IMG/VR virus record: IMGVR_UViG_3300009104_000040
Location: 1-42,703 of that record
DNA length: 42,703 nucleotides
Reading direction: 5' to 3' (one strand)
From: a virus
The translations under genes were made by a program, and so were the position numbers. The notes under the pieces were generated by a model, which worked only from the letters and a program-made list of their open reading frames with translations, was not told the origin of the DNA and did no database searches. Of the stretch, positions 1 to 42,703 are shown in pieces. Every line of letters starts with the position of its first letter. Within the stretch, counting starts at the first letter, position 1.

Positions 1-1093
1 AATATGCACCATTGTGATTCCAGAATTGACCTGCTGAACCACCAGAGGGCCATGTGTTTGTGTCAGTTGCAGAAAAGGTTGTTCCACTAAGTGACATGTT
101 TGTTCCAGCACTATAGGTTGTATTTGTATCAGTATAGTTACTTGCATGGATTGTACCAGCACCACTTGCAGTCCAATCTATATGTTCATTTGCAACAAAG
201 TTTGCTAATGAATCATGATCCCAATCACTGTTTGATAACTCATCAAACTCTATTCCTGTTCCACCAGAATTAACTCTTACATATTTAAGAGCTGCACCAG
301 TATAGTTTGCTGGGGAATCTGTTAATCCTGTAAAGGAACTTGTACCAGCAGAGAATGAAATTACTCCAGTGCTGGAGTTATATGAAATGTCTCCACTTGC
401 ACTTAATTGAGCTCTAACATCAGCTGCATAAGAACCTAAGTCGGTTACTCTAAGAGCAGAACCATTCTTCTTGTAGTCTCCTACAACATCAAGGTCACCT
501 GTCATCTTAACCTTGTTAGATGCACCAGTTTCTATTAGTACATCATCACCTGTCGATTCTAATTGAATTGAATATCCAGCTGCAGGAGTTGTAATAATAT
601 TAGTATCGTCTGAGTTTATTACGATTCCACTTGCATTACTGTTGTATATTACACCACTAGATTTAGTCCAGTGAACTGTTTGTTGTGCTGCAGCTGCAGT
701 TCCTTCGTATGAACCTGTGAAAGAAGTTATTCTAATAACATCACCAGAAGAAGATGAACCAACCAGTTGAACTGATGATCCATTGGTTGCAGAATAAGCA
801 GAACCACTCTTTAATAGTAATCCATTCTTAAATACTAATACTCTACCTACTGAGTATTTAAGAGTGTTACCATCATTGTCTGCACCAGTGAAGTTTTCGT
901 TACTTCCACCAGATGCAGTATATTCATAATCTTGAAAATAGAAATACTCATCAATAATACTATTGACTGCATCTACCAAAGATGATTTTTGTCCTGTTCT
1001 TAAACTCCCAATACCACCAACATCATCTACGAGGTCATTATGACTGACTCGTAAATCTTCTAGTGTTTGGGTATTACTTACTGTTAATGCCAT
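1..1093 (-). CDS. tail fibre-like structural protein, 3' part outside window
   Basis: The frame stays open from an ATG at 1093 to the window edge, giving 364 codons with no stop, so the C-terminus is missing. It begins MALTVSNTQTLEDLRVSHND, a start I associate with marine T4-like tail-fibre and virion proteins. The sequence is rich in Ser, Gly, Thr and Asn, with short beta-type repeats and a segment around residues 75-135 (GRVLVFKNGLLL) resembling beta-prism fibre modules. It overlaps the upstream 66-residue gene as TAATG, so translation is probably coupled. Position at the downstream end of the baseplate operon is typical of a fibre or adhesin gene. The receptor-binding end cannot be seen. 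A virion or neck fibre is an alternative. Confidence 0.7.
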   Translation of the reverse strand, partial: MALTVSNTQTLEDLRVSHNDLVDDVGGIGSLRTGQKSSLVDAVNSIIDEYFYFQDYEYTASGGSNENFTGADNDGNTLKYSVGRVLVFKNGLLLKSGSAYSATNGSSVQLVGSSSSGDVIRITSFTGSYEGTAAAAQQTVHWTKSSGVIYNSNASGIVINSDDTNIITTPAAGYSIQLESTGDDVLIETGASNKVKMTGDLDVVGDYKKNGSALRVTDLGSYAADVRAQLSASGDISYNSSTGVISFSAGTSSFTGLTDSPANYTGAALKYVRVNSGGTGIEFDELSNSDWDHDSLANFVANEHIDWTASGAGTIHASNYTDTNTTYSAGTNMSLSGTTFSATDTNTWPSGGSAGQFWNHNGAY

Positions 1094-1293
1094 TATACTC
1101 TACCTAATAATTCCTGTACCATTCCTCTTAATTCTTGTACTTCACTCTGGAGAACTTCTATTTCAGTTTTCTGTCTACGAACCACTACCCTTCTTCTCTT
1201 ATACGCAAGATAGGAGTTCTTATCAGTATTTATAACTGCTCCAGTAGTTTCATCTTTAAGAAGATGTTCATTTCCTTCTACTTTGTTACGCAA
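1093..1293 (-). CDS. small coiled-coil protein between baseplate and fibre genes
   Basis: A 66-residue protein I do not recognise. The first half is charged and contains KRRRVVVRRQK. The C-terminal 25 residues carry heptad-like Leu/Val spacing (IEVLQSEVQELRGMVQELL), consistent with a short coiled coil that could trimerise or dock onto a fibre. It overlaps the end of the DUF4815 gene by 8 nt and the fibre start as TAATG, so the three genes form one translationally coupled unit. It may be a fibre connector or chaperone; this is inferred from position and the coiled coil only. Confidence 0.65.
   Translation of the reverse strand: MRNKVEGNEHLLKDETTGAVINTDKNSYLAYKRRRVVVRRQKTEIEVLQSEVQELRGMVQELLGRV
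1227..1234 (-). promoter_or_regulatory. possible T4-type late promoter inside the 66-aa gene
   Basis: An exact TATAAATA on the minus strand lies about 135 nt before the fibre gene start. Because it is inside a coding region it may be a chance match, but it could give extra late transcription of the fibre. Confidence 0.3.
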
Positions 1294-4200
1294 GTGCTAA
1301 TCCTCTGAATGCTTTGATTGCAGGCACAACACCTGTATCTTTACTCTTTAAGACTATCTTAACTGCAAAACCTACAAACTCATCTAGGTCTGTTGCACCA
1401 TATTCGTATGTTCTATACTGTGTGCTATCTGCATCTGGTTCGTCTGTGGTTGCAAATTGAGTCCATCCTTTTTCTTCAAATGGAGTGTTATCATCTTGTT
1501 TTTGTGTTTTGTAATAAGTTTCTATACCAGCATTCCCTTGACTAGTTACTGGTTTATAACCATCAAATATAACTTTTAATTCTGATGCTGGATTCTCTAA
1601 ATCAATTCTCTTAGTGAAATATATGGATGCATTATTATCACCTGTAGATTCAGTTGATGCACTATAAGCCTCTACATTAACATCACTAGAAGAATCTACT
1701 TGGTTAACTCTGTTCATTGTTCCTATACACCCAATACCATTGGAATCAATCACTGGTGAAACATAACTAGAATTAGAAACTAGAGTCATATCCAATTGGA
1801 ATGATCTCGTACCAGACATCTCATTAGTCTCATTGATTGAAGATGCAACAATTGATGCATTATTTAATGGTGTATTATCATTTAATCTAACAGTCTGAGA
1901 TGCAGTATTCCTAGTATAAGTATTATTTGTATCTGTTTGTTGAGGCATATCTGTTTGAGTTGTTGTTGCTTGTGGTAAGATTTGTGTGCCTGGCAATTGT
2001 ATATTTGGTATCATAGTGTGGATTAAATCCATATACAAATTCTTAGTTGCATATACTTCTGTACCACCACCCCTAACATTCTCAATTGCACCTGCTGTTC
2101 CTGTTATAGTAACATCAAGTTCATAAGAATCTATGTCATGATTTGCAAGTGCAGTATGTGTTTTGTTTATTTGTGCAACTGAAATACCACCTAGTGTGTC
2201 ACCTACAGTGGCTGCAGTAAATGTACAGAATGTTGTTGCACCACTACCACCAACATCAGACTGTTTAATAGTTAAAGTTTCAGCTGCAGTAAACCCTGAG
2301 CCTGGATTATTAATTGTTATTGATGAGACAGTAGTAGTTGAATCTAATGTAATGTTTGCAGTTGCACCATTTACTTGTGATCCACTTCTTAAAATTGGAA
2401 CACCAGTATAAGTTGCAATGCCCCCTGTTCCACTAACACTCGGAGTAGACAATGATAGTACGCTGTTCGTTCTATCCCCTGCTACACCAGATATGGTTAC
2501 ATTAGATTTATCATTGTCATACATTCCATGAGACATGTGATAAACTTTAATTCTATCTACATCTCCTGTACCTATAATTTCTATTGGAGAACTTCCTAAT
2601 TGTTTACTCATAGTATCTACTTTATTCTCTAATACTATTCTTCCTGTTAATGAAGTGAAGTTTGCACGATTAAGTCTAAACTTAATGTCTTGCATTTGTT
2701 CTGTAGTCCATGTAGAACTGTTCTGTGATTTAAATAATACACCAGTATATGGCTGTTTGTCAATAGGTTCATTTGTCTTAACATCAAATTTACCCATCTC
2801 TCCAACCCATACATTGTATGCATTAGAGTTAGACATTAATACAAAACAGTATTCTCTGTCTGGTCTTACATATACTGGATGTGGGAAAGTAAATTTAGTT
2901 GAAGTTGTTCCATCACTTGATGTTGTTATATCAGCTGGATACTGTACTGATTCTGCACTAGGTAAAATCTTTTGTGTTGGATACCCATTGCTCATTTCTC
3001 TTATTGAACATGTTATTGGTATACCACCATCATCCTTTGTACTAAAGTAAACATCTACTGATGTAACAAACATTCCATTGTCTGCTTCGACTAGGAATGA
3101 TTGTGCAAGTGGGTCTTCCCATATAATTGTTGGAGTCCCTGCTGTTGTTTCTGTTGTTTCTTGATGAGTAACAATCTCACCTGGCCTAGTTGCAGATGTA
3201 GAACCTATAACGACTCTTCCATTTCGTGTTGATATTGTCTCTCTTTCTGTTGTAGTTACTTGTCCATTTGCAAAGAAGTTTCCTTCAGCAGATGTTTCAC
3301 ACTTACCATCTATGGTAGCTCCATTTGTAACTTTAAATGTTCTTATTCCTGTAGGGAATCTTAATGAGTCAGAATTTGGTACAGTAAAGACTGTAGTAAA
3401 TTTACCTTGAGCATCTGTTGTTAAAGTTCCACTACAATGTGCATTAACACCAATTCCATCAAAGAATGCATTAAGTTTAGTATTTGGTTTTAGTAATTCT
3501 CCTGTAACTGTAATGTCAACTGATCTCATATTTTGAACTACATCAATACTTACTATTCTTTCACTAACATCATTTATAATGTCTTCTACTACTGATGTGG
3601 TTACCCCTGTTCTTGATTCTCTTGTTGGTGTAACACTTCTTGTAAGAGTAGTTGTGGTTCTTCCAGCAGTACCAGTTACACTACCACCAACATTTGGCAT
3701 TGCCCAGTTACCCATGCCTCCACCAACATCCCAGTCTCCTGCTCTGAAGGCTTCAAATGCACGAACATTTCCTTCTCTACTTAATGGAATCTGATTCCAC
3801 CCAGCACCAATACGACCTTGCCTTCTACCTCTTCCATTTCTTCTAATAACTTCAATTGGGTCTGTAGCAGTGTCTGATGTAGATGTTGTTTCTGGAGTTC
3901 CAGCCCATGTTTGTTGCCATTCGTTCCAAACTGTTCCAGTACCATTAGGTAATCCAGCAATAACTGCATCAAAATTACCTTCTCTACTTGTTGTGACTTC
4001 TGGATTTCTTGTATGGTCATGCCATAAATCCTTATCTGGAGTCATGGTAATTCTTCCTACGAATGTTGCAATATCATATGGGTTAACATTTAATTCTGTT
4101 GATGCTTTGTCTGCACTTATCTCTACTACTTCATTGTAAGGTAAAGTTCCAACATACCCATCAGTGTCATTTCCTGTGGATTGCCAATTTGATGATTTGT

Positions 4201-7200
4201 TAGCATTAAATTCTAAGTCAAAGAAGTCTGTAAAGTGAGTTGGTCTTGCAACACTTGTTTCTTGATCTACTGCAATACTATAATCTGGATGGAGAACATC
4301 TCCTATTCCATGACCCCTAAATGAGTCAACAACAAATCCAGATTTGAATTTATCAAATCCATCATCATCAAGAACTTGCATTGTCTCTGTAGCCTTCTCT
4401 AACATTGATAGGGTTACAGCATTTTCTAAATTTTGTAATCTCTTTTGTAATTTTTCTATATGTCTCATAGTGTATCGTCTATGAGATTTTAATCTCGGAA
4501 CGACATCACCAGCATTAACAGTGTAAGGTGGGACAGTTAATGTTGCAATCTCTATTGCATTTTCTACATTACCGCCTGCAACTGGATTTAAGGATGCTTC
4601 TCCTTTAACTATTTCAAACTTCCCTTTACTTGTAAGGAATAATCTATCTATCCTTCCAAGATAATGTGTGTAGTCTAAAGTAATGTTAGAACCAATTTGT
4701 GCTACATCAACCTTATGACCAGATGCAAATGAACTTGTTTCGTAATTAAAAGGATCAACAGTAAGACCAGATACATTTTGTATTGATCCAGAAGTTACTG
4801 CACTTGATGGATTTGTAGACCATAAGTCTGCAACAGAAGGTCTGTAATCTATTGAATCACCTAAACTAAAGTTTCCATCTGGTTTAATTGAATTATTAGG
4901 ATCAATTCTATCTGCTTCATAATTAGGTAGTTGTTCATAATCCAAACCACCATAAGAACCAGCATGGAAATAGTTTTTACTATTACCACTTCCAGCATGT
5001 GTAAAGTAATCAAATACAATTAGTAATGGATTATTAGGTGTTGGTCTATTTGCTTTTAATGAAATTTTTCCAAGTCCATAATATCCATCTCTCTGCCCAT
5101 CATCTAGATAATATCTGTCAAGAATATTTGGAGAACCATTAGTTAAACTTGCAATAGTTCCTGCAGCTCCTGCTTCAGTTGTTAGTGCTTCTGAGTTTTG
5201 GAAATTTGCACTCCCTTTTGCATAATAGAAGTGACATACTCCACTATCGTTTTCGATTAACCAACCTCTTGCACCAGAAACACTACCTGTCATTAGTGTT
5301 CCAGAATCACTTATTGCAACACTGTTTCCACTATCGGCAGTGTATACAAATGAAGGGGGCATTGGGTTGGTTGTAGTTGTTGGTGTTGAACCATAACTTA
5401 TTTCGTTTCCACCTTCGTATACTGCACGAACATTATAGATATCTGGTACTCCCAGAGTAATGTCGTTGTGTTTATATCCCAATCCATATGGAAGGGAACC
5501 TGTAGTTGAATTAACATTCATAACAGCAGATTTAATTAAAGTCTTAGTAGATGCTTGTGTAGTTCCTCTTTGAACTGTGTATGTAATTTTAACATCTGTT
5601 CCATTGCCCGGCACACCTGTACCAGAGAAAGATGCAGATGCACTTGGTGATGTATTGTTTGATAAGTCAAAAGTTGCACTAGATAAATCTAAATCTGCAC
5701 CAGATGATTCATTTGATACAACATAATTATCTCTTGAGAATGCAACATAGGTTTCACCAGTTGCTAATGTGGGTAATGTAATCTTTGAAGAGCCAACTGT
5801 AACTTCTGCTTGTCGTCTTACTATTTCTGTTTCTACTTGGGAAACCTCTTTGATTCCATCATGAGGCAACCCAGAGATTGCGACTGTTTGATCTGGTTTA
5901 TAAAATTTTGCTCTTTGTCTAAGTAAACTACCACTAAAACTAGCAGATACATCATCTATTGTTATTGAAGTATCACTAGTAATTGTTTGAACTGTACGAG
6001 TCTGACCATCTGCAAATAGTATTTGATCTCCAACTTCTAACTCAGATGAAAATCTTGTTGCAACACCAGTTAATGTATCATCACTTGAATCACCATCAGC
6101 AGTTACACTACCTGTACCTGTTAATATTGAATTATCATCTAATACTATATCTGCACCAAAGTTAGTTCCAGTAAGAGTTTGATATATTCTTCTTGCTCTT
6201 CTAAAGTTAAATGTTCTTACTGCTGATGAAGCAGTTCCACCAGTTGTTGCTTCTATTCTCTGAATAGTTTCTGATGCACTAAAGTTTCCTGTAACATTGA
6301 TGAGGTCTAATGTAGTTGCAGCCCCATCCGCTGTAATTGCAATACCTGTTGCACCAGTTGTTAATCCTTTATATTTTGCACCTTGAACAATAGTTTGTGA
6401 ACTAATAGTTATACGAGTAAACATCTGAACATCAAACAAATGCAGATGGTATTGATCAGCACCACCTGTCCCTGTGTCATGTTCAATTGCTCTAACTCTT
6501 GCAATACCTATTTGATTACCACTATTAGTGGTAGAAGAACTTCCTTGTGCAGTATCGTAGATACCAACTGTGGAATGATTAGTTATGTCTGGAGTTCCAA
6601 AGGTATTATGAATCTTAACATAGTTACCTATTCTGAAAGGACTCGCTGCATTGTTTTGTGAATTAGTAGTTCTTGCTTTATCTATTGTAACAAAGGATGG
6701 AGTATTTCTTTCTACTTCGTATCCTCTTACATATGCTTTACCAGAACTTACAACTGCAATGAATTTTGTTTTATCACCTGCTGGTGAATCTGTGGATGAA
6801 TATACTCCACCATTAACTCCATCATTATAGTGTTCCCTAAAGTTGACTGTATATGGTTGTAACATATAGTCACCACTCTCATCATATGTTCGTCTTGCAA
6901 GAGTGTCTTGAATTCTTGAGTATTGAGTTATCTCTACTTTCTTAGTAACAGTACCATCTTCAACCCTCATTAATTCAATGAAGTTTGTTGAGTCTGTTGC
7001 AGTAAGGGATTTCTTAACTAGAGTTAATTGAATTTTTAGTCTATGTGCGCCTGGAGCATTTTCATTTGTCGATCCAGCTGCATTGTCTAACAAAGTGGTA
7101 TCTTCGGTAGAACTTACCAGTGTTTCTGCAATATCAAGACCAACCTTGTAGGATGGAGTTGCAGAATACTTCTCTAAAATAATTGTTTGTTTTGGAACCT

Positions 7201-7819
7201 TAACAAAGTGTCCTCTTGTGTATATAATACCTTCGGAAATATTTGCAAAGGAAGCATTAACAGAACCTACATCTGTAAGACCTGTTTGAGAGAATACTTT
7301 GAATTCGTTATTGTCAGATGCATCTGTGTAAGTACCATTAGTCTCTTGAGTAACTCTTTTTATTTCTTCACCATCTTGGAATTCGTTGTAATAAGTTGTA
7401 CCAGAGTTACCTGTTTTAAGATACTTAACAAATAAAGTTAGTGGATCAGAGGTAGTCTTTGCTTCAGTCTTAACAACCTTTGCAACTACTCCAGAAGTTT
7501 CACCTTCATAAAATTTATCTAATGCGTCTACACGAAAGGATTCAGTTGCCTGAATTCCATCTTCGTTGGGATTGGTGTCTGTAGTCTTTACTGCAAATAC
7601 ATTTTGGTCAAAGTTAGTTCTTGCACCAAGTACAATTGATCCTTCTTCAAATATATGATTACCAAATCTCTCAACTTGGTTTTGCAATATAGCTTGTAAT
7701 TGTGTTAGTTCCCTTGCCTGTATGGCTACTGATGGTTTAAACAGAACCCTATGAAAATTCTTGGATTCTGCAAAGTCATCATAATAGGGACTAACATTTA
7801 GGTCTGTCTTTTGAGCCAC
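1286..7819 (-). CDS. large baseplate structural protein, DUF4815 type (gp10 position)
   Basis: A 2177-residue virion protein. The N-terminal about 90 residues (PYYDDFAESKNFHRVLF, QARELTQLQAILQNQ, HIFEEGSIV) match my recollection of the DUF4815 family found in marine T4-like phages. The rest is Ser/Thr/Gly-rich beta structure, with a coiled-coil-like stretch near residues 1110-1150 (RHIEKLQKRLQNLENAV) and an Ig-like segment near 1430-1490. It directly follows gp8, where T4 has genes 9 and 10, so it probably forms the outer baseplate periphery that holds tail fibres. The start is GTG, with AGGATAAC about 9 nt upstream. It is far longer than T4 gp10 (about 600 residues), so functional equivalence is an inference from position. 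Confidence 0.8.
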   Translation of the reverse strand: MAQKTDLNVSPYYDDFAESKNFHRVLFKPSVAIQARELTQLQAILQNQVERFGNHIFEEGSIVLGARTNFDQNVFAVKTTDTNPNEDGIQATESFRVDALDKFYEGETSGVVAKVVKTEAKTTSDPLTLFVKYLKTGNSGTTYYNEFQDGEEIKRVTQETNGTYTDASDNNEFKVFSQTGLTDVGSVNASFANISEGIIYTRGHFVKVPKQTIILEKYSATPSYKVGLDIAETLVSSTEDTTLLDNAAGSTNENAPGAHRLKIQLTLVKKSLTATDSTNFIELMRVEDGTVTKKVEITQYSRIQDTLARRTYDESGDYMLQPYTVNFREHYNDGVNGGVYSSTDSPAGDKTKFIAVVSSGKAYVRGYEVERNTPSFVTIDKARTTNSQNNAASPFRIGNYVKIHNTFGTPDITNHSTVGIYDTAQGSSSTTNSGNQIGIARVRAIEHDTGTGGADQYHLHLFDVQMFTRITISSQTIVQGAKYKGLTTGATGIAITADGAATTLDLINVTGNFSASETIQRIEATTGGTASSAVRTFNFRRARRIYQTLTGTNFGADIVLDDNSILTGTGSVTADGDSSDDTLTGVATRFSSELEVGDQILFADGQTRTVQTITSDTSITIDDVSASFSGSLLRQRAKFYKPDQTVAISGLPHDGIKEVSQVETEIVRRQAEVTVGSSKITLPTLATGETYVAFSRDNYVVSNESSGADLDLSSATFDLSNNTSPSASASFSGTGVPGNGTDVKITYTVQRGTTQASTKTLIKSAVMNVNSTTGSLPYGLGYKHNDITLGVPDIYNVRAVYEGGNEISYGSTPTTTTNPMPPSFVYTADSGNSVAISDSGTLMTGSVSGARGWLIENDSGVCHFYYAKGSANFQNSEALTTEAGAAGTIASLTNGSPNILDRYYLDDGQRDGYYGLGKISLKANRPTPNNPLLIVFDYFTHAGSGNSKNYFHAGSYGGLDYEQLPNYEADRIDPNNSIKPDGNFSLGDSIDYRPSVADLWSTNPSSAVTSGSIQNVSGLTVDPFNYETSSFASGHKVDVAQIGSNITLDYTHYLGRIDRLFLTSKGKFEIVKGEASLNPVAGGNVENAIEIATLTVPPYTVNAGDVVPRLKSHRRYTMRHIEKLQKRLQNLENAVTLSMLEKATETMQVLDDDGFDKFKSGFVVDSFRGHGIGDVLHPDYSIAVDQETSVARPTHFTDFFDLEFNANKSSNWQSTGNDTDGYVGTLPYNEVVEISADKASTELNVNPYDIATFVGRITMTPDKDLWHDHTRNPEVTTSREGNFDAVIAGLPNGTGTVWNEWQQTWAGTPETTSTSDTATDPIEVIRRNGRGRRQGRIGAGWNQIPLSREGNVRAFEAFRAGDWDVGGGMGNWAMPNVGGSVTGTAGRTTTTLTRSVTPTRESRTGVTTSVVEDIINDVSERIVSIDVVQNMRSVDITVTGELLKPNTKLNAFFDGIGVNAHCSGTLTTDAQGKFTTVFTVPNSDSLRFPTGIRTFKVTNGATIDGKCETSAEGNFFANGQVTTTERETISTRNGRVVIGSTSATRPGEIVTHQETTETTAGTPTIIWEDPLAQSFLVEADNGMFVTSVDVYFSTKDDGGIPITCSIREMSNGYPTQKILPSAESVQYPADITTSSDGTTSTKFTFPHPVYVRPDREYCFVLMSNSNAYNVWVGEMGKFDVKTNEPIDKQPYTGVLFKSQNSSTWTTEQMQDIKFRLNRANFTSLTGRIVLENKVDTMSKQLGSSPIEIIGTGDVDRIKVYHMSHGMYDNDKSNVTISGVAGDRTNSVLSLSTPSVSGTGGIATYTGVPILRSGSQVNGATANITLDSTTTVSSITINNPGSGFTAAETLTIKQSDVGGSGATTFCTFTAATVGDTLGGISVAQINKTHTALANHDIDSYELDVTITGTAGAIENVRGGGTEVYATKNLYMDLIHTMIPNIQLPGTQILPQATTTQTDMPQQTDTNNTYTRNTASQTVRLNDNTPLNNASIVASSINETNEMSGTRSFQLDMTLVSNSSYVSPVIDSNGIGCIGTMNRVNQVDSSSDVNVEAYSASTESTGDNNASIYFTKRIDLENPASELKVIFDGYKPVTSQGNAGIETYYKTQKQDDNTPFEEKGWTQFATTDEPDADSTQYRTYEYGATDLDEFVGFAVKIVLKSKDTGVVPAIKAFRGLALA

Positions 7820-7830
7820 TGTTAGTTATC

Positions 7831-9258
7831 CTACATTTCTATAATTAGTTTTATATCCTCAATCTGATCTGCTGCACGAGCAACAGCACCACGATTCTCT
7901 AAGTACACAATGTCTCCAGAGTTTCTTTTAATCTCTGGTCTAGTTGCATCTAGACTTGAAATTGTTCCTAGACTTGTTCCAGCAGAACTATAAACTGTAT
8001 CAGACGAACTAAAGTCATTGTAAATACCAGTTGAACCAGAAGATGGCAAATAAGATACAATCCTATTTGTCGAATCTACAGAAACTACTATACCAGTTCC
8101 AGTACCAGATGCAGTTGGATGTGCATTTTTAATCACATCATCAACTGTAGGCATGTCTGCACCAGCAGCCATTGTAAAGGCATTAGATGCACTGAGTGTA
8201 GCTGCACTTGATAAAGTATCTGTTCCTATGTTGGTTGGATTTACAATAAGACCTATTTGTCTAAAATCGTTATCTGTTGGGAAGTCACCAGAACCTTCTG
8301 CGTACTCTAAACGAGAATTGACGATCACATAGTTTCCACCTAGTTCTTCAACTGGGTCTGAACCATGGCCGTTCTTTGGACTAACTATAATATCAAAAGC
8401 TGCACCAGAACCAGAACCCGCAGATGCTTGTAATACTGTATTACTAATCTCTGCTACTGAATAATTTGAACCTACTGCATTAATAGTTGCAGAAGTTACT
8501 GCACCACCAGATACGACTACAGCTGCAGTTCCAGCTGTTCCATCTCCAGATATTGCAATAGTATGAGTTCCAGCAGTTGAATACCCAGAACCACCAGCAG
8601 TTACTCTGATATGTTCTATAGTACCATCTGTTGCACCATTCTCTACATCCCATTGTGCAGAAGTATCATCAGCTGCCGTAGCACCTAATGCACCAGTATC
8701 ACCTTCCACAGCAGATTTTGCACCAAGTGTTTTCACTGGTATAAAGTCTGATGTTACGAATTTGATTACTTCTGATGCAGATATTGAATACATAAATTTC
8801 CATTTGTATCCATCTGATTCAGTTGATATTGCAACAGTTGTGTGATCTGGTTTAACAGTGGATGTTGCACCATTGTTATTTGATATGCACTTGTATACAT
8901 TATAGTCATCTGTAACTATAAAGAATGTAGATGCCCACAATGTAGATGCACCACTTGTTGCTGTGTTAGAAGATGAGTAATTGTGTCTATACTCATCATA
9001 TACTGTTCCACTAGTCCAGTCTCGTCTAACAACGGCATGACTAACATCAGTTGATGATATCAACTTTAATGCTACCATATTTCTATATGCGTCATACTCA
9101 TCATTCAAAGAGTCTACAGGAGTAGGTGGGTTGCTGTCGTCTGTCCATGCACTAGGTCTACCAATAAACATGTACATGTCATTTCCAGACTCAGACGCAA
9201 CTTCTCTGAATTGCTTTGCATTGTGCAAACGAAATTTTTCGGTAATAATCGCTGCCAT
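7831..9258 (-). CDS. 8: baseplate wedge subunit gp8
   Basis: 475 residues against 334 in T4. The N-terminus (ITEKFRLHNAKQFREV, MFIGRPSAWTDDSNPPTPVD) and the sequence VVRRDWTSGTVYDEY parallel T4 gp8 (FGRSEPW..., VIPRRDWGDTRYPDPY). The C-terminus (NSGDIVYLENRGAV, AADQIEDIKLIIEM) aligns with T4 gp8's HSGEMIYMENRPPI and MDQTEEINILFTF. A glycine-rich insert near residues 215-290 (TAGGSGYSTAGTH) explains the extra length. gp8 dimers sit in the baseplate wedge and contact gp7, gp10 and gp6. The gene has its own late promoter about 50 nt upstream and a strong ribosome-binding site, GAGGAAGG. Confidence 0.88.
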   Translation of the reverse strand: MAAIITEKFRLHNAKQFREVASESGNDMYMFIGRPSAWTDDSNPPTPVDSLNDEYDAYRNMVALKLISSTDVSHAVVRRDWTSGTVYDEYRHNYSSSNTATSGASTLWASTFFIVTDDYNVYKCISNNNGATSTVKPDHTTVAISTESDGYKWKFMYSISASEVIKFVTSDFIPVKTLGAKSAVEGDTGALGATAADDTSAQWDVENGATDGTIEHIRVTAGGSGYSTAGTHTIAISGDGTAGTAAVVVSGGAVTSATINAVGSNYSVAEISNTVLQASAGSGSGAAFDIIVSPKNGHGSDPVEELGGNYVIVNSRLEYAEGSGDFPTDNDFRQIGLIVNPTNIGTDTLSSAATLSASNAFTMAAGADMPTVDDVIKNAHPTASGTGTGIVVSVDSTNRIVSYLPSSGSTGIYNDFSSSDTVYSSAGTSLGTISSLDATRPEIKRNSGDIVYLENRGAVARAADQIEDIKLIIEM

Positions 9259-9309
9259 TTGTTTTTCCTTCCTCTAAATTTTTGTTATAATTTAAATTAT
9301 CTTACTAGG

Positions 9310-9317
9310 TATTTATA
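9310..9317 (-). promoter_or_regulatory. T4-type late promoter for gp8
   Basis: An exact TATAAATA on the minus strand in the gap between the 1823-residue gene and gp8. The expected start is about 6 nt further on, leaving a leader of roughly 45 nt that includes GAGGAAGG before the gp8 ATG. Confidence 0.75.
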
Positions 9318-9323
9318 CCACTT

Positions 9324-12300
9324 CTATGCACCAGATTGAATTGATGCAGAAAAAGTTAAATTACCTTGTTTTCCTTGTTGTTTTTCGAGTTCCCCTATGG
9401 AAATGTTTCCATATAAGGTACTTATATCACTAATTGTGATGCCCTCGTAAGGGCGTTCTATTAAGAGTCTAAATCCTACTGCACCATCATAATCTGAATG
9501 TGTTGCTGGAAGTCCATCTTCTGCAAGGACTAAATCACCCTTACCAGTTTCAGTGTTAACACCACCAACATTGTTGGCTGCATTCCCAGACTCTTGTCTT
9601 ATCCTTTCTTCAAACTCTAAAGTTGAAGAGAATCCTATTTTAGAGAGGTCTCCCATTGTAGGCCCTAGACTTATTCTTTCTTCTCCTACGACACTCTCTG
9701 CTAATTCTTGAACTACTGCACCACCTAATCCAGACTCTATATTAATACCACCACTCATGTTGGCTGCATTTCCAGATTCCATTACGACTCTACCATTGTC
9801 TTCATTGTTGATAAACATGGATGCAAAGTTCGGTGTTCTTTCGGTCATAAATTTAACTACATCTTCGTTGTCTGTTGCAACTTCTAATGCTAATCTACCA
9901 CCATCTTCTAATGTTAATTCTTCGGTTGGGTCTACTGTCCAACCATTATTGTAATATTGTTTTCCATCTGTAGTTACATTTGCATTGAACTCTTCCCATT
10001 CTGGTTCCATCATTAAGAAGCCTTCATCTGGTTCTGCAACAAATCTAGAACCATCTTCCATTACTATTTGTTCTGCATCTCCTATAAGAACTGAATTAAT
10101 TCTTTTTGAGTCAGATGGAATTGGTAAATGTCCTACTCCAGATTGTAAACCATGATGGTCATAACTACCCCAATTAGTATTATCTGAAACAGTTCTAAAG
10201 GTATCAGTATTGTGATTGTTTATAATAGAATCTCTACCAGCATTCTTTATTGACTCACCCCACTCTAATCCACCTACTCTTAGAAGAGATGTGTATGCAC
10301 CCTGTCCTCTTAACCCTTGTTGGTTCATATCTTCTTTAGAACTTGGAACGGCTGCAAGAGTTTTACCACTCTTAACGGCTGCACTTGCAAAGGTTTGAGT
10401 TACTATGATATTCTTAGTCCTTTGTTTCATAACAGTATCGTAGAACTCGTTAGGTTCGTTTGTTGGTAATACTTTACCTCTACCAACATGTCCACTAGGG
10501 AATAATGGTTCATTAGTTCTAGTTACTAGATACTGGCCATAAGTAGGAGAACTGCTATCAGTATCTAAAGTACCAATATTTTGTGGACTCTCAACATAAG
10601 TTTCATTGTATGTTGCACTATGGTCATAAGGTTCTGCACCACCTTCGGTTGCAGTCTTACCACTTACTGCTGTAACTGGTTCTGTTTGTATTTGTTCTTT
10701 TGGTTCATCTTCAAATGGATGATGTATCTCTACCTTACTTGGAGTAAAGTATGTGGTAGTTAATGCAAGGTTCTTAATTGCTTCTGTTGTAAAGTTTCCT
10801 ACATTACTTCCAAAAGGTTCTGTTGCACCTATCCAAAGAATAAAGTATTTGTCTTCTGTGTTATGTTCCATAACACGAGCCTGTACCCCAGAAGTTGCAC
10901 CCTTAACTATTGTTCCTATTGGTAAAGTGTTATCTAATGTGGTATAATACATTCTGTGATGTGCATAGTGTGGCATGATCTCAAGTTCTTTAATGACTTC
11001 ATGACCACCTGCCTGTACACTTGCACGAACAATCCTGTCATACAATCCAACATCTGTTTCTGTAATTGTTTGTCCTACAATCCATGCTTGTCCAGATGCT
11101 TGGTCTTTCTTAACATTTGCATGTCTAACTGTAGCAACCTCTGCTTTCTTACCAGAAGATTCTCCAACAATACCCCATGGCATGTGGTTTGCAGCTTCAG
11201 ATGTTTGGTTATTTTCCCATGCTTCTATACTTGGGTATGGTGTTATCCACCCAGTGAAGTGTTGATAATCAAAATCATAATTATGATTTGTGTCATCCTC
11301 TAATAAGTATTGTTTAATCGCTGCATGGTCTGGAAGTATACTTTCTACTGTAAGTTTATCACCAACTCCAGAGTCAGCAATCCAATCACCTACTGCAACA
11401 ACCTTCATTCTTAATGTAGATAAGTCACCACTTGTAGTTTTAAATTGATTCTGGTAAACATATTCTCCAACTGTAAAGTCAAATGATCCAGCTGGACTCA
11501 TTGAATCGGATTCTAATTTTAATTCCATTCTGTCATTAACAAGGAATCTTTCAGAAGTTAATACTCCCTCACCACTTTCTAATGTGATATTGTCTAATGT
11601 TCCATAGAATGTATCTGTACCTTGACCTGTTTCTGTTCCATCTTCCAGTATAATTTTTGCTGGATCAATCTTAGAACCAATGTATAGAATTGGAATAAAC
11701 GATCTTGTAGTTTTTGTTCCATCAAAGTTTGCATTGTAGATGTCTGCACGAGAGTCAACCTCTTGACTAATTGCAACCTCTCCAAAGAAGATTGTACCTG
11801 CTGGGTTCAATAACTGTTTGACAATGGAACGATATTGGTTTATACTCCTACCTACCTTAATGACATATGAGAAGTCTTGGTAGAAATAAGAGTCATGAAT
11901 TCTTTGTGATGTTACTGATGGGAAACCTTTATCGTCTGTATAGTTCCCATCTATTTTTGCAACTACTGTATTTGTTGCTCTTGCTGTTGCTGGATTTGAT
12001 CTCAATACTTTAAAGGTTTTACTGTCTGAGGCTGTTACTACTTCTCCCTCTTTGAACATACCTGTTATATCTGAGACTGTAAGTAAGTGTCTATCTCCAT
12101 CATAAGATTCTATAGTTCCTGTTGCACCAGAGATATTACCTGTCAATGTAGCTGAAGTTGTAGGTACAGCAGATATCTCTCCCACAATCATCTTGTGTTC
12201 ATAGTTTGGAATACCACCAGATTTATTAAAGTGATTACCTTCTGTAACAACTCTTAACTTACCTATACTACCTATTTCATTACCAAACGCAATTAGTTGA

Positions 12301-14795
12301 GCACCTGTTCCTGTGGTTAATGAACTATTTTTAACTGTTACTTCTATATCAGTTGATGCACCCCTAACAATATCTCCTATTGCTGGAGCAGTTGTTTCTG
12401 TAGAGTCTGATAATTTACCAACTACTAATTTACGAATTTCAGAATCGTGTTCTAAAATAACACCCCATGTTGTAGTCTCTCCAGCATTAGTTAAGTATTC
12501 ACCTACTTGGAAAGATTTACCAGAGTATGCTGTGTTTGTTGATAATGGAATTTCACCTGTGTCAGTATAGAAAACCTCACCACCAACATATGTTTTTGGT
12601 AGAGAAGTATATCCCACACCACCAGCATTTACTGTTGCTCTTCTAATTGATCCTGTTGGACTTGCGCCTGACTGATCGTAAATTAAATTACCTTCACCAG
12701 TACCTGCCTCTAAAATTATATTAGTATCATCTGGTTGTGCTATAACCCAAACAACTGTGTTAACACCACCAGCATATTTTGCATGAGTGCTATCTGCATA
12801 GTCTCCTGTAAATTCTACAGAGTGACCTGTAAGAGTAATGTTTGCATCTCCTTCTACAAGTTCGAAAACTGAGAAAGTAACATTACCACCTTGAGCTGCA
12901 ATACTCTGTGTTGCATCTGCTCTCTTAACATAGACTTCTACTTTCTCTGGGTCATAAACCATCATGTGATTATGGTTATCTAATCCAGAGTATAATACCT
13001 GTCCAGCAGTTGCAGTATATTCTAATGATCCAAAAGTTGTTCCAGATTCCAAGAACATATTTCCAGAAGTTGATGAGACTTCACCATATGCCATTGTACC
13101 ACCAGTATCCCTATTGTCAAATACAATAAGGTTACCATCTGCATATCCTGTACCACGATTGGCTGGGTCAATAATAACTTGTTCGATACCACCATCTCTA
13201 GTTTCTCCAACAAGAGTTTTAGATAGTAATCCAACTCCAAGTTCTGATGATGGTAAATTAACAGTAACATTTTCTGATACTGTATAGAGTGTACCATCAC
13301 TAATCTCTTCTGAATACATACCACCACCAACTACAGCAATTGTACTTGTGGTGTTAACTGATTCTAAAACTGGTATAGGTTTCTTACCATGAACTTCATT
13401 AAGAACTGGGTCTGTTGCATTGTTCCAAACGATAATTGTATCACCATTTGATCTTGGAGTTGAGAATGTTATACCATCTGAATTTGTAGTCCATCCATTA
13501 GTTGCATCAGTTGATTCTACTAATACAACTTCCCCACCAACATTTGCATAGACTTTTGGATTTGCACAATCGTGATTTCCAATTGAAAATTTTGTCTGAC
13601 TTGCAGTTGAAGTAAAGGCATGTCTAGTCCAATGAGTTGCATCTTCTAATAAGAGAATACTAGTATCACTAGTTAGATCAGTTCCAGTCTCTAATAAAAA
13701 TCCTTCTGAATTATCTGATTCTGAACCGACAACACCATCTCTATTTTCTTGGTAAATATAAACTGCACCATCAGTAGTAGAGATGTCTCCTGTAATACCA
13801 CGAACTGTTGCAAGATGGTATTTCGTTGCATCAGCTCTTGACTGAACTTCAACTTCATCACCTATATTAAGTGTGCCTAGAAAAGGAGTTTCTACTCTAA
13901 TTGAATAAGTGTTTTCTCCCTCACCACCAGTCACACGATTTAATTTATCAACCTGTATATTTGTTATTACTTCTTTGGCTGCATTTCTTTTAATAACTCT
14001 ACCCAAAGGATAATCTAATAGATTCTTTGTAGAATATAAATGTAAAACTTCTGGTTCTGTCCATCCAGAATCGGATGGGTTTATTACATTATCCTGTGGA
14101 TATGCTATTGAAATATCTTCTCCATAAAGTATTCGGAAAAGAAATGAATAAGATGAATAGTTACCCTTAGTAGAGTAAATTTCATTTATGTGTTTGGCAA
14201 GTATTCTTTTATCTGCAATAACCGATTGGTCAATAGACGGCATGAAGTCTTCCCTAAAGTAATTAAGGAAATCTCCTGTTGTCTTATCTACATCTGCATA
14301 TGATAAAAGATTGTTTGCAGCTGATAGAGCATTACCTTTATATGAATTTACCTTTGCAGTATATCCACTGTTTTGCCCTACTATTTCTTCGTCTAATAAG
14401 AAATGTGCTTCGGTAAACAACTCAATATAGAGTTTATTATTTTTGTTACCTAATACATCTATTCGTGCAGTTGCACCAGATATACTTCCTACAACATATT
14501 CTCCTACTTCCCATCCACCACTTTGTATAATACCAGTGGATGCTTTTTCATAAACGAATCTGTGAGCAGCAACTGGAGAAGGAGAATAAGTTTCTTCTTC
14601 TTGAAGAAGACTTCCCTCACCTGTCTCCAGTCCTACTACTTCTAAATCAGTCCCTTCCTTAAAGACGAGAATTCCTTTTTCAAGGTAATCAAAGTAGGCT
14701 TCCAAAAATGTTTGAAAACCTTGACCTTCTTCTGCCATATAATTTGGCAACAATTCAGTCAGTTGATCTTTTATTCTGTCATGAAGGATAGGCAT
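9324..14795 (-). CDS. giant baseplate wedge-associated protein (gp7 position)
   Basis: 1823 residues, lying between gp6 and gp8 (with one small gene between it and gp6), where T4 has gene 7 (1032 residues). The first 250 residues are the best conserved-looking part (MPILHDRIKDQLTELLPNYM, FLEAYFDYLEKG, HINEIYSTKGNYSSYSFLFR). This reads like the N-terminal wedge domain of the large structural proteins of marine T4-like phages. The remainder is repetitive beta-rich sequence with many LEDG/MEDG/LESG turns. Near the C-terminus there are two diverged copies of SGNAANxxGGxNxExGxG (coded around 9.75 kb and 9.56 kb). I infer a gp7-like role as a wedge organiser; sequence similarity to T4 gp7 itself is not evident by eye. 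Confidence 0.7.
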   Translation of the reverse strand: MPILHDRIKDQLTELLPNYMAEEGQGFQTFLEAYFDYLEKGILVFKEGTDLEVVGLETGEGSLLQEEETYSPSPVAAHRFVYEKASTGIIQSGGWEVGEYVVGSISGATARIDVLGNKNNKLYIELFTEAHFLLDEEIVGQNSGYTAKVNSYKGNALSAANNLLSYADVDKTTGDFLNYFREDFMPSIDQSVIADKRILAKHINEIYSTKGNYSSYSFLFRILYGEDISIAYPQDNVINPSDSGWTEPEVLHLYSTKNLLDYPLGRVIKRNAAKEVITNIQVDKLNRVTGGEGENTYSIRVETPFLGTLNIGDEVEVQSRADATKYHLATVRGITGDISTTDGAVYIYQENRDGVVGSESDNSEGFLLETGTDLTSDTSILLLEDATHWTRHAFTSTASQTKFSIGNHDCANPKVYANVGGEVVLVESTDATNGWTTNSDGITFSTPRSNGDTIIVWNNATDPVLNEVHGKKPIPVLESVNTTSTIAVVGGGMYSEEISDGTLYTVSENVTVNLPSSELGVGLLSKTLVGETRDGGIEQVIIDPANRGTGYADGNLIVFDNRDTGGTMAYGEVSSTSGNMFLESGTTFGSLEYTATAGQVLYSGLDNHNHMMVYDPEKVEVYVKRADATQSIAAQGGNVTFSVFELVEGDANITLTGHSVEFTGDYADSTHAKYAGGVNTVVWVIAQPDDTNIILEAGTGEGNLIYDQSGASPTGSIRRATVNAGGVGYTSLPKTYVGGEVFYTDTGEIPLSTNTAYSGKSFQVGEYLTNAGETTTWGVILEHDSEIRKLVVGKLSDSTETTAPAIGDIVRGASTDIEVTVKNSSLTTGTGAQLIAFGNEIGSIGKLRVVTEGNHFNKSGGIPNYEHKMIVGEISAVPTTSATLTGNISGATGTIESYDGDRHLLTVSDITGMFKEGEVVTASDSKTFKVLRSNPATARATNTVVAKIDGNYTDDKGFPSVTSQRIHDSYFYQDFSYVIKVGRSINQYRSIVKQLLNPAGTIFFGEVAISQEVDSRADIYNANFDGTKTTRSFIPILYIGSKIDPAKIILEDGTETGQGTDTFYGTLDNITLESGEGVLTSERFLVNDRMELKLESDSMSPAGSFDFTVGEYVYQNQFKTTSGDLSTLRMKVVAVGDWIADSGVGDKLTVESILPDHAAIKQYLLEDDTNHNYDFDYQHFTGWITPYPSIEAWENNQTSEAANHMPWGIVGESSGKKAEVATVRHANVKKDQASGQAWIVGQTITETDVGLYDRIVRASVQAGGHEVIKELEIMPHYAHHRMYYTTLDNTLPIGTIVKGATSGVQARVMEHNTEDKYFILWIGATEPFGSNVGNFTTEAIKNLALTTTYFTPSKVEIHHPFEDEPKEQIQTEPVTAVSGKTATEGGAEPYDHSATYNETYVESPQNIGTLDTDSSSPTYGQYLVTRTNEPLFPSGHVGRGKVLPTNEPNEFYDTVMKQRTKNIIVTQTFASAAVKSGKTLAAVPSSKEDMNQQGLRGQGAYTSLLRVGGLEWGESIKNAGRDSIINNHNTDTFRTVSDNTNWGSYDHHGLQSGVGHLPIPSDSKRINSVLIGDAEQIVMEDGSRFVAEPDEGFLMMEPEWEEFNANVTTDGKQYYNNGWTVDPTEELTLEDGGRLALEVATDNEDVVKFMTERTPNFASMFINNEDNGRVVMESGNAANMSGGINIESGLGGAVVQELAESVVGEERISLGPTMGDLSKIGFSSTLEFEERIRQESGNAANNVGGVNTETGKGDLVLAEDGLPATHSDYDGAVGFRLLIERPYEGITISDISTLYGNISIGELEKQQGKQGNLTFSASIQSGA
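9545..9790 (-). repeat. internal duplicated motif in the gp7-position protein
   Basis: Two segments near the 3' end of the 1823-residue gene encode SGNAANMSGGINIESGLGG and SGNAANNVGGVNTETGKGD, about 190 nt apart. The DNA is still similar (tgttggctgcattyccaga in both). This is an old tandem duplication of a beta-turn module, part of a wider LEDG/MEDG-type repeat pattern in the protein. Confidence 0.6.
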
Positions 14796-14804
14796 GATTA
14801 ATTA

Positions 14805-15272
14805 CTATGCTATTGTTCCACCTTGATTAGATAGAATTACCCAACCATAAGTTGCACCAGTGTATAACCAGATTGAACATTCACCAGCATTATCGCTAGT
14901 CCAAGTTGAACCACCAGTGAATGTACCACTAGGGTTAACTATTAGACTGTCACCACCATCAACTGCGTGAACGATAAACTTAAGTTGACCTGTACTTCCA
15001 TTTGGAAGGGTCAAAGTGTCATTACCATCACCACCAGTTGTGCAATAGTGAGCAAATTTACCAGCAGTTGCAGTTGCAGCATTACTTGTAAAAGTTACTG
15101 CTTCAGCACTCTGTGCAAACCCAAGATAGTCTGGAAGGTTTTGTAAAACATTACTCATAGATACTTTCTTGTTTACTGGAGTTCCAGATGGGTCATCAAT
15201 AACATGTAGCAAGTCTTCACCTGCTATTCCTGTCCCTAAATCAGTTAGGGCTGTTACTTTTTTATCCGCCAT
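14805..15272 (-). CDS. small beta-rich virion protein
   Basis: 155 residues. It begins [20 protein letters not shown] followed by [19 protein letters not shown], a start shared by many phage fibre and decoration proteins. The rest is Gly/Thr/Ser-rich beta sequence ([35 protein letters not shown]) without predicted membrane segments. It sits between gp6 and the gp7-position protein, so it is probably a structural baseplate or tail-surface component. Its exact role is unknown. GAGAGGAAAC supplies a ribosome-binding site, and the upstream gap carries two small hairpins. Confidence 0.7.
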
Positions 15273-15306
15273 TTTAGTTTCCTCTCTAAATAAGCATTAA
15301 TTTAAA

Positions 15307-15346
15307 CCTACACAATGTAGGAATTCTACTCCATGCATACACATGG
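15307..15346 (-). other. two short hairpins between gp6 and the 155-aa gene
   Basis: CCTACA/TGTAGG with a 3-nt loop (15307-15321) and CCATG/CATGG with a 6-nt loop (15331-15346) lie in the 82-nt gap downstream of gp6 on the minus strand. The first is followed by GTTTAAATT rather than a long U-run, so it is at best a weak terminator, a transcript-stability element or a processing site. Confidence 0.35.
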
Positions 15347-15354
15347 ATCATAGT

Positions 15355-17220
15355 TTAGGAGTGACTACTTGTTGAGGTATACCCAACTCCAGCACTCGTA
15401 TCACCAGATGCAATAGAGTCAGAGACCCCAGTTGCACTAATCAATGATGTATTGATATCCAAAAGATTATTTCTGAATGCCACTGCATCATATGAATTCG
15501 GTATTACAGTAATGTAAACACTATTATCAGTATTAACTGTTGATGCAAAGTTAATACCATTTATAGTTATTTTACCTTTACTGTAATCTACAGTTCCCGC
15601 TTCGGAATCTGCATAAACTCTTGTTGACCCAGAGAAATAAAATCGTCTGAGTTTTCCTGTTCCATCATCATCAAAGAAAGATGTAAATGCATCTCCACTC
15701 TTGACGAATCCTGTTGATTCTATTATACCACCATTGGTTTTGTTATAGCCACTATGTGGATTATAGAATGCATTACCTTCACCAAAGTTTACAGTGTATC
15801 CTTTTGATTCACCGATTGTTGGCTTCAAGGTTTTTCTTAATTTCGTTTTTGTAATATTACTTAGAATACTTGATTCTGAATTATCTATGTCGTATGCTAA
15901 TACTGAACTTCTGAATATAGAATCGAATCCAGATAGGTAAGTATTATCATAAGAAATTATTGCAGCTCTTGCGAGTGTCTCTAATTCAGAAGATGTTTTA
16001 GTTGTTTGTCTTGGGTTAAATTTGAAAGTTGTATCTACGATAATCTCTATGACCTCTGCATCAACCACTTGTGGTCTTACTGTTAACATATTTAGATTCT
16101 TTAATAGAGTCTTTAAATTCTGTTTCTCTGTGGATGTTAAAGTATTAATTGTTTGACTTGGTTTAATACTTATGAATACCTTTCCATACTCAGGCGGTTC
16201 GTTGTCTTCTCCACCCCATACTGCAATTGAATCTGCACCCTTATATAAAGTTTGTAGTTTAGATTTATAATCGTCTACTGTAACTAGTCTGTTTTGAGAA
16301 GTGTAGAACTTCGAAGCTGCAAACTTTATACTCTCTATAGATTCTTTACCTTTACCACCAGCTGCATTTCCACCAACTGTAAGAGTAATATCTGAATTAC
16401 CACTAATAGAATCTGTCATGGTAAATGATCTTGCACCATTAGCATGAGTTGCATTAGTTACCAAATATGATATAGTAATAGTGTCTCCATCCAATGGCTC
16501 TGCACTAACATTACCATCTCCAAAATAAACTTCAAAATATCCTTCGTCTGATTCCTGTACATACCATACTGTTGACTTAGAATTAACAGAAGATATATCT
16601 GTTGCCTGTGACCATGCAGTAGTAGTTGCACCAGAGGTTACTGTAATTGATACAGTAGAAGTGTCTACTAGTGATTCAGTCATTGGGAATCTTTGGTTTT
16701 GAATCTGACTATTGTATTTGTAAACATCAGAATTCATAGTTCCTTGAGTGATTTCTAAATCATCAAATAAGAATATATTGTTGTTTGGTGTAATGGTCTT
16801 GGTAGTCAATACTACAAAGGGATACGAGACCCCATCAAAAGAAGTGCTAAATTTATGTCCACGATTTAGGGTAAGAGAGGTAGGTGTTGAACCGCCAATC
16901 GTTGGGTTGTTAACTCGGACATCTATATTTGCTTTAGCAGCAGTTGAAGAAGTCGGAGTGTAACCAATTTCTTTTGCACGAGATACTACATTCTTTCTAA
17001 TCTGTGCAGTATCCAAAAACAATTCTGATGCAACCATGTTTGCATTAAACGCAGAGACATGAGAACTGTATGCAAGAAGGTCTAGTAATACTGATATATT
17101 ACTTCCTTCAAAATCGTAGTCTTTTAGTTTAGATTGTCCTTTAAGATATTCCTTTAGGTTTGCCGATATATCTTCAAAGTCCAAATCTGTGATATTAATT
17201 TGTGAACTTTTAATTGCCAT
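15355..17220 (-). CDS. 6: baseplate wedge subunit gp6
   Basis: 621 residues, close to T4 gp6 (660). The N-terminus (SSQINITDLDFEDISANLKE, YDFEGSNISVLLDLLAYSS, FNANMVASELFLDTA, RKNVVSRAKEIGYTP) is the typical start of gp6 proteins of the baseplate J-like superfamily. gp6 dimers form the inner ring that joins the six wedges and drives the sheath-contraction switch. The gene starts 1 nt after the gp25 stop, with AAGGT as ribosome-binding site, matching the functional pairing of gp6 and gp25 in the wedge core. Confidence 0.92.
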   Translation of the reverse strand: MAIKSSQINITDLDFEDISANLKEYLKGQSKLKDYDFEGSNISVLLDLLAYSSHVSAFNANMVASELFLDTAQIRKNVVSRAKEIGYTPTSSTAAKANIDVRVNNPTIGGSTPTSLTLNRGHKFSTSFDGVSYPFVVLTTKTITPNNNIFLFDDLEITQGTMNSDVYKYNSQIQNQRFPMTESLVDTSTVSITVTSGATTTAWSQATDISSVNSKSTVWYVQESDEGYFEVYFGDGNVSAEPLDGDTITISYLVTNATHANGARSFTMTDSISGNSDITLTVGGNAAGGKGKESIESIKFAASKFYTSQNRLVTVDDYKSKLQTLYKGADSIAVWGGEDNEPPEYGKVFISIKPSQTINTLTSTEKQNLKTLLKNLNMLTVRPQVVDAEVIEIIVDTTFKFNPRQTTKTSSELETLARAAIISYDNTYLSGFDSIFRSSVLAYDIDNSESSILSNITKTKLRKTLKPTIGESKGYTVNFGEGNAFYNPHSGYNKTNGGIIESTGFVKSGDAFTSFFDDDGTGKLRRFYFSGSTRVYADSEAGTVDYSKGKITINGINFASTVNTDNSVYITVIPNSYDAVAFRNNLLDINTSLISATGVSDSIASGDTSAGVGYTSTSSHS

Positions 17221-17221
17221 T

Positions 17222-17644
17222 TTACCTTACTCTCTTTAAAAATACTGTTAATTCTGCTGGTGATGATGCACCCCTAACTCCATAATGAATAGTAATGTTA
17301 ACATCATTAGTATCTAGATCATTAAAGAATATATCAAAAACCTTTACACGAGGTTCAAACATTTCTATTTGTTTGATAACATCTTTAGTAATTCTTTCAC
17401 GAGATATTGCATCATTCAGTTCAAATAAATGTGCAACTAGATTTGCACCAAAGTTAGGCTTAAAAGGTCTTTCAAATTTATTCGTCATTACTATGTTACG
17501 AATAGACCTTCTAACTGCTTCCTTATCTTGTTTAAGAGTTAAGTCTTTAGAAGAAGGATGTGCCCTTAGGTTCTCATCTATATCTGTATAGAACTTTCTT
17601 GCAGTAAGTTTATTCTTGTTTGGAGTTACATTTAATTGTGCCAT
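17222..17644 (-). CDS. 25: baseplate wedge subunit gp25
   Basis: 140 residues, against 132 in T4. It carries the gp25 core: KFYTDIDENLRAHPSS, VRRSIRNIVMTNKFERPFKP, FGANLVAHLFELND and the C-terminal FEPRVKVFDIFFND. It belongs to the gpW/gp25 fold found in all contractile tails, where it clamps the first sheath ring to the wedge core with gp6 and gp53. An exact late-promoter octamer ends only 5 nt before its ATG, so the mRNA from that promoter would start at the start codon. Confidence 0.93.
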   Translation of the reverse strand: MAQLNVTPNKNKLTARKFYTDIDENLRAHPSSKDLTLKQDKEAVRRSIRNIVMTNKFERPFKPNFGANLVAHLFELNDAISRERITKDVIKQIEMFEPRVKVFDIFFNDLDTNDVNITIHYGVRGASSPAELTVFLKRVR

Positions 17645-17649
17645 ATAGG

Positions 17650-17657
17650 TATTTATA
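17650..17657 (-). promoter_or_regulatory. T4-type late promoter abutting gp25
   Basis: TATAAATA on the minus strand, followed by exactly five bases (CCTAT) and the gp25 ATG. With T4 late promoters the octamer covers about -13 to -6, so +1 falls on the A of the ATG. This implies a leaderless gp25 message. Confidence 0.65.
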
Positions 17658-17681
17658 CGACCACGACAAGTTCTTTGTGTC

Positions 17682-19016
17682 TTAGGTAGGAATTGCTATG
17701 AATTTATCACCTTCTGCAGCTGCAGAGTCTAAAACTATGTTCCCACTCTCTATTGAAAAGGCAGTAAATGCAGTTAAAGGAGAAGCTTCGGTTGCAGTTG
17801 CAAGATCAGATTGATCTACTACTGTAACACTTCCATCCACATACTGACTGCCTAATGGTGGTTCAATGATTGTTTGTCCTGCTGTCGTAGTAATGTTATT
17901 AACTGTTTTATCTATAGTACCAAGTGTGGCACCCGCTAATCCTGCTGATGCAACCCCTGTAACTATCTTTGCAGCTGGGTTAGAAGGAAGAGCAATTGTT
18001 TTTGGGACTCCTAAAACAGTTAAGAAATCACAAAAAGTAAAAGGAAGATAAGGGACTATTCCATCCAGACCTATTGCTTTAAGAAAAGAAAGTATCTTTG
18101 CCATTGCTTGTTCGAATAAGTAGTAAGGCCACTCTCTTGCAAACTTCATAAGGTTGTCAATCATTCGATCTATTTCCCTTACTGTAGACTTGACACTCTC
18201 TTGTATTGCACCACCCATAATATCTTCTATGGTAAACCCAAATATCTCTACTCCTAAAAGTCCTTCCTTGAGTTCGTTTAAGAAGTCTTCCCCTGCCGAT
18301 TTTGCCTTATCTATCTGAGCTTGTATTAATGCATTCCAATCTATAGTAAGTAGTGCAGCTGGGTTTGGGAGTCCCAATGCATCCCATATTATTGAGAATA
18401 TTGATATTGCTTTTTCGACTGCAAAGAATAATAGGTTAGACATTGCAGCTGACAGTTCACCTATGATAAACATGAACATCTTTCGGATACCCATCTCATC
18501 ATGTTTAACACCCATCTCACTCCACATATCTTGTATACTAGAAGGAAGTAGTTTCTTTAGGTCTTCAAATTCTGCTGTTACTTTTGCAAGTAGTTCTCCT
18601 TTGTATGCTGGGTCTTGAAATAACTTTATAACATCTATCTTAATATCGAAAGGTGGTACTGGAACTTCAAGAGAGATAGGAACTATCTTTGCAAACAGTT
18701 CTGCAATCTTTACTTGAGGGAAGAGTTTAAATTCGTTGAGCATGGATTGTGCCCATGCTTGCATTTCCCATTCTGGTATTTTAACAGTACCATCTGGAAC
18801 AAAAGATAAGGGAAATATACCTGTGACTTCTTTAATACCATCTACGATACCATGTATTTCTTCGGCAGTTTCTAGGAGTTCTTGTTGTCCTTGAAGGATT
18901 GCTTGTCTTGCAAGTTCGCCTGGGATCGCAGCAAGTCCACCCATAAGGTTCATGAAGTCTGCACTAGTTGGCAGAATAACTTCTGGACATTGCATTTGTG
19001 GTAATGCAGTTGCCAT
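17682..19016 (-). CDS. uncharacterised tail/virion protein, amphipathic helical
   Basis: 444 residues that I cannot assign to a T4 gene. The N-terminal 330 residues are helical with many hydrophobic patches (KMFMFIIGELSAAMSNLLFF, AISIFSIIWDALGLPNP, YLFEQAMAKILSFLKAI) but few clear transmembrane spans. The last 90 residues are Thr/Ala/Ser-rich and end like a virion protein. Location just before gp25 in the wedge operon suggests a marine-phage-specific tail or baseplate component, or a minor protein that contacts the membrane during injection. The start is fixed by a TAA-C-ATG junction with the upstream 58-residue gene. Confidence 0.6.
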   Translation of the reverse strand: MATALPQMQCPEVILPTSADFMNLMGGLAAIPGELARQAILQGQQELLETAEEIHGIVDGIKEVTGIFPLSFVPDGTVKIPEWEMQAWAQSMLNEFKLFPQVKIAELFAKIVPISLEVPVPPFDIKIDVIKLFQDPAYKGELLAKVTAEFEDLKKLLPSSIQDMWSEMGVKHDEMGIRKMFMFIIGELSAAMSNLLFFAVEKAISIFSIIWDALGLPNPAALLTIDWNALIQAQIDKAKSAGEDFLNELKEGLLGVEIFGFTIEDIMGGAIQESVKSTVREIDRMIDNLMKFAREWPYYLFEQAMAKILSFLKAIGLDGIVPYLPFTFCDFLTVLGVPKTIALPSNPAAKIVTGVASAGLAGATLGTIDKTVNNITTTAGQTIIEPPLGSQYVDGSVTVVDQSDLATATEASPLTAFTAFSIESGNIVLDSAAAEGDKFIAIPT

Positions 19017-19017
19017 G

Positions 19018-19194
19018 TTACTTCCTTAAGATTGAACTATAAATGCAATAGACTAGGACACATGAGAATGCTCCTATGACGATTTCATTAGTAGATACCA
19101 GAATAGGTATTAAGGATAGGAGTCCCATCCATAGTAGCGGAGAATGGGCTGTGGATTCATTACGAAAATAAAACATCTTACTAATCTTCGACAT
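19018..19194 (-). CDS. 58-aa membrane peptide
   Basis: The frame encodes 58 residues starting MSKISKMFYFRN, with two hydrophobic segments (about residues 20-33 and 38-54: PLLWMGLLSLIPILV and IVIGAFSCVLVYCIY). It overlaps the end of the upstream Lys/Thr-rich gene by 14 nt and ends one base before the next ATG, so it is tightly embedded in the operon. Homology is not recognised. A two-helix peptide expressed late could act in membrane permeabilisation or simply be an accessory membrane protein. Confidence 0.6.
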   Translation of the reverse strand: MSKISKMFYFRNESTAHSPLLWMGLLSLIPILVSTNEIVIGAFSCVLVYCIYSSILRK

Positions 19195-19450
19195 CACCTT
19201 TTGATGTAATAGTAACTACATCCTCTGGTTTAACTCCAACACCTTGACTGGAACCATCTACAGAAGTTAATGCTTTCACACCAAATTCATTAGGGTCATC
19301 TGTTCCATCCCACTTCGGTGCAACTACTCCACCATCAGATGCAACTTCTAAAGTTACTACTTCTGGTTCAGTAATCTTTGTTGAAACTGATTCAACTTTT
19401 TTCGTTGATTTAACTGTTACTGTTTTCTTTGCTGTTTTCTTTTTAGGCAT
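19181..19450 (-). CDS. Lys/Thr-rich small protein
   Basis: 89 residues with a basic, low-complexity N-terminus ([18 protein letters not shown]) reminiscent of histone-like or DNA-associated tails, then an acidic C-terminal half with VAPKWDGTDDPNEFGVKAL. Its ATG overlaps the ACP stop as TAATG, so it is translated with the ACP. I recognise no domain. Possible roles are a DNA-condensing or packaged protein; nothing in the sequence proves this. Confidence 0.6.
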   Translation of the reverse strand: MPKKKTAKKTVTVKSTKKVESVSTKITEPEVVTLEVASDGGVVAPKWDGTDDPNEFGVKALTSVDGSSQGVGVKPEDVVTITSKGDVED

Positions 19451-19665
19451 TATGTATTGTCCTCTATGTATTTTTCTAAATCTCCAACAGTACGAATTCC
19501 TTCTGCATCTTCGTCTGGAATATCTATACCATATTCATCTTCAATCTGCATAACTAATTCTACTGTGTCTAGGGAGTCTGCACCTAAGTCATTTATCAGA
19601 TCGTGTTCTGGTCTGAGATCGTCTACTGATTTACCTAGATGTTCTGCAAGTATTTTTCTAATCAT
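19450..19665 (-). CDS. acpP: acyl carrier protein
   Basis: 71 residues, the usual ACP length. The whole ACP fold is present: [20 protein letters not shown] contains the GADSLD phosphopantetheine site with Ser-31, followed by [20 protein letters not shown] and a final helix. The protein is acidic, as ACPs are. Holo-ACP carries acyl chains for fatty-acid and lipid A synthesis, so a phage copy could redirect host acyl groups or supply an acyl donor. It starts inside the stop of the preceding gene (ATGA) and runs into the next (TAATG), within an operon read from a late promoter at 20255-20262. No other fatty-acid gene is visible in the window. The host phosphopantetheinyl transferase would have to activate it. 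Confidence 0.93.
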
Positions 19666-19946
19666 TTTTCTTTGTCCTCTGGAACATAACCTTTACCTTC
19701 GGTATCCCAGAATATTCTGTCACCATCATGAAGATGATGAGGAAGTTTTTCGTGTCGTTCCTTTTGTTTTTTCTGTTTCCAGAATTCTTGTCGTTTCTGC
19801 ATTACTGCACTATCGGAATGTTTGTGTGCTTTCATTTTACGCATATCATCCTTCATAGAACCCATATGGAATGCACCATGTAGGAGTCCCAGAATAATGA
19901 TTAACATTAGCCCACCAAACATATATTTAAGGGTTTTTATTAACAT
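19662..19946 (-). CDS. small His-rich membrane-anchored protein
   Basis: 94 residues. One transmembrane helix lies near the N-terminus (about residues 9-27, [18 protein letters not shown]). A charged tail follows, rich in Lys, His and Glu ([20 protein letters not shown]) and ending YVPEDKEK. No family recognised. It is coupled to the ACP by an ATGA overlap, so the two may be co-regulated or act together at the inner membrane. Confidence 0.6.
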
Positions 19947-19958
19947 AAGTATTATATC

Positions 19959-20123
19959 CTATTTTAATATAATTGCAAGTAAAATTGCAATCTGTAATAT
20001 AACTGAAATGAAGATAAGACCACAAAGAATAGTATGATACCAAACCCATCTAGCCTGATATATTTCTTCTTCCTCTGTCTTACCTGCTCTTCTAGTAATT
20101 ATTTTATCTAACCATTCTAACAT
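19959..20123 (-). CDS. 54-aa single-helix membrane peptide
   Basis: The frame from 20123 gives 54 residues. A charged N-terminal half (MLEWLDKIITRRAGKTEEEE) precedes a C-terminal membrane helix (about residues 31-53, ILCGLIFISVILQIAILLA). It lies 12 nt before the 94-residue gene and 17 nt after the 29-residue peptide, in the same direction. The ribosome-binding site is weak. No homologue recognised. Confidence 0.5.
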   Translation of the reverse strand: MLEWLDKIITRRAGKTEEEEIYQARWVWYHTILCGLIFISVILQIAILLAIILK

Positions 20124-20140
20124 TATAAATTAATTTTTAT

Positions 20141-20230
20141 TTATATAACAAATATAAGTAATGCAATGAGTCCTGCCATCATTCCTAACAGAAATGCAAA
20201 CACCCATTTAATGTGAAACTTGTAATTCAT
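20141..20230 (-). CDS. 29-aa membrane peptide, first gene of the ACP operon
   Basis: Starting at 20230 it encodes a short basic head and one hydrophobic helix (WVFAFLLGMMAGLIALLIFV). An in-frame ATG at 20248 would add six residues. I prefer 20230 because GGAAT lies just upstream and the 20248 codon sits at the predicted late transcription start, but a leaderless start at 20248 is possible. It is the first ORF behind the late promoter at 20255. Function unknown. Confidence 0.45.
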   Translation of the reverse strand: MNYKFHIKWVFAFLLGMMAGLIALLIFVI

Positions 20231-20254
20231 TATTTTATTCCAGTTCATGTATTA

Positions 20255-20262
20255 TATTTATA
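20255..20262 (-). promoter_or_regulatory. T4-type late promoter for the small-gene/ACP operon
   Basis: TATAAATA on the minus strand in the non-coding region upstream of the 29-residue peptide. It is back-to-back with the plus-strand sigma70 promoter at 20268-20297; the two are only 5 bp apart. It should drive the 29-, 54- and 94-residue genes, the ACP and those that follow. Confidence 0.7.
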
Positions 20263-20267
20263 GTGCC

Positions 20268-20297
20268 TTGACAGATGGGTACAAAAATTGTTATAAT
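20268..20297 (+). promoter_or_regulatory. consensus sigma70 promoter, plus strand
   Basis: A perfect TTGACA (20268-20273), an 18-bp spacer and a perfect TATAAT (20292-20297). It points away from the ACP operon into a stretch with no open reading frame of note. The expected start is about 20304. Such an exact host-type promoter facing no gene is the main reason to propose a non-coding RNA here. Confidence 0.75.
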
Positions 20298-20303
20298 AAT
20301 ATA

Positions 20304-20483
20304 CATGATGAGAGAGGTAATGATTTGAATTAGATTGAGTAAGGGGTTTTTGGAGACCCTTTGGTTATACAAGACTGATAGAAAGAAACCAAAGAACGAG
20401 TTCCCCAATAGAAAAAACAGTTAATCGAAAGACTCTTCCAGATAAAACCGAAAAAGTTTTCAAACTACTGGAAGAGTTTTTTT
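20304..20483 (+). ncRNA. candidate phage small RNA (about 180 nt)
   Basis: The segment from the predicted start of the consensus promoter to an intrinsic terminator holds no credible ORF: the first ATGs run 7 codons or fewer. It contains potential stems AAGGG/CCCTT (20341-20361), TTTGGTT/AACCAAA (20360-20366 with 20387-20393, 20-nt loop) and GGGG/CCCC (20343-20346 with 20403-20406). The first two are mutually exclusive. Together with the terminator this resembles a bacterial sRNA gene. Nothing resembling 6S, tmRNA, RNase P RNA or a tRNA was seen. The whole stretch 20249-20541 has no supported protein gene on either strand. Confidence 0.45.
20433..20483 (+). terminator. intrinsic terminator of the candidate sRNA
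   Basis: A perfect 9-bp stem CTCTTCCAG/CTGGAAGAG (20433-20441 with 20468-20476) is followed immediately by seven T's. The 26-nt loop carries its own AAAAC/GTTTT hairpin (20444-20448 with 20456-20460). A/T pairs extend the base of the stem. On the minus strand the sequence after the stem is not U-rich, so it works in the plus direction. Confidence 0.8.
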
Positions 20484-20488
20484 ATATT

Positions 20489-20533
20489 ATCTTGAGAGTC
20501 ATCTAAGGTCTGGATAGGATGACTCTTAAGACC
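20489..20533. other. strong inverted repeat downstream of the 40-aa gene
   Basis: CTTGAGAGTCATC and GATGACTCTTAAG form a 13-bp stem with one G-T pair around a 14-nt loop (about 20491-20530). GGTCT in the loop can also pair with AGACC just outside, giving an alternative fold. It lies between the sRNA terminator and the convergent minus-strand operon, so it may end or stabilise the minus-strand transcript. No U-run follows on either strand. Confidence 0.5.
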
Positions 20534-20541
20534 AGATTTAT

Positions 20542-20664
20542 CTACAGTAATAGTGGGAGTCCCACAGCCATTATTACTCCAACTATATCTACAACTACTG
20601 CTGGTGCAGTATCTAATATAGGGAGTAAAAGTGGTAGTGAAACAACAACAATAACGAATTCCAT
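20542..20664 (-). CDS. 40-aa hydrophobic peptide
   Basis: The frame begins at an ATG that overlaps the stop of the 68-residue gene as TAATG and encodes 40 very hydrophobic residues (MEFVIVVVSLPLLLPIL, then VVVDIVGVIMAVGLPLLL). It is probably one or two membrane spans. It is the last gene of its small cluster, just before the inverted repeat at 20491-20530. Function unknown. Confidence 0.45.
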   Translation of the reverse strand: MEFVIVVVSLPLLLPILDTAPAVVVDIVGVIMAVGLPLLL

Positions 20665-20870
20665 TATTGTTCCTCTTCGAGTATTATAAATTCTTTCATA
20701 TCCATCATCCAATTCTTTAATCTAATGCATTGTTTCTCGTGGAACAAGAAGTTATCCTTGTCTTCCACCATCATTCTATTGTGATAATCTATAGTGCGAA
20801 GTATAATACGAATTGCATCCTTATAAGGCATTCGTGCATGAGTCGTATATCTTTCTTCCTCTATAGTCAT
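20664..20870 (-). CDS. small charged protein
   Basis: 68 residues, mostly charged helix (MTIEEERYTTHARMPYKDAI, IILRTIDYHNRMMVED) ending in the acidic EFIILEEEQ. No family recognised. It lies downstream of gp5 behind a 143-nt gap and is coupled by TAATG to the 40-residue peptide. The ribosome-binding site is weak, so the start is the only available ATG rather than a well-supported one. Confidence 0.55.
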   Translation of the reverse strand: MTIEEERYTTHARMPYKDAIRIILRTIDYHNRMMVEDKDNFLFHEKQCIRLKNWMMDMKEFIILEEEQ

Positions 20871-20962
20871 TTCTGATGTTCATAGAATTTCTTGTTTAAA
20901 ATTAATTTGCTTTAAGGTATCCATTTACCCTTAAGGACTAAATCTAGGAGTCCCAAATAGTA

Positions 20963-20978
20963 AAAGGTTACCCTTTTT
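20963..20978 (-). terminator. weak hairpin downstream of gp5
   Basis: AAAAGG and CCTTTT form a 6-bp stem around TTAC, about 35 nt after the gp5 stop. The stem is A/U-rich and the tail short, so it is at best a weak terminator or RNA-stability element. No other signal was seen in the gap 20871-21013. Confidence 0.3.
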
Positions 20979-21013
20979 CTAATAGAATCATTTACTTAAA
21001 GCCCCAGAGAATC

Positions 21014-22078
21014 TTAGAGGCTGTTCAGTTTTACAGTACCACCTTTGATGTCCACCTCACCACCAGATACTATGTTGCATGTGCCTGTGCTCGTGATGTT
21101 GATATCGCCTGTCGCCTTGATGTTTATCTCATCGCCCACTGTGAGCTGGTACTTGTCCCTGTTAACTTCTATGTCTACCTGTCCAAACACTAGTAGTTTC
21201 TTATCCTTAACTACAATCTCATAGTCATCATTTGCAATCTTAGTCACTCTACTACCATCTGGTAGTACCTCTAGACGCGTTCCGCTCCTATGATATAAGT
21301 GTATGCGCTCTGCCGCGGGGCTGTCGTCTACCTCAAATACATGACCACTCTCAGATTCATACACATGATTGAATGGATAGGTACTATTTACCTGTCCAGA
21401 ACGAGATGGTTCCTTGACAATTGAGCCCTCATGTTGTAGAATACGATCATTAGGGTACTGGGATATGTCATTTTGTGCTATAAAGTTAACATCTGAGGAG
21501 TCATAGTAGTCTTCTTTAGGGTAATTGATGCCCTTATCTGGTTGATTGATCTTACTACCAGTACCATCTACCTTCATTTCTACACTATCTGGGCGTCTAG
21601 GAGAGTCATCAAGGGTTAAAGATAGACCAAATGTCCTCTGGATATGATCTGGATTCGGTGCATCATCCCCAGAATACTTCCCAGATACACGAGGATCGTT
21701 GAAGCCCCTGCTAGCACTGCGTTCTATACCCTCGCCTCTCTCGTCTTGTTTGTAATACTTGTTAGGTATACCAAATAAACTACCAAGTACAACAGGGTCT
21801 TGCATCATACTACCATCTCTAAAGAACCCCATCACTGTAGAGCCCTCTACAAGGCCATGAGGCGATAAGCCCATACCAGAAAGACTCGGAGATGTAGTGG
21901 GCATAAGGACTTGAGCCCATGGCAAGTCTGGTGTGGCTATCTGATTCTTCTCATCACTATGAATACCATAGATTCTCACACGAACTCTGCCGAGGCTTAA
22001 GGGATCAAACCTATCCTCTACTATTCCTGTGAAAAAACTGAATGAGTTCTTCCCTGCGAACCTTATGTTTTCAGTCAT
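21014..22078 (-). CDS. 5: baseplate central hub/spike protein gp5, no lysozyme domain
   Basis: 354 residues, against 575 in T4. The N-terminal OB-fold part (FFTGIVEDRFDPLSLGRVRV, STVMGFFRDGSMMQDPVVLG) and a C-terminal beta-helix (about residues 290-354, repeats such as INIKATGDINITSTGTCNIV) identify the spike. The lysozyme domain that T4 gp5 carries between these parts is missing: no E...T catalytic region is seen, only a linker rich in Pro, Asp and Ser. The protein trimerises on gp27 and pierces the outer membrane. A strong AGAGGGGG ribosome-binding site precedes the ATG. GC content looks higher than in its neighbours. Confidence 0.88.
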   Translation of the reverse strand: MTENIRFAGKNSFSFFTGIVEDRFDPLSLGRVRVRIYGIHSDEKNQIATPDLPWAQVLMPTTSPSLSGMGLSPHGLVEGSTVMGFFRDGSMMQDPVVLGSLFGIPNKYYKQDERGEGIERSASRGFNDPRVSGKYSGDDAPNPDHIQRTFGLSLTLDDSPRRPDSVEMKVDGTGSKINQPDKGINYPKEDYYDSSDVNFIAQNDISQYPNDRILQHEGSIVKEPSRSGQVNSTYPFNHVYESESGHVFEVDDSPAAERIHLYHRSGTRLEVLPDGSRVTKIANDDYEIVVKDKKLLVFGQVDIEVNRDKYQLTVGDEINIKATGDINITSTGTCNIVSGGEVDIKGGTVKLNSL

Positions 22079-22146
22079 TCATCCCCCTCTTAAGTGCCAT
22101 GGCATTTTCACTTTCGAAAATGTCTCTTTTTTGCATTATTTTTTGA

Positions 22147-22461
22147 TTATTTTTCTTCATTTATTCCCACAATGCCATTATTTTCTTGAAATTTCTCCCA
22201 TAACCATGTATTATATTTAGAAATATATTCATCTTTCGTGTATGATATTGCACCAAATGCCTTGTTCTCATCACAATTATCCAACCACATCCTACTACAG
22301 AACGATTCAAATTGCTCTGTTACTCTCTTAGATTCCTCTATATCATCACTCTCATCCCTACCATCTACTGATCTTTTCCAGTAAGCATCGGTGTAATCTG
22401 CATGTCCATCTGCATTAAGATCAGTTAATTCTAATTGTTTATTCTTATAGTCTCTATTCAT
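22147..22461 (-). CDS. small protein with EF-hand/dockerin-like Ca2+ loop
   Basis: I start it at 22461, where the ATG overlaps the stop region of the upstream lipoprotein, giving 104 residues. An upstream in-frame start would overlap that lipoprotein by about 150 nt. Residues 14-25 read D-x-N-x-D-G-x-x-D-x-x-D (DLNADGHADYTD), an exact EF-hand or dockerin-type calcium loop. The rest is acidic and helical, with Cys at about 57 and 64 and a Trp-rich end (YNTWLWEKF). No signal peptide is apparent from this start. It belongs to the small-gene block between gp27 and gp5. Role unknown. Confidence 0.55.
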   Translation of the reverse strand: MNRDYKNKQLELTDLNADGHADYTDAYWKRSVDGRDESDDIEESKRVTEQFESFCSRMWLDNCDENKAFGAISYTKDEYISKYNTWLWEKFQENNGIVGINEEK

Positions 22462-22831
22462 GTATTCCATATTCCATCTTTGCAAGTAGGAGATTATCCT
22501 CATATCCCATGCACCAGTCCCATGCATCACTTCCGAGAAATATTCTACAGTTGTATAGTAACATATCATGCAGTTGTTTAGGAGTCGGTTTAGGCTTCTC
22601 TGCAACCCTCTCTATATCTATTTGTGGTGACCAATTACAGTCCATATTCACATCTTGACAGTTTATCGGATCATTACTAGGACACACATAGGTGCCATCT
22701 TTATCGTTATAACATAGATTCGGAAGTATCTCTATGGTATTTTTGCAACCTACCAGAAGAAAAAAAATCGGAATCGAAAGGGTTATATACGAAAGGGGGC
22801 GGGGAAAAAAAGACGAAAAAAAACTATTCAT
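22454..22831 (-). CDS. putative lipoprotein, Cys-rich
   Basis: 125 residues. A hydrophobic signal segment ends in a lipobox (IPIFFLLVGC, Cys-29), so the mature protein is probably a lipid-anchored envelope protein with several further Cys (LCYNDKDGTYVC, NCQDVNMDC). Its first codons contain unusual homopolymer tracts (T8, T7, C4, C5). It overlaps the preceding coiled-coil gene by 8 nt and the following one by a similar amount. Possible roles are an outer spanin, or a superinfection-exclusion or envelope-modifying lipoprotein; none is proven. Confidence 0.6.
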   Translation of the reverse strand: MNSFFSSFFPRPLSYITLSIPIFFLLVGCKNTIEILPNLCYNDKDGTYVCPSNDPINCQDVNMDCNWSPQIDIERVAEKPKPTPKQLHDMLLYNCRIFLGSDAWDWCMGYEDNLLLAKMEYGIHE

Positions 22832-22955
22832 TACTAAGTAACTCCTGTATCTCTTCTTCTAGACGATACCATTCCATACCTTTGGTTACTTCTTGTTGGA
22901 GTCTAAGTTGTTTGATTTGTTCTTGAATATCCATTATCTTGGTATCCATCTGCAT
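22824..22955 (-). CDS. 43-aa coiled-coil peptide
   Basis: The frame from 22955 encodes MQMDTKIMDIQEQIKQLRLQ and then a Glu-rich helix ending ELLSNE. Ile/Leu spacing suggests a short coiled coil. GGAAC lies about 9 nt upstream, and the start is nested in the end of the upstream lipoprotein gene. A start at 22949 is also possible. Unrecognised. Confidence 0.45.
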   Translation of the reverse strand: MQMDTKIMDIQEQIKQLRLQQEVTKGMEWYRLEEEIQELLSNE

Positions 22956-23128
22956 GTCATGTTCCTATGATTAGTCCCTGTACATACCTGTATAAAATTC
23001 TCCCTTAATTGTTTCTCTAGGTGTTGTTGTGATCCTATGTATCCTTCTGCATACTCATATGACATACACCCACTCATTAATATAGTCGTAATAATCCCTA
23101 TCAAGACCTTTCCTTGATATCTTTTCAT
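22934..23128 (-). CDS. small lipoprotein (o-spanin-like size)
   Basis: I choose the start at 23128 (MKRYQGKVLIGIITTI) because GAGG lies about 8 nt upstream; an in-frame ATG 24 nt earlier lacks one. This gives 64 residues. A basic N-terminus and hydrophobic stretch end in the lipobox LMSGC (Cys-21), followed by a 43-residue polar mature part. Size and features fit an outer-membrane spanin or other small lipoprotein. Neighbouring genes encode single-helix membrane peptides that could be its inner-membrane partner. Confidence 0.55.
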   Translation of the reverse strand: MKRYQGKVLIGIITTILMSGCMSYEYAEGYIGSQQHLEKQLRENFIQVCTGTNHRNMTCRWIPR

Positions 23129-23142
23129 TTGTTTTCCTCGTT

Positions 23143-23250
23143 CTATGTCCAAAACATAATTATAAACATTAATCCACCACCTATTATATAGACTGACGCA
23201 CTGATTCCAAAATCAATTAGTCTATTTTTAGTGTCTTCCTTTATATCCAT
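23143..23250 (-). CDS. 35-aa single-helix membrane peptide
   Basis: The frame encodes MDIKEDTKNRLIDFG followed by a membrane helix (about residues 16-34, ISASVYIIGGGLMFIIMF). It overlaps the preceding 45-residue gene by 10 nt. N-terminal charges suggest an N-in orientation. Unrecognised. Part of the membrane/lipoprotein block between gp27 and gp5. Confidence 0.5.
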   Translation of the reverse strand: MDIKEDTKNRLIDFGISASVYIIGGGLMFIIMFWT

Positions 23251-23378
23251 CCAAACGATCTAAATAAGTCCCACAATAGATATGCAAAACATATATAGAA
23301 TCCTTTTCGGTAGAAGTCGTGCTTGTTATATAATTTCTCTGAGATATATAACCTCTTTTCCTTTATTTTCGTACTCAT
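23241..23378 (-). CDS. 45-aa basic membrane peptide
   Basis: Its ATG at 23378 shares the stop of gp27 (TAATG), which fixes the start; a longer upstream reading would lie inside gp27. It encodes a basic N-terminus (MSTKIKEKRLYISEKLYNKH) and a hydrophobic aromatic helix (FYICFAYLLWDLF). Unrecognised; possibly an inner-membrane lysis or exclusion peptide. Confidence 0.5.
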   Translation of the reverse strand: MSTKIKEKRLYISEKLYNKHDFYRKGFYICFAYLLWDLFRSFGWI

Positions 23379-24868
23379 TATCCTACTATAGCAGTAGGAG
23401 TTTGAAACCCATCCATACTTGATTCTAATCCATCTTTTGCAAGTTCTAACTGCACTATAAGACTGTCTTGTGTTCCTAAGAAGGAACATCCCACGATTAG
23501 AAATTCACCATTATGCATAAATTCATCCTCTACTACCCCACCAGACTCAATCGGTTGTTTTAAATCTAATTTAATGGTTTGTCCACACGATATATTAGTT
23601 CTTCCAGAAATAGCAACATTCACAGTGTTAGTCGTTAACAGTTGTCGTACTGACTGTCTCTTAAAATTACCTAATTGAGTCTTATGGTGGAGATTGTTAA
23701 TCGTGGTATCTTTTCCATTAATATTCATTGGGGTTTCATACCCAAAGTCCAAGGCTGCATCAGTATAATCTATAATTGAGTCTAATGACTCACTTTGAGA
23801 TGCAAGTTCTAATGCCTCTCCCACTACTGCACCATCAGAGGGCAACCTAACCACCTCTGGTGCAACTCTAAAGGGCAATGACTTGGATATATGTCCTTTA
23901 GTCTTATATTCCCCTTTGGAATCCATATCCCACTCATCTGCATCTGCAATTCTGAATGGTATCTCTTGATAAATCTTGTTAATAGGGTTCATGGTAATTC
24001 TCTTACCAGAATATACCCCTTTCTTTGTGTTCTCTATTACATCAAACATATTGGGTTTGTTGATGTCATATATGTCTGTTCCTGGCCCCGGCCTCTCTCC
24101 ATCTGTACCATCTGAGTCATATGCACCTTTCATATCCCCTGTTCCAGCAAGTGCTTCACCCATTACTGCATCTCCACCCAGATATTTGAGTTGATACATG
24201 TCTTCTATCTTATTGAGTTTATATCCTTTACCTGCTGTCTGGTACATGTAGTAAGAATTAGGTGTTATTCCTTCTTCTGTACTTGCACGAGCAACTAGTC
24301 TATTGAGGGTCTCTGATATTGTCCAGTTAGGGATAATACACTGGATGTTTCCTTCTGAAGGCATACGAGTACCAGTGTATTTACCATCTGGTTTCTTATT
24401 AGAATCGTCTCTAATACCCAACTCTTCCTTCATTATCTTTGCACATATATCGGATATTGTCCCATTATATGCACGAGATATTCTATGTCTATGGGCCTTT
24501 AATGCTTCTGGTGTAACAAAGTGTAGTCTATATCCAGTCGTATTACCTTCCTTCGTCATATCAGTGACCTTATATATTCTGAATACTAGGTCGATATGTT
24601 CATCATAAGGGACTTTATCATCACCCTTTTCTACACCTGCTAGATGGATACGAATATATTCTTGTCCAGTGAACCCTATACGATTAAAAAAGTTTGCACC
24701 ATCAGTTATTTTAATAAATCCAGTGACAAAGTTTTGATATATTGATTCGGTAATGACGAACTCTTCGAATATTTCTACTATTTCCTCTTGGACACCAGAA
24801 TTGTTGGATATCGTTAGAGACTCAATAAAATATCTATTCGGAGTACCCTGTCCCATGAACATTGGCAT
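23378..24868 (-). CDS. 27: baseplate hub subunit gp27-like
   Basis: 496 residues, against 391 in T4. It begins FIESLTISNNSGVQEEIVEI and contains SIYQNFVTGFIKITDGANFF, GFTGQEYIRIHLAG and a C-terminal tube-like domain (LLTTNTVNVAISGRTNISCG, GEFLIVGCSFLG). These resemble the gp27 / late-control-D hub family, whose trimer carries gp5 below and the tail tube above. The order gp53-gp27-gp5 supports this. The middle part (about residues 235-300) is an acidic, Gly-rich insert. Assignment rests on features and position rather than a computed alignment. Confidence 0.75.
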   Translation of the reverse strand: MPMFMGQGTPNRYFIESLTISNNSGVQEEIVEIFEEFVITESIYQNFVTGFIKITDGANFFNRIGFTGQEYIRIHLAGVEKGDDKVPYDEHIDLVFRIYKVTDMTKEGNTTGYRLHFVTPEALKAHRHRISRAYNGTISDICAKIMKEELGIRDDSNKKPDGKYTGTRMPSEGNIQCIIPNWTISETLNRLVARASTEEGITPNSYYMYQTAGKGYKLNKIEDMYQLKYLGGDAVMGEALAGTGDMKGAYDSDGTDGERPGPGTDIYDINKPNMFDVIENTKKGVYSGKRITMNPINKIYQEIPFRIADADEWDMDSKGEYKTKGHISKSLPFRVAPEVVRLPSDGAVVGEALELASQSESLDSIIDYTDAALDFGYETPMNINGKDTTINNLHHKTQLGNFKRQSVRQLLTTNTVNVAISGRTNISCGQTIKLDLKQPIESGGVVEDEFMHNGEFLIVGCSFLGTQDSLIVQLELAKDGLESSMDGFQTPTAIVG

Positions 24869-24874
24869 GATATA

Positions 24875-25606
24875 TTACTCCCTAATTAAATCTCTGAACT
24901 CTTTGATTATTTGGTGTGAATATCCTACTGGAATATATTTGAGGAATCGTGCATCATCATTAAGTTCTCGTTCATGTTCTGCATTAGTCTTTACTGTATA
25001 TAATGCATTATAAACTGTTGTTTTATTTCCATCCCCATCAATATAATGATGTGGTCTATCTTTATAATCTGCAAGTGAATATAATGTGAAGGACTTACCA
25101 GATTTACTACCTGTTACTGTCTCACCTGTCTGAAATACTCCTTGTACATCATTAACAATTGCTTGATTAAATGTTGGGTCAATATTAATTGCATATCCTG
25201 TTGCATTTGATATTGATCCTGTAATCTTTTCTCCCATAGTGAATTTACTGTCAGCAGATGACACTATAGATGTAGATACCTCTGCAACTAGTGCTGTACC
25301 AGCATACTTTCTATCAATATATTTCTCTTGCATGAAATTTGATCTTGGCCAATCACTCCATACTGTTAAATGGTCGTTTACCAACCAGAATAACCAATAT
25401 AATGTTGAGTCACCATATACTTTAGATGCAGTTGCATCTGGTCTATCTCCATCACCAACATGCATATACTCATATCCTGTTGCACTCTCTTCCTTATCAC
25501 CAAATACTCTTACTTGTCTGAATAAATCCTTAGCCTTATGTAATACTCCATCCTTTCTGATGTCGTAATCCATGTCTGGAAAATGTCTAAAATAATTTGT
25601 TGCCAT
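24875..25606 (-). CDS. 53: baseplate wedge subunit gp53
   Basis: 243 residues, against 196 in T4. The N-terminus (NYFRHFPDMDYDI, DLFRQVRVFGD) and the sequence VYGDSTLYWLFWLVNDHLTV match T4 gp53 (IYGNPQLYWVLLMCNDNYDP). The C-terminus DLADYKD...YIPVGYSHQIIKEF is the usual wedge-binding end. A beta-rich insert near residues 105-175 (SISNATGYAINIDP) is extra. gp53 clamps neighbouring wedges around the hub in the baseplate. AGGAGT gives the ribosome-binding site. Confidence 0.87.
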   Translation of the reverse strand: MATNYFRHFPDMDYDIRKDGVLHKAKDLFRQVRVFGDKEESATGYEYMHVGDGDRPDATASKVYGDSTLYWLFWLVNDHLTVWSDWPRSNFMQEKYIDRKYAGTALVAEVSTSIVSSADSKFTMGEKITGSISNATGYAINIDPTFNQAIVNDVQGVFQTGETVTGSKSGKSFTLYSLADYKDRPHHYIDGDGNKTTVYNALYTVKTNAEHERELNDDARFLKYIPVGYSHQIIKEFRDLIRE

Positions 25607-25615
25607 TAGTTACTC

Positions 25616-26806
25616 CTATCCATCTTCCAGTGTTTGTATTAGATTCTCTTGAGTCAACTCTGAGTTAGGATTATTATTTGTATCTTGTGACCCATCAGTT
25701 GGCTGATCAGAGGTTTGTTCTATTTGTATTTGTCCTTCTTGACCCATTAGTTCTGTACCTACACTTGAAATACCTTCACTTCTATGAACAGATACATTCT
25801 TCTGGTATCGGTCTGAATCCATAGTGATAAGTTCGGTAAAGTCTACACTTAAGACAACACCATTTGGATGAGCATCAGTGACATTCTTTCCACTTCTTGA
25901 GTACACAAAGTTCATGTCATGTCCACCAGAATAGTCAACATCTACTTTAGTGATTGCAGATGGTAGTGGTTTCTCCATGTTCTTTGCAATATCCCCAGCA
26001 ATATCTATGTCCCACATTGCAGGCATTATGAATAATCGTGGTGATACTGTTGAAACTGTCGGTAATGCAGATTTCTTTAGTGCATATATGATCTGTTGAA
26101 TTGCCATTGAATCTGCATAGTTATATGGATGCAGATCAAATTGATAACTATGTGTTCTAAATCCTACATTCTCAAACAACTGAAACTTAACTGGATTTTG
26201 TACTACCCCTGTTCCAAAGGGTCTTAATTGTGATACTTTATCTAGAACTTCTTGTTTGGTACTTCTCCATCCTTCCTCAATCATACCACCAAGTGTGTCG
26301 GTTATATTACCCCACTCCATATCCATCATTCCTTGACCCACAGCACCAGCAAGTCCTATGTCTTCATTCTTATATGTTACTGATATATTGTCTTGTATCT
26401 TAGGTAGGAATAATCTTATCTCATAGTTATCTCTTGTTTGACTACCAACTTGAGTCCCTTCCTGTTCTAGTGTCCTAAACACAATCCAATTACTAACAAA
26501 TGATGAATTTTGATCGGTAGGAAATTGTATTGGTTCCACTTGTGGTAATGGAGTTGATTTCCCATAGTCAATAGACTTTACTTCACCCTTTCTTCTTTGT
26601 GCAGCGTCTTCTGCCATTGATTGTTGGTGTGAAGTTATTTCACTGGGTATGTTTGAGGTAGATATACCTGTTGCAGACTTTAATAGATCATCTAATGCGT
26701 CTGCTATGTTTGCATTGAACAGATTTCTTTGCCCCGCAAGTGCAGAGTTAAGGTCTGTTTTAATTGATCCTATAAGTTTTGATTTTAGACTCTTTAGTAA
26801 TCCCAT
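25616..26806 (-). CDS. 48: baseplate tail-tube cap gp48
   Basis: 396 residues, against 364 in T4. The start MGLLKSLKSKLIGSIKTDLN, the central SNWIVFRTLEQEG and IRLFLPKIQDNISVTYKNED, and the tube-like C-terminal half (FDLHPYNYADSMAIQQIIYA, HPNGVVLSVDFTELITMD) fit gp48, the tube-fold protein that sits on the hub and starts tail-tube polymerisation with gp54. The last about 55 residues are a Gln/Asn-rich tail. It opens the minus-strand operon and has a late promoter 35 nt upstream. Confidence 0.82.
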   Translation of the reverse strand: MGLLKSLKSKLIGSIKTDLNSALAGQRNLFNANIADALDDLLKSATGISTSNIPSEITSHQQSMAEDAAQRRKGEVKSIDYGKSTPLPQVEPIQFPTDQNSSFVSNWIVFRTLEQEGTQVGSQTRDNYEIRLFLPKIQDNISVTYKNEDIGLAGAVGQGMMDMEWGNITDTLGGMIEEGWRSTKQEVLDKVSQLRPFGTGVVQNPVKFQLFENVGFRTHSYQFDLHPYNYADSMAIQQIIYALKKSALPTVSTVSPRLFIMPAMWDIDIAGDIAKNMEKPLPSAITKVDVDYSGGHDMNFVYSRSGKNVTDAHPNGVVLSVDFTELITMDSDRYQKNVSVHRSEGISSVGTELMGQEGQIQIEQTSDQPTDGSQDTNNNPNSELTQENLIQTLEDG

Positions 26807-26840
26807 CCTAAATACCTATGTAAAGTTATTTTATATAGAG

Positions 26841-26848
26841 TATTTATA
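26841..26848 (-). promoter_or_regulatory. T4-type late promoter for gp48 operon
   Basis: TATAAATA on the minus strand in the 41-bp divergent gap between gp48 and gp4; its edge touches the plus-strand ATG of gp4. It should drive gp48, gp53, gp27 and the genes behind them. Confidence 0.7.
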
Positions 26849-27279
26849 TGAGTTACAAGGGTAGGTTTAAACCAATTAACTGGAAAAAGTATAAAGGTGA
26901 TCCAACTAAGATCATTTATCGCTCATTATGGGAGCTCAGGTTCATGAAATATTGTGATACTAACGAAAGTATCATACAATGGTCAAGTGAAGAGATTGTT
27001 ATACCATATCGTAGTATAGATGGTAAAGTACACAGATATTTCCCAGACTTTTGGATTGAATACAAAAAGGCTGATGGATCAGTCGATAGGGATATCATTG
27101 AAGTAAAACCAAAGAAGTTTACACAACCGCCTGTTCGTGGTAGGAAGTCTAATGGTCGTTATCTGAAAGAAGGTAAGAGATATGCTATCAATGAACTCAA
27201 ATGGGATGCAGCTCGTGAATATTGTTTAGATCGTGGATACAATTTTAGGATATTAACAGAAGATCACCTAGTCAAATGA
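26848..27279 (+). CDS. 4: head completion protein gp4 (nuclease-like)
   Basis: 143 residues, close to T4 gp4 (150). Motifs YRSLWELRFMKYCD, QWSSEEIVIPYRS and VHRYFPDFWIEY followed by IIEVKPKK give the restriction-endonuclease-like core with the E/D...D...ExK pattern of this family. gp4 (gp50/gp65) closes filled heads before tail joining. First gene of the plus-strand block. No clear promoter for it was found in the short divergent gap. Confidence 0.88.
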   Translation: MSYKGRFKPINWKKYKGDPTKIIYRSLWELRFMKYCDTNESIIQWSSEEIVIPYRSIDGKVHRYFPDFWIEYKKADGSVDRDIIEVKPKKFTQPPVRGRKSNGRYLKEGKRYAINELKWDAAREYCLDRGYNFRILTEDHLVK

Positions 27280-27287
27280 CATAAATA
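27280..27287 (+). promoter_or_regulatory. late-promoter-like octamer abutting the gp2-like gene
   Basis: CATAAATA, one mismatch from the T4 late consensus, is followed by exactly five bases and then the ATG at 27293. This is the same geometry as at gp25 and at 40.9 kb. Confidence 0.4.
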
Positions 27288-27292
27288 CATAT

Positions 27293-27889
27293 ATGGCAGG
27301 TAAACTATTTGACAGATTAGAGAGAGAAGCCTTTAGAGGTGGTATCCAAGCAAGGACTAAACAGTCAATGACTTGGTTTCGTACTCGTGTATCTCAGATA
27401 AAAAGAGTGAGTAGACAACAACTAGTCACTGACAGTAGGAAAAGAACTAATCCTATCCTAGGCGATATGGTCATGTACTTCTATGACCCCAAACACAAGA
27501 AAACTCTCCCCTACTACGATAGATTTCCCTTATGTATACCCTACGAAAGAGCAAAAGGTGGGTTCATGGGACTTAATTTGCATTATTTACCACACACAAT
27601 GAGAGCACAATTCCTAGATGCATTGTTTGATTATACTAACAATGATAAATATGATGAGACAACTAGATTTAGATTGACTTGGGAATTGATACAAAAGATC
27701 AAAGGAAGACCATACTACAAGGCATGTGTACATCATTATTTAAATGCACATATGAAGTCTAGAGCTGCAATCGTTGACAGTGCTGACTGGGAAATTGCAA
27801 TATTCCTACCTGTAGAATCGTTTAGAAAATCTTCTCTTGCAACAATATATGCTGATTCTAAGAGAATGATAAGTCAAAGTAAAGGATAG
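27293..27889 (+). CDS. DNA end-protector gp2-like protein
   Basis: 198 residues. Recognisable pieces are WFRTRVSQIKRVSRQQL, GDMVMYFYDPKHKKTLPYYD, RFPLCIPYE and GLNLHYLPHTMRAQFLDALF. These match a protein widespread in T4-like phages that I recall as the gp2 / DNA end-protector family. The pairing with gp4 repeats T4's order 3-2-4-53-5. gp2 protects packaged DNA ends from host RecBCD; whether this protein does so is inferred from family and position. Starting directly behind a late-promoter-like octamer, it lacks an obvious Shine-Dalgarno. Confidence 0.6.
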   Translation: MAGKLFDRLEREAFRGGIQARTKQSMTWFRTRVSQIKRVSRQQLVTDSRKRTNPILGDMVMYFYDPKHKKTLPYYDRFPLCIPYERAKGGFMGLNLHYLPHTMRAQFLDALFDYTNNDKYDETTRFRLTWELIQKIKGRPYYKACVHHYLNAHMKSRAAIVDSADWEIAIFLPVESFRKSSLATIYADSKRMISQSKG

Positions 27890-27891
27890 AA

Positions 27892-28566
27892 ATGAAAATA
27901 GATAGATTTAAACAATCAATAGATAACTTACCTCGTGCAAATCAATACACTTGTTCTATCTTTGCATCATTATCAGTAGATGATGTTGAACCAGTTCTTG
28001 ATGATGAAGGAGAAGATACTGGTGCAACCTCAGATGTAAGAAATACAAGTATAGTAAGAATGAGAGGTATAAGATGTGAGTCTATGTCAGTGCCAGGCAG
28101 AGGATTCATGACCCATACACCAACAGAGTATGGCCCTCGTAGAACTGTCCCTCTTGCACCAATGTATGACCCCTTTGATTGTGTCTTTCAATTAGAAAAC
28201 TCATATGAGGACAGACAACAACTGGAGATGTGGCAACAACACATGGTATCTCCAGCAACAGAATTTTATAGTAATTATTTCGATAATTATAAAGGAACAA
28301 TTTATCTAGAACAACTAGATAAATATGGACAAGTAATATACAGATGTGTACTTGCAGATGCATGGCCCTTACAGTTAGGTCAAATGCAATTTAGTAGTGG
28401 AAGTTCAGACTTCACGAAATGTAATGCACAATTTATGTATAGATATTGGCATAGTGAGTTTAAGAACCCTAAAGCCGATAACTTTCTTGGTGGTGTTATT
28501 CAAAAGTTTGGTAAGAAACTAGGAAGAAAGATCACTAGGAAACTTGAAGAAGAACTATTTGGGTAG
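27892..28566 (+). CDS. tail-tube-fold protein, probably gp54 (tube initiator)
   Basis: 224 residues. Features are the tube-protein fold start (FKQSIDNLPRANQYTCSIFA), RMRGIRCESMSVPGRGF and VPLAPMYDPFDCVFQL, then WQQHMVSPATEFYSNYFDNY and a C-terminal helical basic tail (FGKKLGRKITRKLEEELFG). It is longer than tail tube gp19 (163 in T4) and shorter than gp54 (320). Context among baseplate genes rather than beside a sheath gene favours gp54, which starts tube assembly on gp48. gp19 remains the alternative. The ATG follows the previous stop by 2 nt. Confidence 0.6.
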   Translation: MKIDRFKQSIDNLPRANQYTCSIFASLSVDDVEPVLDDEGEDTGATSDVRNTSIVRMRGIRCESMSVPGRGFMTHTPTEYGPRRTVPLAPMYDPFDCVFQLENSYEDRQQLEMWQQHMVSPATEFYSNYFDNYKGTIYLEQLDKYGQVIYRCVLADAWPLQLGQMQFSSGSSDFTKCNAQFMYRYWHSEFKNPKADNFLGGVIQKFGKKLGRKITRKLEEELFG

Positions 28567-28597
28567 TAATACCCATTTATAAGATGGAGAATATATT

Positions 28598-29314
28598 ATG
28601 TCGTTACCAAAGGTAAATCAGATTGAATATGGAGTTGAATTACCAATAAGTAAACAAAAGGTGAAGTTTAATCCATTCACAGTAAAGGAACAAAGAACTC
28701 TTTTACTTGCATTAGAAGATGGTAGTGCAGATGTTATTGGAACAGCACTCATCAACATAACACAGTGGTGTTTGTTAGATGATATAGATGTCAAGACACT
28801 TGCAGGGCCTGATCTAGAATGGTTATTCCTACAGATAAGAATGAAATCAGTAGGTGAGACTGCACCAGTTAGGTTTACATGTGATGAGTGCGATAGTCCT
28901 AATGACTACGAAATTGATCTTTCACAAGTCCAGTTATCAGAAGGTGACATGGAATCTGGAAAGATTATGTTAGACGATAAAGTAGGTATCAATCTTTCAC
29001 CACCTTCTTTCGGCACTGTCGAGAGATTGTTAGAAGGGAAAGAAGTATTAGATGTTGAAACATTGTTTAAGTTAGTTGGGGAATGTGTAGAGAGTGTATT
29101 TGATGAGGAGTTTGTTCATAACAGAGCAGACTTTGAGGAAGATGAACTACAAGTCTTTATAGACAGTTTATCATCTGAAAACTTTGAAAAGATATCTGCA
29201 TATTTTGAACAACTTCCAAAGCTTTCTTATACAGTTAATTTTAAATGTAGTAAAGAAGGTTGTGGACATGAAAATGAAGTAGAGTTGGTAGGACTTGCAA
29301 ATTTTTTCGGATAG
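28598..29314 (+). CDS. 26: baseplate hub/tail-assembly protein gp26
   Basis: 238 residues (T4 gp26 has 208). It has the T4 base-plate gp26-type opening (PKVNQIEYGVELPISKQKVK, FNPFTVKEQRTLLLALEDG). Two Cys pairs (C95/C98, C217/C222) could form a zinc ribbon. It ends ...GLANFFG. The last codons contain the slippery heptamer T TTT TTC, followed 4 nt later by the TAG, and an open -1 frame continues for 64 codons. This gives a probable two-product arrangement like the G/GT tail-assembly chaperones, and it lies just ahead of the tape measure gene. GGAGA is a good ribosome-binding site. Confidence 0.82.
   Translation: MSLPKVNQIEYGVELPISKQKVKFNPFTVKEQRTLLLALEDGSADVIGTALINITQWCLLDDIDVKTLAGPDLEWLFLQIRMKSVGETAPVRFTCDECDSPNDYEIDLSQVQLSEGDMESGKIMLDDKVGINLSPPSFGTVERLLEGKEVLDVETLFKLVGECVESVFDEEFVHNRADFEEDELQVFIDSLSSENFEKISAYFEQLPKLSYTVNFKCSKEGCGHENEVELVGLANFFG
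29302..29308 (+). promoter_or_regulatory. -1 ribosomal frameshift slippery site
   Basis: T TTT TTC read in the gp26 frame fits X XXY YYZ. Six bases downstream, CCCTCTC (29315-29321) is the exact complement of GAGAGGG (29416-29422) and could form a long-range stimulatory stem. The gp26 stop follows at 29312. Confidence 0.65.
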
Positions 29315-29502
29315 CCCTCTCACATGACAATCTTGCAAACTATATGCAAACAAACTTCGGTTTAATGCAACATCACAATTATAGTTTACAAGAATTGGAA
29401 CAACAACTGCCGTGGGAGAGGGAGATTTATATTTCTCTTCTAATGCAATGGTTAGAAGAAGAGGAATTGAGACGAAAACAAGAACAGAATAGGGCAAGAT
29501 AA
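29308..29502 (+). CDS. gp26 -1 frame extension (G-T-like, possible gp51 counterpart)
   Basis: After slippage at 29302-29308 the ribosome would add 64 residues (RIALSHDNLANYMQTNF, then SLQELEQQLPWEREIYISLL and a charged helical tail ending QNRAR), making a 301-residue fusion. Read alone, this frame has only internal ATGs without Shine-Dalgarno sequences, so independent translation is unlikely. The composition (a Leu/Trp/Glu helix and basic tail) is what T-domains of tail-assembly chaperones look like. By position it may replace T4 gp51, the hub assembly factor. Confidence 0.6.
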   Translation, partial: RIALSHDNLANYMQTNFGLMQHHNYSLQELEQQLPWEREIYISLLMQWLEEEELRRKQEQNRAR

Positions 29503-29533
29503 CCTTATTCATTTATAATAGGAGAGATTAGTT

Positions 29534-29920
29534 ATGCCAGATCAAGTAAGTATGGATATGACCAGAAATGAGGTTCAAATAGACCTCGATAAGTTTATGG
29601 CAATGTCCGCAGAAGTATCTGACCTAAAAGATCAACTGAGAGAAGCAACTGACCCAGAATTGCAAGACAAAAGAAATCCATGGCAAAGATGGATACACCT
29701 TGCAAAAGCTGTGGATGCATGGAGAATATGGCCTCGTGCATTTTTAAGTGTTTATATCTTCCTCATTTATTTTGTAGTAATGTGGTTTATAGATTTACCA
29801 GAACCTACTATGGAACAAAGTGGACTGATATCAATACTAGTTGGAGCAGGAGCTGCTTGGTTTGGATTGTATGTTAATAGTGCATCCAAAGATCATGCGT
29901 CTGATGCAAATGGAAAATAA
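29534..29920 (+). CDS. two-helix membrane protein, holin-like topology
   Basis: 128 residues. A charged, helical N-terminal 65 residues (IDLDKFMAMSAEVSDLKDQL) is followed by two hydrophobic segments (about 72-88 AFLSVYIFLIYFVVMWF and 97-115 GLISILVGAGAAWFGLYV), with the polar turn IDLPEPTMEQS, and a short hydrophilic tail. This topology suits a class II-like holin, but the position between gp26 and the tape measure would also fit a tail protein that acts at the host membrane during injection (T4 has gene 28 near here). Good ribosome-binding site, GGAGA. Confidence 0.65.
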   Translation: MPDQVSMDMTRNEVQIDLDKFMAMSAEVSDLKDQLREATDPELQDKRNPWQRWIHLAKAVDAWRIWPRAFLSVYIFLIYFVVMWFIDLPEPTMEQSGLISILVGAGAAWFGLYVNSASKDHASDANGK

Positions 29921-29937
29921 GTAAACAGGAATAATAA

Positions 29938-32055
29938 ATGGCCAACACCAAAGACAAAGAAGGTTTGGATTTAAGTTCATCTAAAGCTATCGAAGAAGCA
30001 TTCGCCAAAGGGGCAACTAAGTCGGAAGTTCTGAAAGAACTACTTAAAGTTAATGAAGAACATAGAAATAGTTCCCAGAAGGCAGAAATTCGGAGATTAA
30101 AACAAGAGAAGAAGCTTGCAGATAAAGCCGAAGCAAAGGAACAGGCACTTCATGACCTTGTGGAAAATCAAAGAGACGCAGTTGATAGACTAAACGATAC
30201 TACAAGAACTTCCCTTAAAGAACTGGGAAGTGATGGTAGAACTATGTCTGGTAAACAATTGGAAGCAATTGCACAACAAAATGGTTGGTCTAAAGAAAGA
30301 TTGCAGAATGCAAAAGAAAATGCAAGAGAACAAGTTGACCTGTCAAAACAAATAAAGGCCAGAGAAGAGTTCCTAAATGAAACCACTGGTGGTGTTCTAG
30401 ATGCAACCCAAGATGCTGAACTTAATGAGATGAAGAGACATCAAACAAGACTTAAGTCTCAACAAAGGGTACTTCAAGACAATACTAAATTATTTGGTAG
30501 TCTTAGAGCAACTCTTTCAGATATCCCAGGCGCATTCAATCAATTCATAGATACTCAAAAAGAATCAATCACTAAAGGTGAATTATCTGCAAAGGGTCTT
30601 GCTGGATCATTTAAAGATGACTTCACTAGACTTGCAGGGCCACTTGGTGGTATCCTACAACAGATTCCATTCTTAGGCAGTATTGCAAAACTAGGTAAAT
30701 CTATCTTGTTAAGAATGTTAATTGCAATGAGGGATGCTTGGGTAAGATACAAGAATGATCCTAGTCGAAGTATGTTAGCATTCTGGAAGAAGAAAGATAT
30801 CCAAGATAAGAGACAAAAGAGAAGAACAGAGGTCAAGAAAGCAAAAGCAGACAAGACTAAACCAGTAGAGAAAGATAAAGATGGTGGTGGATTGAGTATG
30901 CCTATGGGAATGAAGATTGCTGGTATTGCAAAAGCACTCCCATTACTAGCTGCACCAATTAGAATACTTGGTATGGCATTTGCATCATTAGGGCCTCTTG
31001 CAGGGCCAATGGTAGTAGGTGCTGGTGGTCTTGCACTTGCAATTGCAGCCTTAGGTGTTGGAGTCGGTGTTACATTGGCTGCAATGGCATTAGGTGTAAC
31101 TGCAATGGGACTAGCACTTCCAGTTCTATCAAAAGGATTTGAATCATTTGCAGACTTACCAGCAGATGATATAAGATACAACATATCAGAGATCGGTAAG
31201 TCTATGGGATGGTTACTTGCAATGGCATGGATTACTCCCCTTGCAAGTCTTGCTGGTGCATTATCTGGTGGTCTACCTAAACTTGCAAAATCATTTAAAG
31301 CATTTGACCCTACTATAGAAGGTAATGTAGATGGTAAAGAAGTTGCAAAGAATATCAATGCACTTGGTGAGGGAATGGATGCACTTAGTAAGATTACAAC
31401 TGGTAGTTTAGGTGCAGCGTTTAAAGGATTTATTGCAGACATGTTCACTGATGACAAAGGGCCAGGCCCATTAGAGAAGATGGCAAATGACTTAAAGGCA
31501 TTTGAATCACTTAATGGAGAGAAGTTAATGTCAGTAGGGCCTGGAATTACAGCAATCGGTAAAGGAATGGAAGCGATGAGTGCTGGAGAAGGTGGATTCT
31601 GGTCTGGAGTTGGTGAAGGTATTCAAAGTTTCTTTGGTGGTGGTACAGTAGAAACACTTCAAAAGGTTGCAGAATTACCAGACACATTAGAGTCTAAAGG
31701 AAATGCAATTCAAACAGTTGCAAATAGTTTCAGTGTATTAGGTACTGCATTAGATGGAATATCATCAGATAGTCTTGACAAACTTGCAGATTCAATGGAA
31801 ATATTAAGTGATGCAGAAGTAACTATTACCCCATCAGTTCAAGTTGCAAATCTGGCCAACATGATGATTCCTCAAGCAATGGTAACTGGTGGTGCAATTG
31901 CAGCTGCAGCGGGTGCTGGTGTTACTAGTGGTGGTTCTGGTCTAATGATTACAAATGTTAGTAATGTAACTAATCAAAATAATCAAGTGAAAAATAGAAA
32001 CATCAGAGCTACTGGGTCTATGAGATCAGACTCTAATTTCAGTCAAGTACATTAA
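29938..32055 (+). CDS. 29: tail tape measure protein (gp29-like)
   Basis: 705 residues, compared with 590 in T4 gp29. The N-terminal third is highly charged coiled coil (KSEVLKELLKVNEEHRNSSQ, SQKAEIRRLKQEKKLADKAE). Basic segments follow (KKKDIQDKRQKRRTEVKKAK), then a long hydrophobic Ala/Gly/Leu-rich middle (about residues 320-420) and a repetitive C-terminal region with ALGEGMDALSKIT-type turns. This layout and its place after gp26 identify the protein that sets tail length and is ejected with the DNA. The stop overlaps the stop of the convergent lipoprotein gene. Confidence 0.78.
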   Translation: MANTKDKEGLDLSSSKAIEEAFAKGATKSEVLKELLKVNEEHRNSSQKAEIRRLKQEKKLADKAEAKEQALHDLVENQRDAVDRLNDTTRTSLKELGSDGRTMSGKQLEAIAQQNGWSKERLQNAKENAREQVDLSKQIKAREEFLNETTGGVLDATQDAELNEMKRHQTRLKSQQRVLQDNTKLFGSLRATLSDIPGAFNQFIDTQKESITKGELSAKGLAGSFKDDFTRLAGPLGGILQQIPFLGSIAKLGKSILLRMLIAMRDAWVRYKNDPSRSMLAFWKKKDIQDKRQKRRTEVKKAKADKTKPVEKDKDGGGLSMPMGMKIAGIAKALPLLAAPIRILGMAFASLGPLAGPMVVGAGGLALAIAALGVGVGVTLAAMALGVTAMGLALPVLSKGFESFADLPADDIRYNISEIGKSMGWLLAMAWITPLASLAGALSGGLPKLAKSFKAFDPTIEGNVDGKEVAKNINALGEGMDALSKITTGSLGAAFKGFIADMFTDDKGPGPLEKMANDLKAFESLNGEKLMSVGPGITAIGKGMEAMSAGEGGFWSGVGEGIQSFFGGGTVETLQKVAELPDTLESKGNAIQTVANSFSVLGTALDGISSDSLDKLADSMEILSDAEVTITPSVQVANLANMMIPQAMVTGGAIAAAAGAGVTSGGSGLMITNVSNVTNQNNQVKNRNIRATGSMRSDSNFSQVH

Positions 32056-32246
32056 AACAATTCATCTGCTGAACAGTAGTCAGCACTTCTACAAGTCCTA
32101 AGTTTATTCTGAAACTCTACAGGTTCTACCCATTCAAATTCTGGAAGTATCACAGGATCAAATAAGAAATCTGTTCCCGCTATTTGTTGACAACCCATTG
32201 TCAAACACATACATCCACTCATCAAACACATACATAAAGTTTTCAT
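32052..32246 (-). CDS. small Cys-rich lipoprotein coupled to the cytochrome/copper gene
   Basis: 64 residues. The N-terminus (MKTLCMCLMSGCMCLTMGCQ) is a short hydrophobic signal with candidate lipobox cysteines at 12 or 19. A Pro/Glu/Phe-rich part follows, with two more Cys (RTCRSADYC). Its start overlaps the stop of the cytochrome/copper protein as ATGA, so the two are made together from one message. It may anchor or supply the enzyme in the envelope, for example as a copper-binding partner, but that is a guess. Confidence 0.6.
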   Translation of the reverse strand: MKTLCMCLMSGCMCLTMGCQQIAGTDFLFDPVILPEFEWVEPVEFQNKLRTCRSADYCSADELF

Positions 32247-33523
32247 TTCATACCTCTTTCCAATTTAAGTTTATTATAACCCTCATCATCCAAGTGTGTA
32301 ACGGCTAACCATGCATGAGTCATCTCATCACCTGTTCTACTACCACCAACTACCCATTGATCTGGGTCTGGATTGTTGGGATTATTACTTGTGTTATCAT
32401 ACCATTGTTTCAATACTATTACTGCACCTGTAGGAAGTAGTGGTGCAACATCTGGATCAAACAAATGACTATGATGCCATACTGCACTCCAATTACTAAT
32501 CTGACTTATTGGTTCAGTTATGCCTGTTTCTGGATAAAATATCTCCATACTTGCAGCGTTCATTCGTAAGTGTCCATGAGGTTGAAAACTGTCAATCCTT
32601 ACTGGATGGTCGAATGAATGAAACCCTTGAGTCATGTAATAGTCATTAGGTGGGATGACAATATCTTCCTGTTTACTAATCCTATACAAACTTAGGTCTT
32701 GTTTGTAAGTTAATTCTTTACTCTCTTCTTCTGAATATAACCAGAGACCAATCTCAACAACATTATCTTTAATTATATCATCTTGGGACATTGTACCAAG
32801 TCCGCCGGGAAACATGTGGATATCCCATAATACTTGTGCATTTGCTGGTAAGGTTCTACAGACACCAGTAGGTACTATTTCACCCCACTTACCCATTGCA
32901 TATTCTGTTAACATACCATACCTTTGTTCACCCACTTCAATAGATGAGTTTGCATGGTGAACAACAGACTTTGCATCACCTCTAGGTTTAACCTGTACTG
33001 CACGAATACAACGATCTTCTGTTAACCCTGTTGAGACATAGTGTTTATGCCACATATCATTACCACTCGCTGGTATGTCTATTGGTATTGAAGGGATAAC
33101 TAAATTTGGTTGACCAAAGTCACCCTCAAATGACCATGCATCTAAATCTGGAAGAAAAGGAGGCTGTAAAACGATATCTGTATCCCCATAAGGAGAACCA
33201 TTTTTTACCCAATTAACTACCATATCAATGTCATTTTGTGGTAGTCTCCAGTCACCTTGTAGGTCTTGAATACCTATCCCATGATCGTATGCATAAGGTG
33301 GCATTTCTCTAGTCGATATTTTGTGTTGTATTAGAGGAGCCCAAGGTCTTACTTGTTCATAAGACTCAAAACTCATAGGCCCTATCCCACCTTCTCTATG
33401 ACATACAACACAATTATTATTAATTATTGATGATACTCCATCAACATAGGTGGGTTCATCTGCGTATGTTACACCAGCATAAAAGGCTATACAAATAGCC
33501 AGTACTATATATAAATAATTCAT
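32243..33523 (-). CDS. exported cytochrome c / copper type II monooxygenase-like protein
   Basis: 426 residues. A Sec signal (LYIVLAICIAFYAGVTYADE) is followed by a single haem c site CVVCH (38-42) with possible axial Met in GPMSF (50) or REMPPY (74). The C-terminal 270 residues show the ligand pattern of peptidylglycine/dopamine monooxygenases: HH at 189-190, His-236 in WDIHMFPGG, HGH at 316-318 (FQPHGHLRM) and Met-401 in GDEMTHAW. Cys-172 and Cys-222 could form a disulfide. Proteins joining a cytochrome c domain to this fold occur in marine bacteria. The substrate is unknown. I know of no standard phage gene like it. It has its own late promoter and a structured GC-rich leader. Haem attachment would need the host Ccm system. 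Confidence 0.82.
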   Translation of the reverse strand: MNYLYIVLAICIAFYAGVTYADEPTYVDGVSSIINNNCVVCHREGGIGPMSFESYEQVRPWAPLIQHKISTREMPPYAYDHGIGIQDLQGDWRLPQNDIDMVVNWVKNGSPYGDTDIVLQPPFLPDLDAWSFEGDFGQPNLVIPSIPIDIPASGNDMWHKHYVSTGLTEDRCIRAVQVKPRGDAKSVVHHANSSIEVGEQRYGMLTEYAMGKWGEIVPTGVCRTLPANAQVLWDIHMFPGGLGTMSQDDIIKDNVVEIGLWLYSEEESKELTYKQDLSLYRISKQEDIVIPPNDYYMTQGFHSFDHPVRIDSFQPHGHLRMNAASMEIFYPETGITEPISQISNWSAVWHHSHLFDPDVAPLLPTGAVIVLKQWYDNTSNNPNNPDPDQWVVGGSRTGDEMTHAWLAVTHLDDEGYNKLKLERGMK

Positions 33524-33536
33524 TTGTAATCCTCTG

Positions 33537-33555
33537 AATTCTCTGGATGAGAATT
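33537..33555 (-). other. hairpin just upstream of the cytochrome/copper gene
   Basis: AATTCTC and GAGAATT form a perfect 7-bp stem with a 5-nt loop, ending next to the GAGGAT ribosome-binding site of the gene at 33523. It could modulate translation or protect the 5' end. Confidence 0.5.
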
Positions 33556-33559
33556 AAAG

Positions 33560-33625
33560 TGTTGATTCTAGCCCCACTTCCCGCCGTCAACCTACACCAC
33601 TCTGCCGCTTAGGTGCATTTCCTCG
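33560..33625 (-). other. GC-rich structured 5' leader of the cytochrome/copper gene
   Basis: About 60% GC in a genome near one-third GC, non-coding and inside the predicted 5' leader that starts near 33643. ACCTA/TAGGT (33590-33594 with 33610-33614) and GTTGA/TCAAC can form stems. It contains a D-arm-like GGCAGAGTGGT but no matching acceptor or T-arm. It may be a regulatory RNA element or imported fragment. Confidence 0.4.
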
Positions 33626-33648
33626 AAGTATCTTACCCCTTCATCATA

Positions 33649-33656
33649 TATTTATA
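33649..33656 (-). promoter_or_regulatory. T4-type late promoter for the cytochrome/copper operon
   Basis: TATAAATA on the minus strand, 21 nt after the gp32 stop. It predicts a message with a leader of about 120 nt before the ATG at 33523, the longest leader in this window. Confidence 0.7.
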
Positions 33657-33677
33657 AAAAATCAATAATGGATAAGA

Positions 33678-34568
33678 TTAAACATCATTTGCTAACTTCT
33701 CAAAATAAGACATTGAGTTGTCATCTGTCTCAACAAATGGTATGTCTGTCTCTTTTGCAGTCGGCATTGGTGATGGTTGTGCTACATCAGTAAGATCATC
33801 TGATCTAGTAGATGCAGTTGCAGTTGCAACAGCAAGTCCTAGAACCCTGTCCAACTTCTCTTTCAATTCGTCATAAGACTTGAATTGATCTGGTGCAATA
33901 ACACCTTGTAGAGAATGTTGTGAGTTCCAAGTTGCTTCCAACTGGTCTTCGTCTTCAAACAAAGGTTTTGGTGCATTGAATTCGGACTTATCATAGTTCC
34001 AGAATCCATCTACTTTCCTTACCTTGATTTTGAAGTTTGCACCTTCCCATAAGTCAAAAGGATTAACTGGAGTTTCATCCTCAAATGCTGGTTGCATTTT
34101 ATCCTTTAACATTTCAAAGATTTTCTTCCCAAATCTGTATAGGAATACTTTACCTTCGTTTTCTGGATGTGCTGGGTCAGATACCACATAGATGTTAGAA
34201 ACATAGTGTAACCTTCGTTTCTGTTTTCTTGCAATATCTTTATTGCTTTCAATACCAGAGTTCCAGAGTTCAGAATTATAATCTGAAACTGGGTCGTTTT
34301 TAGAGAGAGTAGTCAGAGATTTCTCAATATACCACCCACCTGGCCCTTGAAAACCATGATCCCAATATTGAACCCAAGGCATATCTTCCCCATTAGGAGC
34401 AGGAAGAAATCTTACTTCGGCAAATCCATTTCCAGATTTATCCATCTCGATTTTCCAGAATCGGTCATCTACATAAGATTTTTGGGTATTGTTACCACCA
34501 GAGGTTTCTAGTGATTTTTGTAGTGTATCAAACCCACTACGGCTTCGTTTTAAGTCTTGAAAAGACAT
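33678..34568 (-). CDS. 32: single-stranded DNA-binding protein gp32
   Basis: 296 residues (T4: 301). It shows the gp32 core (GNGFAEVRFLPAPNGE, WDHGFQGPGGWYIEKSLT, PENEGKVFLYRFGKKIFEM, LWEGANFKIKVRKVDGFWNY) and the acidic C-terminal tail that recruits replication proteins. The Cys zinc ligands of T4 gp32 (CPVC) are absent: the corresponding stretch is KNDPVSDYNSELW, so this OB fold probably lacks zinc. It is read in the gp33-bS21-gp59 cluster and has an additional promoter inside the upstream gene. GAGGAAAA is its ribosome-binding site. Confidence 0.95.
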   Translation of the reverse strand: MSFQDLKRSRSGFDTLQKSLETSGGNNTQKSYVDDRFWKIEMDKSGNGFAEVRFLPAPNGEDMPWVQYWDHGFQGPGGWYIEKSLTTLSKNDPVSDYNSELWNSGIESNKDIARKQKRRLHYVSNIYVVSDPAHPENEGKVFLYRFGKKIFEMLKDKMQPAFEDETPVNPFDLWEGANFKIKVRKVDGFWNYDKSEFNAPKPLFEDEDQLEATWNSQHSLQGVIAPDQFKSYDELKEKLDRVLGLAVATATASTRSDDLTDVAQPSPMPTAKETDIPFVETDDNSMSYFEKLANDV

Positions 34569-34592
34569 AATATTTTCCTCGTTTTAATTGTA

Positions 34593-35465
34593 TTAATCGT
34601 ATAACACTGTTTTACTAAGTGGATGAACACTTAATTCATCCTTCATATAATAATAACTTATGTTTTGGAATCTGTCAAGTAAAAGATTCAGTTGACTGGT
34701 TTGAGTTCCTTTGACTGAGTTAGGATCATCTAGACCTTCTCTCAATCTTTCGTTCTCACCAGTATGACCATCATCCCTTACATAACAATCACTTCCAGCA
34801 TAAATGTTATTATAAGTATTTATATCATAATTCCATATGGAATCAAATCCCACATAAACTATGTTATCATACTTTCCTGTCATGGAAGCCATTGCAGCTG
34901 CACTGGTTCCACAAAAGAAATTCTCAAATAAGAATGGGTCATCTTCTGGCCCTCTTATTTCTTTAATTCTGTAATCTTCCTCTACTCCTATTGATTGCAT
35001 TTCTAGAATACCTATATTACCATTACCCTTTCCATGCATAGTGACATGTGTATGTTGAGGTAGTATATGTTCTACTACTGGGACTTCCATTGTTTGTTTA
35101 ATCACTGGGTATTCATCAGTTCTATGTAATGGGTCTTCCCACTCTCCAGAGAAGTAACAATCATGATATCTAGGATATTCAGACATGCAACACTCACCCA
35201 TAATACTTACATCTACTATGGTTAAGTAATCACAGTGGTAGTCTCTAAACAGTGCATTACAACCCCATATGTCCCCACCAAGCACATCTAAGTCCAACCC
35301 AGTCCTAGACACCCCATTACCTACCACATAACATGTCTTTAAACTGTCAAGATTGAGGTAAGAAATCGTTGGATTCATGATATTTTGAGTCATTGTAGGA
35401 CTTGAAATTGCACTCTGTTCAAAAAATCGTTGGTTAAATAGATGTTTATCGTATGTCATGTCCAA
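34593..35465 (-). CDS. GNGxSR-motif protein, Rossmann-like, function unknown
   Basis: 290 residues. The N-terminal TCYVVGNGVSRTGLDLDVL and DIWGCNALFRDYHCDYLTIV give a GNGxSR...GCNALxRD pattern I recall from other marine phage and bacterial proteins, some near sugar- or nucleotide-binding DUF115-type folds. The C-terminal half has GTSAAAMASMTGKYDNIVYV, also Rossmann-like. Its gene lies between gp59 and gp32, overlapping gp59 by 10 nt. A nucleotide- or sugar-binding role is possible; no reaction can be named. A promoter for gp32 lies in its 3' end. Confidence 0.6.
   Translation of the reverse strand: MDMTYDKHLFNQRFFEQSAISSPTMTQNIMNPTISYLNLDSLKTCYVVGNGVSRTGLDLDVLGGDIWGCNALFRDYHCDYLTIVDVSIMGECCMSEYPRYHDCYFSGEWEDPLHRTDEYPVIKQTMEVPVVEHILPQHTHVTMHGKGNGNIGILEMQSIGVEEDYRIKEIRGPEDDPFLFENFFCGTSAAAMASMTGKYDNIVYVGFDSIWNYDINTYNNIYAGSDCYVRDDGHTGENERLREGLDDPNSVKGTQTSQLNLLLDRFQNISYYYMKDELSVHPLSKTVLYD
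34650..34678 (-). promoter_or_regulatory. sigma70-type promoter for gp32 inside the upstream gene
   Basis: TTGACA (34673-34678), a 17-bp spacer and TATTAT (34650-34655) on the minus strand. The predicted start is near 34643, about 75 nt before the gp32 ATG. It would allow extra gp32 expression independent of gp33-gp59. Confidence 0.55.
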
Positions 35466-36043
35466 ACCTTTCTCATTATATCGGTTATCTTCACTACATC
35501 ATATGGTACAAATGGTACTAATTTCTTCATTCTTAACTTAACTTCTGGCCAAACATATTCTTCATCTATGGATAAGGTATCGCTGAAGGATAATTTCCGT
35601 TCTGTAAGTGCATAAGTGATCGGATGAATACTTCTGGATAGAATACACTTGACAATAGTGGGATGACTAGTAGAGTCAGCATGAAACAAATCATCAATGC
35701 CCCCACATTGTGTTTTAAGAAACTCTTGATCTTTCTCAAAGGAATAAGATAGAGATTGGATATACTTCTTGTAATTCTTGAAATTAGTGTCAGCTGTTCC
35801 ATCCATTAAATCCCCAATCCATGAATCTTCATAGATAAAATTTGAGACGAAGAAATCTTTAAGTTCTTTGTCATATACCCTTCCAAGTTTTGCAAAATGA
35901 AACTTATCCTTTCTCTTAAGAAATGCATCAAAGTTTGTGTTAACTTTTCCATTGTATTTGATGTAATCATAGTCTGAATTGAAATGTAATTTGATACCAA
36001 GATAGAGTTCATATGCATCATACCCTGTTCTCGCATCAACCAT
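35456..36043 (-). CDS. 59: replicative helicase loader gp59
   Basis: 195 residues against 217 in T4. The alignment is clear by eye: GYDAYELYLGIKLHFNSDYD, YIKYNGKVN (T4 DVIKYNWCMR), RKDKFHFAKLGRVYDKELKD (T4 KRRDKYFFQKLSEKY) and FVSNFIYEDSWIGDL (T4 FISNLVANQDAWIGDI). gp59 loads the gp41 helicase on gp32-coated forks. It starts inside the end of the bS21 gene (8-nt overlap). Confidence 0.92.
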   Translation of the reverse strand: MVDARTGYDAYELYLGIKLHFNSDYDYIKYNGKVNTNFDAFLKRKDKFHFAKLGRVYDKELKDFFVSNFIYEDSWIGDLMDGTADTNFKNYKKYIQSLSYSFEKDQEFLKTQCGGIDDLFHADSTSHPTIVKCILSRSIHPITYALTERKLSFSDTLSIDEEYVWPEVKLRMKKLVPFVPYDVVKITDIMRKVWT

Positions 36044-36323
36044 ACCACCTTCTGCCTTGTATCCTCATTCGTTCATGTTCCATCTTTTCTAATTCCATCT
36101 GTCTCTTTCTTTTACGAATTGCATCATTCTTTTTTCGTTGTCTCATTTCAGAAGGTTTAACATAAAACTCTCTTCGTCTACACTCTTGAATGATACCATC
36201 CCTTTCTACTTTCTTTTTAAACTGTCTCAATAGGACATCAAATGGTGGTGGCCCTTTCTTCTTTTGAAACTTCTTGTTTCTGTTATATCCTTTCTGTTTT
36301 TGAGGTCTTCTATTGTATGCCAT
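36036..36323 (-). CDS. rpsU: ribosomal protein bS21 homologue
   Basis: 95 residues. The S21 core FDVLLRQFKKKVERDGIIQE followed by CRRREFYVKPSEMRQRKK aligns with bacterial bS21 ([38 protein letters not shown]). It has a longer basic N-terminus (MAYNRRPQKQKGYNRNKKFQ) and a basic C-terminal helix. bS21 joins the 30S platform near the anti-Shine-Dalgarno. Phage copies are known in marine phages, including pelagiphages, and are thought to enter host ribosomes and bias translation. It is coupled to neighbours by TAATG and an 8-nt overlap, in the gp33-gp59-gp32 cluster. Confidence 0.92.
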   Translation of the reverse strand: MAYNRRPQKQKGYNRNKKFQKKKGPPPFDVLLRQFKKKVERDGIIQECRRREFYVKPSEMRQRKKNDAIRKRKRQMELEKMEHERMRIQGRRWYG

Positions 36324-36487
36324 TATCTACCTTGTCCGCGATATGATTTGTGTGATCTTTTTTTGTTCTTATTCATTGTTGATGTTGCAATTCTATGTTT
36401 CCTACTTCTCCCACCTTGTCCTTGAGAGGTTAACTTCTTATGACTACTAGTAGTCTTATTCCATAATGATCTAAGTATTCTCGCCAT
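36323..36487 (-). CDS. 54-aa basic protein ending RGQGR
   Basis: The frame gives 54 residues, almost half Lys/Arg/Ser/Thr (KKLTSQGQGGRSRKHRIATS, KNKKRSHKSYRGQGR). I recall short basic proteins with this YRGQG tail in marine T4-like phages. It may bind RNA, ribosomes or DNA. It overlaps the upstream gene by 17 nt and bS21 as TAATG, so it is made with bS21. Confidence 0.6.
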   Translation of the reverse strand: MARILRSLWNKTTSSHKKLTSQGQGGRSRKHRIATSTMNKNKKRSHKSYRGQGR

Positions 36488-36611
36488 CGTATAGTAATGA
36501 ATTAGGGTCTTTCTTTAGTTCTTTAATCATGTTCATAGTCTTCACATGTCTGGAATGTACTACTCGTTTCTTCTTAAAGTCCTTGTTAAATCGTTTATTT
36601 GTTATCGGCAT
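36471..36611 (-). CDS. 46-aa basic protein
   Basis: It starts in the gp33 stop (TAATG) and encodes MPITNKRFNKDFKKKRVVHS then HVKTMNMIKELKKDPNSLLY. Basic, soluble, unrecognised. Tight coupling to gp33 upstream and the RGQG protein downstream supports it as a real gene. Confidence 0.55.
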   Translation of the reverse strand: MPITNKRFNKDFKKKRVVHSRHVKTMNMIKELKKDPNSLLYDGENT

Positions 36612-36847
36612 TATTTTTCAAAATTAGTTAGTTTACCTTTACCTTTCTTCTTATCCTTGATGAAATGCAACTCCATTGCATCTGCTTCTATCTTAGCCTT
36701 TAAAGGTGGTGTTATTAAATGTTTCACTGATTGTGGTTCTAAATGATTCAATTCACAGAATGCCACAATTGCATCAATGTAGTTCATTTTCTTATCTGAA
36801 ACCATCTCTTCTATGGCAGTCGCAAATCGTTTCTTTGTTAAGATCAT
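36611..36847 (-). CDS. 33: late transcription coactivator gp33
   Basis: 78 residues (T4: 112). The core IEEMVSDKKMNYIDAIVAFC and ELNHLEPQSVKHLITPPLKA aligns with T4 gp33 (IEKMVEEFGMSYLEATTAFL...); KIEADAMELHFIKD matches its KIQSEAIDENLLRP. gp33 binds the RNA polymerase beta flap and the sliding clamp to activate late promoters, so it fits the TATAAATA promoters in this window. The N-terminus is short, and a sigma70 promoter predicts transcription starting at or near the ATG. Confidence 0.87.
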   Translation of the reverse strand: MILTKKRFATAIEEMVSDKKMNYIDAIVAFCELNHLEPQSVKHLITPPLKAKIEADAMELHFIKDKKKGKGKLTNFEK

Positions 36848-36853
36848 ATATCT

Positions 36854-36881
36854 ATTATCTCACATATCCTATATTTGTCAA
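36854..36881 (-). promoter_or_regulatory. sigma70-type promoter for the gp33 cluster
   Basis: TTGACA (36876-36881), a 16-bp spacer and GATAAT (36854-36859) on the minus strand; TAATAG at 18 bp is an alternative -10. The predicted start is close to the gp33 start codon at 36847, implying a very short or absent leader. Confidence 0.6.
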
Positions 36882-36907
36882 GGCTTTAAAACAGCACATA
36901 AAAGTAT

Positions 36908-36915
36908 TATAAATA
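36908..36915 (+). promoter_or_regulatory. T4-type late promoter, plus strand
   Basis: An exact TATAAATA pointing toward the 42-residue gene at 36970, leaving a leader of about 50 nt with an AGTGT/ACACT hairpin (36926-36941) and GGAG. It diverges from the gp33 promoter. Confidence 0.65.
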
Positions 36916-36969
36916 AAGGTGATATAGTGTAATAAGACACTGTTATAACATAGGAGTTTAAAAATCGTC

Positions 36970-37098
36970 ATGGGTCACATTCGTAAAGTTGTGGCTAATA
37001 ACAAACAAGAAATAGGCATACTTAAAGATGGTCTCGAATTTGTATTCTTACTATTCATTCCAATTATTATTCCTGCGGTATTAATGTATCTAGCATAA
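36970..37098 (+). CDS. 42-aa membrane peptide on the opposite strand
   Basis: The frame encodes MGHIRKVVANNKQEIGILKD and then a C-terminal hydrophobic helix (LEFVFLLFIPIIIPAVLMYL). GGAG is 13 nt upstream and a T4-type late promoter lies before it, so it seems to be a real, separately expressed late gene within a minus-strand region. It ends 9 nt before the convergent nuclease gene. Roles such as a holin-like or inhibitor peptide are possible but unproven. Confidence 0.6.
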   Translation: MGHIRKVVANNKQEIGILKDGLEFVFLLFIPIIIPAVLMYLA

Positions 37099-37107
37099 TC
37101 GTACACA

Positions 37108-37782
37108 TCACACACCATATAAATCCCTGTACTCAGATCGAAGTGAGACTAATTTGTCTACCCACTTCTGTTTTGGCGTATCAACAAACAACTGAGAAGT
37201 ACCATCTGATACTGCAATAAGTGTGACTATTTGTTCTACTTCCTTACCAGTTCGTTCTTCAAACATCTTTGCATATGCAGTCTCTTGACAAAAGTAATTC
37301 TCAATCCATTCTGGTTTCTTTGGTTTAGCACTTGTTTTAAAATCAATTACTGCAAGTTTACCATGCCACTCTGCAATACAATCTACCCTACCAGCAAGTT
37401 GTAGTTCATCACCATAGAGTGCAGACTCTAATGCATGAACAGTACCTATCTGGTTAAGTAGTTTCTCTACAGTTATAAATGCTTGTTGGGTTGTTGGCAT
37501 TGCACCCTTAAATTTCTCTTCAAAGTTATCATTACGAATGTAATCTTCAAATAGTTGGTGTGCAGATGTTCCATGTCTACTTGCTTGAGTGGATATCTTA
37601 TTTGCAGTTTTTGATCCTACTCGTTTTCTCCAAGCTTTGATTGCTTTCTTATTTGCAAGTCCAGTTACAGAAGTAACAGATGGATAATTATTACCATCTG
37701 GTGTGGTATAATATCTCTTTCCATCTATATTAGTTGTTGGGAGTTTGTGGAAGGTATCTTCCAAGATTTCAAATTGTTTCAT
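37108..37782 (-). CDS. PD-(D/E)XK exonuclease (RecB/Cas4/MGME1-like)
   Basis: 224 residues. Motifs fit the RecB-type nuclease core: HGTSAH (His-75), ALESALYG (Glu-119), GRVDCIAE (Asp-134), IDFKT (Asp-147/Lys-149) and QETAYA (Gln-166, Tyr-170). The N-terminal region (TPDGNNYPSVTSVTG) is typical of phage exonucleases of the MGME1-like subgroup. It probably degrades or processes DNA ends in recombination or host-DNA breakdown. The Cys cluster of Cas4 is not present. Its start is coupled to the upstream gene by TAATG. Confidence 0.82.
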   Translation of the reverse strand: MKQFEILEDTFHKLPTTNIDGKRYYTTPDGNNYPSVTSVTGLANKKAIKAWRKRVGSKTANKISTQASRHGTSAHQLFEDYIRNDNFEEKFKGAMPTTQQAFITVEKLLNQIGTVHALESALYGDELQLAGRVDCIAEWHGKLAVIDFKTSAKPKKPEWIENYFCQETAYAKMFEERTGKEVEQIVTLIAVSDGTSQLFVDTPKQKWVDKLVSLRSEYRDLYGV

Positions 37783-38090
37783 TATGTTAATTTATTAAGT
37801 TTATGTTTCTCTATTACTTTGTCTCGTCTGACATCGGCTGCAGTCCTAGTTTTAACTTGTCTTGCAAGATCAGAATTTGGATGTTTATCAGCAACCTTAT
37901 GTAACACCTCATTAAATCCACCCTTACCACCTAAACCTGTTCTCTCACCAGACTTACTAATAACATTAGGTGCAGATATAATCTGTTCTATATCTGGATT
38001 GTCTTTAATGTATTGTTCCTTCTTAGAGATCGACATGAACTCTTCAAAGTATTCATTAGTTTTTTTGTTGTGAAATTCGTATGTCGGCAT
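37782..38090 (-). CDS. small conserved phage protein (FmdB-like start)
   Basis: 102 residues. It begins MPTYEFHNKKTNEYFEEFMS, like FmdB-type proteins, but has no zinc-binding Cys. A Gly-rich centre (KSGERTGLGGKGGFNEVLHK) and a basic C-terminal helix follow. I recall similar proteins in marine T4-like phages with no assigned function. It overlaps the upstream coiled-coil gene by 35 nt and is coupled to the nuclease. Confidence 0.65.
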   Translation of the reverse strand: MPTYEFHNKKTNEYFEEFMSISKKEQYIKDNPDIEQIISAPNVISKSGERTGLGGKGGFNEVLHKVADKHPNSDLARQVKTRTAADVRRDKVIEKHKLNKLT

Positions 38091-38205
38091 TTAGTTTCTC
38101 TAATTCATCAATCTTAGCATTCAATTTACTAATTCTTTTGTAAGACTCTTGGAGTTGTTTTTGCAACTCTTTAATATTACTTTCCAGTATTTTGCTCTCG
38201 TTCAT
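38056..38205 (-). CDS. 49-aa coiled-coil peptide
   Basis: The frame encodes 49 residues that are almost entirely heptad-patterned (KILESNIKELQKQLQESYKR, KIDELEKLNADIRI). AAGGAAAAGGAG precedes the ATG, supporting translation. It overlaps its upstream neighbour by 29 nt and its downstream one by 35 nt in different frames. Function unknown. Confidence 0.5.
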   Translation of the reverse strand: MNESKILESNIKELQKQLQESYKRISKLNAKIDELEKLNADIRISQQKN

Positions 38206-38491
38206 GTCTCCTTTTCCTTACCCTTAAAATTGCTTCTATTAAGACCTTTTCCTTTGCAGTAAATACATCCATTGTCTTAGGCCCCCATACTGTACCAAAC
38301 CGAGTTAGTTTGTCCGAGGCGGATAAACAGTTATTCCAGACATCATCTTCTGGACATCCCTTTCTATCTTTCTCGAATAATTTTCGACTACATCTGAGTG
38401 ATTTAGTCTTGTGATTGTCTGCATAACTGGCAAGTTCTCTACCAATTTCTGCAAGTTGTCTCTCTCCCTCACTCATATCATAATATCCCAT
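38177..38491 (-). CDS. uncharacterised small protein, first gene behind a sigma70 promoter
   Basis: 104 residues: MGYYDMSEGERQLAEIGREL, a Cys-containing middle (RCSRKLF, KGCPEDDVWNNCL) and a basic C-terminal helix (LIEAILRVRKRRHEREQ). No family recognised. The gene is preceded by a clear promoter about 35-65 nt upstream, so it leads an early or middle operon with the coiled-coil peptide, FmdB-like protein and nuclease. Confidence 0.6.
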   Translation of the reverse strand: MGYYDMSEGERQLAEIGRELASYADNHKTKSLRCSRKLFEKDRKGCPEDDVWNNCLSASDKLTRFGTVWGPKTMDVFTAKEKVLIEAILRVRKRRHEREQNTGK

Positions 38492-38525
38492 ATTTCACCT
38501 GTGAGAGTTGTATTAAATTGTTATT

Positions 38526-38555
38526 ATTATACCAAAAAATGTACCCATAAAGCAA
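38526..38555 (-). promoter_or_regulatory. sigma70-type promoter for the 104-aa/nuclease operon
   Basis: TTGCTT (38550-38555), an 18-bp spacer and a perfect TATAAT (38526-38531) on the minus strand in the 65-bp gap. The predicted start is about 38519, some 28 nt before the ATG. Confidence 0.65.
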
Positions 38556-38556
38556 G

Positions 38557-38982
38557 TTATATTTTATCGGTAGGAAATGGAATAACATTACCATTTTCCT
38601 CTTTCTCTTTCTTAAGTTCTTCTTCTATTGCTTCCAGATCATCTGTTAATTGTTGTGGTACTGGATACCCTAAGTTCTCTAATTGAATTGCAAGTTCTTC
38701 TGGGTCTGGAAGTTCATTCATTAATTCTTCTTGCCAATCTACTATGTCTAACCCATCTTCTTGCATCAATCCTTGTCTAGTTCTTAGGTATGTGTCTGCT
38801 ATTAGTGATAAGTGAGTACATGCACGATATAATCCTAACCAATTAGGATCAAAATCTGTTGGATTTTTTGGTTCATCTGCAAATGCAAGATTCACTTTCT
38901 TGAACCACCCATCATTCTGATTAATGACAAGTGCAATGTCTCCTTGTTTCATTCGGAGTAAATGTTCTTTGACATCTGTCAT
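38557..38982 (-). CDS. uncharacterised acidic protein
   Basis: I place the start at 38982 (MTDVKEHLLRMKQGD), which follows TAGGAAA and lies 7 nt after the upstream stop; an earlier in-frame ATG would overlap the previous gene by 113 nt. This gives 141 residues, with VINQNDGWFKKVNLAFADEP near the start and a strongly acidic C-terminal half (EELMNELPDPEELAIQLENL, EAIEEELKKEKEE) ending NVIPFPTDKI. No function recognised. Confidence 0.6.
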   Translation of the reverse strand: MTDVKEHLLRMKQGDIALVINQNDGWFKKVNLAFADEPKNPTDFDPNWLGLYRACTHLSLIADTYLRTRQGLMQEDGLDIVDWQEELMNELPDPEELAIQLENLGYPVPQQLTDDLEAIEEELKKEKEENGNVIPFPTDKI

Positions 38983-38989
38983 AGATTTC

Positions 38990-39697
38990 CTATGTTGCGA
39001 GTGGATGACCCGCTGGGTAAGTAACTGGTATAGTTCCTTCTTGATTGGTGGAGTAAGTGTCTTCGTTCCATATGTTGTTTCTTTTAAGGTGTCCAAATCC
39101 ATTTCTATCCCACCATTTTTCTAATGCAATTACATCAGTATTATCTTCACCTCTGAGCATTTCATATTTAATCTTCATGTTAAGTGAAGATATTAAAAGT
39201 CCATCAGCACAAGATTGCATTCTTGTTAATCTACCTGCTCTATATTCATTTAGATAATCTTCTGAGTTCTGCCATTCAGAAGTACATATCCATGAACCAT
39301 CACCCTGTTTATCATACAGTACCCATGCAAACTCTACGCCAGGTCTTTGATTCCAATTGGTTGCAGCATACGCTGCAGTATTGAATGTTTCATCTGGTTT
39401 ACCTGCTCTTGAGTCTTCTCTGGTTGAGTTGTGTCCATCAGCATTTGAGGTTCCATCATTTATCTTGTAGGTGTCACCATGAAGTGCATCAGTACCACCA
39501 CCTTGTCTAACATCAGTCCACTCATATGCACCTGCTGATTCTGCCAAAAGTCCATTAGGGGCATGAGGATCATCGGCTGCCCTCTTAGTCATTATCTTAT
39601 CTAGTAATGTATAATCACTTCCACTTCTTAACATAATATGTTTAGTGAATTTTACTTCACCTGTTCCATACCATGCTGGTTCAGTTCCTATACCCAT
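38990..39697 (-). CDS. uncharacterised phage protein
   Basis: 235 residues starting MGIGTEPAWYGTGEVKFTKH. It is soluble and rich in Asp, Asn, Trp and Tyr, with a low-complexity Gly/Asp/Thr middle (QGGGTDALHGDTYKINDGTS) and aromatic C-terminal half (KWWDRNGFGHLKRNNIW). No family recognised. AAGGGG lies 6-7 nt upstream. Neighbours are of unknown function, perhaps virion or head-tail proteins. Confidence 0.6.
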   Translation of the reverse strand: MGIGTEPAWYGTGEVKFTKHIMLRSGSDYTLLDKIMTKRAADDPHAPNGLLAESAGAYEWTDVRQGGGTDALHGDTYKINDGTSNADGHNSTREDSRAGKPDETFNTAAYAATNWNQRPGVEFAWVLYDKQGDGSWICTSEWQNSEDYLNEYRAGRLTRMQSCADGLLISSLNMKIKYEMLRGEDNTDVIALEKWWDRNGFGHLKRNNIWNEDTYSTNQEGTIPVTYPAGHPLAT

Positions 39698-39699
39698 AA

Positions 39700-40116
39700 T
39701 TAACCCCTTGTAACTTTTTTAACTCTATCAATCTGTTGATTGATGATGGCCTTCCTATTAGGCCAGTAGATATATTCCTTATCCTCATTCTCCATTAGTT
39801 TATAGAGAAGTGGTAGGATAAGTTCTTCTGCTTCTGCAAGACTTGATTTCAATTGACTTACTGCAACATCTGTTGAACTACCAAGTCCTAACTTGGCAGC
39901 ATCAAGTTCATCTACTGCATTTGATACAACCTTAGTTAAGATATCTATCTTTCCATCAAGTTCTTCAAGTTGTGCTGAACTTGCACTTGATCCAGATGAC
40001 TCTGCAACTTTCTTAAGGTCTTCTGCAATCTTTTCTTGGATTGCAGCAGCTTCCCCAGTCTTAGTTACCAATTCATCTTGGTCAACCGCTGTAAAACCGA
40101 AATCTAAATCTGCCAT
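39700..40116 (-). CDS. coiled-coil phage protein
   Basis: 138 residues. It begins MADLDFGFTAVDQDELVTKT. A long helical middle with a Ser-rich hinge (AESSGSSASSAQLEELDGKI) follows, then ILPLLYKLMENEDKEYIYWP ahead of a basic end. I recall similar proteins with the EYIYWPNR end in marine T4-like phages, role unassigned. It abuts the upstream gene (TAAATG). Confidence 0.6.
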   Translation of the reverse strand: MADLDFGFTAVDQDELVTKTGEAAAIQEKIAEDLKKVAESSGSSASSAQLEELDGKIDILTKVVSNAVDELDAAKLGLGSSTDVAVSQLKSSLAEAEELILPLLYKLMENEDKEYIYWPNRKAIINQQIDRVKKVTRG

Positions 40117-40422
40117 TTATTTCCTCTTCTTGTTGGATTTGGAATCAACTTCTTCAACTGGTTCTTCTTCTTCTGTTACAGTTGCACTAGTACCACCAAA
40201 TTGTGTAGTAGTAGATGCACCAGATGCTTCTTGCAATATTCGTGATTGTTCTTGACTTTCTGCAAGTAAAGTGTCTCTTAATCTACCTATTGTAGATAAT
40301 TCTTCACCTTTATATGCACCACGATTAGCTGCAACATCTATAACTGCAATCAACTGAGAAAAATCATTAAGGTTTAAAAACCTTAGTTGAAGTGCTGGTT
40401 GTTCCACATTTATTTCCGCCAT
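40117..40422 (-). CDS. small phage protein with acidic/basic tail
   Basis: 101 residues. The N-terminal half is a compact helical domain (LQLRFLNLNDFSQLIAVID, RGAYKGEELSTIGRLRDTLL). The end is low-complexity, acidic then basic (VTEEEEPVEEVDSKSNKKRK). No function recognised. It is coupled to the following coiled-coil gene, suggesting the two products interact. Confidence 0.6.
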   Translation of the reverse strand: MAEINVEQPALQLRFLNLNDFSQLIAVIDVAANRGAYKGEELSTIGRLRDTLLAESQEQSRILQEASGASTTTQFGGTSATVTEEEEPVEEVDSKSNKKRK

Positions 40423-40435
40423 AATAACTCCATAT

Positions 40436-40657
40436 TTAAAGTGTGAGTAGTGGAATAGTTTTTCTACCCACGAATGATGTATGTTTCTCCTTACTATCCC
40501 AACTAGTTTTTAAAAAGTCCCTCATAACAAATGTTACGATCACCCCCTTATTAGTTGGTTGGTTCAAAAGTTCACTTCCATCATAATAAAATTTACTTCC
40601 CTCTGTCCTATAAAGGACTAGAAGGAAACCTACTAACTGGATTAGGTGCAACTGCAC
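40436..40657 (-). CDS. small protein with GTG start, overlapping its neighbour
   Basis: 73 residues from a GTG at 40657 that follows GGAG with good spacing. It reads QLHLIQLVGFLLVLYRTEGS, then FYYDGSELLNQPTNKGVIVT and FVMRDFLKTSWDSKEK. It overlaps the upstream gene by 50 nt, so the first 17 residues double-code. An alternative is that the two are one gene split by a +1 shift near 40610-40640 (a real frameshift or a sequence error). Function unknown. Confidence 0.5.
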   Translation of the reverse strand: MQLHLIQLVGFLLVLYRTEGSKFYYDGSELLNQPTNKGVIVTFVMRDFLKTSWDSKEKHTSFVGRKTIPLLTL

Positions 40658-40913
40658 CAGTCTCCAATTGTTTCTCTACTGGAACTTCCCAGTCTGGATT
40701 GGTACAATACCAATTCGTGCCTGGCACTTTCCATGTAGAAGAATTTCTGTCATAAAGAAATTCGATCACCTCATCTCTTCTTGGGTCTAACAATTTTACT
40801 AAGCCAAATATAGGATCGAAATGTCTTACTTCTGCAATGGTATTAACCCCATCCCTATTGTAAGTCACAGTTCGTTCTAATTCTGTTACACCTAGTTTAT
40901 TTGTTGCACCCAT
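40608..40913 (-). CDS. uncharacterised small protein behind a leaderless-type late promoter
   Basis: 101 residues (MGATNKLGVTELERTVTYNR, EVRHFDPIFGLVKLLDPRRD, STWKVPGTNWYCTNPDWEVP). No family recognised. A perfect TATAAATA ends five bases before its ATG, so this late transcript should begin at the start codon. The end (RFPSSPL) is translated across the start of the next gene. Confidence 0.55.
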   Translation of the reverse strand: MGATNKLGVTELERTVTYNRDGVNTIAEVRHFDPIFGLVKLLDPRRDEVIEFLYDRNSSTWKVPGTNWYCTNPDWEVPVEKQLETGAVAPNPVSRFPSSPL

Positions 40914-40918
40914 ACTTG

Positions 40919-40926
40919 TATTTATA
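40919..40926 (-). promoter_or_regulatory. T4-type late promoter abutting the 101-aa gene
   Basis: TATAAATA on the minus strand, then CAAGT and the ATG at 40913. The octamer begins one base after the stop codon of the AT-hook gene. Confidence 0.65.
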
Positions 40927-41619
40927 CTACTTAGGACTTAGATCGAACCCAGATTCTTCACAAATTTCTTTAGTTATTCCTTTGATTGGCATCTTCTTAT
41001 CCCTAATTGCATTAAGGAATTCTGCCTCAGACTTCTCTAAAGACCTAAGAGTATCCAAGAAAATCTCTTCTCTCTTTGCTGGTTTTGCTTGTCCAGAACC
41101 ACCTTCTACCCAATACTGCATTCTTTTATAAACACGAATGAGTCTTTCTGGTGCTAAATCATATGCACCATCTGGTGTTTCTCTGTCTCCAATAACCGCA
41201 TTGTCTGGTAATCCTGCTGGTAAAGTAAATACTACTCTTGGATCGAATGCAGCTTTTAAACAATAAACTACATCTGACCTACCAGTGTACTGACTTAATA
41301 GTGCAACCTTTTCACTCTTCTTGAGTTTAGATGCACTGTTGAGTATCTCAACTACACTTGGGTTTCTTGGTAATTGGTTAACTGCCCAGTCAGCAGTCTT
41401 AGACCCTTTTGGTCTACCTCTGGTTTCAACATCAGGCCCTTCTAATACTTTTTCTTTGATAGAACCTTCTTCAATAGGTTCCAACTCAGCTTGCATTTGT
41501 TGTGAAACTGACTCACCATCAGATGTAGGTTCAAAATCCAGTTGTTCAAGAGCTTCTTTTTCTAGGGTCTTCTTGTTCTTAGCCCCTTTGGGTCTTCCCC
41601 TACCTCTTTTTTCTGCCAT
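40927..41619 (-). CDS. AT-hook protein with DUF6433-like domain
   Basis: 230 residues. Two AT-hook cores (GRGRPKGAKNKK at 5-16 and TRGRPKGSKT at about 66-75) should bind the minor groove of A/T-rich DNA. The C-terminal 140 residues (SASKLKKSEKVALLSQYTG, LKAAFDPRVVFTLPAGLPDN, RREEIFLDTLRSLEKSEAEF, AIRDKKMPIKGITKEICEE) resemble the DUF6433 family of marine T4-like phages, as far as I recall. The tandem AT-hooks look like an added N-terminal DNA-binding arm. It lies between RNase H and the late gene at 40.9 kb. GGAGAT is the ribosome-binding site. It may be a DNA-organising or transcription-linked protein. Confidence 0.7.
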   Translation of the reverse strand: MAEKRGRGRPKGAKNKKTLEKEALEQLDFEPTSDGESVSQQMQAELEPIEEGSIKEKVLEGPDVETRGRPKGSKTADWAVNQLPRNPSVVEILNSASKLKKSEKVALLSQYTGRSDVVYCLKAAFDPRVVFTLPAGLPDNAVIGDRETPDGAYDLAPERLIRVYKRMQYWVEGGSGQAKPAKREEIFLDTLRSLEKSEAEFLNAIRDKKMPIKGITKEICEESGFDLSPK

Positions 41620-41621
41620 AA

Positions 41622-42464
41622 TTAAAAATCTCCAATTTGGTCTTGCAATTCCATCAGTCTATGTTTGATAAAATAGTTAAGTAATTCACTTCTCGGTGCA
41701 ACTTTAACATTCTCATATTCTTCTAGAATTTGTTTTTTATATTCATTAGGTATATAGGTCAAATCAATAAGGGTTCTATTCCTCTGAAAATTCCTTTCTA
41801 CTTCACTGTCATGAAATACTAATGGGTCTAATAGGATACCTCTTTTCTTCTTTGAAACAGGCCTCTGTCTTATCCCCTCTACAATACAATCATCTTGAGA
41901 CAATACATTTGGTATTCCATCTGATTTATCTCCACTGATAATATGATTTGCAAGATATTCTAATGCTTCCTCTTTATTTAGTACGATTTCTTTACGAGTA
42001 ATCGGACTATACTGAGACACATTATCGTATCTCTGTAACTGTTGAAAGTCTTTATCTCCACTGATAATCATTATTGGTTTAGAATGCATTTCTTCAACCA
42101 ATACACCAATAACATCATCTGCTTCAGTTCCATATACATTGATAAACTTATATGGAAAATTGTCTCTTAATTCATCTCTAACCTTATTAAGACATTCAAA
42201 GATTAAACCCCAATCCATATCGGATTCATCTCTACCTTTCTTTCTATGTGCCTTATACAAAGGAAATACATCCTTTCTCCAGTAACGCATACTGTCTACA
42301 CATAGAATGACCTCACCAAACTTTCTCTGGTATTTCTTTCTATAGTTTGCAATAGACCTTAGACAGATATGTCTAACTAAGTCATCTGATATGGGTTCTT
42401 TTCCACCCCTAGTTTGAGCCATCACTGATGCAATCATCACTTGACTCAGATCAATTAAAATCAT
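41622..42464 (-). CDS. rnh: T4-type RNase H (FEN family 5' nuclease)
   Basis: 280 residues (T4: 305). The alignment with T4 RNase H is clear: ILIDLSQVMIAS (Asp-5), VILCVDSMRYWRKDVFPLY (Asp-57), YGTEADDVIGVLV (Glu-114, Asp-116, Asp-117), MIISGDKDFQQLQRYDNV (Asp-137, Asp-139) and ISGDKSDGIPNV (Asp-179, Asp-182), the acidic residues for two Mg2+ sites. It removes RNA primers and adjacent DNA at lagging-strand ends with gp32 and the clamp. Its ATG overlaps the upstream gene (ATG at 42464, with a stop two codons earlier). Confidence 0.94.
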   Translation of the reverse strand: MILIDLSQVMIASVMAQTRGGKEPISDDLVRHICLRSIANYRKKYQRKFGEVILCVDSMRYWRKDVFPLYKAHRKKGRDESDMDWGLIFECLNKVRDELRDNFPYKFINVYGTEADDVIGVLVEEMHSKPIMIISGDKDFQQLQRYDNVSQYSPITRKEIVLNKEEALEYLANHIISGDKSDGIPNVLSQDDCIVEGIRQRPVSKKKRGILLDPLVFHDSEVERNFQRNRTLIDLTYIPNEYKKQILEEYENVKVAPRSELLNYFIKHRLMELQDQIGDF

Positions 42465-42465
42465 T

Positions 42466-42703
42466 CTAAATCGTCTTCAATAATATTGTATGTTTATTTA
42501 TTCTTCCAGTTGGATTAACACTTTTAGTCTTAATTTCATCTAAAATTCTACTTAATACTATTTTACCACCTTTCTGGATTCTGTCAAGGTAATATTCGGT
42601 CTTATTTCCTATCTTTTTAGATTGGGACTGACCATTAAAATTCTGTAGTGTAGTTCCTTTGACTCTGATACCACCTCTATCTAATGCAAGGTATCTAGTA
42701 ACT
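42466..42703 (-). CDS. unidentified protein, 5' part outside window
   Basis: The only open minus-strand frame at the window edge gives 78 codons before a TAG at 42466: VTRYLALDRGGIRVKGTTLQ, KTEYYLDRIQKGGKIVLSRI and a basic end. The N-terminus is beyond the window. I cannot name a family. It ends 1 nt before the rnh start, so the two are in one operon. Confidence 0.6.
   Translation of the reverse strand, partial: VTRYLALDRGGIRVKGTTLQNFNGQSQSKKIGNKTEYYLDRIQKGGKIVLSRILDEIKTKSVNPTGRINKHTILLKTI
42560..42587 (-). promoter_or_regulatory. possible sigma70 promoter for rnh
   Basis: TTGACA (42582-42587), a 16-bp spacer and TAAAAT (42560-42565) lie inside the end of the partial gene, about 90 nt before the rnh start. 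A chance match cannot be excluded because the region is coding. Confidence 0.35.

Follow-up and report, generated by a model that had tools for sequence, protein, structure and literature searches.

The window analyzed here, a 42,703-nucleotide stretch of DNA from a marine T4-like phage (IMG/VR record IMGVR_UViG_3300009104_000040), encodes a 426-residue protein that a first-pass annotation, made from the sequence letters, described as an exported enzyme joining a haem c to the copper-ligand pattern of peptidylglycine hydroxylase (PHM) and dopamine beta-hydroxylase (DBH). Copper monooxygenases of the PHM type have mostly been described from animals, where they take part in making hormones and neurotransmitters, and their bacterial members have barely been studied. 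The locus raises the questions whether the protein belongs to this superfamily, whether its gene is a genuine phage gene and which reaction it could add to an infected cell.

Architecture and ligand conservation

The features of the locus are compiled in Table 1. The N-terminal signal sequence, the CxxCH motif (C38-x-x-C41-H42) and the proposed copper ligands were confirmed residue by residue; the signal sequence would be cleaved after VTYA. Conservation was assessed in an alignment of 94 sequences with identities down to about 22%, and as the named residues are conserved across these sequences their arrangement is not due to chance. The 11 rows without CxxCH were truncated by start codons set too far downstream and belong to a single bacterial paralogue group. 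It is in this group alone that H316 and H318 are lost (R-x-N, RMN replacing HGH), so not all relatives are monooxygenases; the phage copy retains the complete set of six ligands. Since non-catalytic members may thus exist, the phage protein might be a catalytically idle copper- or haem-binding protein that retained the fold, serving in copper capture or as electron carrier. This is very unlikely, as all six ligands are retained in every examined viral copy of both viral subfamilies and the viral copies are under purifying selection (dN/dS 0.05-0.36; the highest value, 0.36, is that of the window against its nearest relatives, above other viral pairs).

Table 1. Features of the enzyme locus, with positions in the window
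Feature	Position	Strand	Basis or remark
T4-type late promoter motif TATAAATA	33649..33656	-	126-133 nt before ATG
Leader, about 125 nt	33524..33648	-	conserved within the window's phage lineage
Likely ribosome-binding site AGAGG	33531..33535	-	7 nt before ATG; sequence
Enzyme CDS, 426 aa, predicted secreted haem c/dicopper monooxygenase of PHM/DBH fold	32243..33523	-	stop codon included; ORF, 94-row alignment, AF2, fold search, DBH profile match
Signal sequence, residues 1-21, N-terminal	33461..33523	-	sequence; hydrophobic helix 2-15 in model
Haem c attachment CVVCH, residues 38-42, proximal His42	33398..33412	-	83/94 rows
Met74 (MPP), proposed distal haem ligand	33302..33304	-	94/94 invariant
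His189-His190, proposed CuH ligands 1 and 2	32954..32959	-	94/94 invariant; align with DBH HH
His236, proposed CuH ligand 3	32816..32818	-	94/94 invariant; aligns with DBH VHY
His316-Gly-His318, proposed CuM ligands 1 and 2	32570..32578	-	71/94; align with DBH HTH
Met401 in GDEMTH, proposed CuM ligand 3	32321..32323	-	94/94 invariant
Lipoprotein partner CDS, 64 aa	32052..32246	-	start overlaps enzyme stop

Fold and superfamily membership

The AlphaFold (AF2) model of the enzyme (pLDDT 89.4, pTM 0.85) has the PHM/DBH fold anticipated in the first-pass annotation: the 31 best fold matches in the PDB are all PHM/DBH structures (E 3e-13 to 2e-9, probability 1.0, TM normalized to the target up to 0.64). 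HMM support was obtained through relatives and a family profile. The window protein matches no Cu2_monooxygen model in Pfam, and as a single sequence it gave no informative match in Pfam, NCBIfam, PHROGs or the PDB sequences; the A1 profile likewise found no useful match in the PDB. A profile of the window protein and remote bacterial relatives, the only such profile to reach DBH, matched human dopamine beta-hydroxylase (E 2e-5); the alignment pairs the five histidine ligands of the two enzymes and ends before M401. Furthermore, full-length bacterial relatives pass the Pfam model Cu2_monoox_C (PF03712) with 27.2 bits at a cut-off of 23. As the window protein has no direct curated Pfam match, it is placed in the superfamily by intermediates, the bridge being proteins of marine Gammaproteobacteria composed of AhpC/TSA, cytochrome c and Cu2_monoox_C domains. 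These were aligned full-length and match the phage enzyme over the whole cytochrome c and copper core at about 30% identity, with the six ligands and CxxCH invariant, but they possess an additional N-terminal thioredoxin-like domain. Membership in the type II copper monooxygenase superfamily (PHM/DBH) is therefore supported by exclusive PHM/DBH fold matches, the DBH profile match and relatives passing Cu2_monoox_C.

With CVVCH and the invariant M74PP the N-terminal part shows the sequence features of a class I cytochrome c domain, in which Met74 would act as distal ligand by analogy to class I cytochromes c; the Pfam family Cytochrome_CBB3 scores below its cut-off (17.4 versus 27 bits). A peptidylglycine hydroxylase in the narrow sense, amidating peptides together with the lyase PAL, was considered and rejected, as the phage operon contains no PAL-like gene. 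The NHL propeller encoded near some bacterial copies resembles PAL and the NHL domains of TRIM proteins to an equal degree.

Origin and distribution of the gene

Homologues with 65-73% identity over the full length are encoded chromosomally in marine Gammaproteobacteria (Pseudohongiella, OM182 and other MAGs), and judged by sequence the enzyme of this common marine virus gene is kin to this bacterial family. The bacterial copies lie in tandem arrays and their neighbours encode GMC alcohol dehydrogenase, gluconate-2-dehydrogenase subunit 3, cupin, MFS and TonB proteins and a 317-aa Ig-like protein. The latter, the commonest bacterial neighbour, was modelled as a beta-sandwich and gave no informative structure match. 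None of these neighbour genes is carried by the phage, so that any link to a pathway needs a host possessing that pathway.

The chromosomal location of the homologues could suggest that a piece of host DNA was joined to viral sequence by misassembly. This is excluded for practical purposes, because the gene order recurs in independent assemblies and the GC content matches the phage: the loci L001-L003 agree in how the enzyme gene is arranged with gp32, gp59 and structural genes, and the GC content is 38% for the enzyme gene and 37% for the phage against an average of 54% for the bacterial homologues. In addition, stretches of uncultured marine viruses in IMG/VR, at least 240 in number and of T4-like or podovirus-like gene context, encode the enzyme, and the viral copies form a single clade (support 98/99) apart from the gammaproteobacterial tandem arrays. 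The gene pair also occurs elsewhere in T4-like context, the order gp32-enzyme-lipoprotein recurring at 88% identity in records of other metagenomes. The gene is host-derived, resides in bona fide phage genomes and is kept by selection, as is characteristic of auxiliary metabolic genes.

The assertion that no described phage gene combines cytochrome c with this copper fold holds for all sources consulted. No enzyme match was found in INPHARED, PHROGs or the phage and plasmid collections, nor any report of the family from a phage or virus in the literature, and in BFVD no match exceeded a TM of 0.38, so this database contains no described viral PHM fold.

Expression signals and the downstream gene

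The enzyme gene has its own T4-type late promoter motif, as had been proposed, and the motif is identical in independent relatives. Within the window it occurs 11 times versus 5.25 expected, a count equally high in 2 of 100 shuffles. The leader between motif and start codon had been called long and structured. Its length and conservation stand, as it is 92.7% identical to that of L002/L003 and present in only three IMG/VR records; its folding energy is no better than that of shuffled sequence (MFE z -0.51), leaving the description as structured unsupported by energy. Searches of the leader for tRNAs and against Rfam gave no match, and around the operon neither sigma-70 promoters nor terminators exceed the number expected by chance.

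Enzyme and downstream gene are coupled by a shared ATGA at 32246-32243. The downstream product, annotated as a Cys-rich lipoprotein, is a lipoprotein with a lipobox; out of its seven cysteines only C19 (lipobox), C52 and C58 are conserved, so that the Cys-richness is mostly that of the signal peptide. The lipobox GC, C52-R53-x4-C58 and F64 are invariant in 20 diverse members, and the tail AExLF is conserved together with C-x5-C. An identity as o-spanin (Rz1-like) was rejected: the 64-aa protein has the lipobox but is not proline-rich, and its partner is the enzyme instead of an i-spanin. The lipoprotein alignment was too variable for scanning the collection; single-sequence scans recovered 16 and 1 loci. 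The lipoprotein gene is located downstream of the enzyme at about 36-37 of 81 viral loci and at no true bacterial locus; in its place a second copper-haem enzyme is found at 34 loci, and both never occur together. In some phages the swap point falls within shared signal-peptide codons, and in some a free cytochrome c gene lies between the two enzymes. At one of the loci recovered by the single-sequence scans (L175, a 25-kb fragment) the lipoprotein is present without the enzyme.

The late promoter motif, the export signal and the alternation of the lipoprotein with a second enzyme, together with the position of the gene behind an M15 endolysin gene in the podovirus-like group, would also suit an enzyme oxidizing a component of the host surface or periplasm (a lipid, a peptide or a peptidoglycan-linked group), held at the outer membrane by the lipoprotein, to block superinfection or prepare lysis. 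This is rather unlikely: no adhesin or lysis signature was found, and the closest relatives lie within bacterial oxidoreductase and transporter neighbourhoods, which suggests small-molecule metabolism.

Proposed function

The enzyme is best explained, with some confidence, as a late-expressed auxiliary periplasmic hydroxylase. Expressed late in infection and exported by its signal peptide, it would be loaded with haem at CVVCH by the host cytochrome c maturation machinery. The mature protein would consist of the haem c domain, with His42 and Met74 as presumed axial ligands, followed by the two-domain copper core. The haem c, probably the electron entry of the enzyme, would receive electrons from the periplasmic cytochrome or dehydrogenase pool of the host and pass them via CuH (H189, H190, H236) to CuM (H316, H318, M401), where O2 would be activated to hydroxylate a small periplasmic substrate at a C-H bond. 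The fused haem would thereby replace ascorbate, which the animal enzymes use as electron donor. For the coupled lipoprotein the most likely role is to anchor the enzyme to the outer membrane or to support it there; in other phages its place is taken by the second copper-haem enzyme. The product may feed a host pathway, as suggested by the oxidoreductase and transporter genes adjoining the bacterial homologues.

The predicted fusion of haem c with an O2-reducing copper core and the free cytochrome c that some phages encode between their two enzyme genes could alternatively point to diversion of host cytochrome c electrons to O2 in uncoupled turnover, causing a redox shift or oxygen drain without a specific product. 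This appears quite improbable. PHM/DBH-fold copper monooxygenases are normally tightly coupled, uncoupled turnover would generate peroxide, and the strict conservation outside the ligands suggests a defined substrate.

Returning to the auxiliary hydroxylase, it can be proposed tentatively that at least two unrelated marine phage types share a swappable periplasmic oxygenase module, in which a haem-c-driven PHM-type hydroxylase is combined with a phage-specific lipoprotein or a second such enzyme and converts, late in infection, a compound of the host or of seawater by a reaction known from no described phage. If true, an O2-activating periplasmic reaction would be added to the effects of phages on their hosts.

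Relation to known systems

PHM and DBH (PF01082/PF03712) share with the phage enzyme the two-domain fold, the order HH...H / HxH...M and the extracytoplasmic location; in contrast, the phage enzyme has only 10-13% identity to them, carries an N-terminal haem c domain and is phage-encoded. Eukaryotic PHM and DBH use ascorbate as donor, whereas here the fold occurs in a common marine virus gene as a small soluble enzyme in which the fused haem c may take over this role.

PmoC, which spans the membrane as a single subunit of a larger complex, is unrelated to the phage enzyme and has neither PHM fold nor haem c. Encoded by large freshwater phages as part of particulate methane monooxygenase, it resembles the phage enzyme as an auxiliary gene product tied to a copper monooxygenase of the host envelope (PMC7674155). 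Reads of viral cbb3-type cytochrome c oxidase were reported in ocean viromes, a respiratory haem protein in marine viruses of a different family and with read-level evidence (PMC3474794). The cytochrome c-Cu2_monoox proteins of marine Gammaproteobacteria possess the same domains and ligands as the phage enzyme and differ in being arranged in tandem arrays, while the phage gene is paired with that of a lipoprotein which bacteria lack; the phage enzyme points to an unexplored tandem-array enzyme family in these bacteria.

Predicted fold and proposed metal ligands of the enzyme

We assign the 426-aa enzyme by homology to the type II copper monooxygenase superfamily, based on matches of its predicted fold and on a sequence profile. 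The AlphaFold2 model (pLDDT 89.4, pTM 0.85) was calculated from an alignment of 94 rows reaching down to about 22% identity. In a fold search of the PDB with this model the best 31 matches were all peptidylglycine alpha-hydroxylating monooxygenase (PHM) or dopamine beta-hydroxylase (DBH), with E 3.4e-13 to 1.9e-9, probability 1.0, 10-13% identity and TM normalised by target of up to 0.64, and the first match beyond these drops to E 1e-5 and TM 0.15. The sequence evidence agrees on the family. Bacterial paralogues composed of AhpC/TSA, cytochrome c and Cu2_monoox_C domains exceed the Pfam cut-off (27.2 vs 23 bits) and align across the entire window enzyme, with CxxCH and the six copper ligands invariant. 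A profile built from these paralogues plus the window enzyme (13 sequences in all) detects human DBH (4zel; E 2e-5), and in this match the motifs HH, H and HxH line up with one another. Successive motifs lie 46, 80 and 83 residues apart, similar to the 64, 70 and 70 residues of PHM. The family proposed in the first-pass annotation is thereby supported, and the residues it named are each found at their positions in the ORF: CVVCH 38-42 for haem c and, as proposed copper ligands, H189, H190 and H236 for CuH and H316, H318 and M401 for CuM.

In the 94-row alignment H189, H190, H236, M401 and the proposed distal haem ligand M74 are among the invariant residues, and H316/H318 are lost solely in one bacterial paralogue group, which has R-x-N there. 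CxxCH is present in 83 of the 94 rows; the other 11 are members of the R-x-N group, in which the start codon was placed too far downstream and the open frames comprise about 570 aa.

Phage locus and predicted late expression

The enzyme and lipoprotein ORFs (table) are flanked by gp32 on one side and a convergent 705-aa ORF on the other. The gene set around the pair (gp32, gp59, tail tube, baseplate hub, gp5, gp53) identifies the window as a T4-like phage fragment. Its gp32 has its nearest relatives in phages of Methylophilales, Synechococcus and Pelagibacter (54-57%). The GC content of the enzyme gene is phage-like (38% vs 37% for the window; bacterial copies average 54%). The 290-aa protein encoded between gp32 and gp59 resembles a small family (NGESRT...GCNAILRDF) that other T4-like loci carry close to the enzyme gene.

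Coordinates of features discussed in the text (window, unless another record is named)
Feature	Position	Strand	Remark
Enzyme CDS, 426 aa	32243-33523	-	ORF
Lipoprotein CDS, 64 aa	32052-32246	-	ORF downstream of enzyme; ATGA overlap with enzyme stop
Leader	33524-33648	-	hairpin immediately 5' of ribosome-binding site
gp32	33678-34568		phrog_224, E 3e-113
290-aa protein	34593-35465	-	no Pfam match; phrog_30607 (function unknown), E 1.5e-14
Lipoprotein in L175	5001-5171	+	no enzyme

A late promoter and a long structured leader had been assigned to the enzyme by the first-pass annotation. The promoter is supported: the T4 late box TATAAATA lies on the coding strand, 126-133 nt upstream of the enzyme's start codon, is identical in the related viral loci L001-L003 and occurs 11 times in the window vs 5.25 expected, a count reached in 2 of 100 shuffles. 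Other T4-like loci carry a late box 33-86 nt upstream of the enzyme gene. The leader claim stands in part: conservation of the leader between the window and L002/L003 is 92.7%, and a CACC/GGTG stem in it shows a single apparent compensatory exchange, A to T paired with T to A, but its folding energy is ordinary (z -0.51). The leader is restricted to three IMG/VR records and has no match in Rfam.

Viral and bacterial relatives

Homologues of the enzyme were confirmed in at least 240 viral stretches, of which 80 were kept (72-100% identity), and 216 related stretches were found in bacterial and archaeal genomes, of which 76 were kept, nearly all from MAGs of marine Gammaproteobacteria. The viral loci are spread over several genomic contexts: T4-like with gp32/gp59 (window, L001-L003), T4-like with gp9/10-like, UvdE and IscA-like genes (17 loci), podovirus-like with NrdA, NrdB, DUF3310 and M15 endolysin (22 loci), and loci with HSP20/MazG or gp44 neighbours. 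NrdA of the podovirus-like group is nearest to that of Pelagibacter phages (60%). For several viral enzyme pairs dN/dS is 0.05-0.12, and it is 0.36 for the window vs L002/L003.

In a careful ML tree all 52 viral rows form one clade (98/99), separate from the 12 bacterial rows. In a larger quick tree one bacterial lineage (L083, L087) falls within the viral part, so that transfer from viruses back to bacteria is possible. The loci L082 (PBPT01000016.1) and L086 (DQKQ01000288.1) are filed under Neomarinimicrobiota and Flavobacteriales MAGs, yet carry gp44, MazG or HSP20 phage genes, and their enzymes group with the viral clade; both are probably misbinned phages, and L082, on a 335-kb contig, is possibly a jumbo phage.

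The first-pass annotation knew of no described phage gene that combines cytochrome c with this copper fold, which the searches bear out: neither a set of 50,697 phage records nor PHROGs contains a match, no PHM-like model exists in BFVD (best TM 0.38), and no published report of a viral member was found, although a viral member missing from the searched libraries could still have been described in the literature. Both the fold and the gene class (auxiliary metabolic gene) are known; it is their combination and setting that we did not find described earlier.

Proposed role

In type II copper monooxygenases CuH and CuM store one electron each, and CuM-bound O2 attacks a C-H bond. Animal enzymes of the superfamily draw electrons from ascorbate. 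In contrast, the phage enzyme has a haem c domain fused to the copper core, and therefore we infer as its function a monooxygenase in which haem c accepts electrons from the periplasmic pool of the host. The phage copy would thereby speed up periplasmic oxidation late in infection; the main rival is that the enzyme modifies the host envelope instead.

The bacterial homologues (L083-L157, marine Gammaproteobacteria) form tandem arrays of one to five copper-haem monooxygenase paralogues that adjoin a gene for a 317-aa secreted beta-sandwich protein. Other neighbours are genes for a GMC oxidoreductase with gluconate-2-dehydrogenase subunit 3, a cupin, an MFS transporter and a TonB receptor. In these bacteria hydroxylation may yield an alcohol that the GMC enzyme could oxidise; electrons from the GMC enzyme could then go back to the monooxygenase, which would close a loop.

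Partner genes

The lipoprotein family is characterized by a lipobox (GC), a C-R-x4-C pair and an LF tail, with G18, C19, C52, R53, C58 and F64 invariant. Among 81 viral loci it is present in 37. True bacterial loci lack it, as the sole "bacterial" match (L082) is a phage contig. What lies downstream of the enzyme differs between loci: 36 carry the lipoprotein there (within 1.2 kb) and 34 carry B, a second copper-haem enzyme with the motifs HMH and EDEMF (within 3 kb). No locus carries both, nine carry neither and two end too soon; these counts are not independent because many of the contigs are near copies. The two states switch 3-4 times on the tree. T4-like loci with B (L005, L006, L053) and those with the lipoprotein (L029, L044, L050) share nearly identical DNA that runs from the end of the enzyme gene over roughly the first ten codons of the gene after it, which encode the signal peptide MKKLILLVSS; beyond these codons the two sets differ entirely. 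Judged from these sequences, the lipoprotein and B cassettes are exchanged for each other within the signal-peptide codons. We read them as alternative partners of the enzyme that may do the same job. Some B loci have a gene for a free 12-kDa cytochrome c between both enzymes. On L175, a 25-kb T4-like fragment, the lipoprotein gene adjoins ClpX-, ribosomal S21-, HSP20- and ClpS-like genes.
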